From Ruegeria sp. R13_0 (lineage in GTDB: Bacteria; Pseudomonadota; Alphaproteobacteria; Rhodobacterales; Rhodobacteraceae): a stretch of 64,000 bases of DNA. The notes under the pieces are model-generated. The model made no database searches, was not told where the DNA came from, and worked only from the letters and a program-made list of their open reading frames with translations. The position numbers were made by a program, and so were the translations under genes. The stretch is taken from assembly GCF_017743995.1 (NCBI RefSeq), contig NZ_JAGHRB010000002.1:1-64000 (forward strand), in the 5' to 3' direction. This document shows, one piece after another, positions 1 through 64,000 of this stretch. The stretch's first letter is position 1. Every line of letters begins with the position of its first letter.

Positions 1-116
1 ACAAGGGCGACCATGACACCCTTACTGATCAGCGCAATCGGAACGCTGTTATTCTCATAAAAACCGCTATCCGCGGTCTTAATGTCCAAATCCGTAAACG
101 GTTCTTTAATCGACAT
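1..116 (-). CDS. Probable BCCT-family betaine/choline carrier, N-terminal fragment
   Basis: Reading leftward from an ATG at 116, an open frame runs off the window edge after about 38 residues. It begins MSIKEPFTDLDIKTADSGFY and enters a hydrophobic stretch (VPIALISKGVMVAL). A good ribosome site (GGAGGAA) lies just upstream of the start. The short hydrophilic lead followed by a first membrane segment fits the N-terminus of BCCT secondary carriers for betaine, choline or similar compounds. It lies 74 bases downstream of the reductase gene on the same strand, so co-transcription is likely, and import of betaine would fit the demethylation genes beside it. Only the first 38 residues are visible, so the family call rests on the N-terminal pattern and context. 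Confidence 0.5.
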   Translation of the reverse strand, partial: MSIKEPFTDLDIKTADSGFYENNSVPIALISKGVMVAL

Positions 117-190
117 CAATTTCCTCCCATTTTGCGTTTCTTATAGGCGTTTCGCACCGGAAAAACCCGGCTTGCTGTCAAGTTGTTTTC

Positions 191-1147
191 TTAGAGTGCC
201 AGGACCAGACGATCGGATTTCGCTCTGGATACACAGGTGCATAGAAAGCTGTTCGATGCTTGCTCCTCGGGTGTCAGTATGCCGTCCCGATGGTCCACCT
301 CACCTTCGACGACGTCCACCATGCACGACCCGCACAAACCTTCGGAGCAACCGAAATCCACGTGAACCCCGTTGGTTCTGAGGACGTCGAGAATAGTTTC
401 ATCCTTCGACACCTTGTAGACGGCTCCCGTCGACTGGACCTCGACTTCAAAGCTGTCATTGGGCGCATGTTCGATATCCGAGGCGGCTGCAAAACGCTCA
501 AAGTGAATGGCTCCACCGCGCAAAGCGCTGCCAGACTCGAGGACCGCGTTCAGCATCGGTTCCGGACCGCATGTGTAGACATCAGCGCCCATCGGCATGG
601 ATTGCATGACAGCGGTCAAATCGAACTGCCCGTCTGTGTCGTCGCAATGCAGATGGTACCACTCATCCAGACCCAAAGCGCGAAACTTGTCGTCCATCGC
701 GGCAAGGTCCTTGGATCGGACCAAGTAATAAACCCGGAAATCCTGACCCCGATTCAGCAGCTCACGCGCCATCGCGACCATCGGGGTGGCACCAATACCG
801 CCCGCGATAAGGGTCACGTGGCGATCATGGCTTTCAAGCTTGAAGTGGTTGCGCGGACCTCCGATGGCGACCTCGACCCCCTCTTGCAAGGCGTGCATGG
901 CCAGCGACCCTCCGCGACCACCATCCTCGCGCTTAACGGCGACGTTCAGGGTGCGACCGTCCTGGCTCCAACTCCAGAGCGAATACTGACGCACCAGATC
1001 GTCACCAAGGTGGATATCCACGTGCGCGCCGGGTTCAAGTCCGGTGAAACGTCCCTGTTCGATTTCAAAACAGAAATCCGAAGTGTCCGAGCTGAGTTCA
1101 GTTTTCCGGATCAGTCGCGCGTTCTGAGTGTTCATCGGGCTACTCAT
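191..1147 (-). CDS. gbcB: Ferredoxin-NAD(P)H reductase of a Rieske oxygenase, GbcB-like
   Basis: A 318-residue electron-transfer protein. The N-terminal two thirds form an FAD/NAD(P) reductase (flavin-site stretch RQYSLWS, nucleotide-side motif LIAGGIGATPM, and CGPEPML). The C-terminal 90 residues hold a plant-type 2Fe-2S domain with cysteines in FGCSEGLCGSCMVD and a last one in LCTCVSRA. This order (reductase first, ferredoxin last) is that of the vanillate demethylase reductase/GbcB family, which passes electrons from NAD(P)H to a Rieske oxygenase. The likely partner is the Rieske protein at 2401, beyond the intervening LysR gene. A later ATG at 1135 is possible; neither start has a strong ribosome site. 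Betaine as substrate is inferred from the neighbours; other Rieske systems use the same reductase type. Confidence 0.8.
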   Translation of the reverse strand: MSSPMNTQNARLIRKTELSSDTSDFCFEIEQGRFTGLEPGAHVDIHLGDDLVRQYSLWSWSQDGRTLNVAVKREDGGRGGSLAMHALQEGVEVAIGGPRNHFKLESHDRHVTLIAGGIGATPMVAMARELLNRGQDFRVYYLVRSKDLAAMDDKFRALGLDEWYHLHCDDTDGQFDLTAVMQSMPMGADVYTCGPEPMLNAVLESGSALRGGAIHFERFAAASDIEHAPNDSFEVEVQSTGAVYKVSKDETILDVLRTNGVHVDFGCSEGLCGSCMVDVVEGEVDHRDGILTPEEQASNSFLCTCVSRAKSDRLVLAL

Positions 1148-1390
1148 CTTATCTTGCGCCGAAAAAACCGCAGAAAGGCGGTCGTTGTGTCGGCCTTGGT
1201 GTTGACTACTACCTGGCTTGGGTCGGGGCGCGCCTCATAGGGACGGCAAAGTACTGCAATACCGCCCTTCGAGAAAGGCGGAACTTCATCGGGCGCAAAA
1301 CTGCAGAAAAAAAGATAGTTTTCAATTGCAATATTTTTCGCACTCAGGTGAAGGTAGCTCAATCAAAAACCTCAGAGCCACGTATCCCCC
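1148..1390. promoter_or_regulatory. Divergent promoter region between gbcB-like gene and LysR gene
   Basis: This 243-base gap separates two genes read away from each other and must hold both promoters. It is more AT-rich near the LysR side. The palindrome ATTGCAAT at 1325-1332 is the only short symmetric element I see, and it could be part of a LysR-type binding site (T-N11-A rule not verified). No hairpin terminator is visible. Confidence 0.4.
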
Positions 1391-2296
1391 ATGTCGCGAC
1401 GCCACTACAACCTTCCTCCGCTTGCCTCGCTTTCTACCTTCGAGGCTGCCGCCCGGCACCTCAGTTTCAAGGTCGCTGCAAGCGAATTGTCCGTCACGCC
1501 CGGCGCTGTCAGTCATCAGATCAAAGCACTGGAGACCGAGCTGGCATCCCCGCTTTTCATACGTAAACATCGCGGCGTTGAACTGACCGAGGATGGCGCC
1601 GCGCTGCTTGAGGCACTGGGAAGTTCTTTCCTGAAAATCTCGAAAATTCTTGAGCAGATTCGCAGTGGGGATTCCGACAATCATGTCACCGTGGGGTCCA
1701 CAACGGCGGTTGCCGCCTTGTGGCTTTCCCCGTCGGTCATTCGGTTTTGGCAGGACTATCCGCACGTAAAAGTGAACCAAATGGCCGAGGACACGTATTT
1801 CGCAGATCGTTCCGACGTGGACTTTTTCATTCGATACGGCAAAGACCCGAACGCCTCTCTGCCGCATACCACGTTGTACCGGGATATCCTGACACCCGTT
1901 TGCAGCCCCGAACTGGCGCAAGACCTCAAGGGGGCCAGCCTCAAGGACCTGACCGAACACCGTCTGATTCACCTTGCAACCAAACACAGCAACTGGACCA
2001 CATGGACAGACTGGTTTCAGGCGTTAGGGTTTAATGAGAGTATTCAGACACAGGCACGTGTCAGCAGTTATGCGCTGGCCCTGCAGGTCGCCAGAAAGGG
2101 CGCTGGCGTCGCCCTCGGCTGGAAGCGTCTGCTAAAACCTATGCTAGATTCCGGAAAACTTGTGGCTTTAGAGGCATTCAGCATACCTGCGCCGCATAAT
2201 TTCTATTTGGTTGAACGGGAAAACGACAGCCTGTCAGAAGGGGCACTGGCCTTGAAGGAATGGCTGCTGAATGAGCTACAGGAGAATTCAGTTTAG
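1391..2296 (+). CDS. LysR-family regulator, GcvA-like
   Basis: A 301-residue LysR-type transcription factor. The N-terminal winged helix-turn-helix is clear (LASLSTFEAAARHLSFKVAA, then ELSVTPGAVSHQIKALE), followed by the linker helix and a substrate-binding effector domain from about residue 90. The LPPLASLSTFEAAARH start resembles the GcvA branch of the family. It sits between the reductase gene (divergent) and the Rieske oxygenase gene (same strand, 104 bases downstream), so it probably controls both flanks of the betaine region. The effector is not known from sequence; betaine, dimethylglycine or another methylated amine are reasonable guesses. The start is the first ATG giving the complete helix-turn-helix; no strong ribosome site precedes it. 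Confidence 0.85.
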   Translation: MSRRHYNLPPLASLSTFEAAARHLSFKVAASELSVTPGAVSHQIKALETELASPLFIRKHRGVELTEDGAALLEALGSSFLKISKILEQIRSGDSDNHVTVGSTTAVAALWLSPSVIRFWQDYPHVKVNQMAEDTYFADRSDVDFFIRYGKDPNASLPHTTLYRDILTPVCSPELAQDLKGASLKDLTEHRLIHLATKHSNWTTWTDWFQALGFNESIQTQARVSSYALALQVARKGAGVALGWKRLLKPMLDSGKLVALEAFSIPAPHNFYLVERENDSLSEGALALKEWLLNELQENSV

Positions 2297-2400
2297 CTTC
2301 GCTCATCTAGCGGTTAGGATTTTTAGTATTGAATGCAGGGCCTCTGCGCTGCCAATGGGAGCCTAGAAAAACGCCAATTCAAAAGTCTTAGGAGTGACCG

Positions 2401-3558
2401 ATGAACAAGCATGCACCGCTTTCGTCTGTTCTGACCCCGGTAAACACAGCAAAGGGGCTGCCGAACGCGCATTATATCGACCCTGAAGTGTTCGCCGAGG
2501 AACGCGACTCGGTCCTGTTTGCGAACTGGTCCGGGATCGGCTTCGGCAAGGACATCCCCGAGGCAGGCGACGCCTATCCGATTGACTTCCTTGGCATGCC
2601 CTTGCTGATGGTCCGTGACCGCGACGGTCAGATTGGCGTATTCCAGAACACCTGCCGCCACCGTGGCATGATCTTGGTCGACAAGCCGCAGAAAATCCGC
2701 GGCGCGATCCGTTGCCCCTATCACAGCTGGTGCTACGGCCTGAACGGCGAGCTGCGCACTGCCCCTCATGTCGGCGGTCCCGGCCAGAACACCCACGAAG
2801 ATCTGGATTTCTCGGAACTGGGTCTGATCCGCATCCGGTCTTACGTCTGGCGCGACGTGATCTTTGTTAACGTCGACGGCAATGCCCCCGAGTTCGAAGA
2901 AGTTCACGGTGAGCTGATGGAGCGTTGGAAAGAGTTCGAACAGCCCATGTATCACGGCGGTGCAGGCGCGTCGGTCCGGCTTGAGCTGGATTCGAACTGG
3001 AAACTGGCGGTCGAAAACTTCTGCGAAAGCTACCACCTGCCCTGGGTTCACCCAGGTCTGAACAGCTATTCGCGTCTGGAAGACCACTACAACATCAACG
3101 AACTGGGCAAATACTCGGGTCAGGGCACCCTTGTCTATCGTCAATTCGAAGGGGAAGACGGCTCGAAACTGGCTGATTTTGATGGCCTGAGCGAGAAGTG
3201 GCACGAAGGCGCGGAGTATATCGTGGTCTACCCCAACACCCTTTTGGGCGTTCAGCGCGACCACGGTTTTGCCTTCATCATCGACCCGATCACTCACGAG
3301 CGGTCGAACGAGCGGATTGAGCTTTACTATGCTCAGAAACCAGAAGCCAGCCCCGAACATGAAGGTCTGCGCGCGCAAAACGCGGCGCTTTGGAAAACCG
3401 TGTTCGAAGAGGACGTCTTTGTGGTCGAAGGCATGCAGAAAGGCCGCCATGGCATCAAATTTGACGGTGGTCGCTTCTCACCCGCAATGGACGGCCCCAC
3501 CCATTGCTTCCACCATTGGGTTGCAACGCAGATCGAAAAGGCACGCGCGGAGGCATGA
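2401..3558 (+). CDS. gbcA: Rieske non-heme iron oxygenase, GbcA-like (glycine betaine demethylase)
   Basis: A 385-residue oxygenase large subunit. The Rieske 2Fe-2S site is C85-x-H87 and C105-x2-H108 (NTCRHRGM and RCPYHSWCYG). The mononuclear iron site lies in VENFCESYHLPWVHP, giving the conserved E, H and H ligands. In GbcA enzymes this centre removes one methyl of glycine betaine as formaldehyde, giving dimethylglycine. The start is supported by AGGAGTGACCG just upstream. The stop overlaps the start of the aldehyde dehydrogenase gene (ATGA), so translation is coupled. The reductase partner is at 191-1147. Substrate is inferred from family and from the dimethylglycine dehydrogenase-like gene at 5444; stachydrine or carnitine demethylases are related alternatives. 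Confidence 0.8.
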   Translation: MNKHAPLSSVLTPVNTAKGLPNAHYIDPEVFAEERDSVLFANWSGIGFGKDIPEAGDAYPIDFLGMPLLMVRDRDGQIGVFQNTCRHRGMILVDKPQKIRGAIRCPYHSWCYGLNGELRTAPHVGGPGQNTHEDLDFSELGLIRIRSYVWRDVIFVNVDGNAPEFEEVHGELMERWKEFEQPMYHGGAGASVRLELDSNWKLAVENFCESYHLPWVHPGLNSYSRLEDHYNINELGKYSGQGTLVYRQFEGEDGSKLADFDGLSEKWHEGAEYIVVYPNTLLGVQRDHGFAFIIDPITHERSNERIELYYAQKPEASPEHEGLRAQNAALWKTVFEEDVFVVEGMQKGRHGIKFDGGRFSPAMDGPTHCFHHWVATQIEKARAEA

Positions 3559-5006
3559 CCACTTTTCTGAACGACGGCTTGGCCAAGAATTTCCTGGCCG
3601 GGTCGTGGGTGGAGGGCGACAAGGGCGCCTCCATCGCGGTGGAAGATCCCGGCAATCAGGATCACGTGGCGAACTGCGCGCAAGCCGGTGAGGAATCGTT
3701 GGCTCAGGCACTCGAAGCCGCACGCGCATCATTCGATCGCGGTGATCTGGCAGACATGAATCCGGCCGAGCGTGGCCGCCTGCTGATCCGCATCGCGCAG
3801 GAAATCCGCAACCTCGCGGATGAAGGGGCAGAGTTGCTTTGCCGTGAAAGCGGCAAAACGCTGGACGCGGCTCGGGATGAGTTCATCGAGGCGGCTCAAT
3901 ATTTTGAATATTACGGCGGCGTCGCGGACAAGATCGAGGGCAAGTCGATCCCGCTGGGCCCCGATTATGCTGATTTCACCGTATTCGAACCCTACGGCGT
4001 GTCGGCGCAGATCGTGCCGTGGAACTTCCCTGTTTCGATCGCCGGTCGTTCGCTCGCACCGTCTATGGCGGCGGGAAACTCGACCATCATCAAATCGCCC
4101 GAGCTGGACCCGCTTGCGCTGGCGATGCTGGGTGTTGCGCTGGAACGCGCCGAGGTGCCTGCCGGTGCGGTATCGATCCTGAACGGGATCGGCTCTGATC
4201 TGGGCGCGAAACTTGTGGCAAGCTCGCAGGTGGATCAGATCGTCTTCACCGGATCGGTGCCGACCGGCCAGCATATCCTGCGCTCAGCTGCCGACAATGT
4301 GGTGCCGTCGCTGATGGAGCTGGGCGGCAAATCCGCAGCTGTGGCCTTTGACGACGCGGATCTGGATACGCTGATGTCCAGCCTTCAAAGCGGTATTTTC
4401 TACAATGCCGGTCAAGTCTGCTCTGCCATGGCCCGCGTGTTGGTGCATCGCTCGATCTACGATCAGGCCGTTGAACGTGCGGCTGCGCTGGCCAATGGCC
4501 TAAGCGTCGGCCACGGGCTCGAGAACCCTGATCACACTCCGGTCGTGTCCAGCCTGCAGCTGCAGCGCGTGGAAGAGATCACCTCGACCGCCCGTCAGGA
4601 CGGTGCGCGGGTCGCAGCCGGTGGCGCGCGACTGGATCGCAAAGGGTATTTCATGGCCCCTACCATTCTGGCTGACGTCGACCCCGCCAGCCGCATCGCG
4701 CAGGAGGAGGTCTTTGGCCCCGTCACCTGCTTCACGCCCTTCGATACCGAAGAGGAAGCCGTCGCCATGGCCAATGGCACCGAATTCGGGTTGGTTGCAG
4801 GCATCTTCACGCGCGATCTCGCCCGCGCCCATCGGGTGGCGCGCAAATTGCGGGCGGGTCAGTTTTTTGTCAACGAATGGTTCGCCGGAGGTGTCTCGAC
4901 CCCGTTCGGTGGCGTCGGCAAATCCGGCTTCGGTCGCGAAAAGGGGCTTGAGGCGCTCTACAACTATGTTCGCACCAAAAACATCGCCATTTCGCTAAAG
5001 GGATAG
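3555..5006 (+). CDS. NAD(P)-dependent aldehyde dehydrogenase
   Basis: A 483-residue aldehyde dehydrogenase of standard length. Visible motifs are VPWNFPVSIAGRSLAPSMAAG (oxyanion and cofactor region, here cut to its core), FTGSVPTGQ (nucleotide binding), ELGGKSAAV (general-base Glu) and FYNAGQVCSA (catalytic Cys). The start at 3555 is chosen because it overlaps the stop of the Rieske gene as ATGA; an earlier in-frame ATG at 3504 lies inside that gene. The protein is close in form to betaine aldehyde or gamma-aminobutyraldehyde dehydrogenases. In this operon it may oxidise betaine aldehyde to betaine, or an aldehyde from a related methylated compound. The precise substrate cannot be told from sequence. 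Confidence 0.85.
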   Translation: MTTFLNDGLAKNFLAGSWVEGDKGASIAVEDPGNQDHVANCAQAGEESLAQALEAARASFDRGDLADMNPAERGRLLIRIAQEIRNLADEGAELLCRESGKTLDAARDEFIEAAQYFEYYGGVADKIEGKSIPLGPDYADFTVFEPYGVSAQIVPWNFPVSIAGRSLAPSMAAGNSTIIKSPELDPLALAMLGVALERAEVPAGAVSILNGIGSDLGAKLVASSQVDQIVFTGSVPTGQHILRSAADNVVPSLMELGGKSAAVAFDDADLDTLMSSLQSGIFYNAGQVCSAMARVLVHRSIYDQAVERAAALANGLSVGHGLENPDHTPVVSSLQLQRVEEITSTARQDGARVAAGGARLDRKGYFMAPTILADVDPASRIAQEEVFGPVTCFTPFDTEEEAVAMANGTEFGLVAGIFTRDLARAHRVARKLRAGQFFVNEWFAGGVSTPFGGVGKSGFGREKGLEALYNYVRTKNIAISLKG

Positions 5007-5008
5007 CC

Positions 5009-5248
5009 ATGGATCGCGAAGCCTTAGACCGTGAACTGCTGGAGGCGCATGCCAATTGCGACCAAGAGGCTCTTGTGCGCCTGTATACGATTGCCGCCGA
5101 CGAACGAGAGCTGGCCCAGGACACTGATGCCGCCTGTTTCTATCTAACCCACGCTTTCGTCTTTGCACTGGAATCCGGCCACCCAGAGGCAAGCAATCTG
5201 AACAAACGGCTGGCTGATTATGGCCGCGCCCACAGACTGGAGTTCTGA
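5009..5248 (+). CDS. Small acidic hypothetical protein in betaine operon
   Basis: A 79-residue soluble protein starting two bases after the aldehyde dehydrogenase stop, so it is very likely co-translated. It is rich in Glu, Asp, Ala and Leu and looks wholly helical (DREALDRELLEAHANCDQEA, then YTIAADERELAQDTDAACFY), with a TPR/HAT-like spacing of small and aromatic residues. No signal peptide, metal motif or membrane segment is visible. I do not recognise a named family. Position suggests an accessory role in betaine catabolism, for example binding one of the neighbouring enzymes, but that is inference only. Confidence 0.7.
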   Translation: MDREALDRELLEAHANCDQEALVRLYTIAADERELAQDTDAACFYLTHAFVFALESGHPEASNLNKRLADYGRAHRLEF

Positions 5249-5443
5249 GCAATGTCGGCAAAGTCTAAGTGAATCTGTACGCGGCACCCGGCGGTGCCCC
5301 GTATCCCCAAGAAGTGAATGCAGGCTGCATCTCTGGTCAAACAGGGTTCTCAGTTGACGCGTTTAGAACAGTTATGGGTCTGAATCGACATATTCTTAAC
5401 GAAAGACCGGTTCTGACATCACACAGCAAATCAGGAAGATGAA
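5249..5443 (+). promoter_or_regulatory. Leader region of the GcvT-family gene with a small hairpin
   Basis: This 195-base gap precedes the GcvT-family gene. A perfect GGCACC/GGTGCC hairpin with a 4-base loop lies at 5283-5298; it has no T run and may be a weak end of the upstream operon or a leader structure. A -35-like TTGACG occurs at 5354-5359 but no convincing -10 at the right spacing was found. I looked for a glycine riboswitch and did not see its core. Confidence 0.35.
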
Positions 5444-7864
5444 ATGCGCGAAGAAGCACAGGCGGTAGTAATCGGCGGCGGGGTGATCGGTTGCTCGATC
5501 CTCTACCATTTGGCCAAATTGGGATGGTCCGATGTGGTCCTGCTGGAGCGGGATGAGCTGACCTCTGGCTCAACCTGGCATGCGGCAGCCAACATCCACG
5601 GTCTGCATGACAGCACCAATATCAGCCGCATCCAGCACTATACGATGAACCTCTATAACTCGCTGGAGGAAGAAACCGGCCAAAGCTGCGGTGTCTTCCA
5701 GCCCGGCTCGCTGTATCTGGCTCAGACCGAAGAGCGGGAACACCAACTCAAGCTGCAGGCGGCCAAAGCCAAGCTTTATGGCATGAACTTCTATGAGATC
5801 AGCATTGAAGAGGCGCAGAAGCTGAACCCGCTGGTCAATTACGAAGGCATCCGTTGCGTGATGTTCGAACCCGATGGCGGCAATGTTGACCCGTCGGGCG
5901 TGACCAACGCCTATGCGGTCGGTGCCCGCCAGCGCGGGGCCGAGATTCATCGTTTCACCCCTGTCACCGCGACTGAGCAGCAGGAAGACGGCACTTGGAT
6001 CGTGAAGACCCCCAAAGGTGACATCAAAACGCCTTGGGTCGTGAATGCTGCAGGCCTCTGGGGTCGCGAAGTCGCCAAGCTGGCTGGCATCGAGTTGCCG
6101 CTGCAGCCCACCGAACACCAGTATTTCGTGACCGAGGCGATGACTGACGTCGAAGGCCACGGCACCCGCCTGCCCTCGGTCTCGGACCGCGATGGCGAGT
6201 ATTATCTGCGTCAGGAAGGCAACGGACTGCTCGTAGGGGCCTATGAAAGGGACATGAAATTCTGGGCCGAGGAAGGCACTCCGCTGGACTTCGCCCATGA
6301 CCTGTTCCCCGACGATCTGGAGCGGATCGAAGAAAACATGATGAACGCGATCGAACGCCTGCCCGCCGTGGCTGAGGCCGGGATCAAGCGTGTTATAAAC
6401 GGCCCGATGATCTGGTCGCCGGACTCCAACGTGCTGATGGGGCCGGTGCCCGAGGTGGATGGCTATTTCTGCTGCAACGGCATCATCCCCGGCTTCTCGC
6501 AATCGGGTGGCATGGGCCTGATGGCGGCGCAGTGGATCATCGAAGGTGAAACCCAATACGACATGTTCGCGTGGGACATGGCGCGCTTTGACACCTGGGC
6601 CACCAAGGAATTCACCAAAGCCAAGGTGCAGGATCAATACGCGCACCGCTTTGCCATCCACTTCCCGAACGAGGAACGCAGCGCCGGCCGCCCGGCCCGC
6701 GTGCGCCCGATCTATGAAACCCAAAAGGCCATGGGCGCCGTCTTTGGCCTGAACGTCGGCTGGGAACACCCGCTGTGGTTCGCAGACGCGCCGGGCACCG
6801 TGGACACCAACGGCTTCACCCGTCAGAACTGGTGGGCCCCGGTAGGCGAAGAATGCAAGATGCTGCGCGAGCGTGCGGGGATCATCGACATCTCGAACTT
6901 CGCCAAATATATCTGCAAAGGCCCCGGCGCTGCGGATTGGTTGAATGCGGTCTTCGCCAACAACATGCCCAAGGCGATCGGTCGGTCTTGCCTGACCCCG
7001 CTGATCTCAAAACGCGGTGGCATTGCCGGGGACTTCACCGTTACGCGCGTGGCCGAGGATGAGTTCTGGGTCATTGGATCGGGCATGGCGGAACGCTATC
7101 ACAAGCGCTTCTTCAAGCAGGTCCCTCTGCCGGAAGGCACCACCTTCGAAAGTCACACCGAAGCAATGTGCGGCTTCAACGTGGCCGGCCCAAAATCGCG
7201 TGAGATCCTGCAGCGGCTGACCAACACGTCGCTGGCGAATGAGGATTTCCCCTTCATGCGCTCGGCCAGGATCGAGCTGGCAGGCGTTGAGCTTCTGGCC
7301 CTGCGTGTCTCCTTCACCGGCGATCTGGGGTGGGAGCTGCACTGCAAGACCGAAGACCAGGCGCGCCTTTACGAAGCTCTGCTTGAGGCGGGCAAAGAAT
7401 TCGGCGCAGGACCTGTTGGCAGCCGTGCCCTGATGTCGATGCGCGTGGAAAAGGGCTATGGCTCCTGGAGCCGCGAATACAGCCCCGAATACTGGCCGCA
7501 TGAGGTGGGTCTGGATCGTTTGTGCAAATTCGAGAAGGACTTCCTCAACAAAGATGCCGCCCAGAAAGTGCTGGAAAACCCTGCGCGTGAACAGCTTGTC
7601 CTGCTGCATCTGGATGAGGCCGACGTGACGGCCTCCAACGCGGATGCTACCGGTGGTGAGCCGATCTTCAAGGACGGCGAAGGCATCGGTCGGGTCACTT
7701 CGGGCACCTATGGCTATACCGTGGGTATGTCGCTGGCCTTGGGCTACGTCAAAAACGCCCAACCCGGAGACGAGGTTGAAGTGATGGTTCTGGGCCAACC
7801 TCACAAAGCCACCATCCTGCATGAGCCGCCCTTTGATGCTGCGGGCAAAGTCCTGCGGGGCTAA
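5444..7864 (+). CDS. GcvT-family FAD-dependent oxidoreductase, dimethylglycine/sarcosine dehydrogenase-like
   Basis: An 806-residue two-part enzyme. Residues 5-50 form a DAO-type FAD site (VVIGGGVIGCSILYHL and LLERDELTSGSTWHAA, where the His is the usual site of covalent flavin in this family). From about residue 430 there is an aminomethyltransferase (GcvT) domain that binds tetrahydrofolate, ending in a barrel domain. Such enzymes remove a methyl from dimethylglycine or sarcosine and pass it to tetrahydrofolate as 5,10-methylene-THF. The length matches dimethylglycine dehydrogenases. It follows the Rieske demethylase operon by 195 bases and would take the next step after betaine is demethylated. 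Two rho-independent terminators follow the stop. Which methylated glycine it prefers cannot be read from sequence. Confidence 0.82.
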   Translation: MREEAQAVVIGGGVIGCSILYHLAKLGWSDVVLLERDELTSGSTWHAAANIHGLHDSTNISRIQHYTMNLYNSLEEETGQSCGVFQPGSLYLAQTEEREHQLKLQAAKAKLYGMNFYEISIEEAQKLNPLVNYEGIRCVMFEPDGGNVDPSGVTNAYAVGARQRGAEIHRFTPVTATEQQEDGTWIVKTPKGDIKTPWVVNAAGLWGREVAKLAGIELPLQPTEHQYFVTEAMTDVEGHGTRLPSVSDRDGEYYLRQEGNGLLVGAYERDMKFWAEEGTPLDFAHDLFPDDLERIEENMMNAIERLPAVAEAGIKRVINGPMIWSPDSNVLMGPVPEVDGYFCCNGIIPGFSQSGGMGLMAAQWIIEGETQYDMFAWDMARFDTWATKEFTKAKVQDQYAHRFAIHFPNEERSAGRPARVRPIYETQKAMGAVFGLNVGWEHPLWFADAPGTVDTNGFTRQNWWAPVGEECKMLRERAGIIDISNFAKYICKGPGAADWLNAVFANNMPKAIGRSCLTPLISKRGGIAGDFTVTRVAEDEFWVIGSGMAERYHKRFFKQVPLPEGTTFESHTEAMCGFNVAGPKSREILQRLTNTSLANEDFPFMRSARIELAGVELLALRVSFTGDLGWELHCKTEDQARLYEALLEAGKEFGAGPVGSRALMSMRVEKGYGSWSREYSPEYWPHEVGLDRLCKFEKDFLNKDAAQKVLENPAREQLVLLHLDEADVTASNADATGGEPIFKDGEGIGRVTSGTYGYTVGMSLALGYVKNAQPGDEVEVMVLGQPHKATILHEPPFDAAGKVLRG

Positions 7865-7883
7865 ACGTAGAACAATCATGTTT

Positions 7884-7912
7884 AAGCCAGTCCTTCGCGG
7901 GGCTGGCTTTTT
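7884..7912 (+). terminator. Rho-independent terminator after GcvT-family gene
   Basis: Stem AAGCCAG (7884-7890) pairs with CTGGCTT (7903-7909), extended inward by three further pairs, and is followed by TTT. It lies 20 bases after the stop of the gene at 5444. Confidence 0.8.
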
Positions 7913-7990
7913 CATTTCTGCATTAAAGTCGCGTGGCACCGCAAAGGCGCGTTCGATCCAGCTAAGCGCGAGTAGATTTCAGACAAACAA

Positions 7991-8022
7991 ATGGCCAGCA
8001 CCCCAAATGCTGGCCATTTTTT
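7991..8022. terminator. Strong terminator, possibly bidirectional
   Basis: A perfect 10-bp stem, ATGGCCAGCA (7991-8000) with TGCTGGCCAT (8008-8017), 7-base loop, followed by a T run to 8022. The left flank is A-rich (ACAAACAA), so it could also work on the minus strand. It backs up the first terminator. The rest of 7865-8241, the longest gene-free stretch in the window, shows no gene that I can support. Confidence 0.8.
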
Positions 8023-8210
8023 GAGTGAGTGATAGGCCCGAAGGCCTCACCGGTGAATCTCTTGTCTTGGACAAGTTATCAAGCGGGGAAGGATCGGTGT
8101 ATTGGGGGAATCCCGTAGATCATGCAATTTTAATCATATCTTGCGGGCAAAGTTTCGCAACAGTTTGAAGCGAAAGGAAAAACTGGTCGGGCTTCCGCAC
8201 CAGTGGGAAA

Positions 8211-8235
8211 GACCCGCGCCACTAAGGCGCGGGTC
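8211..8235 (-). terminator. Terminator of the isocitrate dehydrogenase gene
   Basis: A perfect 10-bp stem, GACCCGCGCC (8211-8220) with GGCGCGGGTC (8226-8235), 5-base loop. Read on the minus strand it is followed by TTTCCC and lies 6 bases after the icd stop codon. Confidence 0.75.
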
Positions 8236-8241
8236 GTTTTC

Positions 8242-10455
<2,214 letters not shown>

Positions 10456-10533
10456 ATTCTTTCACCTTTTTTAAGCCTTTAAGGGGCAATCGCTGCAAGA
10501 GTTTGGGCCGCTTTATTGCGGCGCGGGAGGGGC

Positions 10534-10707
10534 GTGAATGACATAGCACCCCTGAGTGACTCTGATTTGACAGGGCTTCCCTTAAATCAGGTTTGCGTTG
10601 GGATCAATCGTCTACTGGGGGCGCAAATTGCCACGGTTGAGGAAAAACACGCCGATGGGCCTGTGATTGCGCGCCTTTCAGCGCCCGACGCCCCAGGTAT
10701 CACTTAG
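10534..10707 (+). CDS. Possible small hypothetical protein (GTG start)
   Basis: An open frame of 57 codons starting [20 protein letters not shown], with a GGGAGG ribosome site 4 bases before the GTG. Residue use looks protein-like (mixed hydrophobic and acidic, no low-complexity runs), but third-position bases are not strongly biased to G or C as in the neighbouring genes. Its last 30 bases overlap the 3' end of the convergent racemase-family gene. I recognise no family. It may be a real small gene, a gene remnant or chance. Confidence 0.3.
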
Positions 10708-11709
10708 CCGATATCCGCCGGGCCAAGGGTCATCCGGGTCCAGCATGTGCTGATGAACGCCGGTGATCCAACCTCGGCCGCTGATCTCGGGGATGATGGC
10801 CGCGCGGTCCCCGACCTTGGCGCCCTCGACAATCCGGCCGGCAAAACGCGATCCGATGATTGAAACGGCCTCAAAAACCTGCCCGACCTTCATCTGGCCC
10901 TTCGCGGCCATCAGGGCCATGCGCGCCGAGACCGCCGTTCCGGTTGGCGAGCGGTCAACTTTGCCGGGCTGGATCGCAACGGCGGATTTCCCTGTGAGTC
11001 CGGTTTCGGTTGTCTTCAAAGGCCCGCAAAAAGCGCAGAAAGAGATATGTTCCCAAGCCGCGTTTTGCGGGTGGGTAAAGCCAAGCTGATCATTGGCGGC
11101 ATTGGTGATGGCAACGCCCAGACGGGCAATATCGCGGGCCTCGGCCTCCACAATTTCGAACCCCAACGCCTCGGCATCGACCACCACGAAACTATCCCCT
11201 CCGTAGGCTGTATCAACGGTGAGGGTGCCTAGGCCCGGCACCTCCAGAGGGACTGCGATCTTGTCGGCAAAGCTTGGCAGGTTTTGCACATGGATACGCT
11301 GGGCTTTACCGTCTCGGCACTCCGCTCGGACGCGCACCAAACCGCCGGGAGCCTCGAGTGTCATATGCGTTTCCGGCTCTTGCATGGGAATGATGCCGCT
11401 GTCCAAAAGGACAGTGGACACACAGATCGAGTTTGACCCCGACATGGGCGGCGTGTCCTCCGGCTCCATGATAATGAACGCCGCATCCGCCTGCGGATGT
11501 TTCGGAGGGACCAGCAGGTTGACATGGCGAAAGACGCCGCCTCGGGGTTCATTCAGCACGAAATTGCGCAAGCTCTGATCCTGCGCAATGAATGTGCGTT
11601 GATCCCACAGGGTTTCTCCGGGTGGTGGTTGCACGCCACCGACGATGACGTCGCCCACCTCGCCTTCCGCATGGGCCGAGATCACGTGGACGGTTTTGAC
11701 GCTGCGCAT
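10678..11709 (-). CDS. Proline racemase-family protein (hydroxyproline epimerase/dehydratase group)
   Basis: A 343-residue member of the proline racemase fold. Family marks include the [14 protein letters not shown] start, the first catalytic loop ([10 protein letters not shown]), [25 protein letters not shown] and the C-terminal GRGWITG. The classical enzymes use two cysteines, one in each loop. Here the first position is Ser90 and the second Thr256, so neither catalytic cysteine is present. Members with one Cys replaced are known to act as 4-hydroxyproline 2-epimerases or trans-3-hydroxyproline dehydratases. With both replaced the reaction is uncertain. The gene lies 123 bases after the ABC ATPase gene on the same strand and may share its transcript, though a hydroxyproline pathway is not otherwise visible nearby. 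Confidence 0.8.
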
Positions 11710-11832
11710 GAGGCCTCTCTACTCGAAATGAGTCGGGCCGACTGGCCTCGTTTGGACCAGTTCAGAGAACGACCCCGTTTCGGTCAAGCCTAAACCTGCG
11801 CTCAAAACACCCCAGTTGAACTTGAATCGCTG

Positions 11833-12891
11833 CTACCTAAACCGAACGCCAGTCTCAGGGTCGAACACCATGGCACGTTCGGGTTGGACCGTGATCCCGA
11901 TCTTCTCGCCTGTAGTGCTGCGTTGGTCATCCCGTTCTTCAACGATCAGCTTGTCGCCATTCGGGGTCAGAAGATAGGAATAGGACACGCCCCCAAGCGC
12001 CTCGGTCAAATCAACGGTGCAGGTGTCGGCACTGCGGTCGATCTGGATGTGTTCGGGCCGCATGCCAAGGGTCACCTTGTTTACCCCAGCCGGAACTTGG
12101 GCCGATACCGGCAACGGTTGACCAAGGGCCGGATGCGTGACGTGGCCGTCTGCATAGTCGCAGTCGAGAAAGTTCATCGCTGGCGAGCCGATGAAGCCCG
12201 CCACAAACCGGTTGTCCGGATCACGATACAGGTCCATCGGCGCGCCCACCTGCTCGATCCGGCCATCGCGCAGCACGACGATTTTGTCCGCCATTGTCAT
12301 AGCTTCGACCTGATCGTGGGTTACATAGATCATGGTGGCGCCAATCTCTTGATGCAGACGTGCGATTTCGACCCGCATCTCAACCCGAAGCTCGGCATCG
12401 AGGTTTGAGAGCGGTTCATCGAACAGGAACACCTCGGGGCCGCGCACAATCGCACGCCCGATGGCAACTCGCTGACGTTGACCACCGGACAGGGCCTTGG
12501 GCTTGCGTTTCAGGTATTGATCCAGTTTCAGAATACTGGAGGCGTCCTGAACCTTCTGGTCGATCTCTGCCTTGGGAACGCCGTTCATGCGCAGGCCAAA
12601 ACCCATATTCTCGGCGACCGTCATATGCGGGTACAAAGCGTAGGTCTGGAACACCATCGCCACGCCGCGTTTTGCAGGATCCATATGGGTCACCTCGCGC
12701 GCGCCAATATGAATTTGGCCTTCCGAAGTTTCCTCGAGCCCCGCAATCATCCGCAGTAGGGTGGACTTGCCGCAGCCCGAGGGGCCGACGAACACACAGA
12801 ATTCACCATCTTCGATTTCCAGGTCGATCCCGTGGATCACCTGAGTCTGGCCGTAGCGTTTGATCGCCTGATTGAGCGTTACACCTGTCAT
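11833..12891 (-). CDS. Sugar ABC transporter ATPase (MalK/UgpC type)
   Basis: A 352-residue ATPase of carbohydrate importers. Walker A is GPSGCGKST, the signature LSGGQRQRVAIGRAI, Walker B VFLFDEPLSNLD and the switch His lies in YVTHDQVEAM. The C-terminal 110 residues form the regulatory OB domain typical of MalK-type subunits. Its start overlaps the stop of the IclR gene, so both are one unit. It most likely powers the binding protein and permeases at 13844-16969, which are read the other way and have no ATPase of their own. Such ATPases may serve several importers, so sharing with other CUT1 systems in the cell is possible. Confidence 0.9.
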   Translation of the reverse strand: MTGVTLNQAIKRYGQTQVIHGIDLEIEDGEFCVFVGPSGCGKSTLLRMIAGLEETSEGQIHIGAREVTHMDPAKRGVAMVFQTYALYPHMTVAENMGFGLRMNGVPKAEIDQKVQDASSILKLDQYLKRKPKALSGGQRQRVAIGRAIVRGPEVFLFDEPLSNLDAELRVEMRVEIARLHQEIGATMIYVTHDQVEAMTMADKIVVLRDGRIEQVGAPMDLYRDPDNRFVAGFIGSPAMNFLDCDYADGHVTHPALGQPLPVSAQVPAGVNKVTLGMRPEHIQIDRSADTCTVDLTEALGGVSYSYLLTPNGDKLIVEERDDQRSTTGEKIGITVQPERAMVFDPETGVRFR

Positions 12892-13733
12892 GTCGATTGC
12901 ATCCTGTTATTCTGTCCATTCGGGCGGGTTTCGGGGAACCGCCAAGCCTGCGCCTCGGTCGCGATCTGGTCGGCAACGCGCCGCACCCGCGGGACCCAGG
13001 CCTCTAGTTGATTGAAATCCATCCGTCCGGTTGAACCGGTTACGGAAATTGCGCCCAAAACGCGCCCGCTCGAGGTCAGAACCGGACAGGCTACGCAAAT
13101 AATGCCGGGCTCATGCTCTTCATCGTCGATCGCGTAGCCTCGGCTGCGAATCAGTTCCAAATCCGCCCGCAAATCCGCCTCGGAGGTCAGAGTCTTGTCC
13201 GTGAAACGGTGATAGCTTTGCTGGGATACGGCGCGGTCCAATGCGGGCCCATCCAGAAACGCCATCATCGCCTTGCCTACACCGGTGCAATAGGCCGGGC
13301 CAACCTTGCCGGCCTGCGAATACATCTCGACCGGCTGGGCGGCGTTGCGTTTGTCGACATACAGAACCTGATTGGAATCCAGCTGCGCCAAATGCACCGT
13401 TTCCCCTGTCTCTGCGCTGAGCGTATCCAGAAACGGCCGCGCGATAGGGGCCAGAGAGCTTTGCGTCCAAGCCGTATGCGCCAGACGGACCAGCCGCAAA
13501 CCCGGTGAATAGGTCTGCCTGTCAGGTTCATAGGCCAGCATACCCTGATTGGTCAGCGATTGCAGAAAGCGATAGAGCGTCGCTTTGGGAAAGCTGCTGC
13601 TCTCCAGCAGTTCCGCGAACCGCACCGGGCGCTCGAACGAGGCCACGTGCTCCAGCACATCACATGCTTTGCCTATTGTTCCGTCACCAGCCACGGGTGT
13701 GTGTTCTCCTCCGTTTGACCCCCGTTCGACCAC
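12888..13733 (-). CDS. IclR-family regulator of the galactoside region
   Basis: A transcription factor with an N-terminal winged helix (GTIGKACDVLEHVASFERPV, then SSFPKATLYRFLQSL) and a C-terminal effector domain (YCTGVGKAMMAFL, DDEEHEPGIICVACPV, GAISVTGSTGRM). The listed start is a GTG at 13733. An internal GTG at 13694 has a better ribosome site (GGAGGAG) and would give 268 residues, so the start is not settled. The gene diverges from the binding-protein gene at 13844 and shares the gap with it. It probably controls the galactoside importer and downstream enzymes in response to a galactose-pathway intermediate, as related regulators respond to sugar acids. The effector is inference. Confidence 0.87.
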   Translation of the reverse strand: MVERGSNGGEHTPVAGDGTIGKACDVLEHVASFERPVRFAELLESSSFPKATLYRFLQSLTNQGMLAYEPDRQTYSPGLRLVRLAHTAWTQSSLAPIARPFLDTLSAETGETVHLAQLDSNQVLYVDKRNAAQPVEMYSQAGKVGPAYCTGVGKAMMAFLDGPALDRAVSQQSYHRFTDKTLTSEADLRADLELIRSRGYAIDDEEHEPGIICVACPVLTSSGRVLGAISVTGSTGRMDFNQLEAWVPRVRRVADQIATEAQAWRFPETRPNGQNNRMQST

Positions 13734-13751
13734 GGTGTTTGCACGAGGGTC

Positions 13752-13797
13752 TTGACAAGACTAGCCGAGTCGATGTGTAGTTTTCAATATATAAAAC
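13752..13797 (+). promoter_or_regulatory. Promoter and candidate IclR operator of the galactoside operon
   Basis: A -35 box TTGACA lies at 13752-13757 and a possible -10 TGTAGT at 13776-13781 (18-base spacer). Directly after it, GTTTTCAATATATAAAAC at 13780-13797 is an imperfect inverted repeat (GTTTT ... AAAAC). A repressor bound there would block the promoter. Assignment to the neighbouring IclR protein is inference. Confidence 0.5.
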
Positions 13798-13843
13798 ACG
13801 GTTTCACTATTTGGAACTAAAATGGAAGCTAAGGGAGGACACC

Positions 13844-15103
13844 ATGCATTCCATGTTCAAGCGCACCGCTGCCGCACTGGCGGCGAGTGTGGCACTAGCT
13901 GCACCCGTTGCCGCCGAACTGACCGGCGAACTGCGCATCTTTCTTGACACCTCAAACCCGGCGCCACGTGCGACGATGGAAGCGATGATCGAACAGTTTC
14001 AGGCCCAGCACCCGGATCTGGCCATCGAAACCACAGTGATCGACCGCGAGGCGTATAAGACGCAGATCCGCAACTTCCTGACGGCTGACACGCCGGATGT
14101 AGCTACATGGTATGCCGCAAACCGCATGAAGCCTTATGTTGAGGCGGGTCTGTTCGAAGACGTTTCGGACCTGTGGGCAGAGCCTGAGATCGCCGAGAAT
14201 CTGGCCTCGACCAAAGGCGCGATGACCCTTGATGGTAAGCAGTGGGGCGTGCCCTATACCTACTATCAGTGGGGCGTTTACTACCGCAAAGACATCTTCG
14301 ACGAGCTGGGCCTGACCGAGCCGACCACCTGGGAAGAAGAGCTGGCGAACTGCGAGAAGATCGTCGCCTCGGGTCGCGCCTGCTATACCATCGGGACCAA
14401 GTTCCTGTGGACCGCCGGTGGCTGGTTCGACTATCTGAACATGCGCACCAACGGGTTCGACTTCCACAACCAGCTCGCCAATGGCGAAATCAGCTGGGAA
14501 GACGACCGGGTCAAGCAGACCTTCGCCAACTGGAAACAGCTGGTCGACATGGGTGCCTTTATCGACAACCACCAGACCTATAGCTGGCAGGAAGCCCTGC
14601 CCTTCATGGTGAACGGAGACGCGGCCGCCTATCTGATGGGCAACTTTGCTGTTGCACCTCTGCGCGAAGCGGGTCTGACAGACGATCAGTTGGACTTCTA
14701 CCAGTTCGTCGCGATCAACCCCGATGTTGAACTGGCCGAGGACGCCCCTACCGATACGTTCCACATCCCGGCCAACGCTTCGAACAAGGAAGCCGCGCGC
14801 GAGTTCCTGCGCTTCGTCGTGTCTCCGGACGTTCAGACCGAAATCAACAACGGTTCCAACCTGGGCCAGCTTCCGGTTAACGCGCAATCCTCGGTGGATG
14901 ATGACAAGTTCCTCCAGCAAGGGTTTACCATGCTGTCCTCGAACAGCCCCGGCGGTGTCGCCCAGTTCTGGGACCGCGACGCACCGGCTGAAATGGCCAA
15001 GGTCTCTATGGAAGGCTTCCAGGAATTCATGGTCAAGCCGGACAATCTGGACAAGATTCTGGCCAAACTGGAACGCGCACGTAGCCGTATATACGACAAC
15101 TGA
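13844..15103 (+). CDS. Periplasmic binding protein of a galactoside-type ABC importer
   Basis: A 419-residue solute-binding protein of the CUT1 (family 1) group. The first 24 residues form a signal peptide (positive FKR, then AALAASVALAAPVAA). The mature part has the usual ELRIFLDTSNPAPRATMEAM start and the YTYYQWGVYYRKDIFDELGL segment common in this family. The start at 13844 has GGGAGG upstream; an in-frame ATG at 13811 lies before the ribosome site and would spoil the signal peptide. Two hairpins follow the stop before the permeases, a common way to keep binding-protein mRNA abundant. With a GH4 alpha-galactosidase downstream, alpha-galactosides (melibiose, raffinose type) are the likely ligands, though this is inferred. 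Confidence 0.87.
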   Translation: MHSMFKRTAAALAASVALAAPVAAELTGELRIFLDTSNPAPRATMEAMIEQFQAQHPDLAIETTVIDREAYKTQIRNFLTADTPDVATWYAANRMKPYVEAGLFEDVSDLWAEPEIAENLASTKGAMTLDGKQWGVPYTYYQWGVYYRKDIFDELGLTEPTTWEEELANCEKIVASGRACYTIGTKFLWTAGGWFDYLNMRTNGFDFHNQLANGEISWEDDRVKQTFANWKQLVDMGAFIDNHQTYSWQEALPFMVNGDAAAYLMGNFAVAPLREAGLTDDQLDFYQFVAINPDVELAEDAPTDTFHIPANASNKEAAREFLRFVVSPDVQTEINNGSNLGQLPVNAQSSVDDDKFLQQGFTMLSSNSPGGVAQFWDRDAPAEMAKVSMEGFQEFMVKPDNLDKILAKLERARSRIYDN

Positions 15104-15112
15104 TCTGGCAGG

Positions 15113-15172
15113 GGCCGGGTAAACTCCCGGCCTACGCCTTCTTCAATTGCAAGGCGGGCTTCAACCCGCCTT
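15113..15172 (+). other. Two intercistronic hairpins after the binding-protein gene
   Basis: Stem GGCCGGG (15113-15119) with CCCGGCC (15126-15132), then an 8-bp stem AAGGCGGG (15151-15158) with CCCGCCTT (15165-15172). Neither has a T run. They sit between binding protein and first permease, where they can protect upstream mRNA from 3' decay and partly stop transcription. Confidence 0.6.
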
Positions 15173-15195
15173 CGCCCCCAGATCCGAGATAGCCC

Positions 15196-16119
15196 ATGTC
15201 AGCCGTCGACACACAGGAACAGGAAAGCTGGTTCCATCGCAACCAACAACGCATCGCGCCCTGGCTCTTCCTTGCGCCGGGCCTGTTGTTCTTCATGGTC
15301 TATGTGATCATCCCGGTCTTTCAGTCCTTTAACCTGTCACTTTATGAATGGGATGGGCTGGGCGCCGCAGAATATGTAGGGTTCCGCAACTACGAGGACC
15401 TTTATTGGGAGTGGGTGGATCGCGATGCGTTCTACACTTCACTCAAGAACAACCTGATCTGGTTGATCCTGTATCTGGCAGCGATCCCGGCGGGCCTGTT
15501 CATCGCCCTGTTCCTGAACCAGACGGTCTGGGGCATTCGACTCTACAAGTCTCTGTTTTTCTTTCCGTTCGTGATCTCTCAAGTCGTTGTTGGGCTGGTT
15601 TTTACGTGGTTCTACGACCCGACATTCGGGTTGTTGAACGAATTCCTGGGTTTCTTTGGTCTTGGCCCGCTGAATGTGCTGGGGGATGAAAAACTGGTCA
15701 CATACGGCATCATCGTCGCCGGCCTGTGGCCGCAAACAGCCTATTGCATGATCCTGTATCTGACCGGCCTGAACGCCGTGGATCCCGAACAGATCGAGGC
15801 CGGACGTTTGGACGGTGCAAAAGGTGGGCGGATGCTGTGGCACATCATCCTGCCGCAACTGCGCCCGGCGACGTTTATCGCCTTTGTCGTGACGATCATT
15901 GGCGCTCTGCGGTCCTTCGACCTGATCTCGATCATGACGCAGGGTGGGCCGTTCGGGTCGTCCCGCGTGCTGGCCTATTACATGTTCGAGGTCGCCCTGT
16001 CTGAATACGGCTTCCGCATGGGATATGGCGCGGCCATCGCTGTGATCCTGTTCCTCATTATGCTGTGCTTCATCGCCTATTTCCTGTGGTCGATGTACCG
16101 CGAAGAAAGGGGGCACTGA
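15196..16119 (+). CDS. Sugar ABC permease, MalF/UgpA type
   Basis: A 307-residue inner-membrane protein with about six membrane segments; the first is APWLFLAPGLLFFMVYVIIP. The ATPase-contact EAA loop is visible as IEAGRLDGAKGGRMLWHIIL followed by PQLRPA. It is the first of two permeases lying head to tail after the binding-protein gene, with its partner starting one base after its stop. The pair forms the membrane channel of a CUT1-type sugar importer. Confidence 0.9.
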   Translation: MSAVDTQEQESWFHRNQQRIAPWLFLAPGLLFFMVYVIIPVFQSFNLSLYEWDGLGAAEYVGFRNYEDLYWEWVDRDAFYTSLKNNLIWLILYLAAIPAGLFIALFLNQTVWGIRLYKSLFFFPFVISQVVVGLVFTWFYDPTFGLLNEFLGFFGLGPLNVLGDEKLVTYGIIVAGLWPQTAYCMILYLTGLNAVDPEQIEAGRLDGAKGGRMLWHIILPQLRPATFIAFVVTIIGALRSFDLISIMTQGGPFGSSRVLAYYMFEVALSEYGFRMGYGAAIAVILFLIMLCFIAYFLWSMYREERGH

Positions 16120-16120
16120 G

Positions 16121-16969
16121 ATGTTTCCTAAACCCATCGAAAAACAACCCCGCGCGGCACAGATCACTTATCAGGCTATGCTGCCCATTGCCCTGCTGCT
16201 GTGGCTCGGCCCCTTGCTTGCAGTTGCCTTGTTCTCAATCAAGCCCGAGGCGGATTTCACCAACGCAAACTACTGGGGCTTGCCGTCCCGGTTTGAGGGC
16301 GCGGTCAACTATGGACAGGTCTTCTTCAACTCGGACATGCCGCGATATCTGCTGAACTCATTCATGATCACCATTCCAACGGTGATCGGAGCGGTTGCGC
16401 TCAGCTGCATGACTGGGTTCGCGCTGGGGATCTACAAATTCAAGTCGAACCTGTGGATCTTCTTCATGTTCGTGGCGGGCAACTTTGTCCCGTTCCAGAT
16501 CCTCATGGTTCCGGTTCGCGACCTGACGTTAGAGCTTGGCCTCTACAATACCAAAACCGGGCTGGTCCTGTTCCACATCGCGTTCCAGACTGGGTTTTGC
16601 ACGCTGTTCATGCGAAACTTCATCCGCGCGCTGCCTTTTGAACTGATCGAAGCCGCCCGAGTCGAGGGCATCAGCGAGGTCCGCATCTTCTGGTACGTGG
16701 TCCTGCCCCTGATGAAACCCGCCATCGCAGCGCTGAGCGTGCTGATCTTCACCTTCATCTGGAACGACTATTTCTGGGCCGTGGTCCTGACCCAAGGGGC
16801 CGAAAGCCAACCTGTGACGGCCGGGATCACCAGCTTCAACGCTCAGTACCGCGCGGCCTATCAACTGATGAGCGCGGGTTCCCTCGTTGCCGCCTTGCCG
16901 CCTGTGGCCATGTTCTTCCTGATGCAGAAACACTTCATCGCGGGTTTGACCCTTGGAGCTGTTAAATAA
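16121..16969 (+). CDS. Sugar ABC permease, MalG/UgpE type
   Basis: A 282-residue inner-membrane protein, second permease of the importer. The EAA loop reads IEAARVEGISEVRIFWYVVL followed by PLMKPA, and the protein ends QKHFIAGLTLGAVK, as is typical of MalG-type subunits. It begins one base after the stop of its partner. The GH4 gene follows 22 bases later, linking transport to hydrolysis in one transcript. Confidence 0.9.
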   Translation: MFPKPIEKQPRAAQITYQAMLPIALLLWLGPLLAVALFSIKPEADFTNANYWGLPSRFEGAVNYGQVFFNSDMPRYLLNSFMITIPTVIGAVALSCMTGFALGIYKFKSNLWIFFMFVAGNFVPFQILMVPVRDLTLELGLYNTKTGLVLFHIAFQTGFCTLFMRNFIRALPFELIEAARVEGISEVRIFWYVVLPLMKPAIAALSVLIFTFIWNDYFWAVVLTQGAESQPVTAGITSFNAQYRAAYQLMSAGSLVAALPPVAMFFLMQKHFIAGLTLGAVK

Positions 16970-16991
16970 CGCCAAACGAGAGTTTTGCAAA

Positions 16992-18332
16992 ATGACCAAA
17001 ATCACCTTTATCGGCGCGGGTTCCACGATCTTTATGCGTAATATCGTGGGCGATGCGCTGCTGACCCCAGCGCTGGCCGACAGCCATTTCGCGCTCATGG
17101 ATATCGACCCGCAGCGTCTGGCCGAAAGCGAAACCGTGGCGCGAGCCATGATCCGTTCGGTCGGCACCGGAGCAACGGTTACCACCCACACCGACCGCCG
17201 CGCGGCGTTGGAGGGGGCTGATTTCGTCATCACTGCCTTTCAAGTCGGCGGGTACGAACCCTGCACGGTGACGGATTTTGAGATCCCCAAGCAATACGGG
17301 TTGCGCCAGACAATCGCAGATACGCTCGGGATCGGAGGGATCATGCGCGGTCTGCGCACCGTCCCAGTACTGTGGGGCGTGGCACAGGATATGATGCAGC
17401 TCTGCCCCAACGCGACGCTGTTGCAATATGTGAACCCGATGGCCATCAACACCTGGGCTCTGGCCGAGCAATTCCCGGACCTGAAACAGGTCGGCCTGTG
17501 CCATTCGGTCCAGAATACGGTCGAAGAGCTTGCCCATGATCTGGACCTGCCCAAGGATGAGATCCGCTACAAGGTGGCAGGCGTGAACCATGTGGCCTTC
17601 TTCCTGCGGCTGGATCATCTGGGCCGCGACCTCTACCCCGCGTTGCGCAGGGGCTATGCGCACGGTACTCTGCCCAAACCACCTCTGTTGATGCCACGCT
17701 GCCCCAACAAGGTCCGGTACGAAGTGATGGACCACTTGGGCTACTTCTGCACCGAGAGTTCGGAACATCTGGCAGAATATGTGCCGTGGTTCATCAAGGA
17801 CGGGCGGCCCGACCTGATCGAACAATTCTCGATCCCGCTGGATGAATACCCCACCCGCTGTGTCGAGCAGGTCGCGGATTGGAAAGAACAGGCCAAGACA
17901 CTGACAGACGGGCGCGATGTCTCGGTCACCCGCAGCCACGAATTCGCGGCGGACCTGATGAACGCCGTCGTCACGGACACGCCCTATACGGCCTATGGAA
18001 ACCTGCCCAATACGGGTCAGATCCCACAATTGCCCTTGGGCGCTGCGGTGGAAACCCCCTGTCTGGTCGATTCAAACGGCGTTCAGCCCTCGGTCGTTAC
18101 CGACATCCCGCCGCAGCTGGTAGCGCTGATGCGCACCCAGATCAACGTGCAAGAGCTGACCGTCCGGGCGCTGACCGAACAAAACGCCGAACATATCTAC
18201 CATGCCGCCATGATGGACCCGCATACTGCAGCGGAACTGGACCTGCGCCAGATTCGCAGCCTTGTGACCGACCTTCTGACCGCGCATGCGGAGTGGCTGC
18301 CCGACTGGTGCCGCCCCCTCCGCGCGGCATGA
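16992..18332 (+). CDS. GH4 family alpha-galactosidase (MelA-like)
   Basis: A 446-residue glycosidase of family GH4, which uses NAD and a divalent metal instead of two acidic residues. The dinucleotide site is ITFIGAGSTIF near the start. The metal-binding Cys170-His171 lie in GLCHSVQ, and His200 in VAGVNH. The CHSV form is the one seen in MelA alpha-galactosidases; alpha-glucosidases and glucuronidases of the family differ here. The ATG at 16992 starts the Rossmann motif at the normal distance; an upstream ATG at 16953 lies inside the permease gene. It would release galactose from imported alpha-galactosides in the cytoplasm, feeding the De Ley-Doudoroff genes that follow. Confidence 0.83.
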   Translation: MTKITFIGAGSTIFMRNIVGDALLTPALADSHFALMDIDPQRLAESETVARAMIRSVGTGATVTTHTDRRAALEGADFVITAFQVGGYEPCTVTDFEIPKQYGLRQTIADTLGIGGIMRGLRTVPVLWGVAQDMMQLCPNATLLQYVNPMAINTWALAEQFPDLKQVGLCHSVQNTVEELAHDLDLPKDEIRYKVAGVNHVAFFLRLDHLGRDLYPALRRGYAHGTLPKPPLLMPRCPNKVRYEVMDHLGYFCTESSEHLAEYVPWFIKDGRPDLIEQFSIPLDEYPTRCVEQVADWKEQAKTLTDGRDVSVTRSHEFAADLMNAVVTDTPYTAYGNLPNTGQIPQLPLGAAVETPCLVDSNGVQPSVVTDIPPQLVALMRTQINVQELTVRALTEQNAEHIYHAAMMDPHTAAELDLRQIRSLVTDLLTAHAEWLPDWCRPLRAA

Positions 18333-18388
18333 TCTTCATCTTTTCACAATTACTCAATTCCAACCCCAGCTAAAGAAGCGAAGCCAGA

Positions 18389-20098
18389 ATGACAAAGAAA
18401 CGCCGCTCATCGCATTGGTACGGAAAACTCGACAAGGACGGGTTCATCCACCGCTCCTGGATGAAAAACCAGGGCTTTCCCGATCACGCCTTCGACGGAC
18501 GCCCCATCATCGGCATCTGCAATACATGGTCGGAACTGACCCCCTGCAACTCGGGCCTGCGCGATCTGGCCGAAGGCGTAAAACGCGGCGTGTGGGAGGC
18601 CGGAGGCTTCCCGGTCGAATTCCCGGTCATGTCGCTGGGCGAGACCCAGATGAAGCCCACGGCCATGCTGTTCCGCAATCTGCTGGCCATGGATGTCGAA
18701 GAATCCATCCGCGCCTATGGCATTGACGGCGTCGTTCTGCTTGGCGGATGTGACAAGACCACGCCGGGGCAACTGATGGGCGCGGCCTCGGTCGATCTGC
18801 CCTCGATCGTGGTCAGTTCCGGGCCGATGCTGAACGGCAAGTTCAAGGGCAAGGACATCGGATCGGGCACCGATGTCTGGAAGTTTTCGGAAGAGGTCCG
18901 CGCAGGTGAAATGACGCTGCAGGATTTCATGAACGCCGAATCCGGTATGTCGCGCAGCGCTGGGGTCTGCATGACCATGGGCACGGCCTCAACCATGGCC
19001 TCGCTGGTCGAAGCCATGGGCATGTCCCTGCCCACCAACGCCGCCCTGCCCGCGGTTGACGCGCGCCGCATGGCGCTGGCACACCTGACCGGCAAGCGGA
19101 TTGTCGAGATGGTGGACGAAGACCTCAAACCCTCGGACATCCTGACCAAGGAAGCGTTTGAGAACGCCATTCTCGCCAATGCCGCCGTGGGAGGCTCAAC
19201 CAACGCCGTGGTTCACCTGCTGGCGCTGGCAGGTCGGGTTGGTGTCGATCTGACGCTGAAAGACTTTGAAATCGGCTCGGAAATTCCCCTGCTGGTCAAC
19301 TGCATGCCGTCTGGTAAATACCTGATGGAGGATTTCTGTTACGCAGGCGGCGTGCCTGTGGTGCTGAATGAACTCAAACCCTTCTTGCGCCCTGCGAAAA
19401 CTGTTCTGAACAAGGATATCGCGGCCCATTACGACGGGGCAGAGTGTTACAATCGCGACGTGATCCGCCCCTTCGATGATCCGGTCAAACCGGCAGCTGG
19501 CCTGCGCGTTCTGCGCGGCAATCTCGCGCCAAACGGGGCCATTGTGAAACCGTCGGCAGCGACGGATGAGTTGCTGGAAACCGAGGCCGAAGCTTTCGTT
19601 TTCGAAAGCATCGAAGACCTGAAGGCCAATATCGACCGCGAAAACCTGCCTGTGACGTCCGAGACCATTCTGGTCCTCAAAGGCTGCGGACCCAAGGGCT
19701 ATCCCGGCATGCCCGAGGTCGGTAACATGCCGATCCCTGCCAAGCTGGTGAAAGAAGGCGTGCGCGACATGATCCGTATCTCGGACGCGCGCATGTCCGG
19801 CACCGCCTTCGGTACTGTCATCCTGCATGTCAGCCCCGAGGCGCAGGCCGGTGGCACATTGGCATTGGTCAGGACCGGCGACCGCATCCGCGTCTCGGCA
19901 AGTAAGGGAAAGCTTGAACTGCTGGTCGATGAGGCAGAGCTCGACACCCGCCGCGCGGCCTGGCAACCGGAGGCACCGCATTACACGCGCGGCTACGCCC
20001 GACTTTACATCGACCACGTACTGCAAGCCGATCAGGGCGCTGACCTTGATTTCCTTGTCGGCAAAGACACACGCCTCGTCACCAGAGAGAGTCACTAA
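18389..20098 (+). CDS. IlvD/EDD-family sugar-acid dehydratase, probable galactonate dehydratase
   Basis: A 569-residue iron-sulfur dehydratase. Cluster and metal-site motifs are visible: CNTWSELTPCN near residue 45, LGGCDKTTPGQ, and SAGVCMTMGTAST. The sequence is of the L-arabinonate/D-galactonate/xylonate branch, not the branched-chain amino-acid IlvD. In this operon it would convert galactonate to 2-dehydro-3-deoxygalactonate, the substrate of the kinase at 20867. Many bacteria use an enolase-family DgoD for this step; none is seen here. Its stop overlaps the start of the SDR gene by one base (TAATG). Substrate is inferred from neighbours; arabinonate or fuconate are alternatives. Confidence 0.83.
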   Translation: MTKKRRSSHWYGKLDKDGFIHRSWMKNQGFPDHAFDGRPIIGICNTWSELTPCNSGLRDLAEGVKRGVWEAGGFPVEFPVMSLGETQMKPTAMLFRNLLAMDVEESIRAYGIDGVVLLGGCDKTTPGQLMGAASVDLPSIVVSSGPMLNGKFKGKDIGSGTDVWKFSEEVRAGEMTLQDFMNAESGMSRSAGVCMTMGTASTMASLVEAMGMSLPTNAALPAVDARRMALAHLTGKRIVEMVDEDLKPSDILTKEAFENAILANAAVGGSTNAVVHLLALAGRVGVDLTLKDFEIGSEIPLLVNCMPSGKYLMEDFCYAGGVPVVLNELKPFLRPAKTVLNKDIAAHYDGAECYNRDVIRPFDDPVKPAAGLRVLRGNLAPNGAIVKPSAATDELLETEAEAFVFESIEDLKANIDRENLPVTSETILVLKGCGPKGYPGMPEVGNMPIPAKLVKEGVRDMIRISDARMSGTAFGTVILHVSPEAQAGGTLALVRTGDRIRVSASKGKLELLVDEAELDTRRAAWQPEAPHYTRGYARLYIDHVLQADQGADLDFLVGKDTRLVTRESH

Positions 20099-20862
20099 TG
20101 GACCAACCTGCTGTATTCCAGGACCTGAAAGGGGCCTCAGTCTATATCACCGGCGGCGGCTCGGGCGTTGGCGCTTCGCTGACCGACGGGTTCATGGCGC
20201 AAGGGGCCAATGTGGCCTTTATCGGCCGCTCGGACGCAAGCGCCTTTGTGGAAGAGATGCGCACCAAACACGGCCGCGCGCCCTTGTTCATGCAGGGCGA
20301 TATGACCGATACGGAACTGTTGCACGCCACCATGCAGAAGGCCGCCGAGGCCCATGGACCGATCAAAGTGCTGATCAATAACGCCGCCAACGATCAGCGC
20401 CACTCTCTGGAAGAGACGACCTCGGACTTCTGGGACTGGATGATCGAGGTGAACCTCAAAGCCTATTATTTCGCCTGTCAGGAAGCCGCACGCCAGATGG
20501 AGAATGGCGGCTCGATCATCAATTTCAGCTCGATCAGCTACATGATGGGCAACGCGGGCTATCCGATCTACACGACCTCGAACGCAGGGATTACCGGCAT
20601 GACCCGGTCGTTGGCTCGTGAGCTTGGGCCTAAAGGTATCCGCGTCAACGCACTGGCCCCTGGGTGGGTTCTGACGCAAAAGCAGATGGACATGTGGGCC
20701 ACGCCCGAAGATTTGGCGGCACATTTGGATCGCCAATGCCTGAAAGAACATCTAAAGCCCGACGACATGATCGGACCCACCTTGTTTCTGGCCTCGGACG
20801 CCAGCCGCGCCATGACCGGACAATGCATGGTAGCCGATGGTGGCGTCGTGGTAACGGGGTAG
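20098..20862 (+). CDS. Short-chain dehydrogenase, probable galactose 1-dehydrogenase
   Basis: A 254-residue SDR protein. The cofactor motif is TGGGSGVGAS, the structural NNAAND follows, and the active-site Ser lies in FSSISYM. The catalytic Tyr stands in YTTSNAG, so the usual YxxxK is YxxxN; the Asn codon is clear (AAC). Position between the dehydratase and KDGal kinase suggests it oxidises galactose to galactonolactone, the first step of the pathway. The lost Lys makes this less certain: it may be a subfamily trait or a sign of another role. The start is set by overlap with the dehydratase stop. Confidence 0.78.
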   Translation: MDQPAVFQDLKGASVYITGGGSGVGASLTDGFMAQGANVAFIGRSDASAFVEEMRTKHGRAPLFMQGDMTDTELLHATMQKAAEAHGPIKVLINNAANDQRHSLEETTSDFWDWMIEVNLKAYYFACQEAARQMENGGSIINFSSISYMMGNAGYPIYTTSNAGITGMTRSLARELGPKGIRVNALAPGWVLTQKQMDMWATPEDLAAHLDRQCLKEHLKPDDMIGPTLFLASDASRAMTGQCMVADGGVVVTG

Positions 20863-20866
20863 AACG

Positions 20867-21760
20867 ATGAAACCAGAATGGATCGCAGCGGACTGGGGCA
20901 CCTCGCACTTGCGCGTCTGGGCGATGGAGGGGTCGACCCCTATTGACCACGCCCAGTCAGACATGGGCATGGCGCGCGTCTCCAAAGGCGGGTTTGAGGA
21001 CGCCCTGTTGGCATTGATCGAGGGCTGGTTGGACAATGCTCCTGTCGATGTCGTCGCCTGCGGCATGGTAGGCGCCCGTCAGGGATGGGTTGAAGCACCC
21101 TATGCTGCTGTTCCAACCACGCCTGTGCAGGGCGTTCCGATCCGCGTGCCCGCCACCGACCCTCGGGTCCGCGCCTTTGTCGTGCCCGGTCTGAAACAAG
21201 TGGCCCCGCCTGATGTGATGCGCGGAGAAGAAACGCAAATCGCTGGGTTTCTGGATACACATCCAAATTGGGACGGCGTGATCTGCTTGCCCGGCACCCA
21301 CACGAAATGGGTGCAGGTCAGCGCGAATGAGGTCGTCAGCTTCCGCACCTTCATGACCGGAGAGCTGTTCGACTTGCTGCGCGGTCAATCGGTCCTTCGG
21401 CACTCGGTGAGCGAAGGTTGGGACGAGGCCGCGTTTTCTGAGGCCGTCGAGGATACTCTGTCCAAACCCGAACAGCTCGCCGCCCGTCTGTTCAGCCTGC
21501 GTGCTGCAGATCTGCTGCACGGGCAGGATGGCAGCACGGCGCGCGCGCGTCTGTCCGGGCTATTGATTGGGGCCGAACTTGCAGCCTCACGCCCCTATTG
21601 GCTGGGTCAGCAGATCGCGATCATCGGGGCCGAGGGGCTATCGGCTGCCTACGCCAAAGCGCTGCAACCGCAAGGCGCGTTTGTCGAGATGGCCGACGCC
21701 ACCACATCCACTCTGGCCGGGTTGAACAAAGCCCGCAATATGACAAGAGAAACCGTATGA
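20867..21760 (+). CDS. dgoK: 2-dehydro-3-deoxygalactonokinase
   Basis: A 297-residue sugar-acid kinase. The N-terminal phosphate motif is AADWGTSHLRVWAM, and GLPGTHTKWV-like LPGTHTKWVQ and the GELFDLL segment are typical of the DgoK family (family length about 290-310). It phosphorylates 2-dehydro-3-deoxygalactonate with ATP. It starts 4 bases after the SDR stop and its stop overlaps the aldolase start (ATGA). The order kinase-aldolase is the usual one for galactonate breakdown, which supports both calls. Confidence 0.9.
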   Translation: MKPEWIAADWGTSHLRVWAMEGSTPIDHAQSDMGMARVSKGGFEDALLALIEGWLDNAPVDVVACGMVGARQGWVEAPYAAVPTTPVQGVPIRVPATDPRVRAFVVPGLKQVAPPDVMRGEETQIAGFLDTHPNWDGVICLPGTHTKWVQVSANEVVSFRTFMTGELFDLLRGQSVLRHSVSEGWDEAAFSEAVEDTLSKPEQLAARLFSLRAADLLHGQDGSTARARLSGLLIGAELAASRPYWLGQQIAIIGAEGLSAAYAKALQPQGAFVEMADATTSTLAGLNKARNMTRETV

Positions 21761-22362
21761 GCCGCCCTATCATTGCCATTCTGCGCGGGTTGACCCCCTC
21801 GCACGCCGAGAAAGTCGGTCGACTTCTGATCGAAACCGGGATCGACCGGATCGAGGTGCCGCTGAACTCTCCGGATCCTTTGGAAAGCATCGGCATTCTG
21901 GTCGAGGCGTTCGGCGATCGTGCCCTGGTCGGCGCGGGTACGGTGCTGACCCCCGAACAGGTTGAGGCCGTGCGTGACGTAGGCGGAAAGCTGATTGTCT
22001 CGCCCAATGCCGATCCTGACGTGATCCGGCGCAGCCGTGAGCTGGGGCTGCAATCCTGGCCGGGCATCTTCACCCCGACCGAGGCCTTTTCGGCCCTCAA
22101 AGCCGGCGCAACGGGTTTGAAACTGTTCCCCGGCTCTTTGGCAGGCCCCGCAGGTCTGTCAGCGTTGCGGGCGGTCTTGCCTATGGGCACGCAGGTCTTC
22201 GCAGTTGGCGGCGCGGGTACAGACAACTTCGACGAATGGATCGCAGCCAGCGCGGACGGGTTCGGCATCGGTTCGGCCCTGTTCAAGCCGGACATGGAGC
22301 TCGCGGAAATCTCGGAACGCGCCATTCGGATCGTAGCCGCCTATGACGAGGCTGTTGCATGA
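21757..22362 (+). CDS. dgoA: 2-dehydro-3-deoxy-6-phosphogalactonate aldolase
   Basis: A 201-residue class I aldolase of the KDPG/KDPGal family. It has VGAGTVLTPEQVEAV, IVSPNADPDV, PGIFTPTEAF and the Schiff-base Lys in GLKLFPGS. It splits the phosphorylated sugar acid into pyruvate and glyceraldehyde 3-phosphate. The start at 21757 overlaps the kinase stop as ATGA; a longer in-frame reading from 21598 would lie inside the kinase gene. Its own stop overlaps the next start in the same way. Confidence 0.92.
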   Translation: MSRPIIAILRGLTPSHAEKVGRLLIETGIDRIEVPLNSPDPLESIGILVEAFGDRALVGAGTVLTPEQVEAVRDVGGKLIVSPNADPDVIRRSRELGLQSWPGIFTPTEAFSALKAGATGLKLFPGSLAGPAGLSALRAVLPMGTQVFAVGGAGTDNFDEWIAASADGFGIGSALFKPDMELAEISERAIRIVAAYDEAVA

Positions 22363-23219
22363 GCGTCACTTTCGACGACCGCCCGTGTATGCTGGGCGAA
22401 GGTCCTCTCTGGCATCCCGAGCGGAAGCAATTGTTCTGGTTTGACATCCTCGGCAAACGCCTAATGACCCGTGAGGGCGAGGTGCAGAAAAGCTGGGACT
22501 TCGAAGAATATGTCTCGGCCGCAGGCTGGGTGGACCGTGATACTCTGCTGATGGCCTCAGAAAACGGGCTGTGGCGGTTTTCGCTGGCCACGGGTGAGAA
22601 ATCTCTGGTTGCCCCGCTCGAGGCTGACAATCCGGTTACCCGCTCGAATGACGGCCGCGCCGATCCGTGGGGCGGGTTCTGGATCGGGACGATGGGCAAA
22701 AGCGCGGAACCCGGTGCTGGTTCAATCTACCGGTTTTACAAGGGCGAGTTGCGCCGTCTGGTGCCGGATGTCACCATTTCAAACGCGATCTGTTTTTCTG
22801 CGGACCAGTCCTGCGCCTACTACGCAGACACCGCGACACGACAGGTGATGCGGTGGGGTCTGAACTCCGAAACTGGCTGGCCTGAGGGGGAAGCTTCAGT
22901 GTTTCTGGATCTGAACGAAGACGGTTTGAACCCGGATGGCGCGGTGGTTGATACCGCTGGGAACGTTTGGATCGCTCAATGGGGGGCGAGCCGGGTCGCG
23001 GCCTATGATCCGGCAGGCCAGTTCCTGCGCGCCGTCGCGGTAGACGCCGCCCATACATCCTGCCCCGCCTTTGGCGGAGACGACCTGACAACGCTGTTCT
23101 GCACAACCGCCCGCGAAGGGCTGAGCGCGGAAACGCTTGAAACACAACCCACCAACGGAATGACCTTTGCCGAGCCGAACGCAGGCCAGGGCCAACCGGA
23201 ACACAGAGTCCTTCTATGA
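22359..23219 (+). CDS. SMP-30/gluconolactonase-family lactonase, probable galactonolactonase
   Basis: A 286-residue six-bladed propeller lactonase. Metal-site positions are seen in MLGEGPLWHPERK (Glu), NDGRADPWGGFWIG (Asn, Asp) and NPDGAVVDTAGNVW (Asp). It would open galactonolactone to galactonate between the SDR and the dehydratase. It is coupled by ATGA overlaps both to the aldolase before it and the GH42 gene after it, so six genes from 20098 to 25132 are tightly packed. Confidence 0.87.
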   Translation: MSVTFDDRPCMLGEGPLWHPERKQLFWFDILGKRLMTREGEVQKSWDFEEYVSAAGWVDRDTLLMASENGLWRFSLATGEKSLVAPLEADNPVTRSNDGRADPWGGFWIGTMGKSAEPGAGSIYRFYKGELRRLVPDVTISNAICFSADQSCAYYADTATRQVMRWGLNSETGWPEGEASVFLDLNEDGLNPDGAVVDTAGNVWIAQWGASRVAAYDPAGQFLRAVAVDAAHTSCPAFGGDDLTTLFCTTAREGLSAETLETQPTNGMTFAEPNAGQGQPEHRVLL

Positions 23220-25132
23220 CCCCCGAACTCGGCGTTTGCTACTACCCCGAACACTGGCCCGAGGCTGTTTGGGCCGAAGATGCCGCGCGCATGGTTGAGA
23301 CGGGCCTGAGCTGGGTGCGCATCGGCGAATTCGCCTGGAGCCGGTTGGAACCCTCGCCCGGTGATCTGCAATTCGACTGGCTGGATCGCGCGGTCGAGGT
23401 GCTGGGATCGGCCGGTTTGAAGGTGGTTATGGGGACACCCACAGCGACGCCTCCGCGCTGGATGCTGGACAAACACCCCGATATGCTGGCTGTCGACGCT
23501 CAAGGTCAGCCGCGTAAATTCGGGTCGCGTCGGCACTATTGCTTCAGCCATGCAGGTTATGTCGACGAGTGCGTCCGCATCGCCCGGATCTTTGGCGAAC
23601 GCTACGGCCACAATCCGCATGTCGCTGCCTGGCAAATCGACAATGAATATGGCTGCCACGACACCACGATCAGTTACAGCCCCCCTGCGCTCGCGGCGTT
23701 TCGGCTGTGGTTGGCGGATCAATATGGCAGCATCGACGCCCTGAACGAGGCTTGGGGCAATGTTTTCTGGTCGATGGAATACGACCACTTTGACCAGATC
23801 GACCTGCCAAACCTGACTGTGACCGAGCCGAACCCGGCCCATGTTCTGGCCTTCCGCCGCTTTAGTTCAGACCAGGTGGTGGCGTTTAACAAGGCACAGG
23901 CCGATGTGTTGCGCCCTCTGACCGATGCGCCGTTGTCGCATAACTACATGGGACGTGTACTTGAGTTCGACCATTTCGATGTTGGCGCGGACCTCGATAT
24001 CGCCACCTGGGATAGCTATCCGATCGGCTTCTTGTCGGACAGGTTGGAGGATGACGCCGAACACAAGGCCAAATTCCTGCAACAGGGCGATCCGGACATG
24101 CAGGGCTTTCACCATGACCTCTATCGCGCAATTGGCCGTGGTCGTTGGTGGGTGATGGAGCAACAGCCCGGCCCTGTGAACTGGGCCCCGTACAACCCAG
24201 CCCCCCTGCCCGGCATGGTCCGGCTGTGGTCGCTAGAGGCCGTAGCTCATGGGGCCGAGGTGGTGAGCTATTTCCGCTGGCGCCAAGCGCCCTTCGCGCA
24301 GGAGCAGATGCACGCCGGATTGCTGACACCAGACAGCCGCGCGGCCCCCGGTCTGGCCGAGGCGCGCCAGACGGCGGAGGAATTGAAGGCCATCGGTCCG
24401 GTGCACCAGAAACAGGCGCAGGTTGCGATCCTGTTCGACTATGCCTCGGATTGGGCGTGGACCGCGCAGCCGCAGGGCGCAGGATTTGACTATTTCCGGC
24501 TGGTATTCTCGACCTATCGCGCTCTGCGTCGGGCCGGGCTGTCGGTGGACATCGTTTCATCTCAGAACCTGCCGAAAGGATACGCGGTGATCCTTGCGCC
24601 GGGTCTAGCCACTATCGATGCCGAGTTGGAAACGCGTCTGGCAGAGGCCTGCGAGCTTGCCATCCTTGGCCCGCGCAGCGGCGCAATCACCCGCGATTTC
24701 CAGATCCCTCTGTCGGGTCGCCCCGGCCTTGATGGCGTCGATTGCCATGTCGATCTGGTTGAAACCCTGCCGCCGAATGTCAAACGCCCGGTGGTAGGAG
24801 GCGGAGCGGCGCGGCACTGGATCGACCGTCTGTCCGGAGACGGCGCGGACCTCTTGAGATTTGAGGACGGGACTCCAGCCGTGAAAACGGGGGATGGTTT
24901 TTGGTATCTGGCGGGTTTCCCCGACGAGGCGCTCTGGGATCGTCTCATCGGTCTGGCAGCGCACCACACCGGTCTAACCCTGCAGCCGATGCCCGAGGGC
25001 TTGCGGCTTCGGGAAACGGCCGAGCATACGTTCCTGATCAACTACAATGCCGATCCGGTTGAATGGAACGGGCACACCATTGCGGGCTGCGACGTTGTAG
25101 TCCTTGAAAACAGCGCGTCCTCGGAGGGTTGA
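23216..25132 (+). CDS. GH42 beta-galactosidase
   Basis: A 638-residue glycosidase of family GH42. The N-terminus LGVCYYPEHWPEAVW is typical. The acid/base Glu is in WQIDNEYGCHDT and the nucleophile Glu in WWVMEQQPGPVNW. A trimerisation-like middle domain and small C-terminal domain follow, giving normal family length. There is no signal peptide, so it acts on imported oligosaccharides in the cytoplasm. Being last in the galactose operon, it would supply galactose from beta-galactosides as the GH4 enzyme does from alpha-galactosides. It ends 10 bases from the end of a second, convergent GH42 gene with no terminator between. Confidence 0.92.
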   Translation: MTPELGVCYYPEHWPEAVWAEDAARMVETGLSWVRIGEFAWSRLEPSPGDLQFDWLDRAVEVLGSAGLKVVMGTPTATPPRWMLDKHPDMLAVDAQGQPRKFGSRRHYCFSHAGYVDECVRIARIFGERYGHNPHVAAWQIDNEYGCHDTTISYSPPALAAFRLWLADQYGSIDALNEAWGNVFWSMEYDHFDQIDLPNLTVTEPNPAHVLAFRRFSSDQVVAFNKAQADVLRPLTDAPLSHNYMGRVLEFDHFDVGADLDIATWDSYPIGFLSDRLEDDAEHKAKFLQQGDPDMQGFHHDLYRAIGRGRWWVMEQQPGPVNWAPYNPAPLPGMVRLWSLEAVAHGAEVVSYFRWRQAPFAQEQMHAGLLTPDSRAAPGLAEARQTAEELKAIGPVHQKQAQVAILFDYASDWAWTAQPQGAGFDYFRLVFSTYRALRRAGLSVDIVSSQNLPKGYAVILAPGLATIDAELETRLAEACELAILGPRSGAITRDFQIPLSGRPGLDGVDCHVDLVETLPPNVKRPVVGGGAARHWIDRLSGDGADLLRFEDGTPAVKTGDGFWYLAGFPDEALWDRLIGLAAHHTGLTLQPMPEGLRLRETAEHTFLINYNADPVEWNGHTIAGCDVVVLENSASSEG

Positions 25133-25142
25133 TACGGGCGCG

Positions 25143-27104
25143 CTATTTCGTCCAAATTGCAAGGCTGTGCGGGGCTACCGGGTCTTCTCCGACCAGAAGC
25201 GAGCGCTTTGTATTCGCGGGCAGTGGTTGGTCTTGATCACCGAAATTGAAGGCAAAGCGCAGGTCCCCGCGTTGGGTAAGCCTCAAATCCTGATGCGTTT
25301 CGGAGACCTCCAGCCCCGCCCAATCCAACACGTCGCGCAAGATGTTTTGTAACAACGCGCCGCTCGGGACCATCGCAAGATAGGTCGCCCTGTTCGAGCG
25401 AATGACCGCCGGGCTGCCATTCTGATATCGACTGACGAATTGGCCGATAACTTCTGCGCTCGTCTCGACAATTTCGCGCCAACCTGTGAAGGGCAGCGGG
25501 TTTTGCTCGCCCAACTGCACGGCTTCGTCCGCAAGGTCAGGCAAGGACTCGACTCGCAAAACGCGAACACCTGTCAAATCGCTCAACACCCCCGGCGCGA
25601 GGCTATCCGGGCTGTGCATATCTGGCGTCTTGCTGCCCGACCGCGCCCCGATAAACAGTTTCGCTGAGGTCGTCTTAAGTCTTGAGGCCAAGTCGGCGCT
25701 GACAATCATGCTCTGCGGCAAAACGATCAAGGCATAGCCATCAAGGTCGTCTTCTGGCCCGACAAAATCCAGATCGACGCCGAAACCGCGCAAACCCGCG
25801 TACCAGTCTCGTAGGATGTTCGCATTGGGAAACTCATTGTCATGCGGCAGGATGTCCGCCGCCCAGATCGACGTATAGTCGATCAACATAGCAACTTGCG
25901 CTTTCTGTCTTTTGGCAGGAGGCAAAACCGCGCGATCCTTCACCACCTGCGCCAGCTCAACCGCTGCCTGATCCAGACTACCATCCGACCGTAAAAGCGC
26001 GGTGTGGAACTGCTCCTGAGCGAACTTCGCCTGCCGCCAGCGAAAGAACATCACCGCCTGCGCGCCATGGGCATAGGCTGCCCAAGTCCACAGCCGGACC
26101 ACTCCATCTGCGGGCGAAGGGTTCTTTTCCGCCCAGTCGACGGGACCGGGTTGTTGCTCCAACACCCACATGCGCCCGCGCCCTTGCGAGCGATAAAGAT
26201 CGCAGTGAAACCCCTGATAGTCCGGTGCCCCGGTTCGCAAGTAGCGATGCTTGTCCTGATCAGACAGGGACGATCCCAGCAGATTGCCCAGCGGGTAACT
26301 GTCGAAGCCGACGATATCCAGATCGGCGGCCACCGCGTGGTGATCAAACTCAAAACTGCCCGCCATGAAGTTATGCGTGATGTCCCGGCCCGGAGAATGC
26401 GTGCGCAGAATATCTACCTGAGCCTTGTTGAACAGCCGGACTCGGTCCGAGGAATAACGCGCGAAATCCAAAGATTGCGTCGGGTTCGCGGCCGCAACCA
26501 GGCCGTTTGGTAGCTCGATCTGGTTAAAACTTGAATACTGCGTGCCCCAGAAGACCGTACCCCATCTCTGGTTCAATTCTTCAATCGTGCCATAGCGCAC
26601 TTGCAGCCACCGGCGAAACCCATTGCGAGCCGCGTCCGAGTAACTGAGGACGGTGTCATGGTCGTTGTATTCATTGTCAATCTGCCACGCGTGAACATGC
26701 GGGTTTTGACCATAGCGCCGGGCATATTCGGTGGCGATCCGTTTGGACTCGTCAAGGTAGACATCACTGGAGAAGCAATAGTGCCGGCGCGATCCAAAGC
26801 CGCGCACGCGACCGTCAGGGCCGACGGGCAAAATCTCTGGATACTCGTCGATCAGCCATTTGGGTGGCGAAGCCGTTGGAGTAGACATCATGACCCGCAG
26901 GCCAGCCTCACCCAAAATCCCGATGACCTCATCCAGCCAACCCCATTCGAACTGACCGCGCCGGGGTTCGATCAGACCCCAGGTGAACTCGGCAATCCGC
27001 ACCCAATCGAGGCCCATCTCGACCATTTGAGCAGCATCGTCTCGCCATTGGGACGGGTCCCATTGCTCGGGGTAGTAGCAAACACCCAGTTCAAGCTTGT
27101 TCAT
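25143..27104 (-). CDS. Second GH42 beta-galactosidase
   Basis: A 653-residue GH42 enzyme, paralogous to the one at 23216. It shares LGVCYYPEQWDPSQW, WQIDNEYNDHDT (acid/base Glu) and MWVLEQQPGPVDW (nucleophile Glu). The start at 27104 overlaps the stop of the permease gene (ATGA); a longer reading to 27155 lies inside that gene. No signal peptide. It belongs to a different operon from the first copy, behind an amino-acid-type importer and a LacI regulator, so it may act on a different beta-galactoside. The two copies differ enough through the C-terminal half that recent duplication is unlikely. Confidence 0.9.
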   Translation of the reverse strand: MNKLELGVCYYPEQWDPSQWRDDAAQMVEMGLDWVRIAEFTWGLIEPRRGQFEWGWLDEVIGILGEAGLRVMMSTPTASPPKWLIDEYPEILPVGPDGRVRGFGSRRHYCFSSDVYLDESKRIATEYARRYGQNPHVHAWQIDNEYNDHDTVLSYSDAARNGFRRWLQVRYGTIEELNQRWGTVFWGTQYSSFNQIELPNGLVAAANPTQSLDFARYSSDRVRLFNKAQVDILRTHSPGRDITHNFMAGSFEFDHHAVAADLDIVGFDSYPLGNLLGSSLSDQDKHRYLRTGAPDYQGFHCDLYRSQGRGRMWVLEQQPGPVDWAEKNPSPADGVVRLWTWAAYAHGAQAVMFFRWRQAKFAQEQFHTALLRSDGSLDQAAVELAQVVKDRAVLPPAKRQKAQVAMLIDYTSIWAADILPHDNEFPNANILRDWYAGLRGFGVDLDFVGPEDDLDGYALIVLPQSMIVSADLASRLKTTSAKLFIGARSGSKTPDMHSPDSLAPGVLSDLTGVRVLRVESLPDLADEAVQLGEQNPLPFTGWREIVETSAEVIGQFVSRYQNGSPAVIRSNRATYLAMVPSGALLQNILRDVLDWAGLEVSETHQDLRLTQRGDLRFAFNFGDQDQPLPANTKRSLLVGEDPVAPHSLAIWTK

Positions 27105-28747
27105 CTGGTGTCCTTCGCGGTTCGCCGCTCGATCCATTTCAGGAAGCTGGCGCAACCCAGAGTGATCACGACATAGAGGATCGCCGCCGTGTTGAATGGC
27201 GCAAACGGCAGGAAGCTAGAGGCCTGAAACTCGCGCATGCGTTGGGTCATGTCGCGCACCGACAGGATCGACAGCAGTGAGGTGTCTTTGATCATCGCGA
27301 TGAACTCATTGCCCAACGGCGGTGTCACGATCCGCAGGGCCTGCGGCAGCACGATCAGCCGCGCCGTTTGCCAGCGTGACAGACCCAATGAGCTACCAGC
27401 CTCGAGCTGGCCTTTCGGTATGGCTTCGATGCCGGATCGGAAAATCTCGGCCATATAGGCGGAATACCCAACCGAAATGGCGATGATCCCGCGGGTCATG
27501 TTGGTCATGTCGATACCACCGCCGGTGGCATCCTTGACCGCGCCCGCCAAAGGAAGGCCGATATAGAGAATGATCACCAGCATCGGAATTCCGCGGATCG
27601 TGTCCACGAAAAACTCGGCCCCGACCGCAAGCGGATGCAGTTTGTGCTGGGACCCACCGACCGTCAGTGTCAGCAAAAGGAAACCGAAAACGGCAAAAGC
27701 CAGCCCCGGATTTCGAAACTTGTCCGGCAGAAAGCTGGTCTGCCAGATCACCGGATAGCCCTGCGTATGGGACTCAACCGGAACAAACGCACCCGAGACG
27801 CTGTCGACGGTCTCAATCTGCTCAATCGCTGATGCCACGTCCGGAGCGCTCCGGATCCGGATTTGCTGATCGCCGCCGCCTTCGAACTCACCGAAGCGGA
27901 TCATATCGGCCTGCGCCTGAGGGGTGCCGCGCACAATGGCGATACGCCCCTCGGTATTGCCGACAAGGACATAGCTGACCTTGGGCTGCATGAAGAAAAA
28001 GGTGGACACCGCAAGCAACGCCAGACTGATCGCGCCATAGACCATCGTTGTCCGGGCCTTAGGCTTGAAAGACTGCAGCCCGACCCAGATCAGGCCAAGG
28101 ATCGCGGCGAAGATATAGGCAAAGATCGCCGCGCGGAACGTGATGGCGACGCCTGTTGCGAACTGCCAATGGGCCATGAACATCAGGTAGAACAGCGCGG
28201 CGCCCGTCAGAATTTCGAACCCAAGTTGCACGCGCCCGCGCATTGGTTTCGTCAAACGACCAGAGATCAGGCACAACGCGATGATCACAGCATAGACCGC
28301 CAGAAGGATCTGCAGGCCGCTCTGAACCTGTGCCACCACTTCGGGAAACAAAACCCACGTCTGGTTGGAGCGGTCAATCAGGGTCGAGGTGTTCTGACTG
28401 AGCGCATGAAAGAAGACGGATTCGGCGAAGGGCATCAGGACATGCGGGGCGACAAACGCCAGAATGGACAGGCCAACCGCCGCCGGAAACGCCGCCAAAG
28501 CCGATATCCGAAGCCATGCGGGCGCTTGCGCTTCGAACCGGGTGTGGCGGGCGCAAAGATAGCCCAGGATCGCCGTCACAAGGACCAGCAGGAACCCCAC
28601 AAATATCGGCCCTGCATTGTTGCCGATCCCCAGAATGGCGACCAGAGATCGCAGATATTTGGACGAGGTGGCAAACAGATAGATGATAAACGGCGCGGCT
28701 GCGAGCAACACGAGGTTGCTCGGGCGGATCGAGCTGAGGCGCGACAT
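27101..28747 (-). CDS. Amino-acid-type ABC permease with long N-terminal membrane extension
   Basis: A 548-residue membrane protein, more than twice the length of ordinary HisM/GlnP permeases. Residues 370-540 are a normal permease core with the EAA loop EAGSSLGLSRWQTARLIVLP at 449-468 and the PPLGNEFIAMIKDTSL segment. Before it are about seven further hydrophobic segments (near 11-27, 43-65, 82-105, 143-162, 175-195, 200-225, 237-252) and a soluble stretch at 253-345, then the first core membrane segment near 347. The binding protein is encoded just upstream and a GH42 enzyme just downstream. No ATPase of the GlnQ type occurs in this operon or in the window. The extension's function is unknown to me; long permeases of this group occur in related bacteria. 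Confidence 0.85.
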   Translation of the reverse strand: MSRLSSIRPSNLVLLAAAPFIIYLFATSSKYLRSLVAILGIGNNAGPIFVGFLLVLVTAILGYLCARHTRFEAQAPAWLRISALAAFPAAVGLSILAFVAPHVLMPFAESVFFHALSQNTSTLIDRSNQTWVLFPEVVAQVQSGLQILLAVYAVIIALCLISGRLTKPMRGRVQLGFEILTGAALFYLMFMAHWQFATGVAITFRAAIFAYIFAAILGLIWVGLQSFKPKARTTMVYGAISLALLAVSTFFFMQPKVSYVLVGNTEGRIAIVRGTPQAQADMIRFGEFEGGGDQQIRIRSAPDVASAIEQIETVDSVSGAFVPVESHTQGYPVIWQTSFLPDKFRNPGLAFAVFGFLLLTLTVGGSQHKLHPLAVGAEFFVDTIRGIPMLVIILYIGLPLAGAVKDATGGGIDMTNMTRGIIAISVGYSAYMAEIFRSGIEAIPKGQLEAGSSLGLSRWQTARLIVLPQALRIVTPPLGNEFIAMIKDTSLLSILSVRDMTQRMREFQASSFLPFAPFNTAAILYVVITLGCASFLKWIERRTAKDTR

Positions 28748-28767
28748 GGGGTTCTCCGCTAAGTCAA

Positions 28768-28795
28768 AGCCCCGGCGGCAGAAACCGCCGGGGCT
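28768..28795 (-). other. Intercistronic hairpin between binding-protein and permease genes
   Basis: An 11-bp perfect stem, AGCCCCGGCGG (28768-28778) with CCGCCGGGGCT (28785-28795), 6-base loop. On the minus strand it is followed by TTTGACTT, a poor T run. It lies 18 bases after the binding-protein stop and probably both protects that mRNA and lowers read-through to the permease. Confidence 0.65.
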
Positions 28796-28813
28796 GGAGG
28801 GGGATTCAAAGGA

Positions 28814-29563
28814 TCAGTTGGTGCCCCAGTATTTGGCTTTCAGTTCATCCAAAGTGCCGTCTTGCTGAATTGCTGCCAGACCTTCGTTGATCGCATCGAC
28901 AGTCGGATCACCTTCCTGAAACACGATGCCCAGAGGGTCGGATTGCAGCCCTGTAATGCCCACGGTCAGTTCGCCCGCGAATTCCTGCTCATATGCGGTG
29001 GCCGAGGTTCCGTCGATGATCACGCCTTCTACATCGGCATTCTGCAGCGCCAGAATGGCGGCCGAGAAGTTGTCATAGAGGCTGACATTCTCACGCCCGA
29101 CCAGATCTTCCGCCAGCTGCGCGTTGGTCGTTCCGGTTTGAGCGGCCAGTTTGAGACCTCCGGCCTTGAAGTCGTCCAGGGTCGTGTCGCCCTTGTCGAC
29201 TTGCAACAGGATGGCCTGGCTGACCACGATATACGGCTCCGAGAAATCCATGGTCTCTTCCCGTTCCGGCGTGATCGAAACGCCCGAGATGACCAGATCG
29301 AACTCACCTTGCTGAAGGGCTGCGAAGATCCCATCCCACGCGGTGTTGACGAAATTCGGCACGCAGTTCACGCGCTCGCAAATGGCGTTCATGACGTCGA
29401 CGTCAAAGCCCACGATCTCGCCCGTTGTCTCGTCGACGGTCTCCATCGGCGGATAGGTTGCATCCGTTCCGATCTTCAGAACACGGCCTTCCAAATCGGC
29501 GGCAAAAGCGGCCGGGACCGTCATCGTGGCAACGGCTGCAGCGGCAAGTAAATGTTTGAACAT
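28814..29563 (-). CDS. Amino-acid-type periplasmic binding protein (family 3)
   Basis: A 249-residue solute-binding protein of the HisJ/GlnH group. A signal peptide (LLAAAAVATMTVPAAFA) precedes ADLEGRVLKIGTDATYPPME. The family marks GFDVDVMNAIC, DGIFAALQQGEFDLVISGVS and PEREETMDFSEPY are all present. Proteins of this group usually bind polar amino acids, but here the gene lies among LacI, a sugar isomerase-like gene and a beta-galactosidase. That setting suggests a small glycosylated or sugar-derived ligand, which is inference. It is separated from the permease gene by a hairpin. Confidence 0.88.
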   Translation of the reverse strand: MFKHLLAAAAVATMTVPAAFAADLEGRVLKIGTDATYPPMETVDETTGEIVGFDVDVMNAICERVNCVPNFVNTAWDGIFAALQQGEFDLVISGVSITPEREETMDFSEPYIVVSQAILLQVDKGDTTLDDFKAGGLKLAAQTGTTNAQLAEDLVGRENVSLYDNFSAAILALQNADVEGVIIDGTSATAYEQEFAGELTVGITGLQSDPLGIVFQEGDPTVDAINEGLAAIQQDGTLDELKAKYWGTN

Positions 29564-29590
29564 GATTGGTTTCTCCTATGTTGGGTCAGG

Positions 29591-30631
29591 TCAGTTCGCC
29601 GGGTTCGGCGGAGGTGTGTCAGGTTGCCGCTCGATTAACGTGGCCCTGATCTTCTTTTGAATTTCGGACGGATCGACCCCGTCCAATGATTTTAACATGA
29701 ACGCGCCCAGCAACCGGCTGGTTTCGTCAATCGGCACGTAATAGGCGCTGGGCGCGGGCACGAAATATTTGCTGAGCTGGAGGTCATCGGTCGAAATGAC
29801 CACAACATCGCGCCCGACCCTGATGCCATCTTCGGCGGCGGCCGACAAAACGCCCAGTGTCATCGCCTCGTTGGCGCAGATGATACCGGTCGGGCGGTTT
29901 TTGCACTGCATCAGGCTGCGAAAAGCCTCTTGGCCGCTTTGCGCCGTTGTGGGGCCGTTGTAGACCAGATCGCGTTGAACGGGCACGCCCGCAGTCTGTA
30001 GCGCGGCGGCATAGCCAGTCTGACGCTGCCCGGTGTAAACCAAATCGGCAGGTGGGTTAATGAGAGCAATCCGTCGATGACCCAAACGCAACAACCGCTC
30101 TGTGGCGTCACGCGCCGCGCTTTCGCTGTCGAAATCGACATAGGGGTGAGGTTCAAGACTGTCGCTCATGCCATAGGTTACAAAGGGGAAGTTCTGACTT
30201 TGCAGATAGGCGATACGCGGGTCGTTGCGTCGGGTGCCCGAAAAGATCACCCCATCGGCCGAGCGTTCCTGCACGATCGTGCGCAGGGCGGCCATCGCGT
30301 CATCAAGATCGGCCACGCTGCACACGCTCAGCTCATAACGTGACCCCTGCAAGGCGGTTGAGATGCCAGCCACAATTCGGGTGAATTCTACGCCCTCCCA
30401 CTCCTCGGTTGCGTTGGTGGAGACGCCTACCAGTACCGCGATCCTGTAGGATTTGTTGGTGCGCAGCTTCAGCCCGGCGAGGTTTACTTTGTAACCCTGC
30501 TCCAAGGCCACTTTCTGTATCTCTTTAAGGGTTTCGCGTTTAACCGAGTCCTCTCCGCGCAAGGCATTCGATACGGTCCCGACGGAGTAGCCTGTCTGCT
30601 TGGCGATAGACTTGATCGTTGCGCGGGCCAC
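29591..30631 (-). CDS. LacI-family regulator of the GH42/isomerase operon
   Basis: A 346-residue LacI-type repressor. The helix-turn-helix is ATIKSIAKQTGYSVGTVSNAL, followed by the hinge and a sugar-binding core (IAVLVGVSTNATEEWEGVEF, RRIALINPP, ICANEAMTLGVL). It begins directly after the isomerase stop and is followed by the binding protein after 27 bases, so it is probably inside the operon it controls. The LacI-type palindrome at 31387 in front of the operon is its likely target. The ligand is unknown. Confidence 0.88.
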   Translation of the reverse strand: MARATIKSIAKQTGYSVGTVSNALRGEDSVKRETLKEIQKVALEQGYKVNLAGLKLRTNKSYRIAVLVGVSTNATEEWEGVEFTRIVAGISTALQGSRYELSVCSVADLDDAMAALRTIVQERSADGVIFSGTRRNDPRIAYLQSQNFPFVTYGMSDSLEPHPYVDFDSESAARDATERLLRLGHRRIALINPPADLVYTGQRQTGYAAALQTAGVPVQRDLVYNGPTTAQSGQEAFRSLMQCKNRPTGIICANEAMTLGVLSAAAEDGIRVGRDVVVISTDDLQLSKYFVPAPSAYYVPIDETSRLLGAFMLKSLDGVDPSEIQKKIRATLIERQPDTPPPNPAN

Positions 30632-31378
30632 CTAGATACGACCTTTCAAAAGGTCGGTCAGAAAGCGCCGGCCTGTTGTCAGTGTTGTCGTCGGGCTCGG
30701 CGATTCGTCATGTTCAACGAATAGATCCGAACAAACCGTGCGATCCAGCGCGTCAAGAACTGCGCTCCAGTCTATCTCGCCCTGCCCCAGATCTCGCCAC
30801 CGGGCGTCGCCCTCTTGGCCGGGATCCACGTCCTTGGCGTGGACCGAGATCACACGGTCAGCGTATCGCCCAATTACCTCGACCGGGTTCAGGTAGGCCG
30901 CCCCCAACCAACCGATATCGGGCTGCCAAAAGACATTCCCTGTCTCCAGGATCATCTCCAACGGCGTCTGCGAGGGATACCCGACCAAATCAAAATCGTG
31001 GTTGTGATAGGCCAGCCGAACGCCCGAGCCTGACAGTTGCGCAGCCCATTGTGACAACTGGCCCGACACAGCCTTCCATCCCTCGGCAGTGTCGGGCCGC
31101 GCCGCTGGTGCCAGCCATGGCATGACGGCAACCGGGCATTCCAATCGTTCCAGAAGGTCCTGAATTTCGGGTAAACGCCCCTCGAACTCTTCCCAGTCAA
31201 AATGCGCCGAACGGACCCGCAAACCCGATTGCGCAACGGTCCGGGCCATCTGAGGTGCCGTCAGGTCGTGCAACCCCGTCGTTTCGACATCTGCATAGCC
31301 ACAGGCCGCCGCCAATTGCAGTTGATCGCCAAGATCACCACAATTCCGGACTGTGTATAGCTGCGCAGAGACCCGCAT
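30632..31378 (-). CDS. Sugar phosphate isomerase/epimerase-like TIM-barrel protein
   Basis: A 248-residue protein of the xylose-isomerase-like TIM barrel superfamily. It starts MRVSAQLYTVRNCGDL and carries the metal-site pattern of the fold: RLAYHNHDFDL, FWQPDIGWLGAA, VISVHAKDVD and LFVEHDES. These enzymes isomerise or epimerise sugars, inositols or keto-sugars; some are lyases or endonucleases. The ATG at 31378 is chosen because a LacI operator lies at 31387-31402, inside the longer reading from 31423, and operators usually lie outside the coding region. It is the first gene of the LacI operon. Substrate is not predictable from sequence alone. Confidence 0.8.
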   Translation of the reverse strand: MRVSAQLYTVRNCGDLGDQLQLAAACGYADVETTGLHDLTAPQMARTVAQSGLRVRSAHFDWEEFEGRLPEIQDLLERLECPVAVMPWLAPAARPDTAEGWKAVSGQLSQWAAQLSGSGVRLAYHNHDFDLVGYPSQTPLEMILETGNVFWQPDIGWLGAAYLNPVEVIGRYADRVISVHAKDVDPGQEGDARWRDLGQGEIDWSAVLDALDRTVCSDLFVEHDESPSPTTTLTTGRRFLTDLLKGRI

Positions 31379-31386
31379 TTCCCACC

Positions 31387-31402
31387 ATTGAAACGTTTCA
31401 AT
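31387..31402. promoter_or_regulatory. LacI-type operator
   Basis: ATTGAAACGTTTCAAT is a perfect 16-bp palindrome with the central CG typical of LacI/GalR operators. It lies 9 bases upstream of the isomerase start, where a bound repressor would block the operon. A TTGACA element on the minus strand (31433-31428) is a possible -35, but no good -10 was found at normal spacing. Confidence 0.75.
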
Positions 31403-31458
31403 AATGGTTGAACCCAGTTGCATGAGTTGTCAAGCGGCTTGAAGCCGCGCGCGCCAAG

Positions 31459-32541
31459 TCACTTGCGCATGGACAGGCCGTTATGGAACAGATGCACTTT
31501 TTCCGGCCGTGCTGTGACCGAAACCTGCTGCCCGCGAAGGTTCCGTTGAATACCGGGCAGTTTTGCGATGACCTGATCCGCGCCGTTGGATTTGGCAAAA
31601 TATAGCAGAGTCACCTCACCCAATGCTTCGGTGAAATCAACCTCACCGCTCAGGATCGGGTCGCTATCCGTCAAAGTGAAATCTTCGGGCCGGACGCCGA
31701 TGTTTACCTGCTTGCCTTCATCTTCCGTCCCGGTCGGAATCGCAGAAATCGCTGAACCTCCGCCCTCCAAGGCTATCGTCGTCATCTGCCCAGTGCCCGT
31801 GATTGTTCCGGGTAACAAGTTCATTGAAGGCGAGCCGATGAATTGGGCCACGAACTCATTGTCCGGGGTTTCATATAGCTCAAGCGGGGTGCCAACCTGG
31901 GCGATGCCTTTGTTGGCCAAAACCACGATGCGGCTGGCCAAGGTCATCGCTTCGACCTGATCATGGGTCACATAGATCATGGTGCTGTCTGGCATCGCCT
32001 CTTTGAGGCGCGCAATCTCAATCCGCGTGGCGACGCGCAGCGCTGCATCGAGATTCGAGAGCGGCTCATCAAACAGATAGACCTTGGGGTCCCGCACAAT
32101 CGCCCGCCCAATCGCAACGCGCTGGCGCTGACCGCCAGAAAGGGCTTTGGGTAGGCGATCAAGGTATGGGTCCAATTGCAGAATTTGCGCCGCGCGCTCA
32201 ACAGCAGCGTCGATCTCTGCGGCAGGCCGTTTGGCGATCTTGAGCGCAAAAGACATATTCTCGCGCACGGTCAGATGCGGATAGAGGGCATAGGACTGGA
32301 ACACCATCGCGATGCCGCGCTGCGCGGGCGGCACGTCATTCATGACCTGACCTTCGATCTCCAGCGTGCCACCGGTGATCTTCTCCAGCCCCGCAATCAT
32401 CCGGAGCAGAGTGGATTTTCCGCATCCGGACGGGCCAACAAAGACGATCAACTCGCCCTGTTCGATATCCAGATCAATGTGTTTCAGGACATCAACTGGT
32501 CCATAGGATTTCGCCACATCTGTGAGTTTGAGTTCCGACAT
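31459..32541 (-). CDS. aglK: Alpha-glucoside ABC transporter ATPase
   Basis: A 360-residue MalK-type ATPase: Walker A GPSGCGKST, signature LSGGQRQRVAIGRAI, Walker B VYLFDEPLSNLD, switch His in YVTHDQVEAM, and a C-terminal OB regulatory domain (NIGVRPEDF, VTARPEKVHLF). It starts 3 bases after the alpha-glucosidase stop and is the last gene of the aglEFGAK operon, in the order known from rhizobia. It energises the import of alpha-glucosides such as maltose, sucrose or trehalose. Confidence 0.92.
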   Translation of the reverse strand: MSELKLTDVAKSYGPVDVLKHIDLDIEQGELIVFVGPSGCGKSTLLRMIAGLEKITGGTLEIEGQVMNDVPPAQRGIAMVFQSYALYPHLTVRENMSFALKIAKRPAAEIDAAVERAAQILQLDPYLDRLPKALSGGQRQRVAIGRAIVRDPKVYLFDEPLSNLDAALRVATRIEIARLKEAMPDSTMIYVTHDQVEAMTLASRIVVLANKGIAQVGTPLELYETPDNEFVAQFIGSPSMNLLPGTITGTGQMTTIALEGGGSAISAIPTGTEDEGKQVNIGVRPEDFTLTDSDPILSGEVDFTEALGEVTLLYFAKSNGADQVIAKLPGIQRNLRGQQVSVTARPEKVHLFHNGLSMRK

Positions 32542-32544
32542 GAC

Positions 32545-34200
32545 TTACCCCTTGTCCTTGCGCATCAGGCAGAATTCGGCAGGTTGCAGCGTGACGCGAC
32601 CTTCACCTGTGACACTGCCAATGTCCTGTCCAATTGCCTGCCAGCTGCCCGAGGGCAGATCGACCTGCCCTGCTTCGCTTCCCAAATTGAAGGCGCAGAA
32701 CACCTCTTCGTTGGGGTTTTCGCGGCGGAAAACGAGGACGGGGCCGACTTGCTCCATCTCCGATTGTGCCCCTGCAGCCAGCGCCGGATGTGCATGTCGC
32801 AGAGCAATCGCGCGGCGATAGTGGTGCAGCATGGATTGATCATCCGCCTCCATACGATCAACCGCGCGTTCGGACTGTGCCGCACTGACAGGCAACCACG
32901 GCTCGCCGGTGCTAAAGCCCGATTGTTCATCCTGAGTTGCCCAGACCATCGGCGTCCGGCACCCGTCGCGGCCTTTGAACCCGGGCCAGAACTCAACGCC
33001 ATAGGGGTCTTGCAAGCGCTCGAAAGGCACATCGGCCTCAGGCAGGCCCAGTTCCTCGCCCTGATACAAACAGGCCGAACCGCGCAGGCACATCATCAGA
33101 ACCGCGTGTTGGCGCGTTGCTGCATCGCTGAGGTTCCAGCGGGAGGCATGACGTTGAACATCATGGTTCGAGAACGCCCAACAAGGCCAAGCATCTCCGG
33201 CCTTGGCCTGAAGCTGGTCGAACACCTGTTTTGCGTAAGCCGCTGTCAGCGCGCGTTTTTCCAGGAACTCGAACGCGTAGCACATGTGCATACGGGCGTC
33301 ACCCGAGGTGTATTCCCCCATGATCTCAAGCCCGCGCTGCGCATCGCCGACCTCACCCAGACAGGCGCGTCCTTCGTATTCGTTGGTCAACGCCCGAAGC
33401 CGCTCCAGGAAGGCGATGTTTTCCGGCTGACTTTTGGAATAGAGGTGATTCTGGTGGTTGTATGGATTCACTGCAGGCGCAATCGAGGCATTGCGTTCCT
33501 CGACCGGCAGCGCGGGGTTATCGCGCAACTGCTTGTCGTGGAAATAGAAGTTGATCGTGTCCAGGCGGAAGCCATCGACCCCCATCTCCAGCCAGAACCG
33601 GGCCACGTCCAGCAGCGCGTCCTGCACCTGTTCGCAGTGGAAATTCAGGTCCGGTTGCGAGGTCAGGAAGTTGTGCAGGTAGTATTGCAGTCGGCGCGGG
33701 TCCCACTGCCAGGCAGATCCTCCGAAGATCGACAACCAGTTGTTCGGCGGCGTCCCATCGGGTTTGGGGTCGGCCCAGACATACCAATCGGACTTCGGAT
33801 TGTCCCTTGAGGCACGGCTTTCGCTGAACCACGGGTGTTGATCCGAAGTATGAGACAACACCAGATCAATCATCACTTTCAGACCCTTTGCGTGGGCCTG
33901 ACCCAGTAGCTCTTGGAAATCCTCAAGCGAGCCGAACATCGGATCGACATCACGATAATCGCTCACGTCATAGCCGAAATCCTTCATCGGCGACTTGAAG
34001 AAAGGCGAAATCCAGATCGCATCGACGCCGAGCGAGGCGATATAGTCGAGCCGTTGGGTGATCCCTTTCAGGTCACCAATCCCGTCGCCATTGCTGTCCT
34101 GAAAGCTGCGCGGATAGATCTGGTAGATCACCCCGCCCCGCCACCAGTCTGACGGTGCTTTGGTTGAGTTGGATAGGTCTACGGTGTTTTGCACGTTCAT
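32545..34200 (-). CDS. aglA: GH13 alpha-glucosidase
   Basis: A 551-residue cytoplasmic GH13 enzyme. The barrel start is GGVIYQIYPRSFQDSNGDGI. The four conserved regions are visible: DLVLSHTS, DGFRLDTINF (nucleophile Asp), CLGEVGD (acid/base Glu) and FSNHDVQRH (transition-state Asp). No signal peptide, so it hydrolyses imported alpha-glucosides inside the cell. It lies between permease and ATPase genes of the agl operon, as in other alphaproteobacteria. Related enzymes include trehalulose/isomaltulose-type and oligo-1,6-glucosidases; specificity is not settled by sequence reading. Confidence 0.9.
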   Translation of the reverse strand: MNVQNTVDLSNSTKAPSDWWRGGVIYQIYPRSFQDSNGDGIGDLKGITQRLDYIASLGVDAIWISPFFKSPMKDFGYDVSDYRDVDPMFGSLEDFQELLGQAHAKGLKVMIDLVLSHTSDQHPWFSESRASRDNPKSDWYVWADPKPDGTPPNNWLSIFGGSAWQWDPRRLQYYLHNFLTSQPDLNFHCEQVQDALLDVARFWLEMGVDGFRLDTINFYFHDKQLRDNPALPVEERNASIAPAVNPYNHQNHLYSKSQPENIAFLERLRALTNEYEGRACLGEVGDAQRGLEIMGEYTSGDARMHMCYAFEFLEKRALTAAYAKQVFDQLQAKAGDAWPCWAFSNHDVQRHASRWNLSDAATRQHAVLMMCLRGSACLYQGEELGLPEADVPFERLQDPYGVEFWPGFKGRDGCRTPMVWATQDEQSGFSTGEPWLPVSAAQSERAVDRMEADDQSMLHHYRRAIALRHAHPALAAGAQSEMEQVGPVLVFRRENPNEEVFCAFNLGSEAGQVDLPSGSWQAIGQDIGSVTGEGRVTLQPAEFCLMRKDKG

Positions 34201-34209
34201 CAGACGCCT

Positions 34210-35358
34210 CTATTTTACGGATCCGGCCAACAGGCCCCGGACCAGGTATTTTTGCATTGCGAAGAACACGACCAGCGGCACAAAGATCGACACGAAGGCC
34301 GCCGTCGCGAGGATTTCCCAGTTGCCGCCTCGCGTGCCCAAAAGCTCGACGATGCGGTTGGTCATCACGGTGGTCTGGCCGGTCGCATCGATCAGGAAGA
34401 CCTTGGCGACCAGCAGGTCGTTCCATGTCCATAGGAACTGGAAGATCGCGAAAGAGGCCAGCGCCGGGAAGCTGAGCGGCAGGATCAGTTTGGTGAAAAT
34501 CTGGAACTCGGTCGCGCCATCGACACGGGCGTTCTCGATCAGATCGCGCGGCAATCCGGCCATGTAGTTGCGCAGCAGGTAAATCGCCAGCGGCATACCA
34601 AAGCCAGTATGGGCCAGCCAAACGCCCAGATACCCTTTGCCGATCCCGATATTCAGATGGAATTTCAACAGCGGGATCAACGCCAATTGCAAGGGCACAA
34701 CCAACAGCCCAACGACGGCCGCGATCAGAAGCGCACGGCCCGGAAACTCCATCCACGCCAGTGCATAGGCTGCGAAGGCCGCAACGAGGATCGGGATGAT
34801 TGTCGCGGGTATCGTCACCGTTAGCGTGTTGAAGAAGGCTTTGGCCATACTGTCGGAACTACTTTGATCCAGCAGGACCTTTCGGTAGTTGTCCAAGGTG
34901 AATTCCGGCGGCAATTCGGCCGTGACGAACACACGCGCACCTCGGTTTCCGGTGAACTCCTCAGTGTTTTCCATCCTGTAGGCGCCGTTCGCGTCAACGG
35001 TGATCGTGCCGCCTCGACGCAGCTCGGCGGTGTCGCCGGGAACAAAGGCGTCAACCTCACGGGCACTGATACCCCAGTTCGAGATCTTGACCTGCTCGTC
35101 ATCCCCGAAAAGCTGACCTTCGATTACGTAGAGACCGTTCTCCAAAACCTGCGTTTCAGGTGCAGCGCTGCGCAGGGTCAGGTTCTGCTCGGACGGAAAA
35201 ACCGACCGCCACCAGCCGCTGCCAGAGATCTGGTCCGCGGTCCGGAAAGATGAGATCAGCAGACCGAGGGTCGGGATCACCCAAAGCACCACCAGAAAGA
35301 CAACCGAGGCATGGACGACCCAGCGCAGTGCCGGTTTGGTTCCTGCAATATCGCTCAT
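34210..35358 (-). CDS. aglG: Alpha-glucoside ABC permease, AglG-like
   Basis: A 382-residue permease. After the first membrane segment (VVHASVVFLVVLWVIPTLGLLI) there is a periplasmic insertion of roughly 110 residues, which makes AglG-type subunits longer than MalG. The core has the EAA loop IENARVDGATEFQIFTKLIL and ends QKYLVRGLLAGSVK. Its start lies 3 bases after the stop of the AglF gene. The pair forms the membrane channel of the alpha-glucoside importer. Confidence 0.9.
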   Translation of the reverse strand: MSDIAGTKPALRWVVHASVVFLVVLWVIPTLGLLISSFRTADQISGSGWWRSVFPSEQNLTLRSAAPETQVLENGLYVIEGQLFGDDEQVKISNWGISAREVDAFVPGDTAELRRGGTITVDANGAYRMENTEEFTGNRGARVFVTAELPPEFTLDNYRKVLLDQSSSDSMAKAFFNTLTVTIPATIIPILVAAFAAYALAWMEFPGRALLIAAVVGLLVVPLQLALIPLLKFHLNIGIGKGYLGVWLAHTGFGMPLAIYLLRNYMAGLPRDLIENARVDGATEFQIFTKLILPLSFPALASFAIFQFLWTWNDLLVAKVFLIDATGQTTVMTNRIVELLGTRGGNWEILATAAFVSIFVPLVVFFAMQKYLVRGLLAGSVK

Positions 35359-35361
35359 GGC

Positions 35362-36369
35362 CTACTCCATTTCCTTGCGCGCATTGCGCACGTTCCAGAT
35401 CAGGATCGGAGTGACCAGCAACATGATCACCATGGCCGAGGCCGACCCTACCCCCCAATCATTGGCGCGGAACAGTTTGTCGTACATGTAGTTGGCCAGC
35501 ACCTGCGTCTCCCACTGCCCGTTGGTCATGGCAAAGACGATGTCGAAGACCTTGAGGACGGTGATGGTGATTGTCGTCCAGACCACCAGAATTGTTGTCT
35601 TGATCTGAGGCACTTTGATCTTGAAAAAGATCTGGAACGGGTTGGCCCCATCCAGAATGGCGGCCTCGACCGTTTCCTCGGGGATGCCGCGCAAGGCCGC
35701 CGACAGGATCACCATGGCAAACCCGGTCTGAATCCAGACCAGAACGATCATGAGGAAGAAAGAGTTCCAGAACGGAACGGTCAGCCATGTTTGCGGTTCA
35801 GTCCCGCCGAAGAAGATATAGAGGGCGTTTAGAATGCCGATCTGATCCTGTTCCGCTGGGCGCGCGTCATAGACCAGTTTCCAGATCACCGAGGCCCCCA
35901 CGAAGGAAATCGCCATCGGCATGAAGATCAGCGACTTGGCAAAGTTGCCCCACCGGATGCGATCGGTCAGCTGCGCCACGAGCAGACCAAAACCGGTCGA
36001 CATCGCGGGCACCACGATCAGCCAGAACATGTTGTTGCGCATGGCTTCCCAGAATTTCGGCTCGGCCGCCATCTGAGTGTAGTTGTCCAGACCAACCCAT
36101 CTGTACCCGCCGCCGGGCACGCGCTCCGTGAGAGAAAGACGCAGCGTCTCAACCACCGGATAGGCCAGATAGAGGCCAAGCGCCGCCAGCGCGGGGAACA
36201 GAAACAGCCAGGGCCGGATCATGTTCGCGCGGTTGATATTGCGCCCTGCATTCGGCCCACGCGGCGGGAACAGGACTTTGTCCAGAAATTGGTTCGAGAG
36301 ATAGAAGTAGCCCACGCAACCCGACACACCGATGATGATGGTCAGCAGGCCCTGAAGTGCCGGTGTCAT
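35362..36369 (-). CDS. aglF: Alpha-glucoside ABC permease, AglF-like
   Basis: A 335-residue permease with an extra hydrophobic segment at the N-terminus (LLTIIIGVSGCVGYFYLS) before the usual WLFLFPALAALGLYLAYPVV. The EAA loop reads VEAAILDGANPFQIFFKIKV. It follows the binding-protein gene after a 55-base gap with a hairpin and is coupled to aglG. Confidence 0.9.
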   Translation of the reverse strand: MTPALQGLLTIIIGVSGCVGYFYLSNQFLDKVLFPPRGPNAGRNINRANMIRPWLFLFPALAALGLYLAYPVVETLRLSLTERVPGGGYRWVGLDNYTQMAAEPKFWEAMRNNMFWLIVVPAMSTGFGLLVAQLTDRIRWGNFAKSLIFMPMAISFVGASVIWKLVYDARPAEQDQIGILNALYIFFGGTEPQTWLTVPFWNSFFLMIVLVWIQTGFAMVILSAALRGIPEETVEAAILDGANPFQIFFKIKVPQIKTTILVVWTTITITVLKVFDIVFAMTNGQWETQVLANYMYDKLFRANDWGVGSASAMVIMLLVTPILIWNVRNARKEME

Positions 36370-36391
36370 GATGCCCTCGTCGGTTTGGAAA

Positions 36392-36415
36392 CGGGGCAGC
36401 TAGATAGCCGCCCCG
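36392..36415 (-). other. Intercistronic hairpin between aglE and aglF
   Basis: CGGGGC (36392-36397) pairs with GCCCCG (36410-36415), with further inner pairing of AGCTA and TAGCC including one wobble. No T run. As with the other two importers here, the hairpin directly follows the binding-protein gene. Confidence 0.5.
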
Positions 36416-36424
36416 AAGCGTTAG

Positions 36425-37783
36425 TTACTTCGCGGCATCCCACGAGGACTGGATTTCACCCGCAACGGTGGCCGCGTCCTTCGCGCCCGAGGAATAGTCG
36501 ACCATGCCGGTCCAGAACGTGCCCGCACCGACCGCACCCGGCATCAGGTCTGAGCCGTCAAAGCGGAACGTGGTGGCGTTGGTCAGAATTTCACCCTGAC
36601 CGCGTTGCGTGTCATTGGCATAATTCTCGGGGTTTGCCCCCAGATGCGGCGTCAGGAACCCGTCCTGAGACATCATGATCTCATGCGCGAATGGGGTCTT
36701 GAGGAACTCCATGAACACTTCAGTCGCCGGGCTTGGGTTCGTGATGGTAAATAAGGTGCCCGCGCCCAGAACCGGAGTACCCAGATCCTTCTCGGCATAG
36801 GCCGGAAAATAGAAGAAATCGGCATCCACGCCCAGCTCTGTCCCTTCCGGGAAATAGGCCGGGATGAACGAGGCCTGACGGTGCATCATGCAAGCAGGCG
36901 GGCTGTCAAACAGGCCCTTGGGGCTATCGCGGAAATCGATCGCAGCCGTGTCGTCTGCGTTCCCAACCACATAGTCGTCATTGCGGGTAAAGCTGCCATA
37001 TTCCTCAATCGCGGCAATCACGCGCGGATCGTCAAACTTCATCTCATTCGACACCCATTGGTCGTAAACCTCAGGCGGTTGCGTGCGCAGCATCAGGTCC
37101 TCAACCCAATCCGTCGCAGGCCAACCCGTTGCGCCACCGGATGCGAGGCCGACGCACAGCGGCGTCTCACCGTCTTCGACCATCTGATCCATAAGCGCTT
37201 TGAACTCTTCCATGGTCTCAGGGACCTCGTAGCCGAAGTCCTCGAAGTTCTCAGGGCTGTACCAAACCAGAGACTTGACGTTCACGTTGAAGAAGAAGCC
37301 GTAGAAATCCCTGGCTCCGTCTGCGTTTTCAAAAGTTCCCAGATCGACCCAGGACTGACCGGCCGCGAAATTATCCTTGATCCAGTCCGCCGATCCATCG
37401 GCAAGCGGCGTCAAATAGCCGTTCTTGGCCATGTTCGCCGCAAGGCCGGGCTGCGGGAAAACCGTCAGGTTTGGCGCTGATCCGGCTGCGGCGTCGATCA
37501 AAATCTGCTGCTCCAGCGAGTCTGACCCGACATAGCTGGAACTTGCGCCTGTTGCCTCATCGAAATAAGCGACCAGATTTTCGAAGGACTGTCCTTCGCC
37601 CGCAAGCCAGGGGCCGAAAATGGTCAGGTCCTGACCGCTTAGATCATGAGCGTCTGCAAAGGCCTGGAACCCGTCCCAGTCAAAGCCGCCCTCTCCAACG
37701 GGGTGGATCATCTGACCCTGTGCGTGAACAGCCCCGGCAGTCAGGGCAAACGTGGCCACACCTGCGTACAGCGTGCGTTTCAT
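36425..37783 (-). CDS. aglE: Alpha-glucoside periplasmic binding protein, AglE-like
   Basis: A 452-residue CUT1 binding protein. The start MKRTLYAGVATFALTAGAVHA is a clean signal peptide, preceded by GGGAGGAG; the longer frame to 37831 passes through the promoter and is rejected. The mature protein contains DLTIFGPWLAGEGQSFENLV and SYVGSDSLEQQILIDAAAGS, typical of AglE. It is the first gene of the operon read away from aglR and lies behind a LacI-type operator. Confidence 0.9.
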   Translation of the reverse strand: MKRTLYAGVATFALTAGAVHAQGQMIHPVGEGGFDWDGFQAFADAHDLSGQDLTIFGPWLAGEGQSFENLVAYFDEATGASSSYVGSDSLEQQILIDAAAGSAPNLTVFPQPGLAANMAKNGYLTPLADGSADWIKDNFAAGQSWVDLGTFENADGARDFYGFFFNVNVKSLVWYSPENFEDFGYEVPETMEEFKALMDQMVEDGETPLCVGLASGGATGWPATDWVEDLMLRTQPPEVYDQWVSNEMKFDDPRVIAAIEEYGSFTRNDDYVVGNADDTAAIDFRDSPKGLFDSPPACMMHRQASFIPAYFPEGTELGVDADFFYFPAYAEKDLGTPVLGAGTLFTITNPSPATEVFMEFLKTPFAHEIMMSQDGFLTPHLGANPENYANDTQRGQGEILTNATTFRFDGSDLMPGAVGAGTFWTGMVDYSSGAKDAATVAGEIQSSWDAAK

Positions 37784-37826
37784 GAAATCTCCTCCCAATA
37801 CTCTCCAGCGCCTTCTCTTCGCGTTT

Positions 37827-37842
37827 TTCAAAGCGCTTTGAA
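37827..37842. promoter_or_regulatory. LacI-type operator in front of aglE
   Basis: TTCAAAGCGCTTTGAA is a perfect 16-bp palindrome with a central GC/CG core, 44 bases upstream of the aglE start. Its likely ligand is the AglR protein encoded at 38000. Confidence 0.75.
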
Positions 37843-37978
37843 TGTTTATTGTTATCCGCTAACATTTTTACTCTGTCAATGAGTCGTATTTTCGAATAAG
37901 TCAGAAAAACAGGCTTGTCTGTTATCACAACAGGTTGGCAGGCACACAAAACAGGACCTCACCAGTAAAGCCTTCGAT

Positions 37979-37994
37979 TTGAAGGCGCTTTGAC
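37979..37994. promoter_or_regulatory. Second LacI-type operator in front of aglR
   Basis: TTGAAGGCGCTTTGAC matches 13 of 16 positions of the operator at 37827. It ends 5 bases before the aglR start, so bound repressor would also limit its own gene. The two sites are 152 bases centre to centre, which allows a DNA loop. Confidence 0.6.
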
Positions 37995-37999
37995 TACCT

Positions 38000-39034
38000 A
38001 TGAACCTCAAGCAGCTCTCTGAAACACTGGGTCTTTCGCAAACCACGGTCAGCCGGGCGCTGAACGGCTACCCTGAGGTCAACGCTGAAACACGTCTGAG
38101 GGTTGAGGCTGCTGCAGCCAAACACGGCTACCGCCCTAACAGCCGCGCCAAAGGGTTGGCGACGGGCAAGTCCATGGTCATCGGTCACGTCATCCCCAGC
38201 TCATCAAGGCATGAAATGGTGAACCCGATCTTCGGCGATTTCGTCGCCGGAGCATCAAAAACATATGCCGAGCATGGCTATGACATGATGTTCACCAACG
38301 CCGATGACACCTCGATCGAGGCGGCCTATCGCAATCTATTTCAACGCGGAGCGGTCGACGGTGTCGTGCTGCAGGGCCCAAAGGTCAACGAGCCAAGGAT
38401 CGAGGTTCTGACGCGCATGGCGGTGCCGTTCATCGTTCATGGCCGCTCAACCGGCGTGCAGGCCGAATATGACTGGATTGATGTGAACAACAAAAGTTCG
38501 TTCCAGCGCGCGACGCAGTTTCTGATTGATCTGGGCCACCGTCGCATCGCCCTGATAAACGGGCTTGAGGATATGGACTTTGCCCAACGTCGTCGTGCCG
38601 GATATCTGGACGCTCTGCAGCAGGCAGGGCTGATGCCGGATGCCGCCTTAATGCGCAGCGCCGAAATGACCGAGGTCTATGGCCATCGGGAAACCCATCA
38701 GATGCTGCAGATCGCAGAGCCACCGACCGCAATTCTAGCATCGTCGATGATCACTGCCATAGGCGTGCGCCGCGCGCTGGAAGAAGCCGGGCTGCAGATG
38801 GGGCGGGATATTTCAGTCATCGCCCATGACGATGATCTTTCCTACCTGAAAAATGGTCAGGATGTGCCGATCTTCACCGCAACGCGGTCCTCGGTTCGGG
38901 ACGCTGGCGAAATGGCCGCCGAGATGCTGATCCAGCGGATCAAGTCTCCGGCAGCGCCGGTGCAAACTAGTTTGCTTGAGGCCGAGTTGGTCGTCGGGCG
39001 ATCAACCGGGCCTGCGCCCACCGGGGTGCGGTGA
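38000..39034 (+). CDS. aglR: LacI-family regulator of alpha-glucoside genes
   Basis: A 344-residue LacI-type repressor beginning MNLKQLSETLGLSQTTVSRA, so the recognition helix starts within the first 20 residues. The core has SMVIGHVIPSSS, GVVLQGPKVNEPR and HRRIALINGLEDM. It diverges from aglEFGAK and leads the operon with the GH1-glucokinase fusion; operators lie on both sides of the gap. It probably responds to an alpha-glucoside or glucose. Confidence 0.9.
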   Translation: MNLKQLSETLGLSQTTVSRALNGYPEVNAETRLRVEAAAAKHGYRPNSRAKGLATGKSMVIGHVIPSSSRHEMVNPIFGDFVAGASKTYAEHGYDMMFTNADDTSIEAAYRNLFQRGAVDGVVLQGPKVNEPRIEVLTRMAVPFIVHGRSTGVQAEYDWIDVNNKSSFQRATQFLIDLGHRRIALINGLEDMDFAQRRRAGYLDALQQAGLMPDAALMRSAEMTEVYGHRETHQMLQIAEPPTAILASSMITAIGVRRALEEAGLQMGRDISVIAHDDDLSYLKNGQDVPIFTATRSSVRDAGEMAAEMLIQRIKSPAAPVQTSLLEAELVVGRSTGPAPTGVR

Positions 39035-41361
39035 TGAAATACACACGCAAAGACTTCCCCGACGATTTTCTATTCGGCGTCGCAACATCCGCCTACCAGA
39101 TCGAAGGCCACGCTCAAGGCGGTGCGGGTCGGACGCATTGGGACAGTTTCGCGGCCACGCCCGGAAACGTTGTCGGCGCGGAAAATGGCGCCCTCGCCTG
39201 CGATCACCTGAATCGGTTCGAAGAAGATTTTGATCTGGTTCAGGATGCTGGGTTTGATTGCTATCGCTTTTCGACCAGCTGGGCGCGTGTTTTGCCCGAA
39301 GGTCGTGGGCATGTAAACCAAGCTGGGCTGGACTATTACGACCGCCTAGCGGACGCGCTGCTTGAACGCGGCATCCGCCCCTGTGCGACGCTCTACCACT
39401 GGGAGCTGCCTTCGGCGCTTGCCGATATGGGGGGCTGGCGCAATCGGGATATCGCCGGGTGGTTCGCCGATTTCACCCAAGTGATCATGGGCCGGATCGG
39501 AGACCGCATGTATTCGGTCGCGCCGATCAATGAGCCGTGGTGCGTCAGCTGGCTCAGCCATTTCGAAGGCCATCACGCACCGGGTTTGCGTGATATTCGC
39601 GCGGCCGCACGTGCGATGCATCATGTTCTTCTGGCCCATGGCAGCGCCATTCAGACAATGCGCAGCCTAGGCATGTCCAATCTGGGCGCTGTCTTCAACC
39701 TAGAATGGGCGGAGCCTGCGGATGATGGCGCGGCTGCACAGCAGGCGGCCGCGCTCTATGACGGGATCTACAACCGGTTTTTCTTGGGCGGCGTGTTCAA
39801 AAAAGCCTATCCCGACAACGTGCTGGAGGGGCTGGAGCCTCATTTGCCCGAAGGTTGGCAAGATGACTTCGACACTATCGGGGCACCTGTCGATTGGTGC
39901 GGCTTGAACTACTACACCCGCAAGCTGATTGCCTCGGCAGACAGTGCATGGCCAAGCCTGACCGAAGTGCCCGGCCCTCTGCCCAAGACCCAGATGGGTT
40001 GGGAGATCGACCCCGACGCCCTGACCCGATTTCTGAAAAGGACCGCAGAAGACTATACCGGTGATCTTCCGATCTATGTTACAGAGAACGGCATGGCGAG
40101 CGCCGAGCGCCAGCAGGATGATGAGCGCATCGCCTATCTGGACTCTCACTTGACGGCGGTTCAACAGGCTTTGGCCGCAGATGTACCCGTAAAGGGGTAT
40201 TTTATCTGGTCTTTGCTGGACAACTACGAATGGGCCTATGGCTATGAAAAACGGTTTGGATTGGTAGACGTGGATTTTGAGACGCTGGACCGCAAACCCA
40301 AAGCCTCCTTCGCTGCCGTAAAGGCCGCACTTTCCGAGGGCGCCGCCGACCGGCAGGCTTATCGCCAGCCGTCTGGGTCTTTGCGTCCACATTGGACATT
40401 GGTGGCCGATATAGGTGGAACGAATACGCGTCTGGGCGTTGTCTCCGATGGTAAGCTGACCGCATTGCACAAACACCCGACGGGCACCCTGCCTGATCTG
40501 CTGAATGCGTTGCATGATATACGGGATGAGATCGGCACCGCGCCGCAAGCCGTGGTCGCAGCCGGGGCCGGACCGGTGCGTGACGGGCGCATCCAACTGA
40601 CCAACGCGAATTTGGACCTGTCCGAGGACGCCCTGGCCAAGGCGACAGGGGCCGCCAACACCTATGTAATCAATGACTTCACCGCAGCAGCGTGGTCCGT
40701 GGCCGAAGTGACCGAAGCTGAGGTATCTGTGCTGCAAGGCTCTGCCACTCCGCCGATGGGCACGCGTTTGGTCGTTGGGCCTGGAACCGGTTTGGGTGTC
40801 GGTGCGCTGCTCTACTCCGAGGGGCATTTCCACACCGTTTCGGGCGAAGGCGGCCATGTGGGCCTGTCCCCACGCACGCGGGATGAGGTCGACGTCTTCG
40901 ACGCAGCCCGCCATCTGGCACCCGAATGCTTTTTCGACAACAGCCTCGTACTTGAGGCCGAAATGTTCCTCAGTGGAACCGGCTTGCCAATCCTCTATCA
41001 AGCCGCTGGCATGGCGGCTGGGCAAGCACAGCCTCCGGTTCGCACTGCCCGAGATATTCTGCAGGACGCACGCGACGGTAAGGACCCGGTCGCCGTTCGC
41101 ACCGCAGATTTGTTCATAAGCCATCTGGGTGCGTTGATGGGTGATATGGCCGTCACAGTGATGCCTGCCGGTGGCGTCTTCCTTGTGGGTGGCGTCGCCG
41201 AGAAAAACCGCTGGATGTTTGGCGAAACCTTCTGCGACGCGTTCAATGCAGGCGGGCGCTTCAGCGAGTTGCGGCAGTCGATGAACCTTTATATCTCGGA
41301 ACAGGCCGAATTTGGCATTGTTGGCGCTAACAACTTCTGTAAAAATGCGCTTCAGCGATAA
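39034..41361 (+). CDS. Fused GH1 beta-glucosidase and glucokinase
   Basis: A single open frame of about 775 residues with two complete enzymes. Residues 1 to about 436 are a GH1 beta-glucosidase: FLFGVATSAYQIEG, TLYHWELPSAL, the acid/base Glu in PINEPW (about 167) and the nucleophile Glu in YVTENG (about 351). After a linker of about 18 residues, a full-length glucokinase starts with LVADIGGTNTRLGVV (about 457), followed by VINDFTAAAW, VVGPGTGLGVGA and SGEGGHVGL. All catalytic motifs of both parts are intact. The fusion could hand glucose released from a beta-glucoside straight to phosphorylation. The ATG at 39034 overlaps the aglR stop (TGATG); a GTG at 39031 is also in frame. Usually these are two genes. 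Confidence 0.9.
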   Translation: MKYTRKDFPDDFLFGVATSAYQIEGHAQGGAGRTHWDSFAATPGNVVGAENGALACDHLNRFEEDFDLVQDAGFDCYRFSTSWARVLPEGRGHVNQAGLDYYDRLADALLERGIRPCATLYHWELPSALADMGGWRNRDIAGWFADFTQVIMGRIGDRMYSVAPINEPWCVSWLSHFEGHHAPGLRDIRAAARAMHHVLLAHGSAIQTMRSLGMSNLGAVFNLEWAEPADDGAAAQQAAALYDGIYNRFFLGGVFKKAYPDNVLEGLEPHLPEGWQDDFDTIGAPVDWCGLNYYTRKLIASADSAWPSLTEVPGPLPKTQMGWEIDPDALTRFLKRTAEDYTGDLPIYVTENGMASAERQQDDERIAYLDSHLTAVQQALAADVPVKGYFIWSLLDNYEWAYGYEKRFGLVDVDFETLDRKPKASFAAVKAALSEGAADRQAYRQPSGSLRPHWTLVADIGGTNTRLGVVSDGKLTALHKHPTGTLPDLLNALHDIRDEIGTAPQAVVAAGAGPVRDGRIQLTNANLDLSEDALAKATGAANTYVINDFTAAAWSVAEVTEAEVSVLQGSATPPMGTRLVVGPGTGLGVGALLYSEGHFHTVSGEGGHVGLSPRTRDEVDVFDAARHLAPECFFDNSLVLEAEMFLSGTGLPILYQAAGMAAGQAQPPVRTARDILQDARDGKDPVAVRTADLFISHLGALMGDMAVTVMPAGGVFLVGGVAEKNRWMFGETFCDAFNAGGRFSELRQSMNLYISEQAEFGIVGANNFCKNALQR

Positions 41362-41389
41362 CTGAGCGTAATTTGGAAGAGGATGTGGG

Positions 41390-42316
41390 ATGATCCTGTG
41401 TTGCGGAGAAGCCCTGATCGACATGATTACTGAGCCGACCCTGTCCGGGCAGGACGGTTTCGTTCCCCATTCCGGCGGAGCTATATTTAATACCTCTATC
41501 GCTTTGGGCCGGTTGGGCGCGCCGGTTGGCCTGCTGACCGGTCTGTCCTCGGACATGTTCGGGCGGCAATTGGCTGATGACCTGAGGGCCAGCCATGTGG
41601 ACACGACACATGTGATTGCCTCGGACAGGCCGACCACGCTGGCGTTTGTTCAACTGAAGGACGGTCACGCCACATACACGTTTGTCGATGAAAACACTGC
41701 GGGTCGGATGCTGCGGGCCGAGGATATGCCGCGCCAACTCCCCGCGGTTTCAGCGCTGTATTTTGGTGGCATCAGCCTTGCCTGTGAGCCTTGCGCGGAT
41801 GCCTATGCCGCGATGCTGGCGCAACATGGCGCGAACTGTGCTGTGATGTTGGACCCCAATATCCGACCCGGTTTCATACAGGATCAGACCCGCTACCGCA
41901 CGCGGTTGAACCAGATGATAGAACAGGCCGATATCGTCAAAGTCTCGGATGAGGATCTAGATTGGATCATCCCCGGCCCTGAAAGTCACGATCAGAAAGT
42001 CCCCCTGCTGCTTCAAGCAGGCCCCTCCGCCGTCATCGTCACCCGCGGGAGCGAGGGCGCCTCAGGCTATCTGGCCAACGGCACGGTGGTCTCAGTCCCT
42101 GTCAAACCGGTGCAAGTCGTGGATACGGTTGGCGCGGGGGACACGTTTAACGCCGGGGTTCTGGCCTCGCTGGAACAGGCTGGCCAGCTGACAAAGCCGG
42201 GCTTGAAAGCACTGTCCCCGGATGCGCTACGTGATGCTTTGACCTTGGGCGCAGAGGTGGCTGCTGTGACCGTCTCGCGCGCCGGAGCCAACCCGCCCTG
42301 GTCGCATGAACTATAG
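41390..42316 (+). CDS. PfkB-family sugar kinase, probable fructokinase
   Basis: A 308-residue ribokinase-fold kinase. The N-terminal sugar-binding part reads CCGEALIDMI and HSGGAIFNTSIALGRLG; the ATP/anion-hole motif with the catalytic Asp is VDTVGAGDTFNAGVL. The form is that of fructokinases. It lies 28 bases after the fusion gene and before a D-lyxose/mannose isomerase, so fructose from sucrose hydrolysis or from mannose isomerisation is the likely substrate. The ribosome site GAGGATG precedes the start. Confidence 0.85.
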   Translation: MILCCGEALIDMITEPTLSGQDGFVPHSGGAIFNTSIALGRLGAPVGLLTGLSSDMFGRQLADDLRASHVDTTHVIASDRPTTLAFVQLKDGHATYTFVDENTAGRMLRAEDMPRQLPAVSALYFGGISLACEPCADAYAAMLAQHGANCAVMLDPNIRPGFIQDQTRYRTRLNQMIEQADIVKVSDEDLDWIIPGPESHDQKVPLLLQAGPSAVIVTRGSEGASGYLANGTVVSVPVKPVQVVDTVGAGDTFNAGVLASLEQAGQLTKPGLKALSPDALRDALTLGAEVAAVTVSRAGANPPWSHEL

Positions 42317-42334
42317 CCCTACGAAGAGTCCGAG

Positions 42335-43000
42335 ATGAAACGATCCGAAATCAACCGTATCAAGACCGAAGCCCAGGCATTCATCAGTTCATTTGGTACC
42401 GTTCTGCCGCCTTTCGCAGATTGGACACCTGAGCAGATGCGCAGCGCCCAGGCGGACAGTATCCGTGCCCATGGGCTAGGTTGGGATATCACCGACTACG
42501 GTCAAGGCAAGTTTGATGAACTTGGGTTGTTCCTGTTCACCCTGCGCAACGGCAACGTCAGCGATCTGAGCCGGGGGCGCGGTATGCTATATGCCGAAAA
42601 GCTACTGATCTCTCGCGACAAACAGCTGTCGCCGATGCACCGCCATATCGTCAAAGCCGAGGACATCATCAACCGTGGGGGCGGCGATCTGGTTATGGAA
42701 ATCTATGCCTCGGACCCCGATGGCGGTATCGACCGGGATACCCCGGTCACCGTTCCAAGCGATGCCTGCCCTGTCACCATACAGCCCGGAGAGCATCTGC
42801 GCCTGAAGCCAGGCCAGAGCGTGACCTTGATGCCCGGCATCTGGCACGCCTTCTGGGCGGAAGGTGGGGATTGCTTGATTGGCGAAGTCTCTACCGTGAA
42901 TGACGACCGAACGGACAACGTATTCGAAGACCCGATCCCACGCTTTGCAACAATCGAAGAAGATGCAGCGCCGGATTTCCTGTTGGTTGCCGACTACTGA
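42335..43000 (+). CDS. D-lyxose ketol-isomerase family protein (D-lyxose/D-mannose isomerase)
   Basis: A 221-residue cupin-fold isomerase. Metal ligands are visible in LSPMHRHIVKAEDI (two His and Glu) and PGIWHAFWAEGG (His). The start MKRSEINRIKTEAQAFI and the RGRGMLYAEKLLISRDKQ region match the D-lyxose isomerase family, which turns D-lyxose to D-xylulose and D-mannose to D-fructose. Followed by a fructokinase-like enzyme in the same operon, the mannose-to-fructose reaction is attractive but inferred. It is the last gene of the aglR operon. Confidence 0.85.
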   Translation: MKRSEINRIKTEAQAFISSFGTVLPPFADWTPEQMRSAQADSIRAHGLGWDITDYGQGKFDELGLFLFTLRNGNVSDLSRGRGMLYAEKLLISRDKQLSPMHRHIVKAEDIINRGGGDLVMEIYASDPDGGIDRDTPVTVPSDACPVTIQPGEHLRLKPGQSVTLMPGIWHAFWAEGGDCLIGEVSTVNDDRTDNVFEDPIPRFATIEEDAAPDFLLVADY

Positions 43001-43029
43001 CTTCATTAAGAATTTCGCGCTTGCATTTT

Positions 43030-43046
43030 CTGACTATTTTAGTCAG
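43030..43046. promoter_or_regulatory. Iron-box-like palindrome before two unknown genes
   Basis: CTGACTATTTTAGTCAG is an inverted repeat (CTGACT / AGTCAG, 5-base A/T centre). It resembles the 'Iron-Rhodo-box' reported upstream of iron-responsive genes in Rhodobacterales, as I remember that consensus. A further AGTCAG follows at 43061-43066. It lies 75 bases before the gene at 43121, a normal promoter distance. Confidence 0.5.
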
Positions 43047-43120
43047 TTAACGGCCGACCCAGTCAGATTCCGTTGGAATCATCGCCCGGTCCTATTTTTG
43101 CGACCGAAAGATGACCTGAC

Positions 43121-43342
43121 ATGCGAAAACCCCTCGCCGACCTGTTGGCCATGGACGCGGTTGCCAGCCGCCATGGCTGCGCATTGAAACCGAAACTGAG
43201 GCAGGCAATTGAGGCTGATCTCAGCTTTCCGGCCCGCGCTGCATCGCCGCGTCCTGAAACGCCGATTGACCCAAACACCCTTCCGCAAAACGTCCACCCT
43301 TTGGTCGTGAAAGCCCCCAAACCCAAAAGGGAACGCGCATGA
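43121..43342 (+). CDS. Small hypothetical protein, first of a two-gene unit
   Basis: A 73-residue basic protein beginning MRKPLADLLAMDAVASRHGC. The C-terminal half is rich in Pro and Lys (PRPETPIDPNTL, then KAPKPKRERA) and is likely disordered. No signal peptide or membrane segment. Its stop overlaps the next start (ATGA), a strong sign that both are real. Possible iron control is suggested by the palindrome upstream. I do not recognise a family. Confidence 0.6.
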   Translation: MRKPLADLLAMDAVASRHGCALKPKLRQAIEADLSFPARAASPRPETPIDPNTLPQNVHPLVVKAPKPKRERA

Positions 43343-43827
43343 AACACTCGGCACCTAACCACACAATGCCCTTCACCGAATTTGACGGTTTCGAACGCGG
43401 TTTGTTGCCTGTCATGCGGCACTTCATTCTCAGTTTGACCGCGCCGGAAACGCAGGCGTGGCAACATGCCTTTTCGGTCGCAATCGAACGTTGGGGGCGC
43501 GATCAGGGGCTGGTTCTGGCGCATCTGGTCTTCAAAGTCGTCAAGGCCACGCTACACACCCGCCCTCTGGGGCTGGCCTTCAACGACCCGCTTTGCGTTG
43601 AAACACGGCACGAGCTGACATGTGACGAACGCGCCCTGCTGCGGATGCTGCACCACATGCGGCGCGACGAAACCCCGGCGGCGCGCGATGCCGTGAGCGA
43701 ATTGACCGGAGGCTACCCGGACGCCCATCTGATACAGGCCGGTTTGACTCTGGCCAGCCAGTTCCCGACCGATGGCGTCGGACCGGCCCAACCCGCCCGC
43801 AGGCCAACCCTGCGCGTGGTCCGTTAG
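43339..43827 (+). CDS. Hypothetical protein, second of a two-gene unit
   Basis: A 162-residue soluble protein. It has an aromatic helical start (FDGFERGLLPVMRHFILSL), a central AFSVAIERWGRDQGLVLAHL region, and a C-terminal part with LTCDERALLRMLHHMRRDET and a single CVETRHELTCDE pair of cysteines seven residues apart. No signal peptide, nucleotide site or known catalytic motif is visible. It is coupled to the small gene before it and followed by the cobalamin riboswitch. The context between an iron-like box and a B12 transport operon suggests a metal-related role, which is inference only. Confidence 0.7.
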   Translation: MKHSAPNHTMPFTEFDGFERGLLPVMRHFILSLTAPETQAWQHAFSVAIERWGRDQGLVLAHLVFKVVKATLHTRPLGLAFNDPLCVETRHELTCDERALLRMLHHMRRDETPAARDAVSELTGGYPDAHLIQAGLTLASQFPTDGVGPAQPARRPTLRVVR

Positions 43828-43841
43828 CGCGATTCCGGCGC

Positions 43842-43871
43842 TTGACAAGAGGAGCGCGAGCAGACTAGCTG
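43842..43871 (+). promoter_or_regulatory. Candidate promoter of the cobalamin riboswitch operon
   Basis: A consensus -35 TTGACA lies at 43842-43847; a weak -10 (TAGCTG) follows at 43866-43871 after 18 bases. It directly precedes the riboswitch and lies after the stop of the upstream gene. Confidence 0.45.
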
Positions 43872-43877
43872 CTCTGG

Positions 43878-44056
43878 ATGGTTCCCGACGGCCCGCGCCT
43901 GAGGGATGAAAATGGGAATACGGTGCGGCCCAAGGGCCAATGCCGTGACTGCCCCCGCAACTGTAAGCGGAGAGCGACGCCACAAAACCACTGGCCTCAA
44001 GGTCGGGAAGGTTGGCCAAGCAACGACCCGCAAGTCAGGAGACCTGCCATCACAGT
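43878..44056 (+). ncRNA. Cobalamin (B12) riboswitch
   Basis: The conserved core is easy to follow: GATGAAAATGGGAATACGGTG, here in part, at about 43906-43924, then AATGCCGTGACTGCCCCCGC and AACTGTAAGCGG (43939-43970), GCCAC...CCACTGG, GGTCGGGAAGG and the closing CCCGCAAGTCAGGAGACCTG (the B12 box, about 44027-44046). A GGT near 43880 pairs with ACC at the end. Downstream a small hairpin, CCGGG (44066-44070) with CCCGG (44080-44084), abuts the ribosome site AAGGAGG at 44085-44091, so control of translation start is likely. B12 binding would lower expression of the transport genes. Confidence 0.93.
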
Positions 44057-44095
44057 TCAACCAACCCGGGGCGGGGTGTCCCGGAAGGAGGCTCG

Positions 44096-44179
44096 ATGGC
44101 ACATCTGCGTGCTGATGCAACTCATGGCTTTTGCCTTCACTCGGCTTTTGTTCAAGTCGGCGACGCGTGCCTTGGCTGA
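44096..44179 (+). CDS. Candidate 27-residue leader peptide after the riboswitch
   Basis: The only strong ribosome site after the riboswitch (GGAAGGAGG, 5 bases of spacing) serves the ATG at 44096. This frame is open for 27 codons, MAHLRADATHGFCLHSAFVQ to DACLG, and stops at 44177-44179. It contains three His and two Cys. The next gene, DUF1636, is read in another frame and has no ribosome site of its own near its natural N-terminus. The TGA overlaps a TTG at 44172 in the DUF1636 frame, so the small frame could couple translation into it. No homology is known to me. Confidence 0.45.
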   Translation: MAHLRADATHGFCLHSAFVQVGDACLG

Positions 44180-44519
44180 TCATTTCGTCCTGATATGCGG
44201 CATCTGCAATGGGCCGATCCCCGCGCATAAGGCGAAGGAAACGCTGGATAGCCAGCTGCCTGCTGGGTTCTCAACACGCCTGATCGACTGTATGGCCGGG
44301 TGTGACCGCCCGATGACGGTCGGGCTGTTGGCCAAGGGCAAGGCGCAATATCTGTTTGGCGATATTCAATCCCCTGCCGATCTGAGCGCTTTGGCCGAGT
44401 TCGCCCATCAGTTCCGGGCTAGCGAGGATGGTTGGACCAGCGCCTCGACCCGTCCTTTGGCGCTCTACACCAAAACCCTGTCGCGCATGCCCTGCCTGCC
44501 ACCGGAGGACGTGGCATGA
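44115..44519 (+). CDS. DUF1636 family metal-binding-like protein in B12 transport operon
   Basis: A cysteine-containing protein of the DUF1636 family. Recognisable parts are VLICGICNGPI, the DCMAGCDRPMTVGLLAKGKA segment and YLFGDIQSPADLSALAEFAH. Proteins of this family are often encoded next to cobalamin or cobalt genes; the Cys pairs suggest iron-sulfur or metal binding. The start is unresolved. The ATG at 44115 gives 134 residues with an odd hydrophobic lead (MQLMAFAFTRLLFK). A TTG at 44172 would give the short N-terminus usual for the family and would be coupled to the 27-codon frame before it. The stop overlaps the ATPase start (ATGA). Confidence 0.75.
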   Translation: MQLMAFAFTRLLFKSATRALADHFVLICGICNGPIPAHKAKETLDSQLPAGFSTRLIDCMAGCDRPMTVGLLAKGKAQYLFGDIQSPADLSALAEFAHQFRASEDGWTSASTRPLALYTKTLSRMPCLPPEDVA

Positions 44520-45292
44520 GCTTTCTGGTCGCTGAAAACCTGGAATACTACGCCCTGAACGGCGATGTTCTGCTGCGCGACACCTCGTTTACCCTTGAGG
44601 AAGGCGCGATATTGGCCGTTGCTGGCCCGAACGGGGCCGGCAAGACGACGCTGCTCAACCTCTTGTGCGGTGTCGCAAAACTGGCGCTGGGCGATGTACG
44701 TATTCAGGGCCAAAGCCTGCGGAAACTGTCGTCGCTAGAACGTGCCAGACGGATTGCCGTTGTCGGCCAGCAGGAAATACCCGACGGGCGGCTGCAACTG
44801 CGCGACTATGTAGCGCTGGGACAAATCCCAATCAGGGCCGACAAATCCGCCGAGGCTCTTCAAACGGACCTGCAGCGCGTGCTCGACATCACCGAACTGT
44901 CTCATCTGGCGGGCAAACAGATGGCACAACTGTCGGGCGGAGAGCGCCAGCGCGCCCATATCGCACGGGCTTTGGCGCAGAACCCCTCGCTGCTGTTTTT
45001 GGATGAGCCGACCAACCATCTCGACCCTGATGCCAAAGGGCACATGCTGTCTCTGGTGGCCGAGTTGGGTGTGACGGTTGTGATGATCGTCCACGATCTG
45101 GTCATGATCCCCGAATTCGCCAGCCACGTCGCCCTGATGAAGAACACACAGCTGACGGCCTTCGGCCCGGTCGCCGAGGTTCTGACCCCAGACCGCGTGC
45201 GCGAGACTTTTGGTGTTGACTATTTGTGTTTCCAGCACGAAGGACGCGTGATCCCCGCGCTGGACATCCGAAAACGAAAGCTTTCATCTTAA
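44516..45292 (+). CDS. btuD: B12-type ABC transporter ATPase
   Basis: A 258-residue ATPase of the iron-siderophore/B12 importer family. Walker A is GPNGAGKTTLL, signature LSGGERQRAHIARAL, Walker B LLFLDEPTNHLD, switch His in VMIVHDLVMI. The start at 44516 overlaps the DUF1636 stop; a longer reading to 44432 lies within that gene. Under the cobalamin riboswitch, B12 or a cobalt chelate is the likely cargo rather than a siderophore. Confidence 0.88.
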   Translation: MSFLVAENLEYYALNGDVLLRDTSFTLEEGAILAVAGPNGAGKTTLLNLLCGVAKLALGDVRIQGQSLRKLSSLERARRIAVVGQQEIPDGRLQLRDYVALGQIPIRADKSAEALQTDLQRVLDITELSHLAGKQMAQLSGGERQRAHIARALAQNPSLLFLDEPTNHLDPDAKGHMLSLVAELGVTVVMIVHDLVMIPEFASHVALMKNTQLTAFGPVAEVLTPDRVRETFGVDYLCFQHEGRVIPALDIRKRKLSS

Positions 45293-45304
45293 CAGGAGAG
45301 ATTG

Positions 45305-46255
45305 ATGAAACTGAAACTCTTGTCCGCTGCGGTACTAAGCGCACTGGCGGGCAGCGCTGCCGCGCAAGAGATCACCGTCGACAATTGCGGTGAACCTTTG
45401 GTGTTCGACACCAAGCCCGAGCGGATCGTAGTTCATGACATGAACATGACCGACATGGCCTTTGCACTGGGCCTTCAGGACAGCATCGTTGGTCTGACCG
45501 GCATCACCGGCTGGTACAAGACCAGCCCCGATTTCGACGCGCAGCGCGGTGACATTCCCGAACTCGCTCCGAAATACCCGACGGTCGAAAACCTCGTTGC
45601 GGTTGAACCCGACATGTTCTTCGCCGGGTGGTACTACGGCATGAAGCCCGGGGGTGACGTCACCCCCGACACGCTGGAACCCTTTGACATCAAGACCATG
45701 GTGCTGACCGAAAGCTGCATCCACCTGAACAAAGACCGCCCCGAAGCCAGCATGGATCTGCTGTTTGACGATGTTCTGCGTCTTGGCACCGTGATGCAGG
45801 TCGAAGATAAGGCGAACGCGCTGGTCTCGGGCTGGAAAGACCAACTGGCCGCGATCGAAGCCAAAACCGCCGATCTGGAAAAACCCCGTGTCTTCCTGCT
45901 GGACGGCCCGGCCGATGCGCCCTTTACCGCAGGCAAATACGCCATTCCTGACGCGATGATCGCAGCGGCTGGCGGCGTCAACGTTACTCATGACATGGAC
46001 ACTAGCTGGGGCCGCACCTCGTGGGAGGCTGTCGCCGCCTCGAACCCCGAATTCCTTGTCCTGCTGGACTATCAAACCGGCAACGGCGCGGCGGATACCT
46101 TCAAGTTCCTGCAGGAACACCCGGTGATGTCGCAGACCGATGCAGTCAAGAACGAGCGCTGGATCGGCCTGCGCTACGAAGAGCTGACACCGGGACCGGC
46201 AAATATCGAAGCGATCGAGAAGATGGCAACGGCGATGCACCGGGGAAACAGCTGA
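45305..46255 (+). CDS. btuF: B12-type periplasmic binding protein
   Basis: A 316-residue class III binding protein. A signal peptide (KLLSAAVLSALAGSAAA) ends before QEITVDNCGEPLVFDTKPER, the usual lead of this family. MFFAGWYYGMKPGG and AGGVNVTHDMDTSWGRTSWE resemble BtuF/FecB-type proteins. The ATG at 45305 follows an AGGAGA ribosome site; a TTG just before it is in frame but less likely. Ligand is inferred from the riboswitch. Confidence 0.86.
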   Translation: MKLKLLSAAVLSALAGSAAAQEITVDNCGEPLVFDTKPERIVVHDMNMTDMAFALGLQDSIVGLTGITGWYKTSPDFDAQRGDIPELAPKYPTVENLVAVEPDMFFAGWYYGMKPGGDVTPDTLEPFDIKTMVLTESCIHLNKDRPEASMDLLFDDVLRLGTVMQVEDKANALVSGWKDQLAAIEAKTADLEKPRVFLLDGPADAPFTAGKYAIPDAMIAAAGGVNVTHDMDTSWGRTSWEAVAASNPEFLVLLDYQTGNGAADTFKFLQEHPVMSQTDAVKNERWIGLRYEELTPGPANIEAIEKMATAMHRGNS

Positions 46256-46256
46256 G

Positions 46257-47267
46257 ATGACGAAAACGGGCCAAGCGGTCCTGCTGGGGGCGGTCATTCT
46301 GACCGCCCTTTTGCTGCTGTCGACGATCTATGGCACCACCCCGATCCCCTTGGCCGAGGTTTTCACCGCGATTGGGCTGGGTACTGGCGTGACTGAGGGC
46401 GACATGTCCCCTCTGCACCGGATCGTCTTTGACCTGCGCCTGCCCCGCGCGTTGTTTGCGGCGGTGATTGGGGCCGGGCTGGGTGTTGTCGGGGTCGTTT
46501 TGCAAACGACAACGCGCAATGATCTGGCTGACCCGTTTCTCTTTGGCCTTTCGTCCGGGGCCGCTGCGGGTGCCGTTCTGGTCATCACTGTGACAGGCGA
46601 TGTTCTGGGCATCTGGACCCTGCCGCTTGCGGCCTTTTGCGGGGGCCTGATTGCGTCCGGCATTGTTCTGGCCCTGGTTCAGAGCCTGCGCACCAGCGCG
46701 CCAGAGAAACTGATCCTCGCAGGCCTGGCTGTATCTTTCCTGTTTTCGGCCATCACCAACTATCTGATTTTCGCGGGCGACAGCCGCGCCGCGCATTCCG
46801 TCATTTTCTGGATGTTGGGCGGCCTTGGTCTGGCCCGGTGGGAGACCTTCCCCCTTGTCGTTTTGGGACTGGCCTTGATCTTGGGCTATTCCCTCTATCG
46901 CAGCCGCTGGCTCGACGCGCTTCTGACGGGGGATTTCACGGCCTCAACACTGGGCATTCCGGTGCAAGGCCTGCGGTTTCGGATGTTTCTGGTGGCCGCT
47001 TTGGCCACGGCCAGCTTTGTGTCGGTGGCGGGTGTGATCGGGTTTGTCGGCCTGATGGTTCCGCATATCGCCCGAGGCATCGCCGGAACGCTCCACCGCA
47101 GTCTCTTGATCACATCCGCCGTCGTCGGGGCCATCTTGCTGACGCTTTCAGACATCTTGTCCCGGCTGCTTCTGGCCCCGCAAGAGTTGCCGGTGGGGAT
47201 CGTTACAACCTCGATCGGGTCGCTGTTCGTGTTTCTCTACCTGTTCAAATCCTCACGATCTGACTAG
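46257..47267 (+). CDS. btuC: B12-type ABC permease (FecCD family)
   Basis: A 336-residue membrane protein with about ten hydrophobic segments, as in BtuC/FecCD. Typical stretches are LRLPRALFAAVIGAGLGVVG, DPFLFGLSSGAAAGAVL, GFVGLMVPHIARGIAG and the C-terminal LPVGIVTTSIGSLFVFLYLF. It starts one base after the btuF stop and ends 8 bases from the convergent response-regulator gene, with no terminator visible between them. Confidence 0.9.
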   Translation: MTKTGQAVLLGAVILTALLLLSTIYGTTPIPLAEVFTAIGLGTGVTEGDMSPLHRIVFDLRLPRALFAAVIGAGLGVVGVVLQTTTRNDLADPFLFGLSSGAAAGAVLVITVTGDVLGIWTLPLAAFCGGLIASGIVLALVQSLRTSAPEKLILAGLAVSFLFSAITNYLIFAGDSRAAHSVIFWMLGGLGLARWETFPLVVLGLALILGYSLYRSRWLDALLTGDFTASTLGIPVQGLRFRMFLVAALATASFVSVAGVIGFVGLMVPHIARGIAGTLHRSLLITSAVVGAILLTLSDILSRLLLAPQELPVGIVTTSIGSLFVFLYLFKSSRSD

Positions 47268-47275
47268 CACGGCCG

Positions 47276-48007
47276 TCATCCCAAGTTTTGCCGACGCTCA
47301 AGCCAGCTGCCCAGCTCTTTTTCCGCCGAAAAGATGCTCTCACGGTTCAGTATCTGAGAGGTCATGGCCTTTGAGACCGCCCGGACACGTTTGTTGATCG
47401 CGATATCGTTGCCATCCACCGGTAGATCGCCCACATCCAGTTTTTCATAGATCGACAGCAGCCGGTTCTGCACCGTCCTCAGGGCCAGCTTACGACGCAG
47501 CGCGATGGTTTTGTCGGGCAAACCAAGGGCGAGATCGGATAGGATTGCCAGCTCAACCTCCGTCAGCGCCTCACCCGAGCGGCTCTGTTCGCGTTGGATC
47601 TGGTGGATTTCCCGGTCCACCATGATCTGCGCCTCGATCAAAACGGCGCGCAAAGCCAGATGCATTCGTGAGGGGCTGGCCGTTTTCAAAACATAGCCAT
47701 AGGCGGCCTCTTTCGGAACGATCCGCGCAATGCCGCGCAGATAGGCCTCGTCCGAGTAGTTGGACCAGAACAGAATGCGGGTTGCGGGGCGTTCCGACCA
47801 AATGGTCCGCGCAGCCTCGATCCCGTTGCGCTCTTTCATGCGCAGGTCCATGACGATGGCCTCGACACCGTTTTGCCGGGCCTGCTCTTCCCCTTCCCGG
47901 CCGTTCGAGGCGAGGCTCAGGTCGGTCACCTCGGGCAAGGCATCCTGAACCAACTCTCGCAGGTAGTTGGCGTGCATTGCGTCGTCTTCGACCAGCAGAA
48001 CCTTCAT
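47276..48007 (-). CDS. LuxR/NarL-type response regulator
   Basis: A 243-residue two-component regulator. The receiver domain has the acidic pair in LLVEDDAMHA, the phospho-acceptor Asp54 in VMDLRMKERNG and a Lys in GYVLKTASP. The C-terminal half holds a LuxR-type helix-turn-helix (LTEVELAILSDLALGLPDKT, then ALRTVQNRL). The start at 48007 overlaps the kinase stop (ATGA). It probably activates or represses the sugar importer read away from the kinase gene. Confidence 0.88.
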   Translation of the reverse strand: MKVLLVEDDAMHANYLRELVQDALPEVTDLSLASNGREGEEQARQNGVEAIVMDLRMKERNGIEAARTIWSERPATRILFWSNYSDEAYLRGIARIVPKEAAYGYVLKTASPSRMHLALRAVLIEAQIMVDREIHQIQREQSRSGEALTEVELAILSDLALGLPDKTIALRRKLALRTVQNRLLSIYEKLDVGDLPVDGNDIAINKRVRAVSKAMTSQILNRESIFSAEKELGSWLERRQNLG

Positions 48008-49194
48008 GCCAACACCTCGGCTTTCGGGCATTCAGAAGCCGGTAGGCAGACAGTAATCTCGGTCCCCCCATTGAAGCGGATGTCAAATTGTGCCGCGATC
48101 AGACGGGCGCGGGTGCGCATATGCGTCAGCCCGCCCGAGGCCTGCCGGATTTCAATCGCCCCCATGCTGCGCCCATTGTCCCGCACGCGAAGGCGCAGCC
48201 CGTCCTGACATACAATCTCGACCTCAATCCGACTGGCCGAGGCGTGCCGGACCGCGTTGTTGATCGCCTCTTGCGCAATACGGAACAAGGCGATGCGCTT
48301 GGTTTGCGGCAGCCGGTCGACCATTCCGCCGGACAGGTCACGCACGTCAATCTCGACCCCTTCATCCGGATCAATCGCGCGTTCAAGATGGGTTCGCACG
48401 GCGTGCTGAAAGCCGAACAGCTCCAGCAGCGACGGAATCGAGGTATCGATGATCTCACGCAATCCCTGGATGCAGTTCCTCATACTGCTGCGCAGCCCGT
48501 CCAAGTCCTGAGGCGTTTCGCACCGCTCCAAATCCCGGCTGATCCGCGTCATATCGGCCAGAGTCTGGTCGTGCAGATCCATTCCGATCCGTTGGCGTTC
48601 AAGCTCCAGCGCGTCTGTCAGGCTGAGAGCACCAAGCCGCAGCCCCTCTTCCCGCGCTTGCACCTCGGTCCGCATAATCGCCTCACGCCGAGCCTGTTCG
48701 TTCGCACGCAGAGCATAGAAATAAGGGGCCAGAATGTCGGCAATATTGCGCACCTGTTCGACGGCCTGTTCATCATAGAAATCAAGCTTTTGGGATGAAC
48801 AATTCAACGACCCGATCGTGCGGCCCAGCACTTTCATCGCCACATTCACGCGGCTGCGCATATTGTGTTTGAGGATGGGATCGTAATCCCCGCCTTCGAA
48901 CACATATCGCGGGTCCTCCGGCGCGTTGCCGGTCAGCATGTAGTCGCAGTCGCCACGTAGAATATCGCGCACGGGCGAGACCTCAACGGGGGCGCGGGTG
49001 CGGCTCCAACTGGTACGCAGGCCGACCTCGTAACTTGTGTTGAGCCGCCCTTCCTCGTCGATCAGGCAGACATCCAGGTGATCGATTTCCAGAATACGCA
49101 CGATCTCGGACTTAACCGACCGCAGCGCGGATTTGATATCCAGATTGCCCGCCAGATGGTTCGAAATCCGCAAATAATAGGCAAGATCGGCCAT
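48004..49194 (-). CDS. GAF-domain sensor histidine kinase (HisKA_3 type)
   Basis: A 396-residue kinase without membrane segments. An N-terminal GAF-like sensory domain (about residues 15-160, with CLIDEEGRLNTSYEVGLRTS) is followed by the phospho-acceptor His in ERQRIGMDLHDQTLADM and an ATPase domain with EEAINNAVRHASASRIEVE and VRDNGRSMG. This HisKA_3 form pairs with LuxR-type regulators such as its neighbour. The ATG at 49194 has a weak GAGA ribosome site; a longer start at 49233 has none. A soluble GAF sensor points to an intracellular small-molecule signal. Confidence 0.88.
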   Translation of the reverse strand: MADLAYYLRISNHLAGNLDIKSALRSVKSEIVRILEIDHLDVCLIDEEGRLNTSYEVGLRTSWSRTRAPVEVSPVRDILRGDCDYMLTGNAPEDPRYVFEGGDYDPILKHNMRSRVNVAMKVLGRTIGSLNCSSQKLDFYDEQAVEQVRNIADILAPYFYALRANEQARREAIMRTEVQAREEGLRLGALSLTDALELERQRIGMDLHDQTLADMTRISRDLERCETPQDLDGLRSSMRNCIQGLREIIDTSIPSLLELFGFQHAVRTHLERAIDPDEGVEIDVRDLSGGMVDRLPQTKRIALFRIAQEAINNAVRHASASRIEVEIVCQDGLRLRVRDNGRSMGAIEIRQASGGLTHMRTRARLIAAQFDIRFNGGTEITVCLPASECPKAEVLA

Positions 49195-49286
49195 GTGTTC
49201 TCTTTCGCAGCGCCAGCCTGCCGCAACCAGCATGGGCCAGTATATCGACCAGCGGATCGAGTGTCATGCGGGTCGCCGCAGCCTAT

Positions 49287-49362
49287 TTGCGGGAACCCGC
49301 AAGAAATGCGCGCGTCCTACTCTTACTTTGCGCGCGTCCTTTGGGAATTTTAGGCGCGTCGG
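49287..49362. promoter_or_regulatory. Palindrome and three 22-bp-spaced repeats in the kinase/ABC gap
   Basis: TTGCGGGAACCCGCAA at 49287-49302 is a palindrome with 7-bp arms. It is followed by TGCGCGCGTCCT at 49307 and again at 49329, and a partial third copy TAGGCGCGTCGG (8 of 12) at 49351. The repeats start exactly 22 bases apart, about two helix turns, so they face the same side of the DNA. This looks like a set of binding sites for the response regulator or another activator of the importer gene at 49419. Confidence 0.55.
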
Positions 49363-49418
49363 CCCCGTCAGGCTGACACCAAAATCGTGCGGCGCTTGGA
49401 CCGCTTTGGGAGGAAAAC

Positions 49419-50432
49419 ATGACACTAAAGGCCATATTGCTCGGCGCTGCGGCCGGGATCATCACCCTGACAGCCCCGGCTGCCGAAGCGGATACATCCG
49501 ATAAACGCATTGCCCTATCGAACAACTACGCAGGTAACTCGTGGCGGCAAGCCATGCTGGAAAGCTGGCAGAAGAACGGAGATCAGGCCGTCGCGGATGG
49601 TGTTGTCGCCGCTGCTGACGCCTTTACGACCTCGGAAAATCAGGCCACCGAGCAGGCGGCTCAGATCCAGAACATGATCCTGCAGGGCTATGATGCCATT
49701 GTGATCAACGCCGCCTCACCCACCGCAATCAATGGCGCGGTCAAGGCCGCCTGCGATGCGGGTATCACCGTTGTGTCCTTCGACGGCATCGTTCAGGAAC
49801 CCTGCGCATGGCGCATCGCGGTCGACTTTCAGCAGATGGGGCGCGAGCAGGTGAAATACCTGGCCGAGCGCTATCCTGATGGGGGCAACCTGCTGGAAAT
49901 CCGCGGTCTGGCCGGAGTGTTCGTTGATGACGAGATCAGCGCAGGTATTCATGATGAGGTGAAGAACACCAATTTCGAAATAGTCGGCTCGGTCCATGGG
50001 GATTGGGCGCAGGATGTGGCGCAAAAGGCCGTCGCCGGTATCCTGCCCAGCCTGCCCGAGATCGTGGGCGTCGTAACCCAGGGTGGTGACGGCTATGGGG
50101 CGGCGCAGGCCATCGGGGCCACGGATCGTCCAATGCCAACCATCGTGATGGGCAACCGTCAGGACGAACTTCAGTGGTGGTCGGATGAGCAGGACGCAAA
50201 CGGGTATCAGACAACCTCTCTGTCGATTGCGCCAGGCGTCAGCACTTTGGCCTTTTGGGTCGCCCAGCAGATTCTGGATGGGCAAGAGGTGCCGAAGGAC
50301 CTGACTGTGCCGTTCCTGAAAATCGATCAGGCCGGTTTGAAAGAAGCTCTGAAAACAACGCCCAAAGGCTCGGTCGCCAACGTGGAATACACGCAGGATC
50401 AGGCCAAAGACGTCATCGCGTCGGCCCAGTAA
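49419..50432 (+). CDS. Periplasmic sugar-binding protein, RbsB type
   Basis: A 337-residue family-2 binding protein. A signal peptide (LLGAAAGIITLTAPAAEA) precedes the mature chain, which begins KRIALSNNYAGNSWRQAMLE. The ribose-binding style core shows QAAQIQNMILQGYDAIVINA and GITVVSFDGIVQEPCAW. GGGAGG lies upstream of the ATG. It leads an importer operon with one double ATPase and two permeases. The sugar is unknown. Confidence 0.88.
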   Translation: MTLKAILLGAAAGIITLTAPAAEADTSDKRIALSNNYAGNSWRQAMLESWQKNGDQAVADGVVAAADAFTTSENQATEQAAQIQNMILQGYDAIVINAASPTAINGAVKAACDAGITVVSFDGIVQEPCAWRIAVDFQQMGREQVKYLAERYPDGGNLLEIRGLAGVFVDDEISAGIHDEVKNTNFEIVGSVHGDWAQDVAQKAVAGILPSLPEIVGVVTQGGDGYGAAQAIGATDRPMPTIVMGNRQDELQWWSDEQDANGYQTTSLSIAPGVSTLAFWVAQQILDGQEVPKDLTVPFLKIDQAGLKEALKTTPKGSVANVEYTQDQAKDVIASAQ

Positions 50433-50436
50433 GCGC

Positions 50437-51906
50437 GTGAAGACCGACGAGAATACGGGACCCGGAGCCACCGCTGCACCGGTTGTCTCTCTGGAGCAGG
50501 CCCATCTGTCCTATGGGCCTGTTCTTGCCCTGCGTGGTGCGACGTTGAGCATCAGCGCAGGAGAATGCGTCGGACTGGTCGGCCACAATGGGGCCGGGAA
50601 ATCCACGCTGGCAAATGTGATCAACGGCCGCCTCACGCAAACTCAGGGGGCCGTCCACCATCGGAACGCAGATCCCGCCCTGCGCAATAGTCAAAACGCG
50701 CAGAATGCAGGCATTCGCAGCGTGTTTCAGGAGCTGTCGCTCTGCCCGAACCTGACCGTTTTGGAGAATCTGCGCATCCCCTATCGCAACATGCCGCGCA
50801 AAGGCTGGCGGCGGGTTGCGCGGCAAAAGATGCTCGACGCGCTGGACCTTGTCTTTCCGGGTCATGGCATCCACGCCCGCGCAACGGTCGGAAACCTGAC
50901 TATAGCCGAGCGTCAGATGGTCGAGATCGCCATCGCCTTTGCCGACCGCGACCGAGAACCCAGCCTTGTTATTCTGGACGAGCCAACCTCGTCCCTTGAC
51001 GCCGCCATCGCGCAACAATTGCTGGACCATATCAAACGGTTCTGCGCCAAAGGCGGTGCGGTGCTGTTCATCTCGCACATGATGGGTGAGATTTTCGAAG
51101 TCTCGACCCGGATCATCGTCATGAAAGATGGCCAGATCGTTGATGACCAACCTGCCAGCCAATTCACCCGCGCCTCGATCGTGGATGCGATGGGGCATGT
51201 CGCGCCAGATGAAGACACCTCGGGCGCCGGGCGGGCAGATCGGACCCTCGGGGCCGAGGTTGTACGGGCGGCAAACGGGCTGAACGCCCGTGCGGGTGAA
51301 ATCGTCGGGCTGGCCGGGCTTGCAGGTCACGGACAGGCCGAAGCACTGGCGCAAATCTATTTCGACCACGCCCCAAAATGGAAATCCGCACGCCAGCCCG
51401 AAGTGGTCTTTGTGGCCGGAGACCGCGCCCGCGACGGGATCATGCCGCTCTGGTCGATCCTGCGAAACCTCTCGCTAACCACCCTGTCCGAGTTCAGCCG
51501 GAAAGTGATGGTAGATCGCAGCAGCGAGGCGGACATGGTTCAGACCTGGAAAGACCGTATCGGTATTCGCACCGACAACCTGTTGAACCCGATCCTGTCC
51601 TTGTCGGGCGGCAACCAACAGAAGGTTCTGTTTGCCCGCGCGCTGGCCTCTTCCGCGCCGATTGTGGTGATGGATGACCCGATGCGCGGCGTGGATGTGG
51701 GCACCAAGAAAGATGTCTATCAGATGATCCAGGCAGAAGCCTCACAAGACCGCAGCTTCCTGTGGTACTCGACCGAGACCGACGAAATCCTCGAATGTGA
51801 CCGGGTCTTCGTATTCCGCGCCGGTCAGATTGCCGCCGAGCTGGTAGGGGACGAGATCACCGAGGAGAACATCCTCAACGCCTCTTTTCAGATGCAGGAG
51901 GCCTGA
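50437..51906 (+). CDS. Sugar ABC transporter ATPase, RbsA type (two ABC domains)
   Basis: A 489-residue double ATPase. The first domain has Walker A GHNGAGKSTL, a signature-like LTIAERQMVEIAIA and Walker B LVILDEPTSSLD. The second has the usual degenerate Walker A (GLAGLAGHGQAE), signature LSGGNQQKVLFARAL and DDPMRGVDVG. The start is a GTG at 50437, 4 bases after the binding-protein stop. The length is near the 500 expected. Confidence 0.9.
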   Translation: MKTDENTGPGATAAPVVSLEQAHLSYGPVLALRGATLSISAGECVGLVGHNGAGKSTLANVINGRLTQTQGAVHHRNADPALRNSQNAQNAGIRSVFQELSLCPNLTVLENLRIPYRNMPRKGWRRVARQKMLDALDLVFPGHGIHARATVGNLTIAERQMVEIAIAFADRDREPSLVILDEPTSSLDAAIAQQLLDHIKRFCAKGGAVLFISHMMGEIFEVSTRIIVMKDGQIVDDQPASQFTRASIVDAMGHVAPDEDTSGAGRADRTLGAEVVRAANGLNARAGEIVGLAGLAGHGQAEALAQIYFDHAPKWKSARQPEVVFVAGDRARDGIMPLWSILRNLSLTTLSEFSRKVMVDRSSEADMVQTWKDRIGIRTDNLLNPILSLSGGNQQKVLFARALASSAPIVVMDDPMRGVDVGTKKDVYQMIQAEASQDRSFLWYSTETDEILECDRVFVFRAGQIAAELVGDEITEENILNASFQMQEA

Positions 51907-51907
51907 G

Positions 51908-52834
51908 ATGACCAGCGACCGTTTGCGTCTATTGCTGCCCGTTCTGTCTCTGGCCGTCTTGTTGGGGGCCGTGTTCTACCTGCAACCCCGCGCGATGAGC
52001 TATTTTGGCCTGAACCTGCTGTTCAATCTGGCGATCCCCGTGGCCCTGGCAACCGTTGCGCAGATGATGATCATCATGGTCAACGACATCGACCTATCGA
52101 TCGGTACTTTCGTCAGTTTCTGCGCCTGTGTCACGGCCACATTCGTGCACGACACGCCTCTGCTGGGCTATGGTATTCTGTCCGCTGCGGTTCTGGCCTA
52201 TGCAGCACTTGGGGCCTTGATCCAACTGCGCGGATTGCCCGCAATCGTCGTAACCCTCGGCATGTCTTTCGTCTGGGGCGGTCTGGCGGTGCTGATCCTG
52301 CCCTCACCCGGCGGAGCGTCGCCCGAGTGGCTGAAAACCCTTATGAATTTCAAAACCCCGCTGGTACCGATTGCCGTGATTGCTCCGCTGGTCGTGGCCT
52401 TTGCCGTGCATCTGTTGATCAAACGGTCCTGGGTGGGCGTGGTCCTTCAAGGCGTTGGCGGCAATGAACGCGCCATGGAGCGCGCTGGCTGGTCCGTTGT
52501 CCGTCTGCGGGCCTCTGCTTACGGATTGGCGGGCTTGTTCGGAGTGCTGGCAGGCATGTGCCTCGTCGGCCTGACTACGGCGGCGGATGCCAATATCGCG
52601 CTGCGCTATACGCTGTTGTCGATAGCGGGCGTGATCCTTGGCGGAGGCGAATTTGTCGGTGGCCGCGTCTCGCCCTTCGGGGCCGTTATCGGGGCGCTGA
52701 CCCTGACCCTTGCCGCCAGTTTCCTGTCCTTTCTGCGCCTCTCGCCGGATTGGCAGATCGGTGCACAGGGCGCGATCCTGATCCTCGTTCTGGCCGTGCG
52801 ACTGTTCTTTGTCCGCAAGGAGGTCTCGGCATGA
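51908..52834 (+). CDS. Sugar ABC permease, RbsC type (first)
   Basis: A 308-residue membrane protein of the family-2 sugar permeases. It has VNDIDLSIGTFVSFCACVTA, the typical start of the group's second segment, and GGGEFVGGRVSPFGAVIGAL near the C-terminus. CAGGAGG precedes its start. Its stop overlaps the second permease start (ATGA). Confidence 0.88.
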   Translation: MTSDRLRLLLPVLSLAVLLGAVFYLQPRAMSYFGLNLLFNLAIPVALATVAQMMIIMVNDIDLSIGTFVSFCACVTATFVHDTPLLGYGILSAAVLAYAALGALIQLRGLPAIVVTLGMSFVWGGLAVLILPSPGGASPEWLKTLMNFKTPLVPIAVIAPLVVAFAVHLLIKRSWVGVVLQGVGGNERAMERAGWSVVRLRASAYGLAGLFGVLAGMCLVGLTTAADANIALRYTLLSIAGVILGGGEFVGGRVSPFGAVIGALTLTLAASFLSFLRLSPDWQIGAQGAILILVLAVRLFFVRKEVSA

Positions 52835-53805
52835 GTGATCAAACCACCCCTGACACCGGACACAATCCCTTGCGGGCATTTGTTCAGAAACCGTGGCTCT
52901 GGGCTTATCTGGCCGCAGGGATTACCTTTGTCGCCACCAGTCTGCTGGCCGGGTCCGGGGCGGGGTCGTTACTCTATGCGGCGCTGACCTTTGCCTCCTT
53001 CTCGGCCATTGTCGGCATCGGGCAGATGCTCGTGATTACGCTTGGTCCCGGCAATATCGACCTGTCCGTCCCGGCGACGATGACGTTGGCGGCCACACTG
53101 GCGCTAAAGTTCATGGACACGCAAACTGCGTTGATCCTGCCCGGTCTGCTGGTTGCAATCGGAATAGGCATCGGTTGCGGGATCGTGAACTTTGCGCTGA
53201 TCCTGATACTGCGTATCCCGCCCATCATCGCAACTCTCTCTGCCTCGTTCCTGTACCAATCGCTGGCGATCTGGTCGAACCGGGGGCTGCGTATCAAACC
53301 ACCAGAACCCCTGGCCGAGTTCGCCTCGGGTGGGACTTTGGGGGTTCCGAATGTCGCATTGGTCGGCATTGCGCTGGCCGTCTGCGCATGGCTGTTGCTC
53401 GAACGCGCAATTGCGGGGCGGTGGATCTCAGCCATCGGGCAAAACCTGCGCGCGGCAAGGCTCAGCGGAGTTCCGGTAAATGCCGTGCGCTTTGGCATCT
53501 ATGTCAACTCGGCTGTCTGTGCCGCCTTGGCGGGGTTTCTTCTCGCCAGCTTCTCGGGCGGGGCCAACCTGAACATGGGCACCGAATACATGCTGATGTC
53601 CATTGCAGTCGTTGTCATTGGCGGGTCGTCCATCGGCGGAGGCAATTCGAACGTGCCCGGCATCTGGGGGGCGGCGCTGTTCATGTTCCTGATCGTGTCG
53701 ATGCTGAATTCATACGGTCTGGGCGCCGGAATTCGCCTGATTTTGACCGGGCTTGTGATTGTGGGTGTGGTCACTCTGGCCAGCCGAAAGGGATATAGCG
53801 CATGA
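52831..53805 (+). CDS. Sugar ABC permease, RbsC type (second)
   Basis: A 324-residue permease paralogous to the one before it, with GPGNIDLSVPATMTLAATLA, IGQNLRAARLSGVPVNAVRF and GGSSIGGGNSNVPGIWGAAL. The start at 52831 overlaps the first permease stop; a longer frame from 52558 is a shadow within that gene. Together they form a heterodimeric channel. Confidence 0.88.
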   Translation: MSDQTTPDTGHNPLRAFVQKPWLWAYLAAGITFVATSLLAGSGAGSLLYAALTFASFSAIVGIGQMLVITLGPGNIDLSVPATMTLAATLALKFMDTQTALILPGLLVAIGIGIGCGIVNFALILILRIPPIIATLSASFLYQSLAIWSNRGLRIKPPEPLAEFASGGTLGVPNVALVGIALAVCAWLLLERAIAGRWISAIGQNLRAARLSGVPVNAVRFGIYVNSAVCAALAGFLLASFSGGANLNMGTEYMLMSIAVVVIGGSSIGGGNSNVPGIWGAALFMFLIVSMLNSYGLGAGIRLILTGLVIVGVVTLASRKGYSA

Positions 53806-54713
53806 GTCATTCGCAGACATATGAGGTCATCCGTCCCGTGTTTCGGGACCTGATCCACTCCAACCTCACGCTGGCACGGATCGCGACGGGCCATGTCTGG
53901 ACCGAGGGGCCGGTCTGGTTTCCCGCGCATGAAACGTTGTTGTTCTCGGACATCCCGAATGCCCACATGTATCGCTGGACCCCGCATGGCGGCACCAGCC
54001 TCTTCCGCCAGAACTCGAACTTTTCCAACGGCAACACGCGTGATCGCGAGGGGCGGCTGCTGACTTGCCAGCACGCAACCCGCTCGGTTGTACGAACCGA
54101 ACATGACGGGCAACTGACAACAATGGCTGACCGTCATGATGGCCGCCGGTTGAATTCGCCCAACGACGTGATCACACGGTCGGATGGCTCGATCTGGTTC
54201 TCGGATCCGACTTACGGCATCCTCTCTGATCTCGAAGGTCACAAAGCCAAGCCCGAACAGGAAGGCAGCTTTGTCTTCCGCCTTGATCCGGACAGTCCGG
54301 AACCCACCGTTGTTTCACGCGATTTCGTGCAGCCGAACGGACTGGCATTCTCTAGAGATGAAGGCTGCCTGTACGTCGCCGAATCCGGCAGCAGCCATGA
54401 CCCGGACGTTCCTTCTTTACTGAAGGTCTTTGATGTCCAGCCGGACGGCGGGCTTGGCAAACCCAGCGATTTCGCCGCGATTGATAAGGGTCTGCCCGAC
54501 GGGCTACGCGTAGACCAATACGACAATGTCTGGTGCTCAGCGGCGGACGGGGTGCATGTGTTCTCGCCCGACGGCGAGCTGCTGGGCAAGGTGAAAACGC
54601 CCGAGACCGTCGCGAACCTGTGTTTCGGTGGCCCGCGCGGCAATATGCTGTTCATCACCGCAACCACCAGTGTTTACGCAGTTCACGTGAACACCAAGGG
54701 CGCTGTAGGATAA
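53802..54713 (+). CDS. SMP-30/gluconolactonase-family lactonase
   Basis: A 303-residue propeller lactonase. Metal-site motifs are TEGPVWFPAHETLLFSDIPN (Glu), RLNSPNDVITRSDGSIWFSD (Asn) and DGLRVDQYDNVW (Asp). No signal peptide. It is coupled by ATGA to the second permease and ends the importer operon. It would open an aldonolactone, suggesting that the imported sugar is oxidised at C1 by an enzyme encoded elsewhere. Confidence 0.87.
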   Translation: MSHSQTYEVIRPVFRDLIHSNLTLARIATGHVWTEGPVWFPAHETLLFSDIPNAHMYRWTPHGGTSLFRQNSNFSNGNTRDREGRLLTCQHATRSVVRTEHDGQLTTMADRHDGRRLNSPNDVITRSDGSIWFSDPTYGILSDLEGHKAKPEQEGSFVFRLDPDSPEPTVVSRDFVQPNGLAFSRDEGCLYVAESGSSHDPDVPSLLKVFDVQPDGGLGKPSDFAAIDKGLPDGLRVDQYDNVWCSAADGVHVFSPDGELLGKVKTPETVANLCFGGPRGNMLFITATTSVYAVHVNTKGAVG

Positions 54714-54760
54714 GCAAATTCTGGACTTCCGATCCTCGCCTAGACATGGTGGCGATGTGC

Positions 54761-54784
54761 GCAAACCCCCTCAAAAGGGTTTGC
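54761..54784. terminator. Hairpin between lactonase and ThDP enzyme genes
   Basis: GCAAACCC (54761-54768) pairs perfectly with GGGTTTGC (54777-54784), 8-base loop. There is no T run, so termination efficiency is doubtful; it lies 48 bases after the lactonase stop and 31 before the next start. Confidence 0.45.
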
Positions 54785-54815
54785 CCGAAACACGCCACAA
54801 ACGAAGGTCCACCTG

Positions 54816-56549
54816 ATGAACCAGCCCCATACGACGCGCATGAATGGCGCGCAGATCATCCTGAAAATGCTGGAGCTTCACGGCGTTTCCCATGTTTTCG
54901 GTCTGCCCGGTGAGACAACGATTGGCTGGTACAAGGAATGGCGCGCCAATAGCGGGATCGAGTTCGTACTGACCCGCGATGAACGCACCGCGGCCTTCGC
55001 TGCTGAAGCCTATGCTAAGATCACAGGTCGCCCCGCCGTGCTTGAAGCGCCCAGCCCCGGTGTGACCCATTGCACCCCGGGTATTACCGAGGCGTTCCTC
55101 AGCTCGGTGCCGGTGATCTATTTCAGCTCGGACATTCCGATCAATCAGGACAAAAAGCACGGTCTGACCGGCGTCGATCAAACTCGGCTCTATGACAGTA
55201 TCTGTAAGGAAAGCTTCGTGCTGACCAATGCGCGCGAAATCCCGTTCCTGATCCGACGGGCCTTTCGCGTGGCAACCTCGGGCCGTCCGGCGCCGGTTCA
55301 TATCCGCGTGCCGATCAACATCTTCGGTGAAGAGGCCGAAATCACCGACCTGTATGCCGAACCGGACTACAGCACCTATCCCGCGCATCGGCCGGTCGCG
55401 GATCACAGCAAGATCCGCGCTGCAATCGACGTGCTGTTGGCGGCGCAAAAACCTGCGATTGTCTGCGGTCAGGGCGCGCTGATCTCACAAGCCTCGGATG
55501 CAATCCTTGAACTGGCTGAACGCCTGCAAATCCCGGTCGGCACCACCACGCCCGGCAAAGGCACCATCCCCGAGGATCACCCGCTGGCCCTGCGCGTCAT
55601 CGGTGGGCGTGGCGGAATGGAGTATTCGAACCAATACCTGCTCGAGGCGGACACGATCTTCTTCATCGGCTCGAACACCGACAGCGCCGGAACGGATCAC
55701 TGGAAACTCTATGGCGATCCCAATACCAAGAACTTCCTGCACCTTGATATTGCCGAGGCTCATGTTGGAAACACCTTCCCGCTGAAGGTTGGCCTTGTAG
55801 GGGATGCCCGCGCAACGATTGAATATATGGTCGAAATTCTGAAGGCTGAACATCCCGGCCTGCAGCGGGGGCCGCTGGATTTGAACCCGATCAAACAAAC
55901 CGCGCTCGACAAGGTCTTCAACTCGAACATCCCGATGCCCGAAGGCACGATCTCACCGGTCAAGCTGTCTCAGGTGTTGGACCGGATCATGCCCGATGAC
56001 GCGCTTGTCACGTCTGAGCCCGGCGTCAGTGCGATCTATCCTTCGGCACTGCTGACCTTCCGCAAACCTGGGCGGCGCTACATCACCAACTACTCGATGG
56101 GGGCGCTGGGATATTCGGTGCCTGCCGCTGTCGGCGCGATTTATGCCCATGACGGCCCGGTCATTTCCTTCACCGGAGACGGATCGTTTGGGTTCGTCAT
56201 CGGCGATATGGAGACCCTCAAGCGCAGCGGCAAGAACATCACCGTCATCCTGACCCGCAACGACACGTTTGGCTGGATCAGGGGAGAGGCGATCCTGCTC
56301 GACGATGTGGATGAGCCTTGGACCACCGATTTCGGACGCGTCGACTATTGTAAAGTCGCCGAAGGGTTCGGCTTCAAAACCGCCCGGATTACCTCCGAGG
56401 CCGATATCGAACCCATCCTGTCCGATGCCATCGCCAATCCCGGCGCGAATTTCATTGAGATGATGGTGCCCTCACAAGACAAGATCATCCCCTTCGTGCC
56501 CAATTGGGTCCGCGTCGCGCGCGCAAAAAACTTGCCCCACTTCTACTGA
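54816..56549 (+). CDS. Thiamine diphosphate-dependent enzyme, acetolactate-synthase-like
   Basis: A 577-residue ThDP enzyme with the three-domain layout of the acetolactate synthase/decarboxylase family. The N-terminal part has HVFGLPGETT and the activating Glu in TRDERTAAFAAEAYAKITG. The C-terminal ThDP motif starts FTGDGSFGFVIGDMETL and ends in LTRNDTFGW. True acetolactate synthase is not implied: the small subunit is absent and the sequence is of an uncharacterised branch. Oxalyl-CoA decarboxylase-, sulfoacetaldehyde acetyltransferase- or benzoylformate-type activities are in the same superfamily. It overlaps the convergent LysR gene by 7 bases. Substrate unknown. Confidence 0.75.
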   Translation: MNQPHTTRMNGAQIILKMLELHGVSHVFGLPGETTIGWYKEWRANSGIEFVLTRDERTAAFAAEAYAKITGRPAVLEAPSPGVTHCTPGITEAFLSSVPVIYFSSDIPINQDKKHGLTGVDQTRLYDSICKESFVLTNAREIPFLIRRAFRVATSGRPAPVHIRVPINIFGEEAEITDLYAEPDYSTYPAHRPVADHSKIRAAIDVLLAAQKPAIVCGQGALISQASDAILELAERLQIPVGTTTPGKGTIPEDHPLALRVIGGRGGMEYSNQYLLEADTIFFIGSNTDSAGTDHWKLYGDPNTKNFLHLDIAEAHVGNTFPLKVGLVGDARATIEYMVEILKAEHPGLQRGPLDLNPIKQTALDKVFNSNIPMPEGTISPVKLSQVLDRIMPDDALVTSEPGVSAIYPSALLTFRKPGRRYITNYSMGALGYSVPAAVGAIYAHDGPVISFTGDGSFGFVIGDMETLKRSGKNITVILTRNDTFGWIRGEAILLDDVDEPWTTDFGRVDYCKVAEGFGFKTARITSEADIEPILSDAIANPGANFIEMMVPSQDKIIPFVPNWVRVARAKNLPHFY

Positions 56550-57421
56550 GGCAGGCTATAGGTCAGCAACTCCCGCACCAGCGGGTTGGGAAAGCGGCGT
56601 TTGAAGGTAACGGCGTGAAAGCTCTCCTTGATGCGGGGATGCTCCTCAGCCTCGACCAGACGGCCCGAGGACAGCTCATCCTGCACCACGATCGGGGCCA
56701 CAAGTGCAAGGCCGATATCCTCACGCGCGAGCAGGCGCATCATGGCCATATCGTCCACTTCGGCCGCGACTTGGGGACGGACGGACATGCGGCTGGCCAT
56801 CGAATCAAACGCCGTGCGGACGCTGTTATTGGTGGTGGGCAGGATAAAGGGTTGCTCCTCCAACAGATCCCGGATCGGGCGCTTCGGATCCAGTCGCACC
56901 GGCGTGCCGACGATGCTGACGGGTTGTTCCGCCAGATGGTGCGTTTCAAAACTGGTCAGGCTGTCGCTGGCGGGCTCATGATTCATGAGAACCAGGTCAA
57001 AATTCAGCGTCTCCAGCCCTTCAAGCAACTCGCTGGGATTGCCTGATCGCAGGATCACCTCGACATCTGAGCGCGCCAGCATCGGGCGCAGAAAGCCGAT
57101 CTGAAAATTCCGCGACAACGTCGCCTGCGCACCAACCCGCAGCGCCGTGCGCGCGTTGCCTTCATCCTGCAGAGTGGCCACAAGTTCTTGCCCTGTTGCG
57201 AAAATTGCGTCCGCATGGTCCAGCGCGATACGCCCGGCCTCGGTCAGATGCAGCTTGCGGCCACGACGTTCAAACAGGGGGTGACCCAGCCGTTCCTCAA
57301 GCTCCTTGATCTGAACAGAGAGCGCGGATTGCGAAAGGTTCAGCCGCTGGGCTGTCCGGGTCAGATTGCCATCATGGGCGACCGCCCAGAAGTAACGCAG
57401 GTGATGATAGTTAAGTGGCAT
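56543..57421 (-). CDS. LysR-family regulator beside dabBA (NhaR-like)
   Basis: A 292-residue LysR-type protein starting MPLNYHHLRYFWAVAHDGNL, with the recognition helix in LNLSQSALSVQIKELEERLG. The HHLRYFWAVAHDGNLTR lead resembles the NhaR branch. It diverges from dabB and has a strong palindrome directly in front of its start, so it likely controls itself and the transporter genes. The signal may be related to CO2, pH or sodium, judging from the genes involved; that is inference. Confidence 0.87.
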   Translation of the reverse strand: MPLNYHHLRYFWAVAHDGNLTRTAQRLNLSQSALSVQIKELEERLGHPLFERRGRKLHLTEAGRIALDHADAIFATGQELVATLQDEGNARTALRVGAQATLSRNFQIGFLRPMLARSDVEVILRSGNPSELLEGLETLNFDLVLMNHEPASDSLTSFETHHLAEQPVSIVGTPVRLDPKRPIRDLLEEQPFILPTTNNSVRTAFDSMASRMSVRPQVAAEVDDMAMMRLLAREDIGLALVAPIVVQDELSSGRLVEAEEHPRIKESFHAVTFKRRFPNPLVRELLTYSLPQ

Positions 57422-57423
57422 TT

Positions 57424-57442
57424 CGTTCTATTTAGTAGAACG
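57424..57442. promoter_or_regulatory. Perfect inverted repeat in the LysR-dabB gap
   Basis: CGTTCTA (57424-57430), 5-base spacer TTTAG, TAGAACG (57436-57442). The repeat touches the LysR start codon at 57421 and fits the size of a LysR-type site. Binding here would repress its own gene and could activate dabB, which begins about 100 bases away. Confidence 0.6.
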
Positions 57443-57537
57443 TAATCTCCATAACAATGAATTTTTCATACGAAAGATTGCGCAATATGTCCTACTCAAC
57501 CGGCCAAATCAGGCTGGACTCACAAGGAACGCGCATC

Positions 57538-59088
57538 ATGACCTATCTGTTTCTACCCCTGCTCAGCCCGCTGATCTTGCTGGCATCGGCCTACTATGCC
57601 AGCCGCAATCCGGGACTGCGGCCAACCCATGCCTCGAGACTGTCGGAATGGGCAGCATTGGCGGCTTTCGGAGGCGCCGCACTGTCGGCCCTGATGCTGG
57701 TTCTTCACGGCCCCGGCACCTCGGGGTTGATCGGGTTCTGGGGTGTTGGCCTCTCCGTGCGACTTGATGCGGTCAGCGCCACTATGCTGGTTTTGGTCAG
57801 CTTCATCGGATGGGTCGTCCTGCGCTACTCGGCCACCTATATGGATGGAGAGGCCCGTCAGGGCGCGTTCACCGGCTGGATGTCGGCAACACTCGCGTCG
57901 GTTCTTTTGCTTGTGATGTCGGGCAACCTGATCCAATTGCTCGCCGCGTGGATTGCGACCAGCCTGCTGCTGCACCAATTGCTGCTGTTCTACCCCGAGC
58001 GGACCACCGCCCGAAGGGCCGCGCGGAAAAAGGCCGTTGTGGCGCGTATCAGTGAAGGCGCGCTGGCCCTCGCGGTGGTCCTGTTGATCGCAACCTATGG
58101 CACCACAGACATTGCCTCGATCCTGTCCTCGGCTCAGCCCAACGGGCTGACCATCGCCGCTGCCCTGCTGATCGCACTGGCGGCCATCATGGCCTCGGCC
58201 CAGTTCCCGGTCCACGGTTGGCTGACCGAGGTGATGGAGGCCCCGACCCCCGTATCGGCCCTGCTGCATGCGGGCGTCATCAACGCCGGAGGGTTCCTGC
58301 TGATCCGCTTTGCCGACGTGATGCTTGCAGCACCGGGCATCATGGCGCTGCTGGTGATGCTGGGCGGGTTCACCGCGCTGTTCGGCGGTTTGGTGATGCT
58401 GACGCAACCGGCAGTGAAGACCTCGCTTGCGTGGTCGACCATTGCTCAGATGGCTTTCATGATCATGCAATGCGGGCTGGCTCTGTTCCCGTTGGCACTG
58501 CTGCATATCGTGGCGCATTCGCTCTACAAAGCACACGCTTTCCTCAGCGCGGGTGAGGCCGTACGCAACGTGGCAGCCATCCGTCGGCCCGGTCCAGTAG
58601 CGGTTCCAAGCGCGCGGAACGTGTTGCTAGCCTTTGCCACCGGCATCCTGATCTACGGGATCGTCGCCATGTCCTTCGGAGTAGACGGCAAATCCGTTCA
58701 GGCAATTGCCCTTGGCGTGATCCTGATCTTCGGCGTCGCCTATCTGCTGGCGCAGGGCTTTGCTGATGCCGCACCCGGCGCGTTGACCCGCCGCACTGTT
58801 GTCTATGCTGGCGTGACCTCTATCAGCTACTTCGTCCTTCAAATCATCGCCGTGCACTTGACCAAGGGCACCCTGCCCGCAGCGCCTGCGCCCGGGCCGT
58901 TGGAGTGGACGTTGATCATTCTCGCCTTGATCAGCTTTGGCGCGGTCGCCCTGGCGCAATCCACCTTCCCGCTATGGGCCTCGCACCCGGCGGCGGCTGG
59001 TATTCGGGTGCATCTGTCAAACGGACTTTATGCCAACGCAATCTTTGACCGGCTGCTGGACGGATGGTCCAAGCGCCAAACCGTGTAA
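57538..59088 (+). CDS. dabB: DabB: NuoL-like membrane subunit of an inorganic carbon transporter
   Basis: A 516-residue membrane protein of the proton-conducting complex I (NuoL) family. It has many hydrophobic segments, with QFPVHGWLTEVMEAPTPVSA and LLHAGVINAGGFLLIRFAD being the family signature. It lacks the other complex I subunits and is followed after 15 bases by dabA, the pairing of DAB bicarbonate/CO2 accumulators. The ATG at 57538 has AAGGAA upstream and starts right at the first membrane segment; longer starts at 57457 and 57487 have no ribosome site. It is thought to supply the ion flux that drives carbon trapping. Confidence 0.87.
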   Translation: MTYLFLPLLSPLILLASAYYASRNPGLRPTHASRLSEWAALAAFGGAALSALMLVLHGPGTSGLIGFWGVGLSVRLDAVSATMLVLVSFIGWVVLRYSATYMDGEARQGAFTGWMSATLASVLLLVMSGNLIQLLAAWIATSLLLHQLLLFYPERTTARRAARKKAVVARISEGALALAVVLLIATYGTTDIASILSSAQPNGLTIAAALLIALAAIMASAQFPVHGWLTEVMEAPTPVSALLHAGVINAGGFLLIRFADVMLAAPGIMALLVMLGGFTALFGGLVMLTQPAVKTSLAWSTIAQMAFMIMQCGLALFPLALLHIVAHSLYKAHAFLSAGEAVRNVAAIRRPGPVAVPSARNVLLAFATGILIYGIVAMSFGVDGKSVQAIALGVILIFGVAYLLAQGFADAAPGALTRRTVVYAGVTSISYFVLQIIAVHLTKGTLPAAPAPGPLEWTLIILALISFGAVALAQSTFPLWASHPAAAGIRVHLSNGLYANAIFDRLLDGWSKRQTV

Positions 59089-59103
59089 GAGGGGTTTCTC
59101 AAG

Positions 59104-61509
59104 ATGTATATGAAGCACGAAAGCTATCCCGCAGCCCTTCTGGAACTGGTCGCACTGGCCAATGACGCGGTGCGTCAAATCCCGCCGCTGTTCCCGCTTG
59201 CCTCCAACGTCGCGGTGAACCCATTTCTGGGGCAAACGCAAGAGACACTGGCCGTGACCTCGGCCCGCCTAGCGCGGGTTGCGGGCACGCGGATCACGCC
59301 GGACCGGGCTGCATTTGCGCATAAGCTGGCAAACAGAGAGATCACCGAAGCAGATCTGAGGGATGCCCTCGCTAGTGTCGAAAGCCGCTTTGACACGCCC
59401 AGTTTCGAAGATCTGCAAGCCGCGCTCGGGTCCGAGACCGCGAAGCTGTCCCCGCTGCCCACGGTTGCCGATCTGGCCGCCGAGGTTTCCGGCATCGACT
59501 GGCCCGGTCTGATTGACGAACGGATCGGGGCCTGGGCCGCCAGCCATTTCGATCAGGGTCAGGCGCTGTGGCAACCCAACCGCACAGGCGGTGCCTATAG
59601 CGCGTGGCGTGAGTTCGCCTCACGCGATCTGACCCCGGAAATCCACGGCCTGAAAGGGTTCGGAGCTTTTGTCGCTGGCACCAACCGCTCGCAATGGCGG
59701 GCGATTGGCCGCGCCTCTGAGGCACTGGGTGTCACCCCTGAGGCGGCCAGCACGGCCTTCCATCGCTGGCTGATGACCCTGGGCGGTTGGGCTCAATATG
59801 CCCGCTATCTGCTATGGCAAGCCGAGCTGGAAGGGCAGACCGATACGAGCACAACCGAACTGCTGGCCATTCGCATGGTGTTCGAAGAGGCTCTGTTCGG
59901 TCTCTACCACGATCAGATTGCCGATCGCTGGGCTGAAACCATTGCCCAACATGAAGCCCCCATCACCCCGACCCGCGATCTGGTGATCGACGCGGTGCTG
60001 CAGGACGCCTCGGAGCGCGCGCAACAGCGCAAATTGGCGCAAACCCTCAGCGCAGGTCAACCGCGCAAGATCGAAGGCCGCCCCGAGGTACAAGCCGCCT
60101 TCTGCATCGACGTGCGGTCTGAGGTTTTCCGCCGCGCGCTGGAATCGCAGGACAGCGGAATCGAGACCATTGGTTTTGCTGGCTTCTTCGGCCTCGCCAG
60201 CGCCCACAAGGCAGCCGGCTCGAACGTGACCGAGATACGGGGGCCAGTCCTATTGAACCCGAACGTGTGCTCCCACGCGGCCGAGGGCGCGCAGGACGAC
60301 CTGAACCGCCGCTACACTGCACGGGCCAAACGGGCCTGGGGCCGGTTCAAACTGGCCGCCGTCTCGTCTTTTGCCTTTGTCGAGGCAACGGGTCCCGTCT
60401 ATGCGGGCAAACTGCTGCGTGACGCTCTGGGCAAGGGCCACGGGTCTACGAAGTTCGACCCCGCGCCGAAGCTTGACGACGGGATCGACCTGCCTACACG
60501 TGTTGCCTCGGCCAAAGCCATCCTTGGGGCGATGTCTCTGACCAGCAACTTCGCTCGCGTCGTGATGCTGGCCGGTCATGGCGCGGATGTGACCAACAAC
60601 CCCCATGAAAGCGCCCTGCAATGTGGCGCATGTGGCGGTCATGCCGGTGACGTCAGCGCCCGCCTTCTGGCCGGGTTGTTGAACGATCATGCGGTACGTG
60701 AAGGGCTGCGCGCCGAGGGGATCGACATCCCGGCGGACACGCTGTTTCTGGCGGCGATGCACCACACTACGACCGACAGGGTCTCTTTGTTCGATCAGGA
60801 TCAGGCGACAGGTCAGTGGGCCGCGCAGATCGCGCAATTGAAAACCTGGCTGACCTCGGCCGGACAACTGACCCGGTCTGAGCGCGCCGCGCGTCTACCG
60901 CGTGCCAAAGGGGCCAATGACATCGCCCGCCGCGCCACCGACTGGGCCGAGTTGCGCCCCGAATGGGGTTTGGCCGGATGCCGCGCCTTCATTGCCGCGC
61001 CGCGGTCCCGGACTGATGGCACGGGTCTTGCGGGCCAGTCCTTCCTGCACAGCTATGACTGGCGCGCGGATGAGGGTTTTGGCGTGTTGGAACTGATCAT
61101 GACCGCCCCGGTCGTGGTCGCCAGCTGGATCAGCCTGCAATATTACGGCTCGACCGTCGCGCCTGGCCTGTTCGGCGGCGGCAACAAGCTACTGCACAAC
61201 GTGGTTGGCGGCATCGGCGTAGTTGAGGGCAATGGCGGCGCGCTGCGTCCCGGCCTGCCTTGGCAATCAGTGCATGACGGAGAGGCGTTCCAGCACGACC
61301 CGCTGCGCCTGTCGGTCGTCATCGAGGCCCCAAGAGAAGCGATGAACGACATCCTCAGACGCAACGAAACCGTGAAAGAGCTGTTCGACAATCGTTGGCT
61401 GCACCTGATTGCCATGGATGAAAACGGCGATCTGGCCTGGCGCTACACCAAAGATTTGGAATGGGTCGCGATGGCGCGTGCCGAGATCAGCGCCATGGCG
61501 GCTGAGTAA
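59104..61509 (+). CDS. dabA: DabA: inorganic carbon transporter subunit (DUF2309)
   Basis: An 801-residue protein of the DUF2309 family, a soluble, beta-carbonic-anhydrase-like partner of DabB. The proposed zinc site is intact: Cys334 and Asp336 in AAFCIDVRSE, His492 in MLAGHGADV and Cys507 in ALQCGACGGH. The 15-residue spacing of the last two equals that in the Halothiobacillus protein (His524, Cys539, as I recall). With DabB it is held to turn CO2 into bicarbonate vectorially in the cytoplasm. The ribosome site GAGGGG precedes the start. A terminator-like hairpin follows the stop. Confidence 0.9.
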   Translation: MYMKHESYPAALLELVALANDAVRQIPPLFPLASNVAVNPFLGQTQETLAVTSARLARVAGTRITPDRAAFAHKLANREITEADLRDALASVESRFDTPSFEDLQAALGSETAKLSPLPTVADLAAEVSGIDWPGLIDERIGAWAASHFDQGQALWQPNRTGGAYSAWREFASRDLTPEIHGLKGFGAFVAGTNRSQWRAIGRASEALGVTPEAASTAFHRWLMTLGGWAQYARYLLWQAELEGQTDTSTTELLAIRMVFEEALFGLYHDQIADRWAETIAQHEAPITPTRDLVIDAVLQDASERAQQRKLAQTLSAGQPRKIEGRPEVQAAFCIDVRSEVFRRALESQDSGIETIGFAGFFGLASAHKAAGSNVTEIRGPVLLNPNVCSHAAEGAQDDLNRRYTARAKRAWGRFKLAAVSSFAFVEATGPVYAGKLLRDALGKGHGSTKFDPAPKLDDGIDLPTRVASAKAILGAMSLTSNFARVVMLAGHGADVTNNPHESALQCGACGGHAGDVSARLLAGLLNDHAVREGLRAEGIDIPADTLFLAAMHHTTTDRVSLFDQDQATGQWAAQIAQLKTWLTSAGQLTRSERAARLPRAKGANDIARRATDWAELRPEWGLAGCRAFIAAPRSRTDGTGLAGQSFLHSYDWRADEGFGVLELIMTAPVVVASWISLQYYGSTVAPGLFGGGNKLLHNVVGGIGVVEGNGGALRPGLPWQSVHDGEAFQHDPLRLSVVIEAPREAMNDILRRNETVKELFDNRWLHLIAMDENGDLAWRYTKDLEWVAMARAEISAMAAE

Positions 61510-61518
61510 CAACGGGAA

Positions 61519-61544
61519 GGCCCGGCGAGCAAACCCGCCGGGCC
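61519..61544. terminator. Terminator-like hairpin between dabA and alcohol dehydrogenase
   Basis: GGCCCGGCG (61519-61527) pairs with CGCCGGGCC (61536-61544), 8-base loop, between two converging genes. The T run is poor on both strands (GTCTTA on the plus strand; TTCCC on the minus). Confidence 0.6.
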
Positions 61545-61552
61545 GTCTTACC

Positions 61553-62698
61553 CTAAAGTGCGGCGTGAAACAGCTGCGTCAGGTTCTCTTTCGTCAGCTC
61601 AATCGGATTGCCCCCGCAAGAGGGGTCGATGATCGCGCCTTCGACCAGCTCGGGAATCCGATCCTCGGTCACGCCGAGTTCCGACAGTTGACGCGGGATC
61701 CCAAGCGCATCGTTGAACTCCTGCACGAAGCTACGGAATCCGTCAAAGCCACCCTCGATACCCAGATAGGCGGCAGCCTGTTGGAACCGATCCGCGATGG
61801 CGGGCGCGTTGAATTCCAGCACAGCGGGCATGCAGACCGCATTGGTCGTGCCGTGATGAGTGTTGAATACCGCGCCAATCGGATGGCTCATGGCGTGGAT
61901 CGCGCCGAGCCCCTTTTGGAACGCCGTCGCCCCCATGGCCGCCGCGCTCATCATCTGAGCGCGCGCCTCAAGATCAGTGCCATCCGCATAGGCGCGCGGC
62001 AGATAGTCCTTGACTAACCGCATCCCCTCCAGCGCGATGCCTTGGCTCATCGGGTGGTAATGTGGGCTGGAATAGGCCTCGACACAATGAGCAAAGGCGT
62101 CCAGCCCGGTGCCCGCGGTGATGAATTTCGGCATACCCACGGTCAGTTCCGGGTCGCAGATCACCACGGTCGGCAGGACCTTTGGGTGAAAGATGATCTT
62201 CTTGGCGTGGGTCTCGGAATTGGTGATGACACTGGCACGCCCCACCTCGGACCCTGTCCCGGCCGTGGTCGGCACCGCAATGATCGGCGCAATCACATCC
62301 GCATTCGCGCGGGTCCACCAATCGCCGATATCTTCAAAATCCCAAACGGGTCGGGTTTGACCCGCCATGAAGGCCACCATCTTGCCAAGATCCAACCCCG
62401 AGCCGCCGCCAAAGGCAATCACCCCGTCATGCCCGCCCGCATTGTAGGCCGCGACTCCGGCAGCGAGGTTCTTTTCATTCGGGTTCGGGTCCACATCGCT
62501 GAACAGACCGCGACCCAACCCGGCGGCCTCAAGAATGTCCAACGTCACCGTGGTGATCGGCAAATCAGCCAACCCCTTGTCCGTCACCAGCAGAGGGCGC
62601 TTCATCCCTGCCGCCGCACAGGCCTCGGGCAGTTCATTGATGCGGCCAGCGCCAAATTTAATCGCGGTCGGGTAGGACCAATTTCCAACAAGGCTCAT
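61553..62698 (-). CDS. Iron-containing alcohol dehydrogenase
   Basis: A 381-residue type III alcohol dehydrogenase. NAD-site motif GGGSGLDLGKMVAFM and VPTTAGTGSEV are clear; the metal ligands lie in DAFAHCVEAYSS, HAMSHPIGAV and FNTHHGTTNAV. The start at 62698 overlaps the stop of the aldehyde dehydrogenase gene; a longer reading to 62803 is inside that gene. With the aldehyde dehydrogenase it could take an alcohol or aldehyde to an acid. Substrate unknown. Confidence 0.88.
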   Translation of the reverse strand: MSLVGNWSYPTAIKFGAGRINELPEACAAAGMKRPLLVTDKGLADLPITTVTLDILEAAGLGRGLFSDVDPNPNEKNLAAGVAAYNAGGHDGVIAFGGGSGLDLGKMVAFMAGQTRPVWDFEDIGDWWTRANADVIAPIIAVPTTAGTGSEVGRASVITNSETHAKKIIFHPKVLPTVVICDPELTVGMPKFITAGTGLDAFAHCVEAYSSPHYHPMSQGIALEGMRLVKDYLPRAYADGTDLEARAQMMSAAAMGATAFQKGLGAIHAMSHPIGAVFNTHHGTTNAVCMPAVLEFNAPAIADRFQQAAAYLGIEGGFDGFRSFVQEFNDALGIPRQLSELGVTEDRIPELVEGAIIDPSCGGNPIELTKENLTQLFHAAL

Positions 62699-64000
62699 GA
62701 TGTTACCTTCTTCAAATGGTAGGATTTTGGACGGGTCAGGTTGTGATACCCGATGACCGACAGGCCACCGCCCCGCCCGGTATTCTTGCAGCCTGTCCAG
62801 CATAGACCCGGGTCCAGATAGTCGGCCCGATTCATGAACACAGTGCCGGTTTCTATCTGATCACCGACTCGCGCGGCCCGGTCTACGTCACGGGTCCACA
62901 GGCTGGCGGTCAAGCCGAATTCGCTGTCATTCATCAGAGCGATGGCCTCTTCGTCCGAGGACACTTTCATAATCCCCACGACCGGCCCAAAACTCTCATC
63001 CCGCATCACGCGCATATCATGGGTGACATTGGTGAGGATCTGAGGCGTCAGATAGGCACCGCCGTCATCCTCGGGGAATGGCTCGATATGGGCCACCGCG
63101 CCATCCGCCACAGCCTCGGCAATCTGAGCGCGCACCTCGTCGGCAAAGCGCACATTGGCCATAGGGCCCAGCGTCGTCTCAGGGTCCAGAGGATTGCCCA
63201 GTTTGTAGCCCTTCACAATCTCAACCGCCTTCGCAACGAAACCGTCGAAAAGGCTTTCATGCACATAGATTCGCTCTATCCCGCAACAGCATTGACCCGA
63301 GTTGAACATCGCCCCGTCGATCAAGGTATCCACGGCGGCATCCAGATCGGCATCCTCCATCACATAGCCCGGATCTTTTCCGCCAAGCTCGGTCCCGACG
63401 CCTGTGAAGGTGCCAGCGGCTGCACGTTCCATCACCTGCCCTCCGCCGACCGAGCCAGTGAAGTTCACGAAATCAAACGCATTTCCGGCAATCAGGTCAT
63501 TCGTCACATCGTGGCTGAGGAAGGCATTCTGAAACACATCCTCGGGCACACCGGTCGCGTGGAACGCCTGCGCCATCCTTTCACCCACCAATAACGTCTG
63601 AGTGGCATGTTTCAGGATCACGGTATTGCCAGCAATCAGTGCCGGAGCCACCGTGTTGATCGCCGTCATATAGGGATAGTTCCAGGGGGCCACCACAAAA
63701 ACCACCCCATGCGGAACGCGCTTGATGTACCGCCGAAACGTCTCATCCTCGCCTACCTCAATATCAGCAAGCGCGCTTTCGGCTATCCCCGCCATATGGC
63801 TGGCGCGTTCATTGAACCCACCAAACTCACCACCATAGCGCACGGGCCGACCCATCATATAGGCAAGCTCCGGCACGATCTCATCATTCATCGCACCAAC
63901 AGCCGCCACACCGGCCATCACCAGATCAACCCGCTCCTGCAAAGACCGCGCCGCCCAAGCCGCCTGCGCCGTGCGCGCCCGAGCCGCCGCTTCAAACGCC
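62695..64000 (-). CDS. Aldehyde dehydrogenase, partial at the right edge
   Basis: An aldehyde dehydrogenase whose N-terminus lies beyond the window; the frame stays open to 64000 (reading AFEAAARARTAQAAWAARSL before the first listed Leu). Motifs are VVAPWNYPYMTAINTVAPAL, FTGSVGGGQ, ELGGKDPGYV (general-base Glu) and FNSGQCCCG (catalytic Cys). About 435 of an expected 460-490 residues are visible. Its stop overlaps the alcohol dehydrogenase start, so both are co-translated. Confidence 0.88.
   Translation of the reverse strand, partial: AFEAAARARTAQAAWAARSLQERVDLVMAGVAAVGAMNDEIVPELAYMMGRPVRYGGEFGGFNERASHMAGIAESALADIEVGEDETFRRYIKRVPHGVVFVVAPWNYPYMTAINTVAPALIAGNTVILKHATQTLLVGERMAQAFHATGVPEDVFQNAFLSHDVTNDLIAGNAFDFVNFTGSVGGGQVMERAAAGTFTGVGTELGGKDPGYVMEDADLDAAVDTLIDGAMFNSGQCCCGIERIYVHESLFDGFVAKAVEIVKGYKLGNPLDPETTLGPMANVRFADEVRAQIAEAVADGAVAHIEPFPEDDGGAYLTPQILTNVTHDMRVMRDESFGPVVGIMKVSSDEEAIALMNDSEFGLTASLWTRDVDRAARVGDQIETGTVFMNRADYLDPGLCWTGCKNTGRGGGLSVIGYHNLTRPKSYHLKKVTS

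Follow-up and report, generated by a model that had tools for sequence, protein, structure and literature searches.

The 64,000-nucleotide window, the whole stretch of DNA analysed here, carries a gene in which a GH1 beta-glucosidase is joined in frame to a glucokinase (Glk). The genes and features of the locus are listed in Table 1. A block of agl-like importer, alpha-amylase-family and ATPase genes runs divergently from the lacI and fusion genes; the agl names of these neighbours were given by resemblance and are presumptive. Judged from its gene content, the fusion locus looks like a glucoside-use operon. The neighbouring importer and the alpha-amylase-family enzyme suggest alpha-glucosides, which counts against the beta-glucoside reading of the fusion.

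Table 1. Genes of the fusion locus and parts of the fusion gene, by position in the window.
Feature	Position	Strand	Remarks
ABC ATPase, AglK-like	31459..32541	-	named from reading the translation, without a profile
Alpha-amylase-family enzyme (PF00128), AglA-like	32545..34200	-	
ABC permease, AglG-like	34210..35358	-	
ABC permease, AglF-like	35362..36369	-	
Solute-binding protein of ABC importer, AglE-like	36425..37789	-	
LacI-family regulator	38000..39034	+	TGA overlaps the ATG of the fusion gene by one base (TGATG)
GH1 beta-glucosidase:glucokinase fusion gene	39034..41361	+	775 aa and stop; from translation and domain search
GH1 domain, residues 5-427	39046..40314	+	acid/base E167 at 39532-39534, nucleophile E351 at 40084-40086
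Linker, residues 435-452	40336..40389	+	447-450 of low model confidence; TTG of L450 at 40381-40383
Glucokinase domain PF02685, residues 453-775	40390..41358	+	D548, E605, H608, E643
PfkB-family sugar kinase	41390..42316	+	28 bp downstream of the fusion gene; follows Glk in relatives
D-lyxose isomerase family protein (PF07385)	42335..43000	+	

Translation of the fusion frame gave 775 residues without an internal stop. In a domain search with hmmscan (E ≤ 0.001), Glyco_hydro_1 (PF00232) matched residues 5-427 with 442 bits (cut-off 22.6) and Glucokinase (PF02685) matched residues 456-770 with 222 bits (cut-off 22.1), the latter over positions 1-312 of the 314 in the profile; no third Pfam family was found in the protein at this threshold. 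The GH1 half also passes the beta-glucosidase equivalog TIGR03356 (538.5 bits, cut-off 478.5). The Glk half scored 163.2 against the cut-off of 225.45 for the NCBIfam glk equivalog TIGR00749 and is therefore filed as a member of the Pfam family rather than as a certified equivalog. The motifs IGGTNTR, GPGTGLG and GEGGH are all present, and alignment showed that Asp548, Glu605, His608 and Glu643, which we take to be the catalytic-site residues of glucokinase, are the same residues in solved glucokinases such as 9duc. In the GH1 half, the acid/base and the nucleophile Glu are both intact. Translation, domain matches and site residues thus bear out the initial annotation, which had described a complete GH1 enzyme and a complete Glk with these motifs in a single frame, joined by a linker of about 18 residues.

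The AlphaFold2 model of the fusion has a mean pLDDT of 90, and the linker segment 447-450 is the only place where at least three consecutive residues fall below 50. The pTM of the model is 0.63, so the pose of one domain relative to the other is not reliable, as is expected when two firmly modelled domains have an uncertain arrangement. When the model was used as a Foldseek query, the 50 matches listed were GH1 enzymes, all on the GH1 half. Beta-glucosidases of the TIGR03356 type, such as 1oif from Thermotoga maritima, resemble this half in the whole fold (TM-score 0.92 on target length for 1oif) and in both catalytic Glu residues; the fusion differs from them by its C-terminal glucokinase, and no protein so named was found among the 60 listed of 198 solved sequences. 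The Glk half resembles the solved PF02685 glucokinases (9duc, 1q18/1sz2), with residues 2-316 of its 323 aligned to 9duc and the site residues kept, and differs from them in sitting behind a barrel domain and in scoring below the TIGR00749 cut-off. A Glk in a natural two-domain fusion is also found in the bifunctional transcriptional regulator/glucokinase NF010701, which we take to be the HexR-Glk of Burkholderia; in that family, however, the Glk is the N-terminal part and its partner is a regulator, and the present protein scored 136.6 bits against a cut-off of 920, over the Glk part only. No signal peptide was apparent by eye at the N-terminus, and the fusion protein is therefore taken to be probably cytoplasmic.

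To place the gene among its relatives, we compared 54 Ruegeria-group genomes. The full fusion is present in 31 of them, with a match in a single open frame that covers residues 1-774 or 1-775. In 19 others the GH1 joined to the Glk is divergent and shortened, and we call it a remnant; two genomes (G038 and G045, the latter with the gene split across two contigs) have a Glk without a recognisable GH1, and two have neither state (G026 without a PF02685 match, G029 with only a distant one of 111 bits). No PF02685 match other than the fused gene, full or remnant, was found in any of the 50 genomes that have it. Among the named records, which largely overlap with this set, 23 of 80 are fused over the same span and 57 are not. 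Three plasmid records are likewise stop-free at the junction, and by their coordinates at least two of them look like genomes already counted. Because the stop-free junction and the same domain order are common to 31 of 54 genomes, one objection that the initial annotation had raised against its own reading, an assembly or sequencing error that removed a stop and a start, is excluded in practice, no evidence in its favour was found, and we regard its probability as negligible. These results confirm that the GH1-Glk fusion is real.

Outside the genus, all 48 spanning matches listed in the family sample (394 genomes, 392 of them outside the genus, with at most two first-look candidates scored per genome) contain at least one stop, in agreement with the earlier statement that the two enzymes are normally separate genes. 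In the class sample (385 genomes, scored in the same way), the window's own match is the only one listed that covers both domains. Among the unusually long open frames containing GH1 or Glk, nine regions were checked as candidates for a fusion elsewhere, and none had the two domains in one frame. No description of the fusion was found in the open-access literature searched, outside which most subscription papers lie; in a passage of PMC8027193, "glucokinase" refers to Stenotrophomonas. As far as the literature search shows, the architecture has already been sequenced but apparently not discussed. The automatic names in the plasmid records are contradictory, in that three full fusions are called "ROK family protein" and two remnants "family 1 glycosylhydrolase", and the fusion accounts for this contradiction.

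The closest unfused relatives bear on the origin of the junction. At the loci examined outside the genus, most Glks that lie behind a GH1 gene share 28-35% identity with the fused Glk, and a closer type, with 41-48% identity, occurs in 12 of the 394 family-sample genomes. In two of these 12 (L246 and L248), the Glk lies directly behind a GH1 gene, as a gene of its own in another frame, with a spacer of 28 nt in L246 and of 4 nt in L248, whose junction is the same as that of the named record L079; no GH1 was found near the other ten within flanking sequence of up to about 1.5 kb. In L246 and L248, the nearest unfused pairs, the difference in frame rules out loss of the stop as the sole change. 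The fusion linker is longer than either spacer, so indels or an insertion took part beyond the loss of the stop. The separate Glk of L246 and L248 begins with Met, three residues and then Trp-x-Leu-x-Ala-Asp-Ile. In 28 of the 31 fusions the linker could be read (the linker pattern failed to parse G023, G027 and G044, which were omitted), and the codon at the place of the old Glk start is ATG in 15, GTG in 9, TTG in 1 and not of the start type in 3. The presence of a start-type codon at that place in 25 of 28 linkers indicates that the old Glk start region survives within the fusion. In the window gene the place is held by the TTG codon of L450, where most relatives have ATG or GTG; it is the presumed former Glk start, and the stretch before it would correspond to the former intergenic spacer. 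The most likely origin of the fusion is a lacI-GH1-glk operon in an early Ruegeria-group ancestor, where the GH1 stop would have been lost and translation would have extended through the sequence ahead of the former Glk start.

The surviving start-type codons also favour another view, in which the gene yields two products, the full-length fusion and a free Glk initiated within the linker. By a motif rule, a Shine-Dalgarno-like stretch precedes the codon at the old start in 2 of 28 linkers and any linker ATG or GTG in 5 of 28, and the TTG of the window gene has none. Moreover, a Glk start of its own would make an open upstream frame needless, and yet the frame is open across the whole upstream part in all 19 remnants. 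We therefore consider two products improbable. The uniformly open frames suggest instead that both domains would be made as one chain: in 50 of the 54 genomes (31 fusions and 19 remnants) no stop interrupts the frame, which makes a single chain likely. The fixed 1:1 ratio of the two enzymes that had been proposed for the fusion follows if such a chain is made, and holds on that condition. The coupling of glucose release to phosphorylation, proposed along with it, would act by proximity and is plausible as a hypothesis. The interpretation given in the initial annotation is thus supported in part.

The trees and the gene order suggest a course for the later history. In the rpoB tree, which was rooted at the midpoint and whose bootstrap had not settled, the deepest branches are full fusions and the two genomes without the gene, which favours a fused ancestor. 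In the Glk tree, the remnants fall in two separate starred groups: the first, of 11 rows, is without full fusions, and the second, of 23 rows, has full fusions among the remnants, with G025 and G027 placed close among remnants at weaker support. This separation suggests that the GH1 half decayed at least twice, although the tree was built by a quick single-gene method and transfer between species could mimic its pattern. In the GH1 tree, the separate GH1 of G038 branches off before all others of the genus (support 92/91 for the remainder), a position that would also fit an unfused ancestor and so counts against a fused one.

A separate full-length GH1 gene stands beside the agl-lacI genes in 12 of the 19 remnant genomes and in G038, and no second GH1 match was found in the other 7 remnant genomes. 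Seven remnants lie at the place of the window gene, with the agl-lacI block gone; nine lie behind a gluconolactonase-like gene and a GH42 beta-galactosidase, and three lie elsewhere. G025 is the mirror case, with a whole fusion and a broken GH1 fragment as its agl-linked copy. Copying followed by reciprocal loss explains both the remnant loci and this mirror case. According to the order of events that we infer, the lacI-GH1 part would later have been copied away or lost, probably in at least two lineages, and the GH1 left on the Glk would then have been stripped of its catalytic pair and of much of the loop structure around the active site, with the barrel core staying in place. A search for Glk relics near the solo GH1 genes gave chance-level matches only (best E 0.5). 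By eye, traces that resemble the 3' end of lacI can be seen before many remnant starts.

None of the 19 remnants keeps both catalytic Glu residues (E167 is kept in one and E351 in four). At eleven positions that we take to form the GH1 active site, the residue of the window protein is present in 27 of the 209 cells. Alignment of the remnants to the model of the window protein, rather than remnant structures, showed that all eight barrel strands are kept at 92-100% occupancy in both remnant groups (9 and 10 sequences) and that strand and helix positions together are 89-95% retained, although helix 1 is mostly gone in the first group. By the same measure, 35% of the positions in the loops of the catalytic face are left in the first group and 60% in the second. 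The loops that follow strands 2 and 3, which include a D-x-GGWxNR stretch, are nearly whole in the remnants, and a contact to the Glk through these loops is possible.

We then estimated the selection acting on the remnant GH1 halves. Codon models gave omega values of 0.28, 0.20 and 0.25 in sets of 7, 5 and 4 sequences (16 of the 19 remnants; G006, G032 and G002 were left out), compared with 0.05-0.06 for the Glk of the same genes and for intact GH1. The NG86 pair ratios reached at most 0.59, in the close pair G003/G004; they suffer from saturated synonymous sites, with three comparisons giving no ratio, and the codon-model values are preferred. Over all 19 remnants, 40 of 272 fully filled columns are invariant; 200 simulations with equal rates on the fitted tree, a simple null, gave a mean of 1.45 and a maximum of 5. 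The contrast is weaker, but still holds, within clade A (seven strongly decayed relatives; 71 of 278 columns against 25.3 simulated, SD 5.0, maximum 43) and within clade B (five others; 108 of 324 against 67.3, SD 7.2, maximum 90). Of the 95 positions that are conserved in 64 intact GH1 sequences and occupied in every remnant, 29 are invariant across the remnants and the other 66 differ in one remnant or more. Selection on the remnant GH1 as read from these sequences is thus relaxed but not gone: the catalytic pair is lost and the core is under purifying selection.

The decay could also be explained if the joining were incidental. The Glk would then need the upstream start and ribosome-binding site, a useless GH1 could only shrink in frame, and the remnants would be the passive leftovers of slow decay. 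The range of remnant lengths, from 720 down to 611 residues, is consistent with this explanation, as are omega values several times those of the Glk, the changes at most family-conserved positions and the complete loss of the domain in two genomes; translation alone would also explain the stop-free frame. However, omega is well below 1, and the 40 invariant columns argue for constraint. In addition, strands should disappear from a passive leftover as easily as loops do, and in both groups the losses lie in the catalytic-face loops and all eight strands stay. A need not to misfold would produce a similar picture, and the pattern of losses therefore speaks only mildly against incidental joining, which we regard as less likely than not but as a serious rival.

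We somewhat favor the reading that the gene encodes a bifunctional enzyme on a single chain, with a GH1 barrel that additionally serves the Glk structurally. The N-terminal barrel is predicted to cleave beta-glucosides and the C-terminal Glk to convert the freed glucose into glucose 6-phosphate; the barrel may in addition help the Glk by folding, stability or assembly. Channelling of glucose from the GH1 to the Glk is possible. In the 19 of 54 genomes that keep the fusion without the GH1 catalytic pair, coupling of the two activities cannot be what holds the parts together, and a structural or translational reason must therefore also exist. A structural service to the Glk would explain why the barrel has been simplified rather than discarded. 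On the other hand, the Glks of G038 and G045, which have no recognisable GH1, show that the barrel is not indispensable. Our confidence in this reading is further lowered by the occurrence of only 2 of the 12 close Glks behind a GH1, by the short spacers of these pairs and by the G038 branch in the GH1 tree. The genome of the window, in which the fusion is the only PF02685 gene and the only GH1 gene found, also contains two ROK-family genes above the family cut-off (the ROK search covered this genome); these could provide another sugar kinase, which likewise counts against it, as does the score of the Glk half below the TIGR00749 cut-off.

A more far-reaching form of this proposal, which we put forward tentatively and hold to be somewhat short of probable, is that the Ruegeria glycosidase became a structural or regulatory subunit of the Glk. 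On this view the Glk came to rely on the barrel after the fusion, and once catalysis was not required any more the enzyme would have been pared down, on two or more independent occasions, to a minimal TIM barrel without catalytic function that continues to serve the kinase. If this is true, the full enzyme, graded intermediates and full loss coexist in one genus. The Klotho proteins, which are animal membrane co-receptors, contain GH1-like barrels that lack a working catalytic pair and are kept for another role. The remnants would resemble them as GH1-like barrels that have lost the catalytic pair, and differ from them in having a kinase, which Klotho lacks; the comparison is meant as one of likeness. 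The full fusion is a natural single-chain pair for two consecutive steps and offers a test case for the effect of glycosidase-kinase proximity. Within one genus, the stages of a fusion can be followed, from separate neighbours outside it through the fusion and reciprocal loss after copying to the reduction of a (beta/alpha)8 barrel towards its core, and, since several of the genomes belong to named isolates, these stages are testable.

A shortened GH1 that lacks the catalytic glutamate pair is fused to the glucokinase Glk in 19 of the 54 genomes of the Ruegeria group (loci L130-L148). Genome G025 (L013 and L167) is the mirror image of these remnant genomes: one locus holds the whole fusion, and the copy beside the AglEFG-like importer genes is a broken GH1 fragment. 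The fusion is also carried by the PLSDB plasmid records NZ_CP081107.1, NZ_CP045385.1 and NZ_CP031947.1 (record size 389-811 kb), where it is annotated as a ROK family protein. By eye, the ABC genes at window 44432-47267 resemble those of a siderophore or cobalamin importer.

Coordinates of the remnant example and of other features
Feature	Position	Strand	Basis or content
Open frame, 645 codons, antisense to fusion	window 39700-41637	-	frame length
ABC ATPase, binding protein and permease genes	window 44432-47267		by eye
Remnant gene, example	L143:3235-5100		Glk and shortened GH1, catalytic pair gone
Gluconolactonase-like gene and GH42 beta-galactosidase ahead of Glk cassette, example	L143:397-3161		

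In nine remnant genomes and in G038, whose Glk bears no recognisable GH1, the Glk cassette follows two other genes, one gluconolactonase-like and one for a GH42 beta-galactosidase; the same order was found at a contig end in G045, which likewise has Glk without GH1. Glk is therefore now part of another sugar operon.
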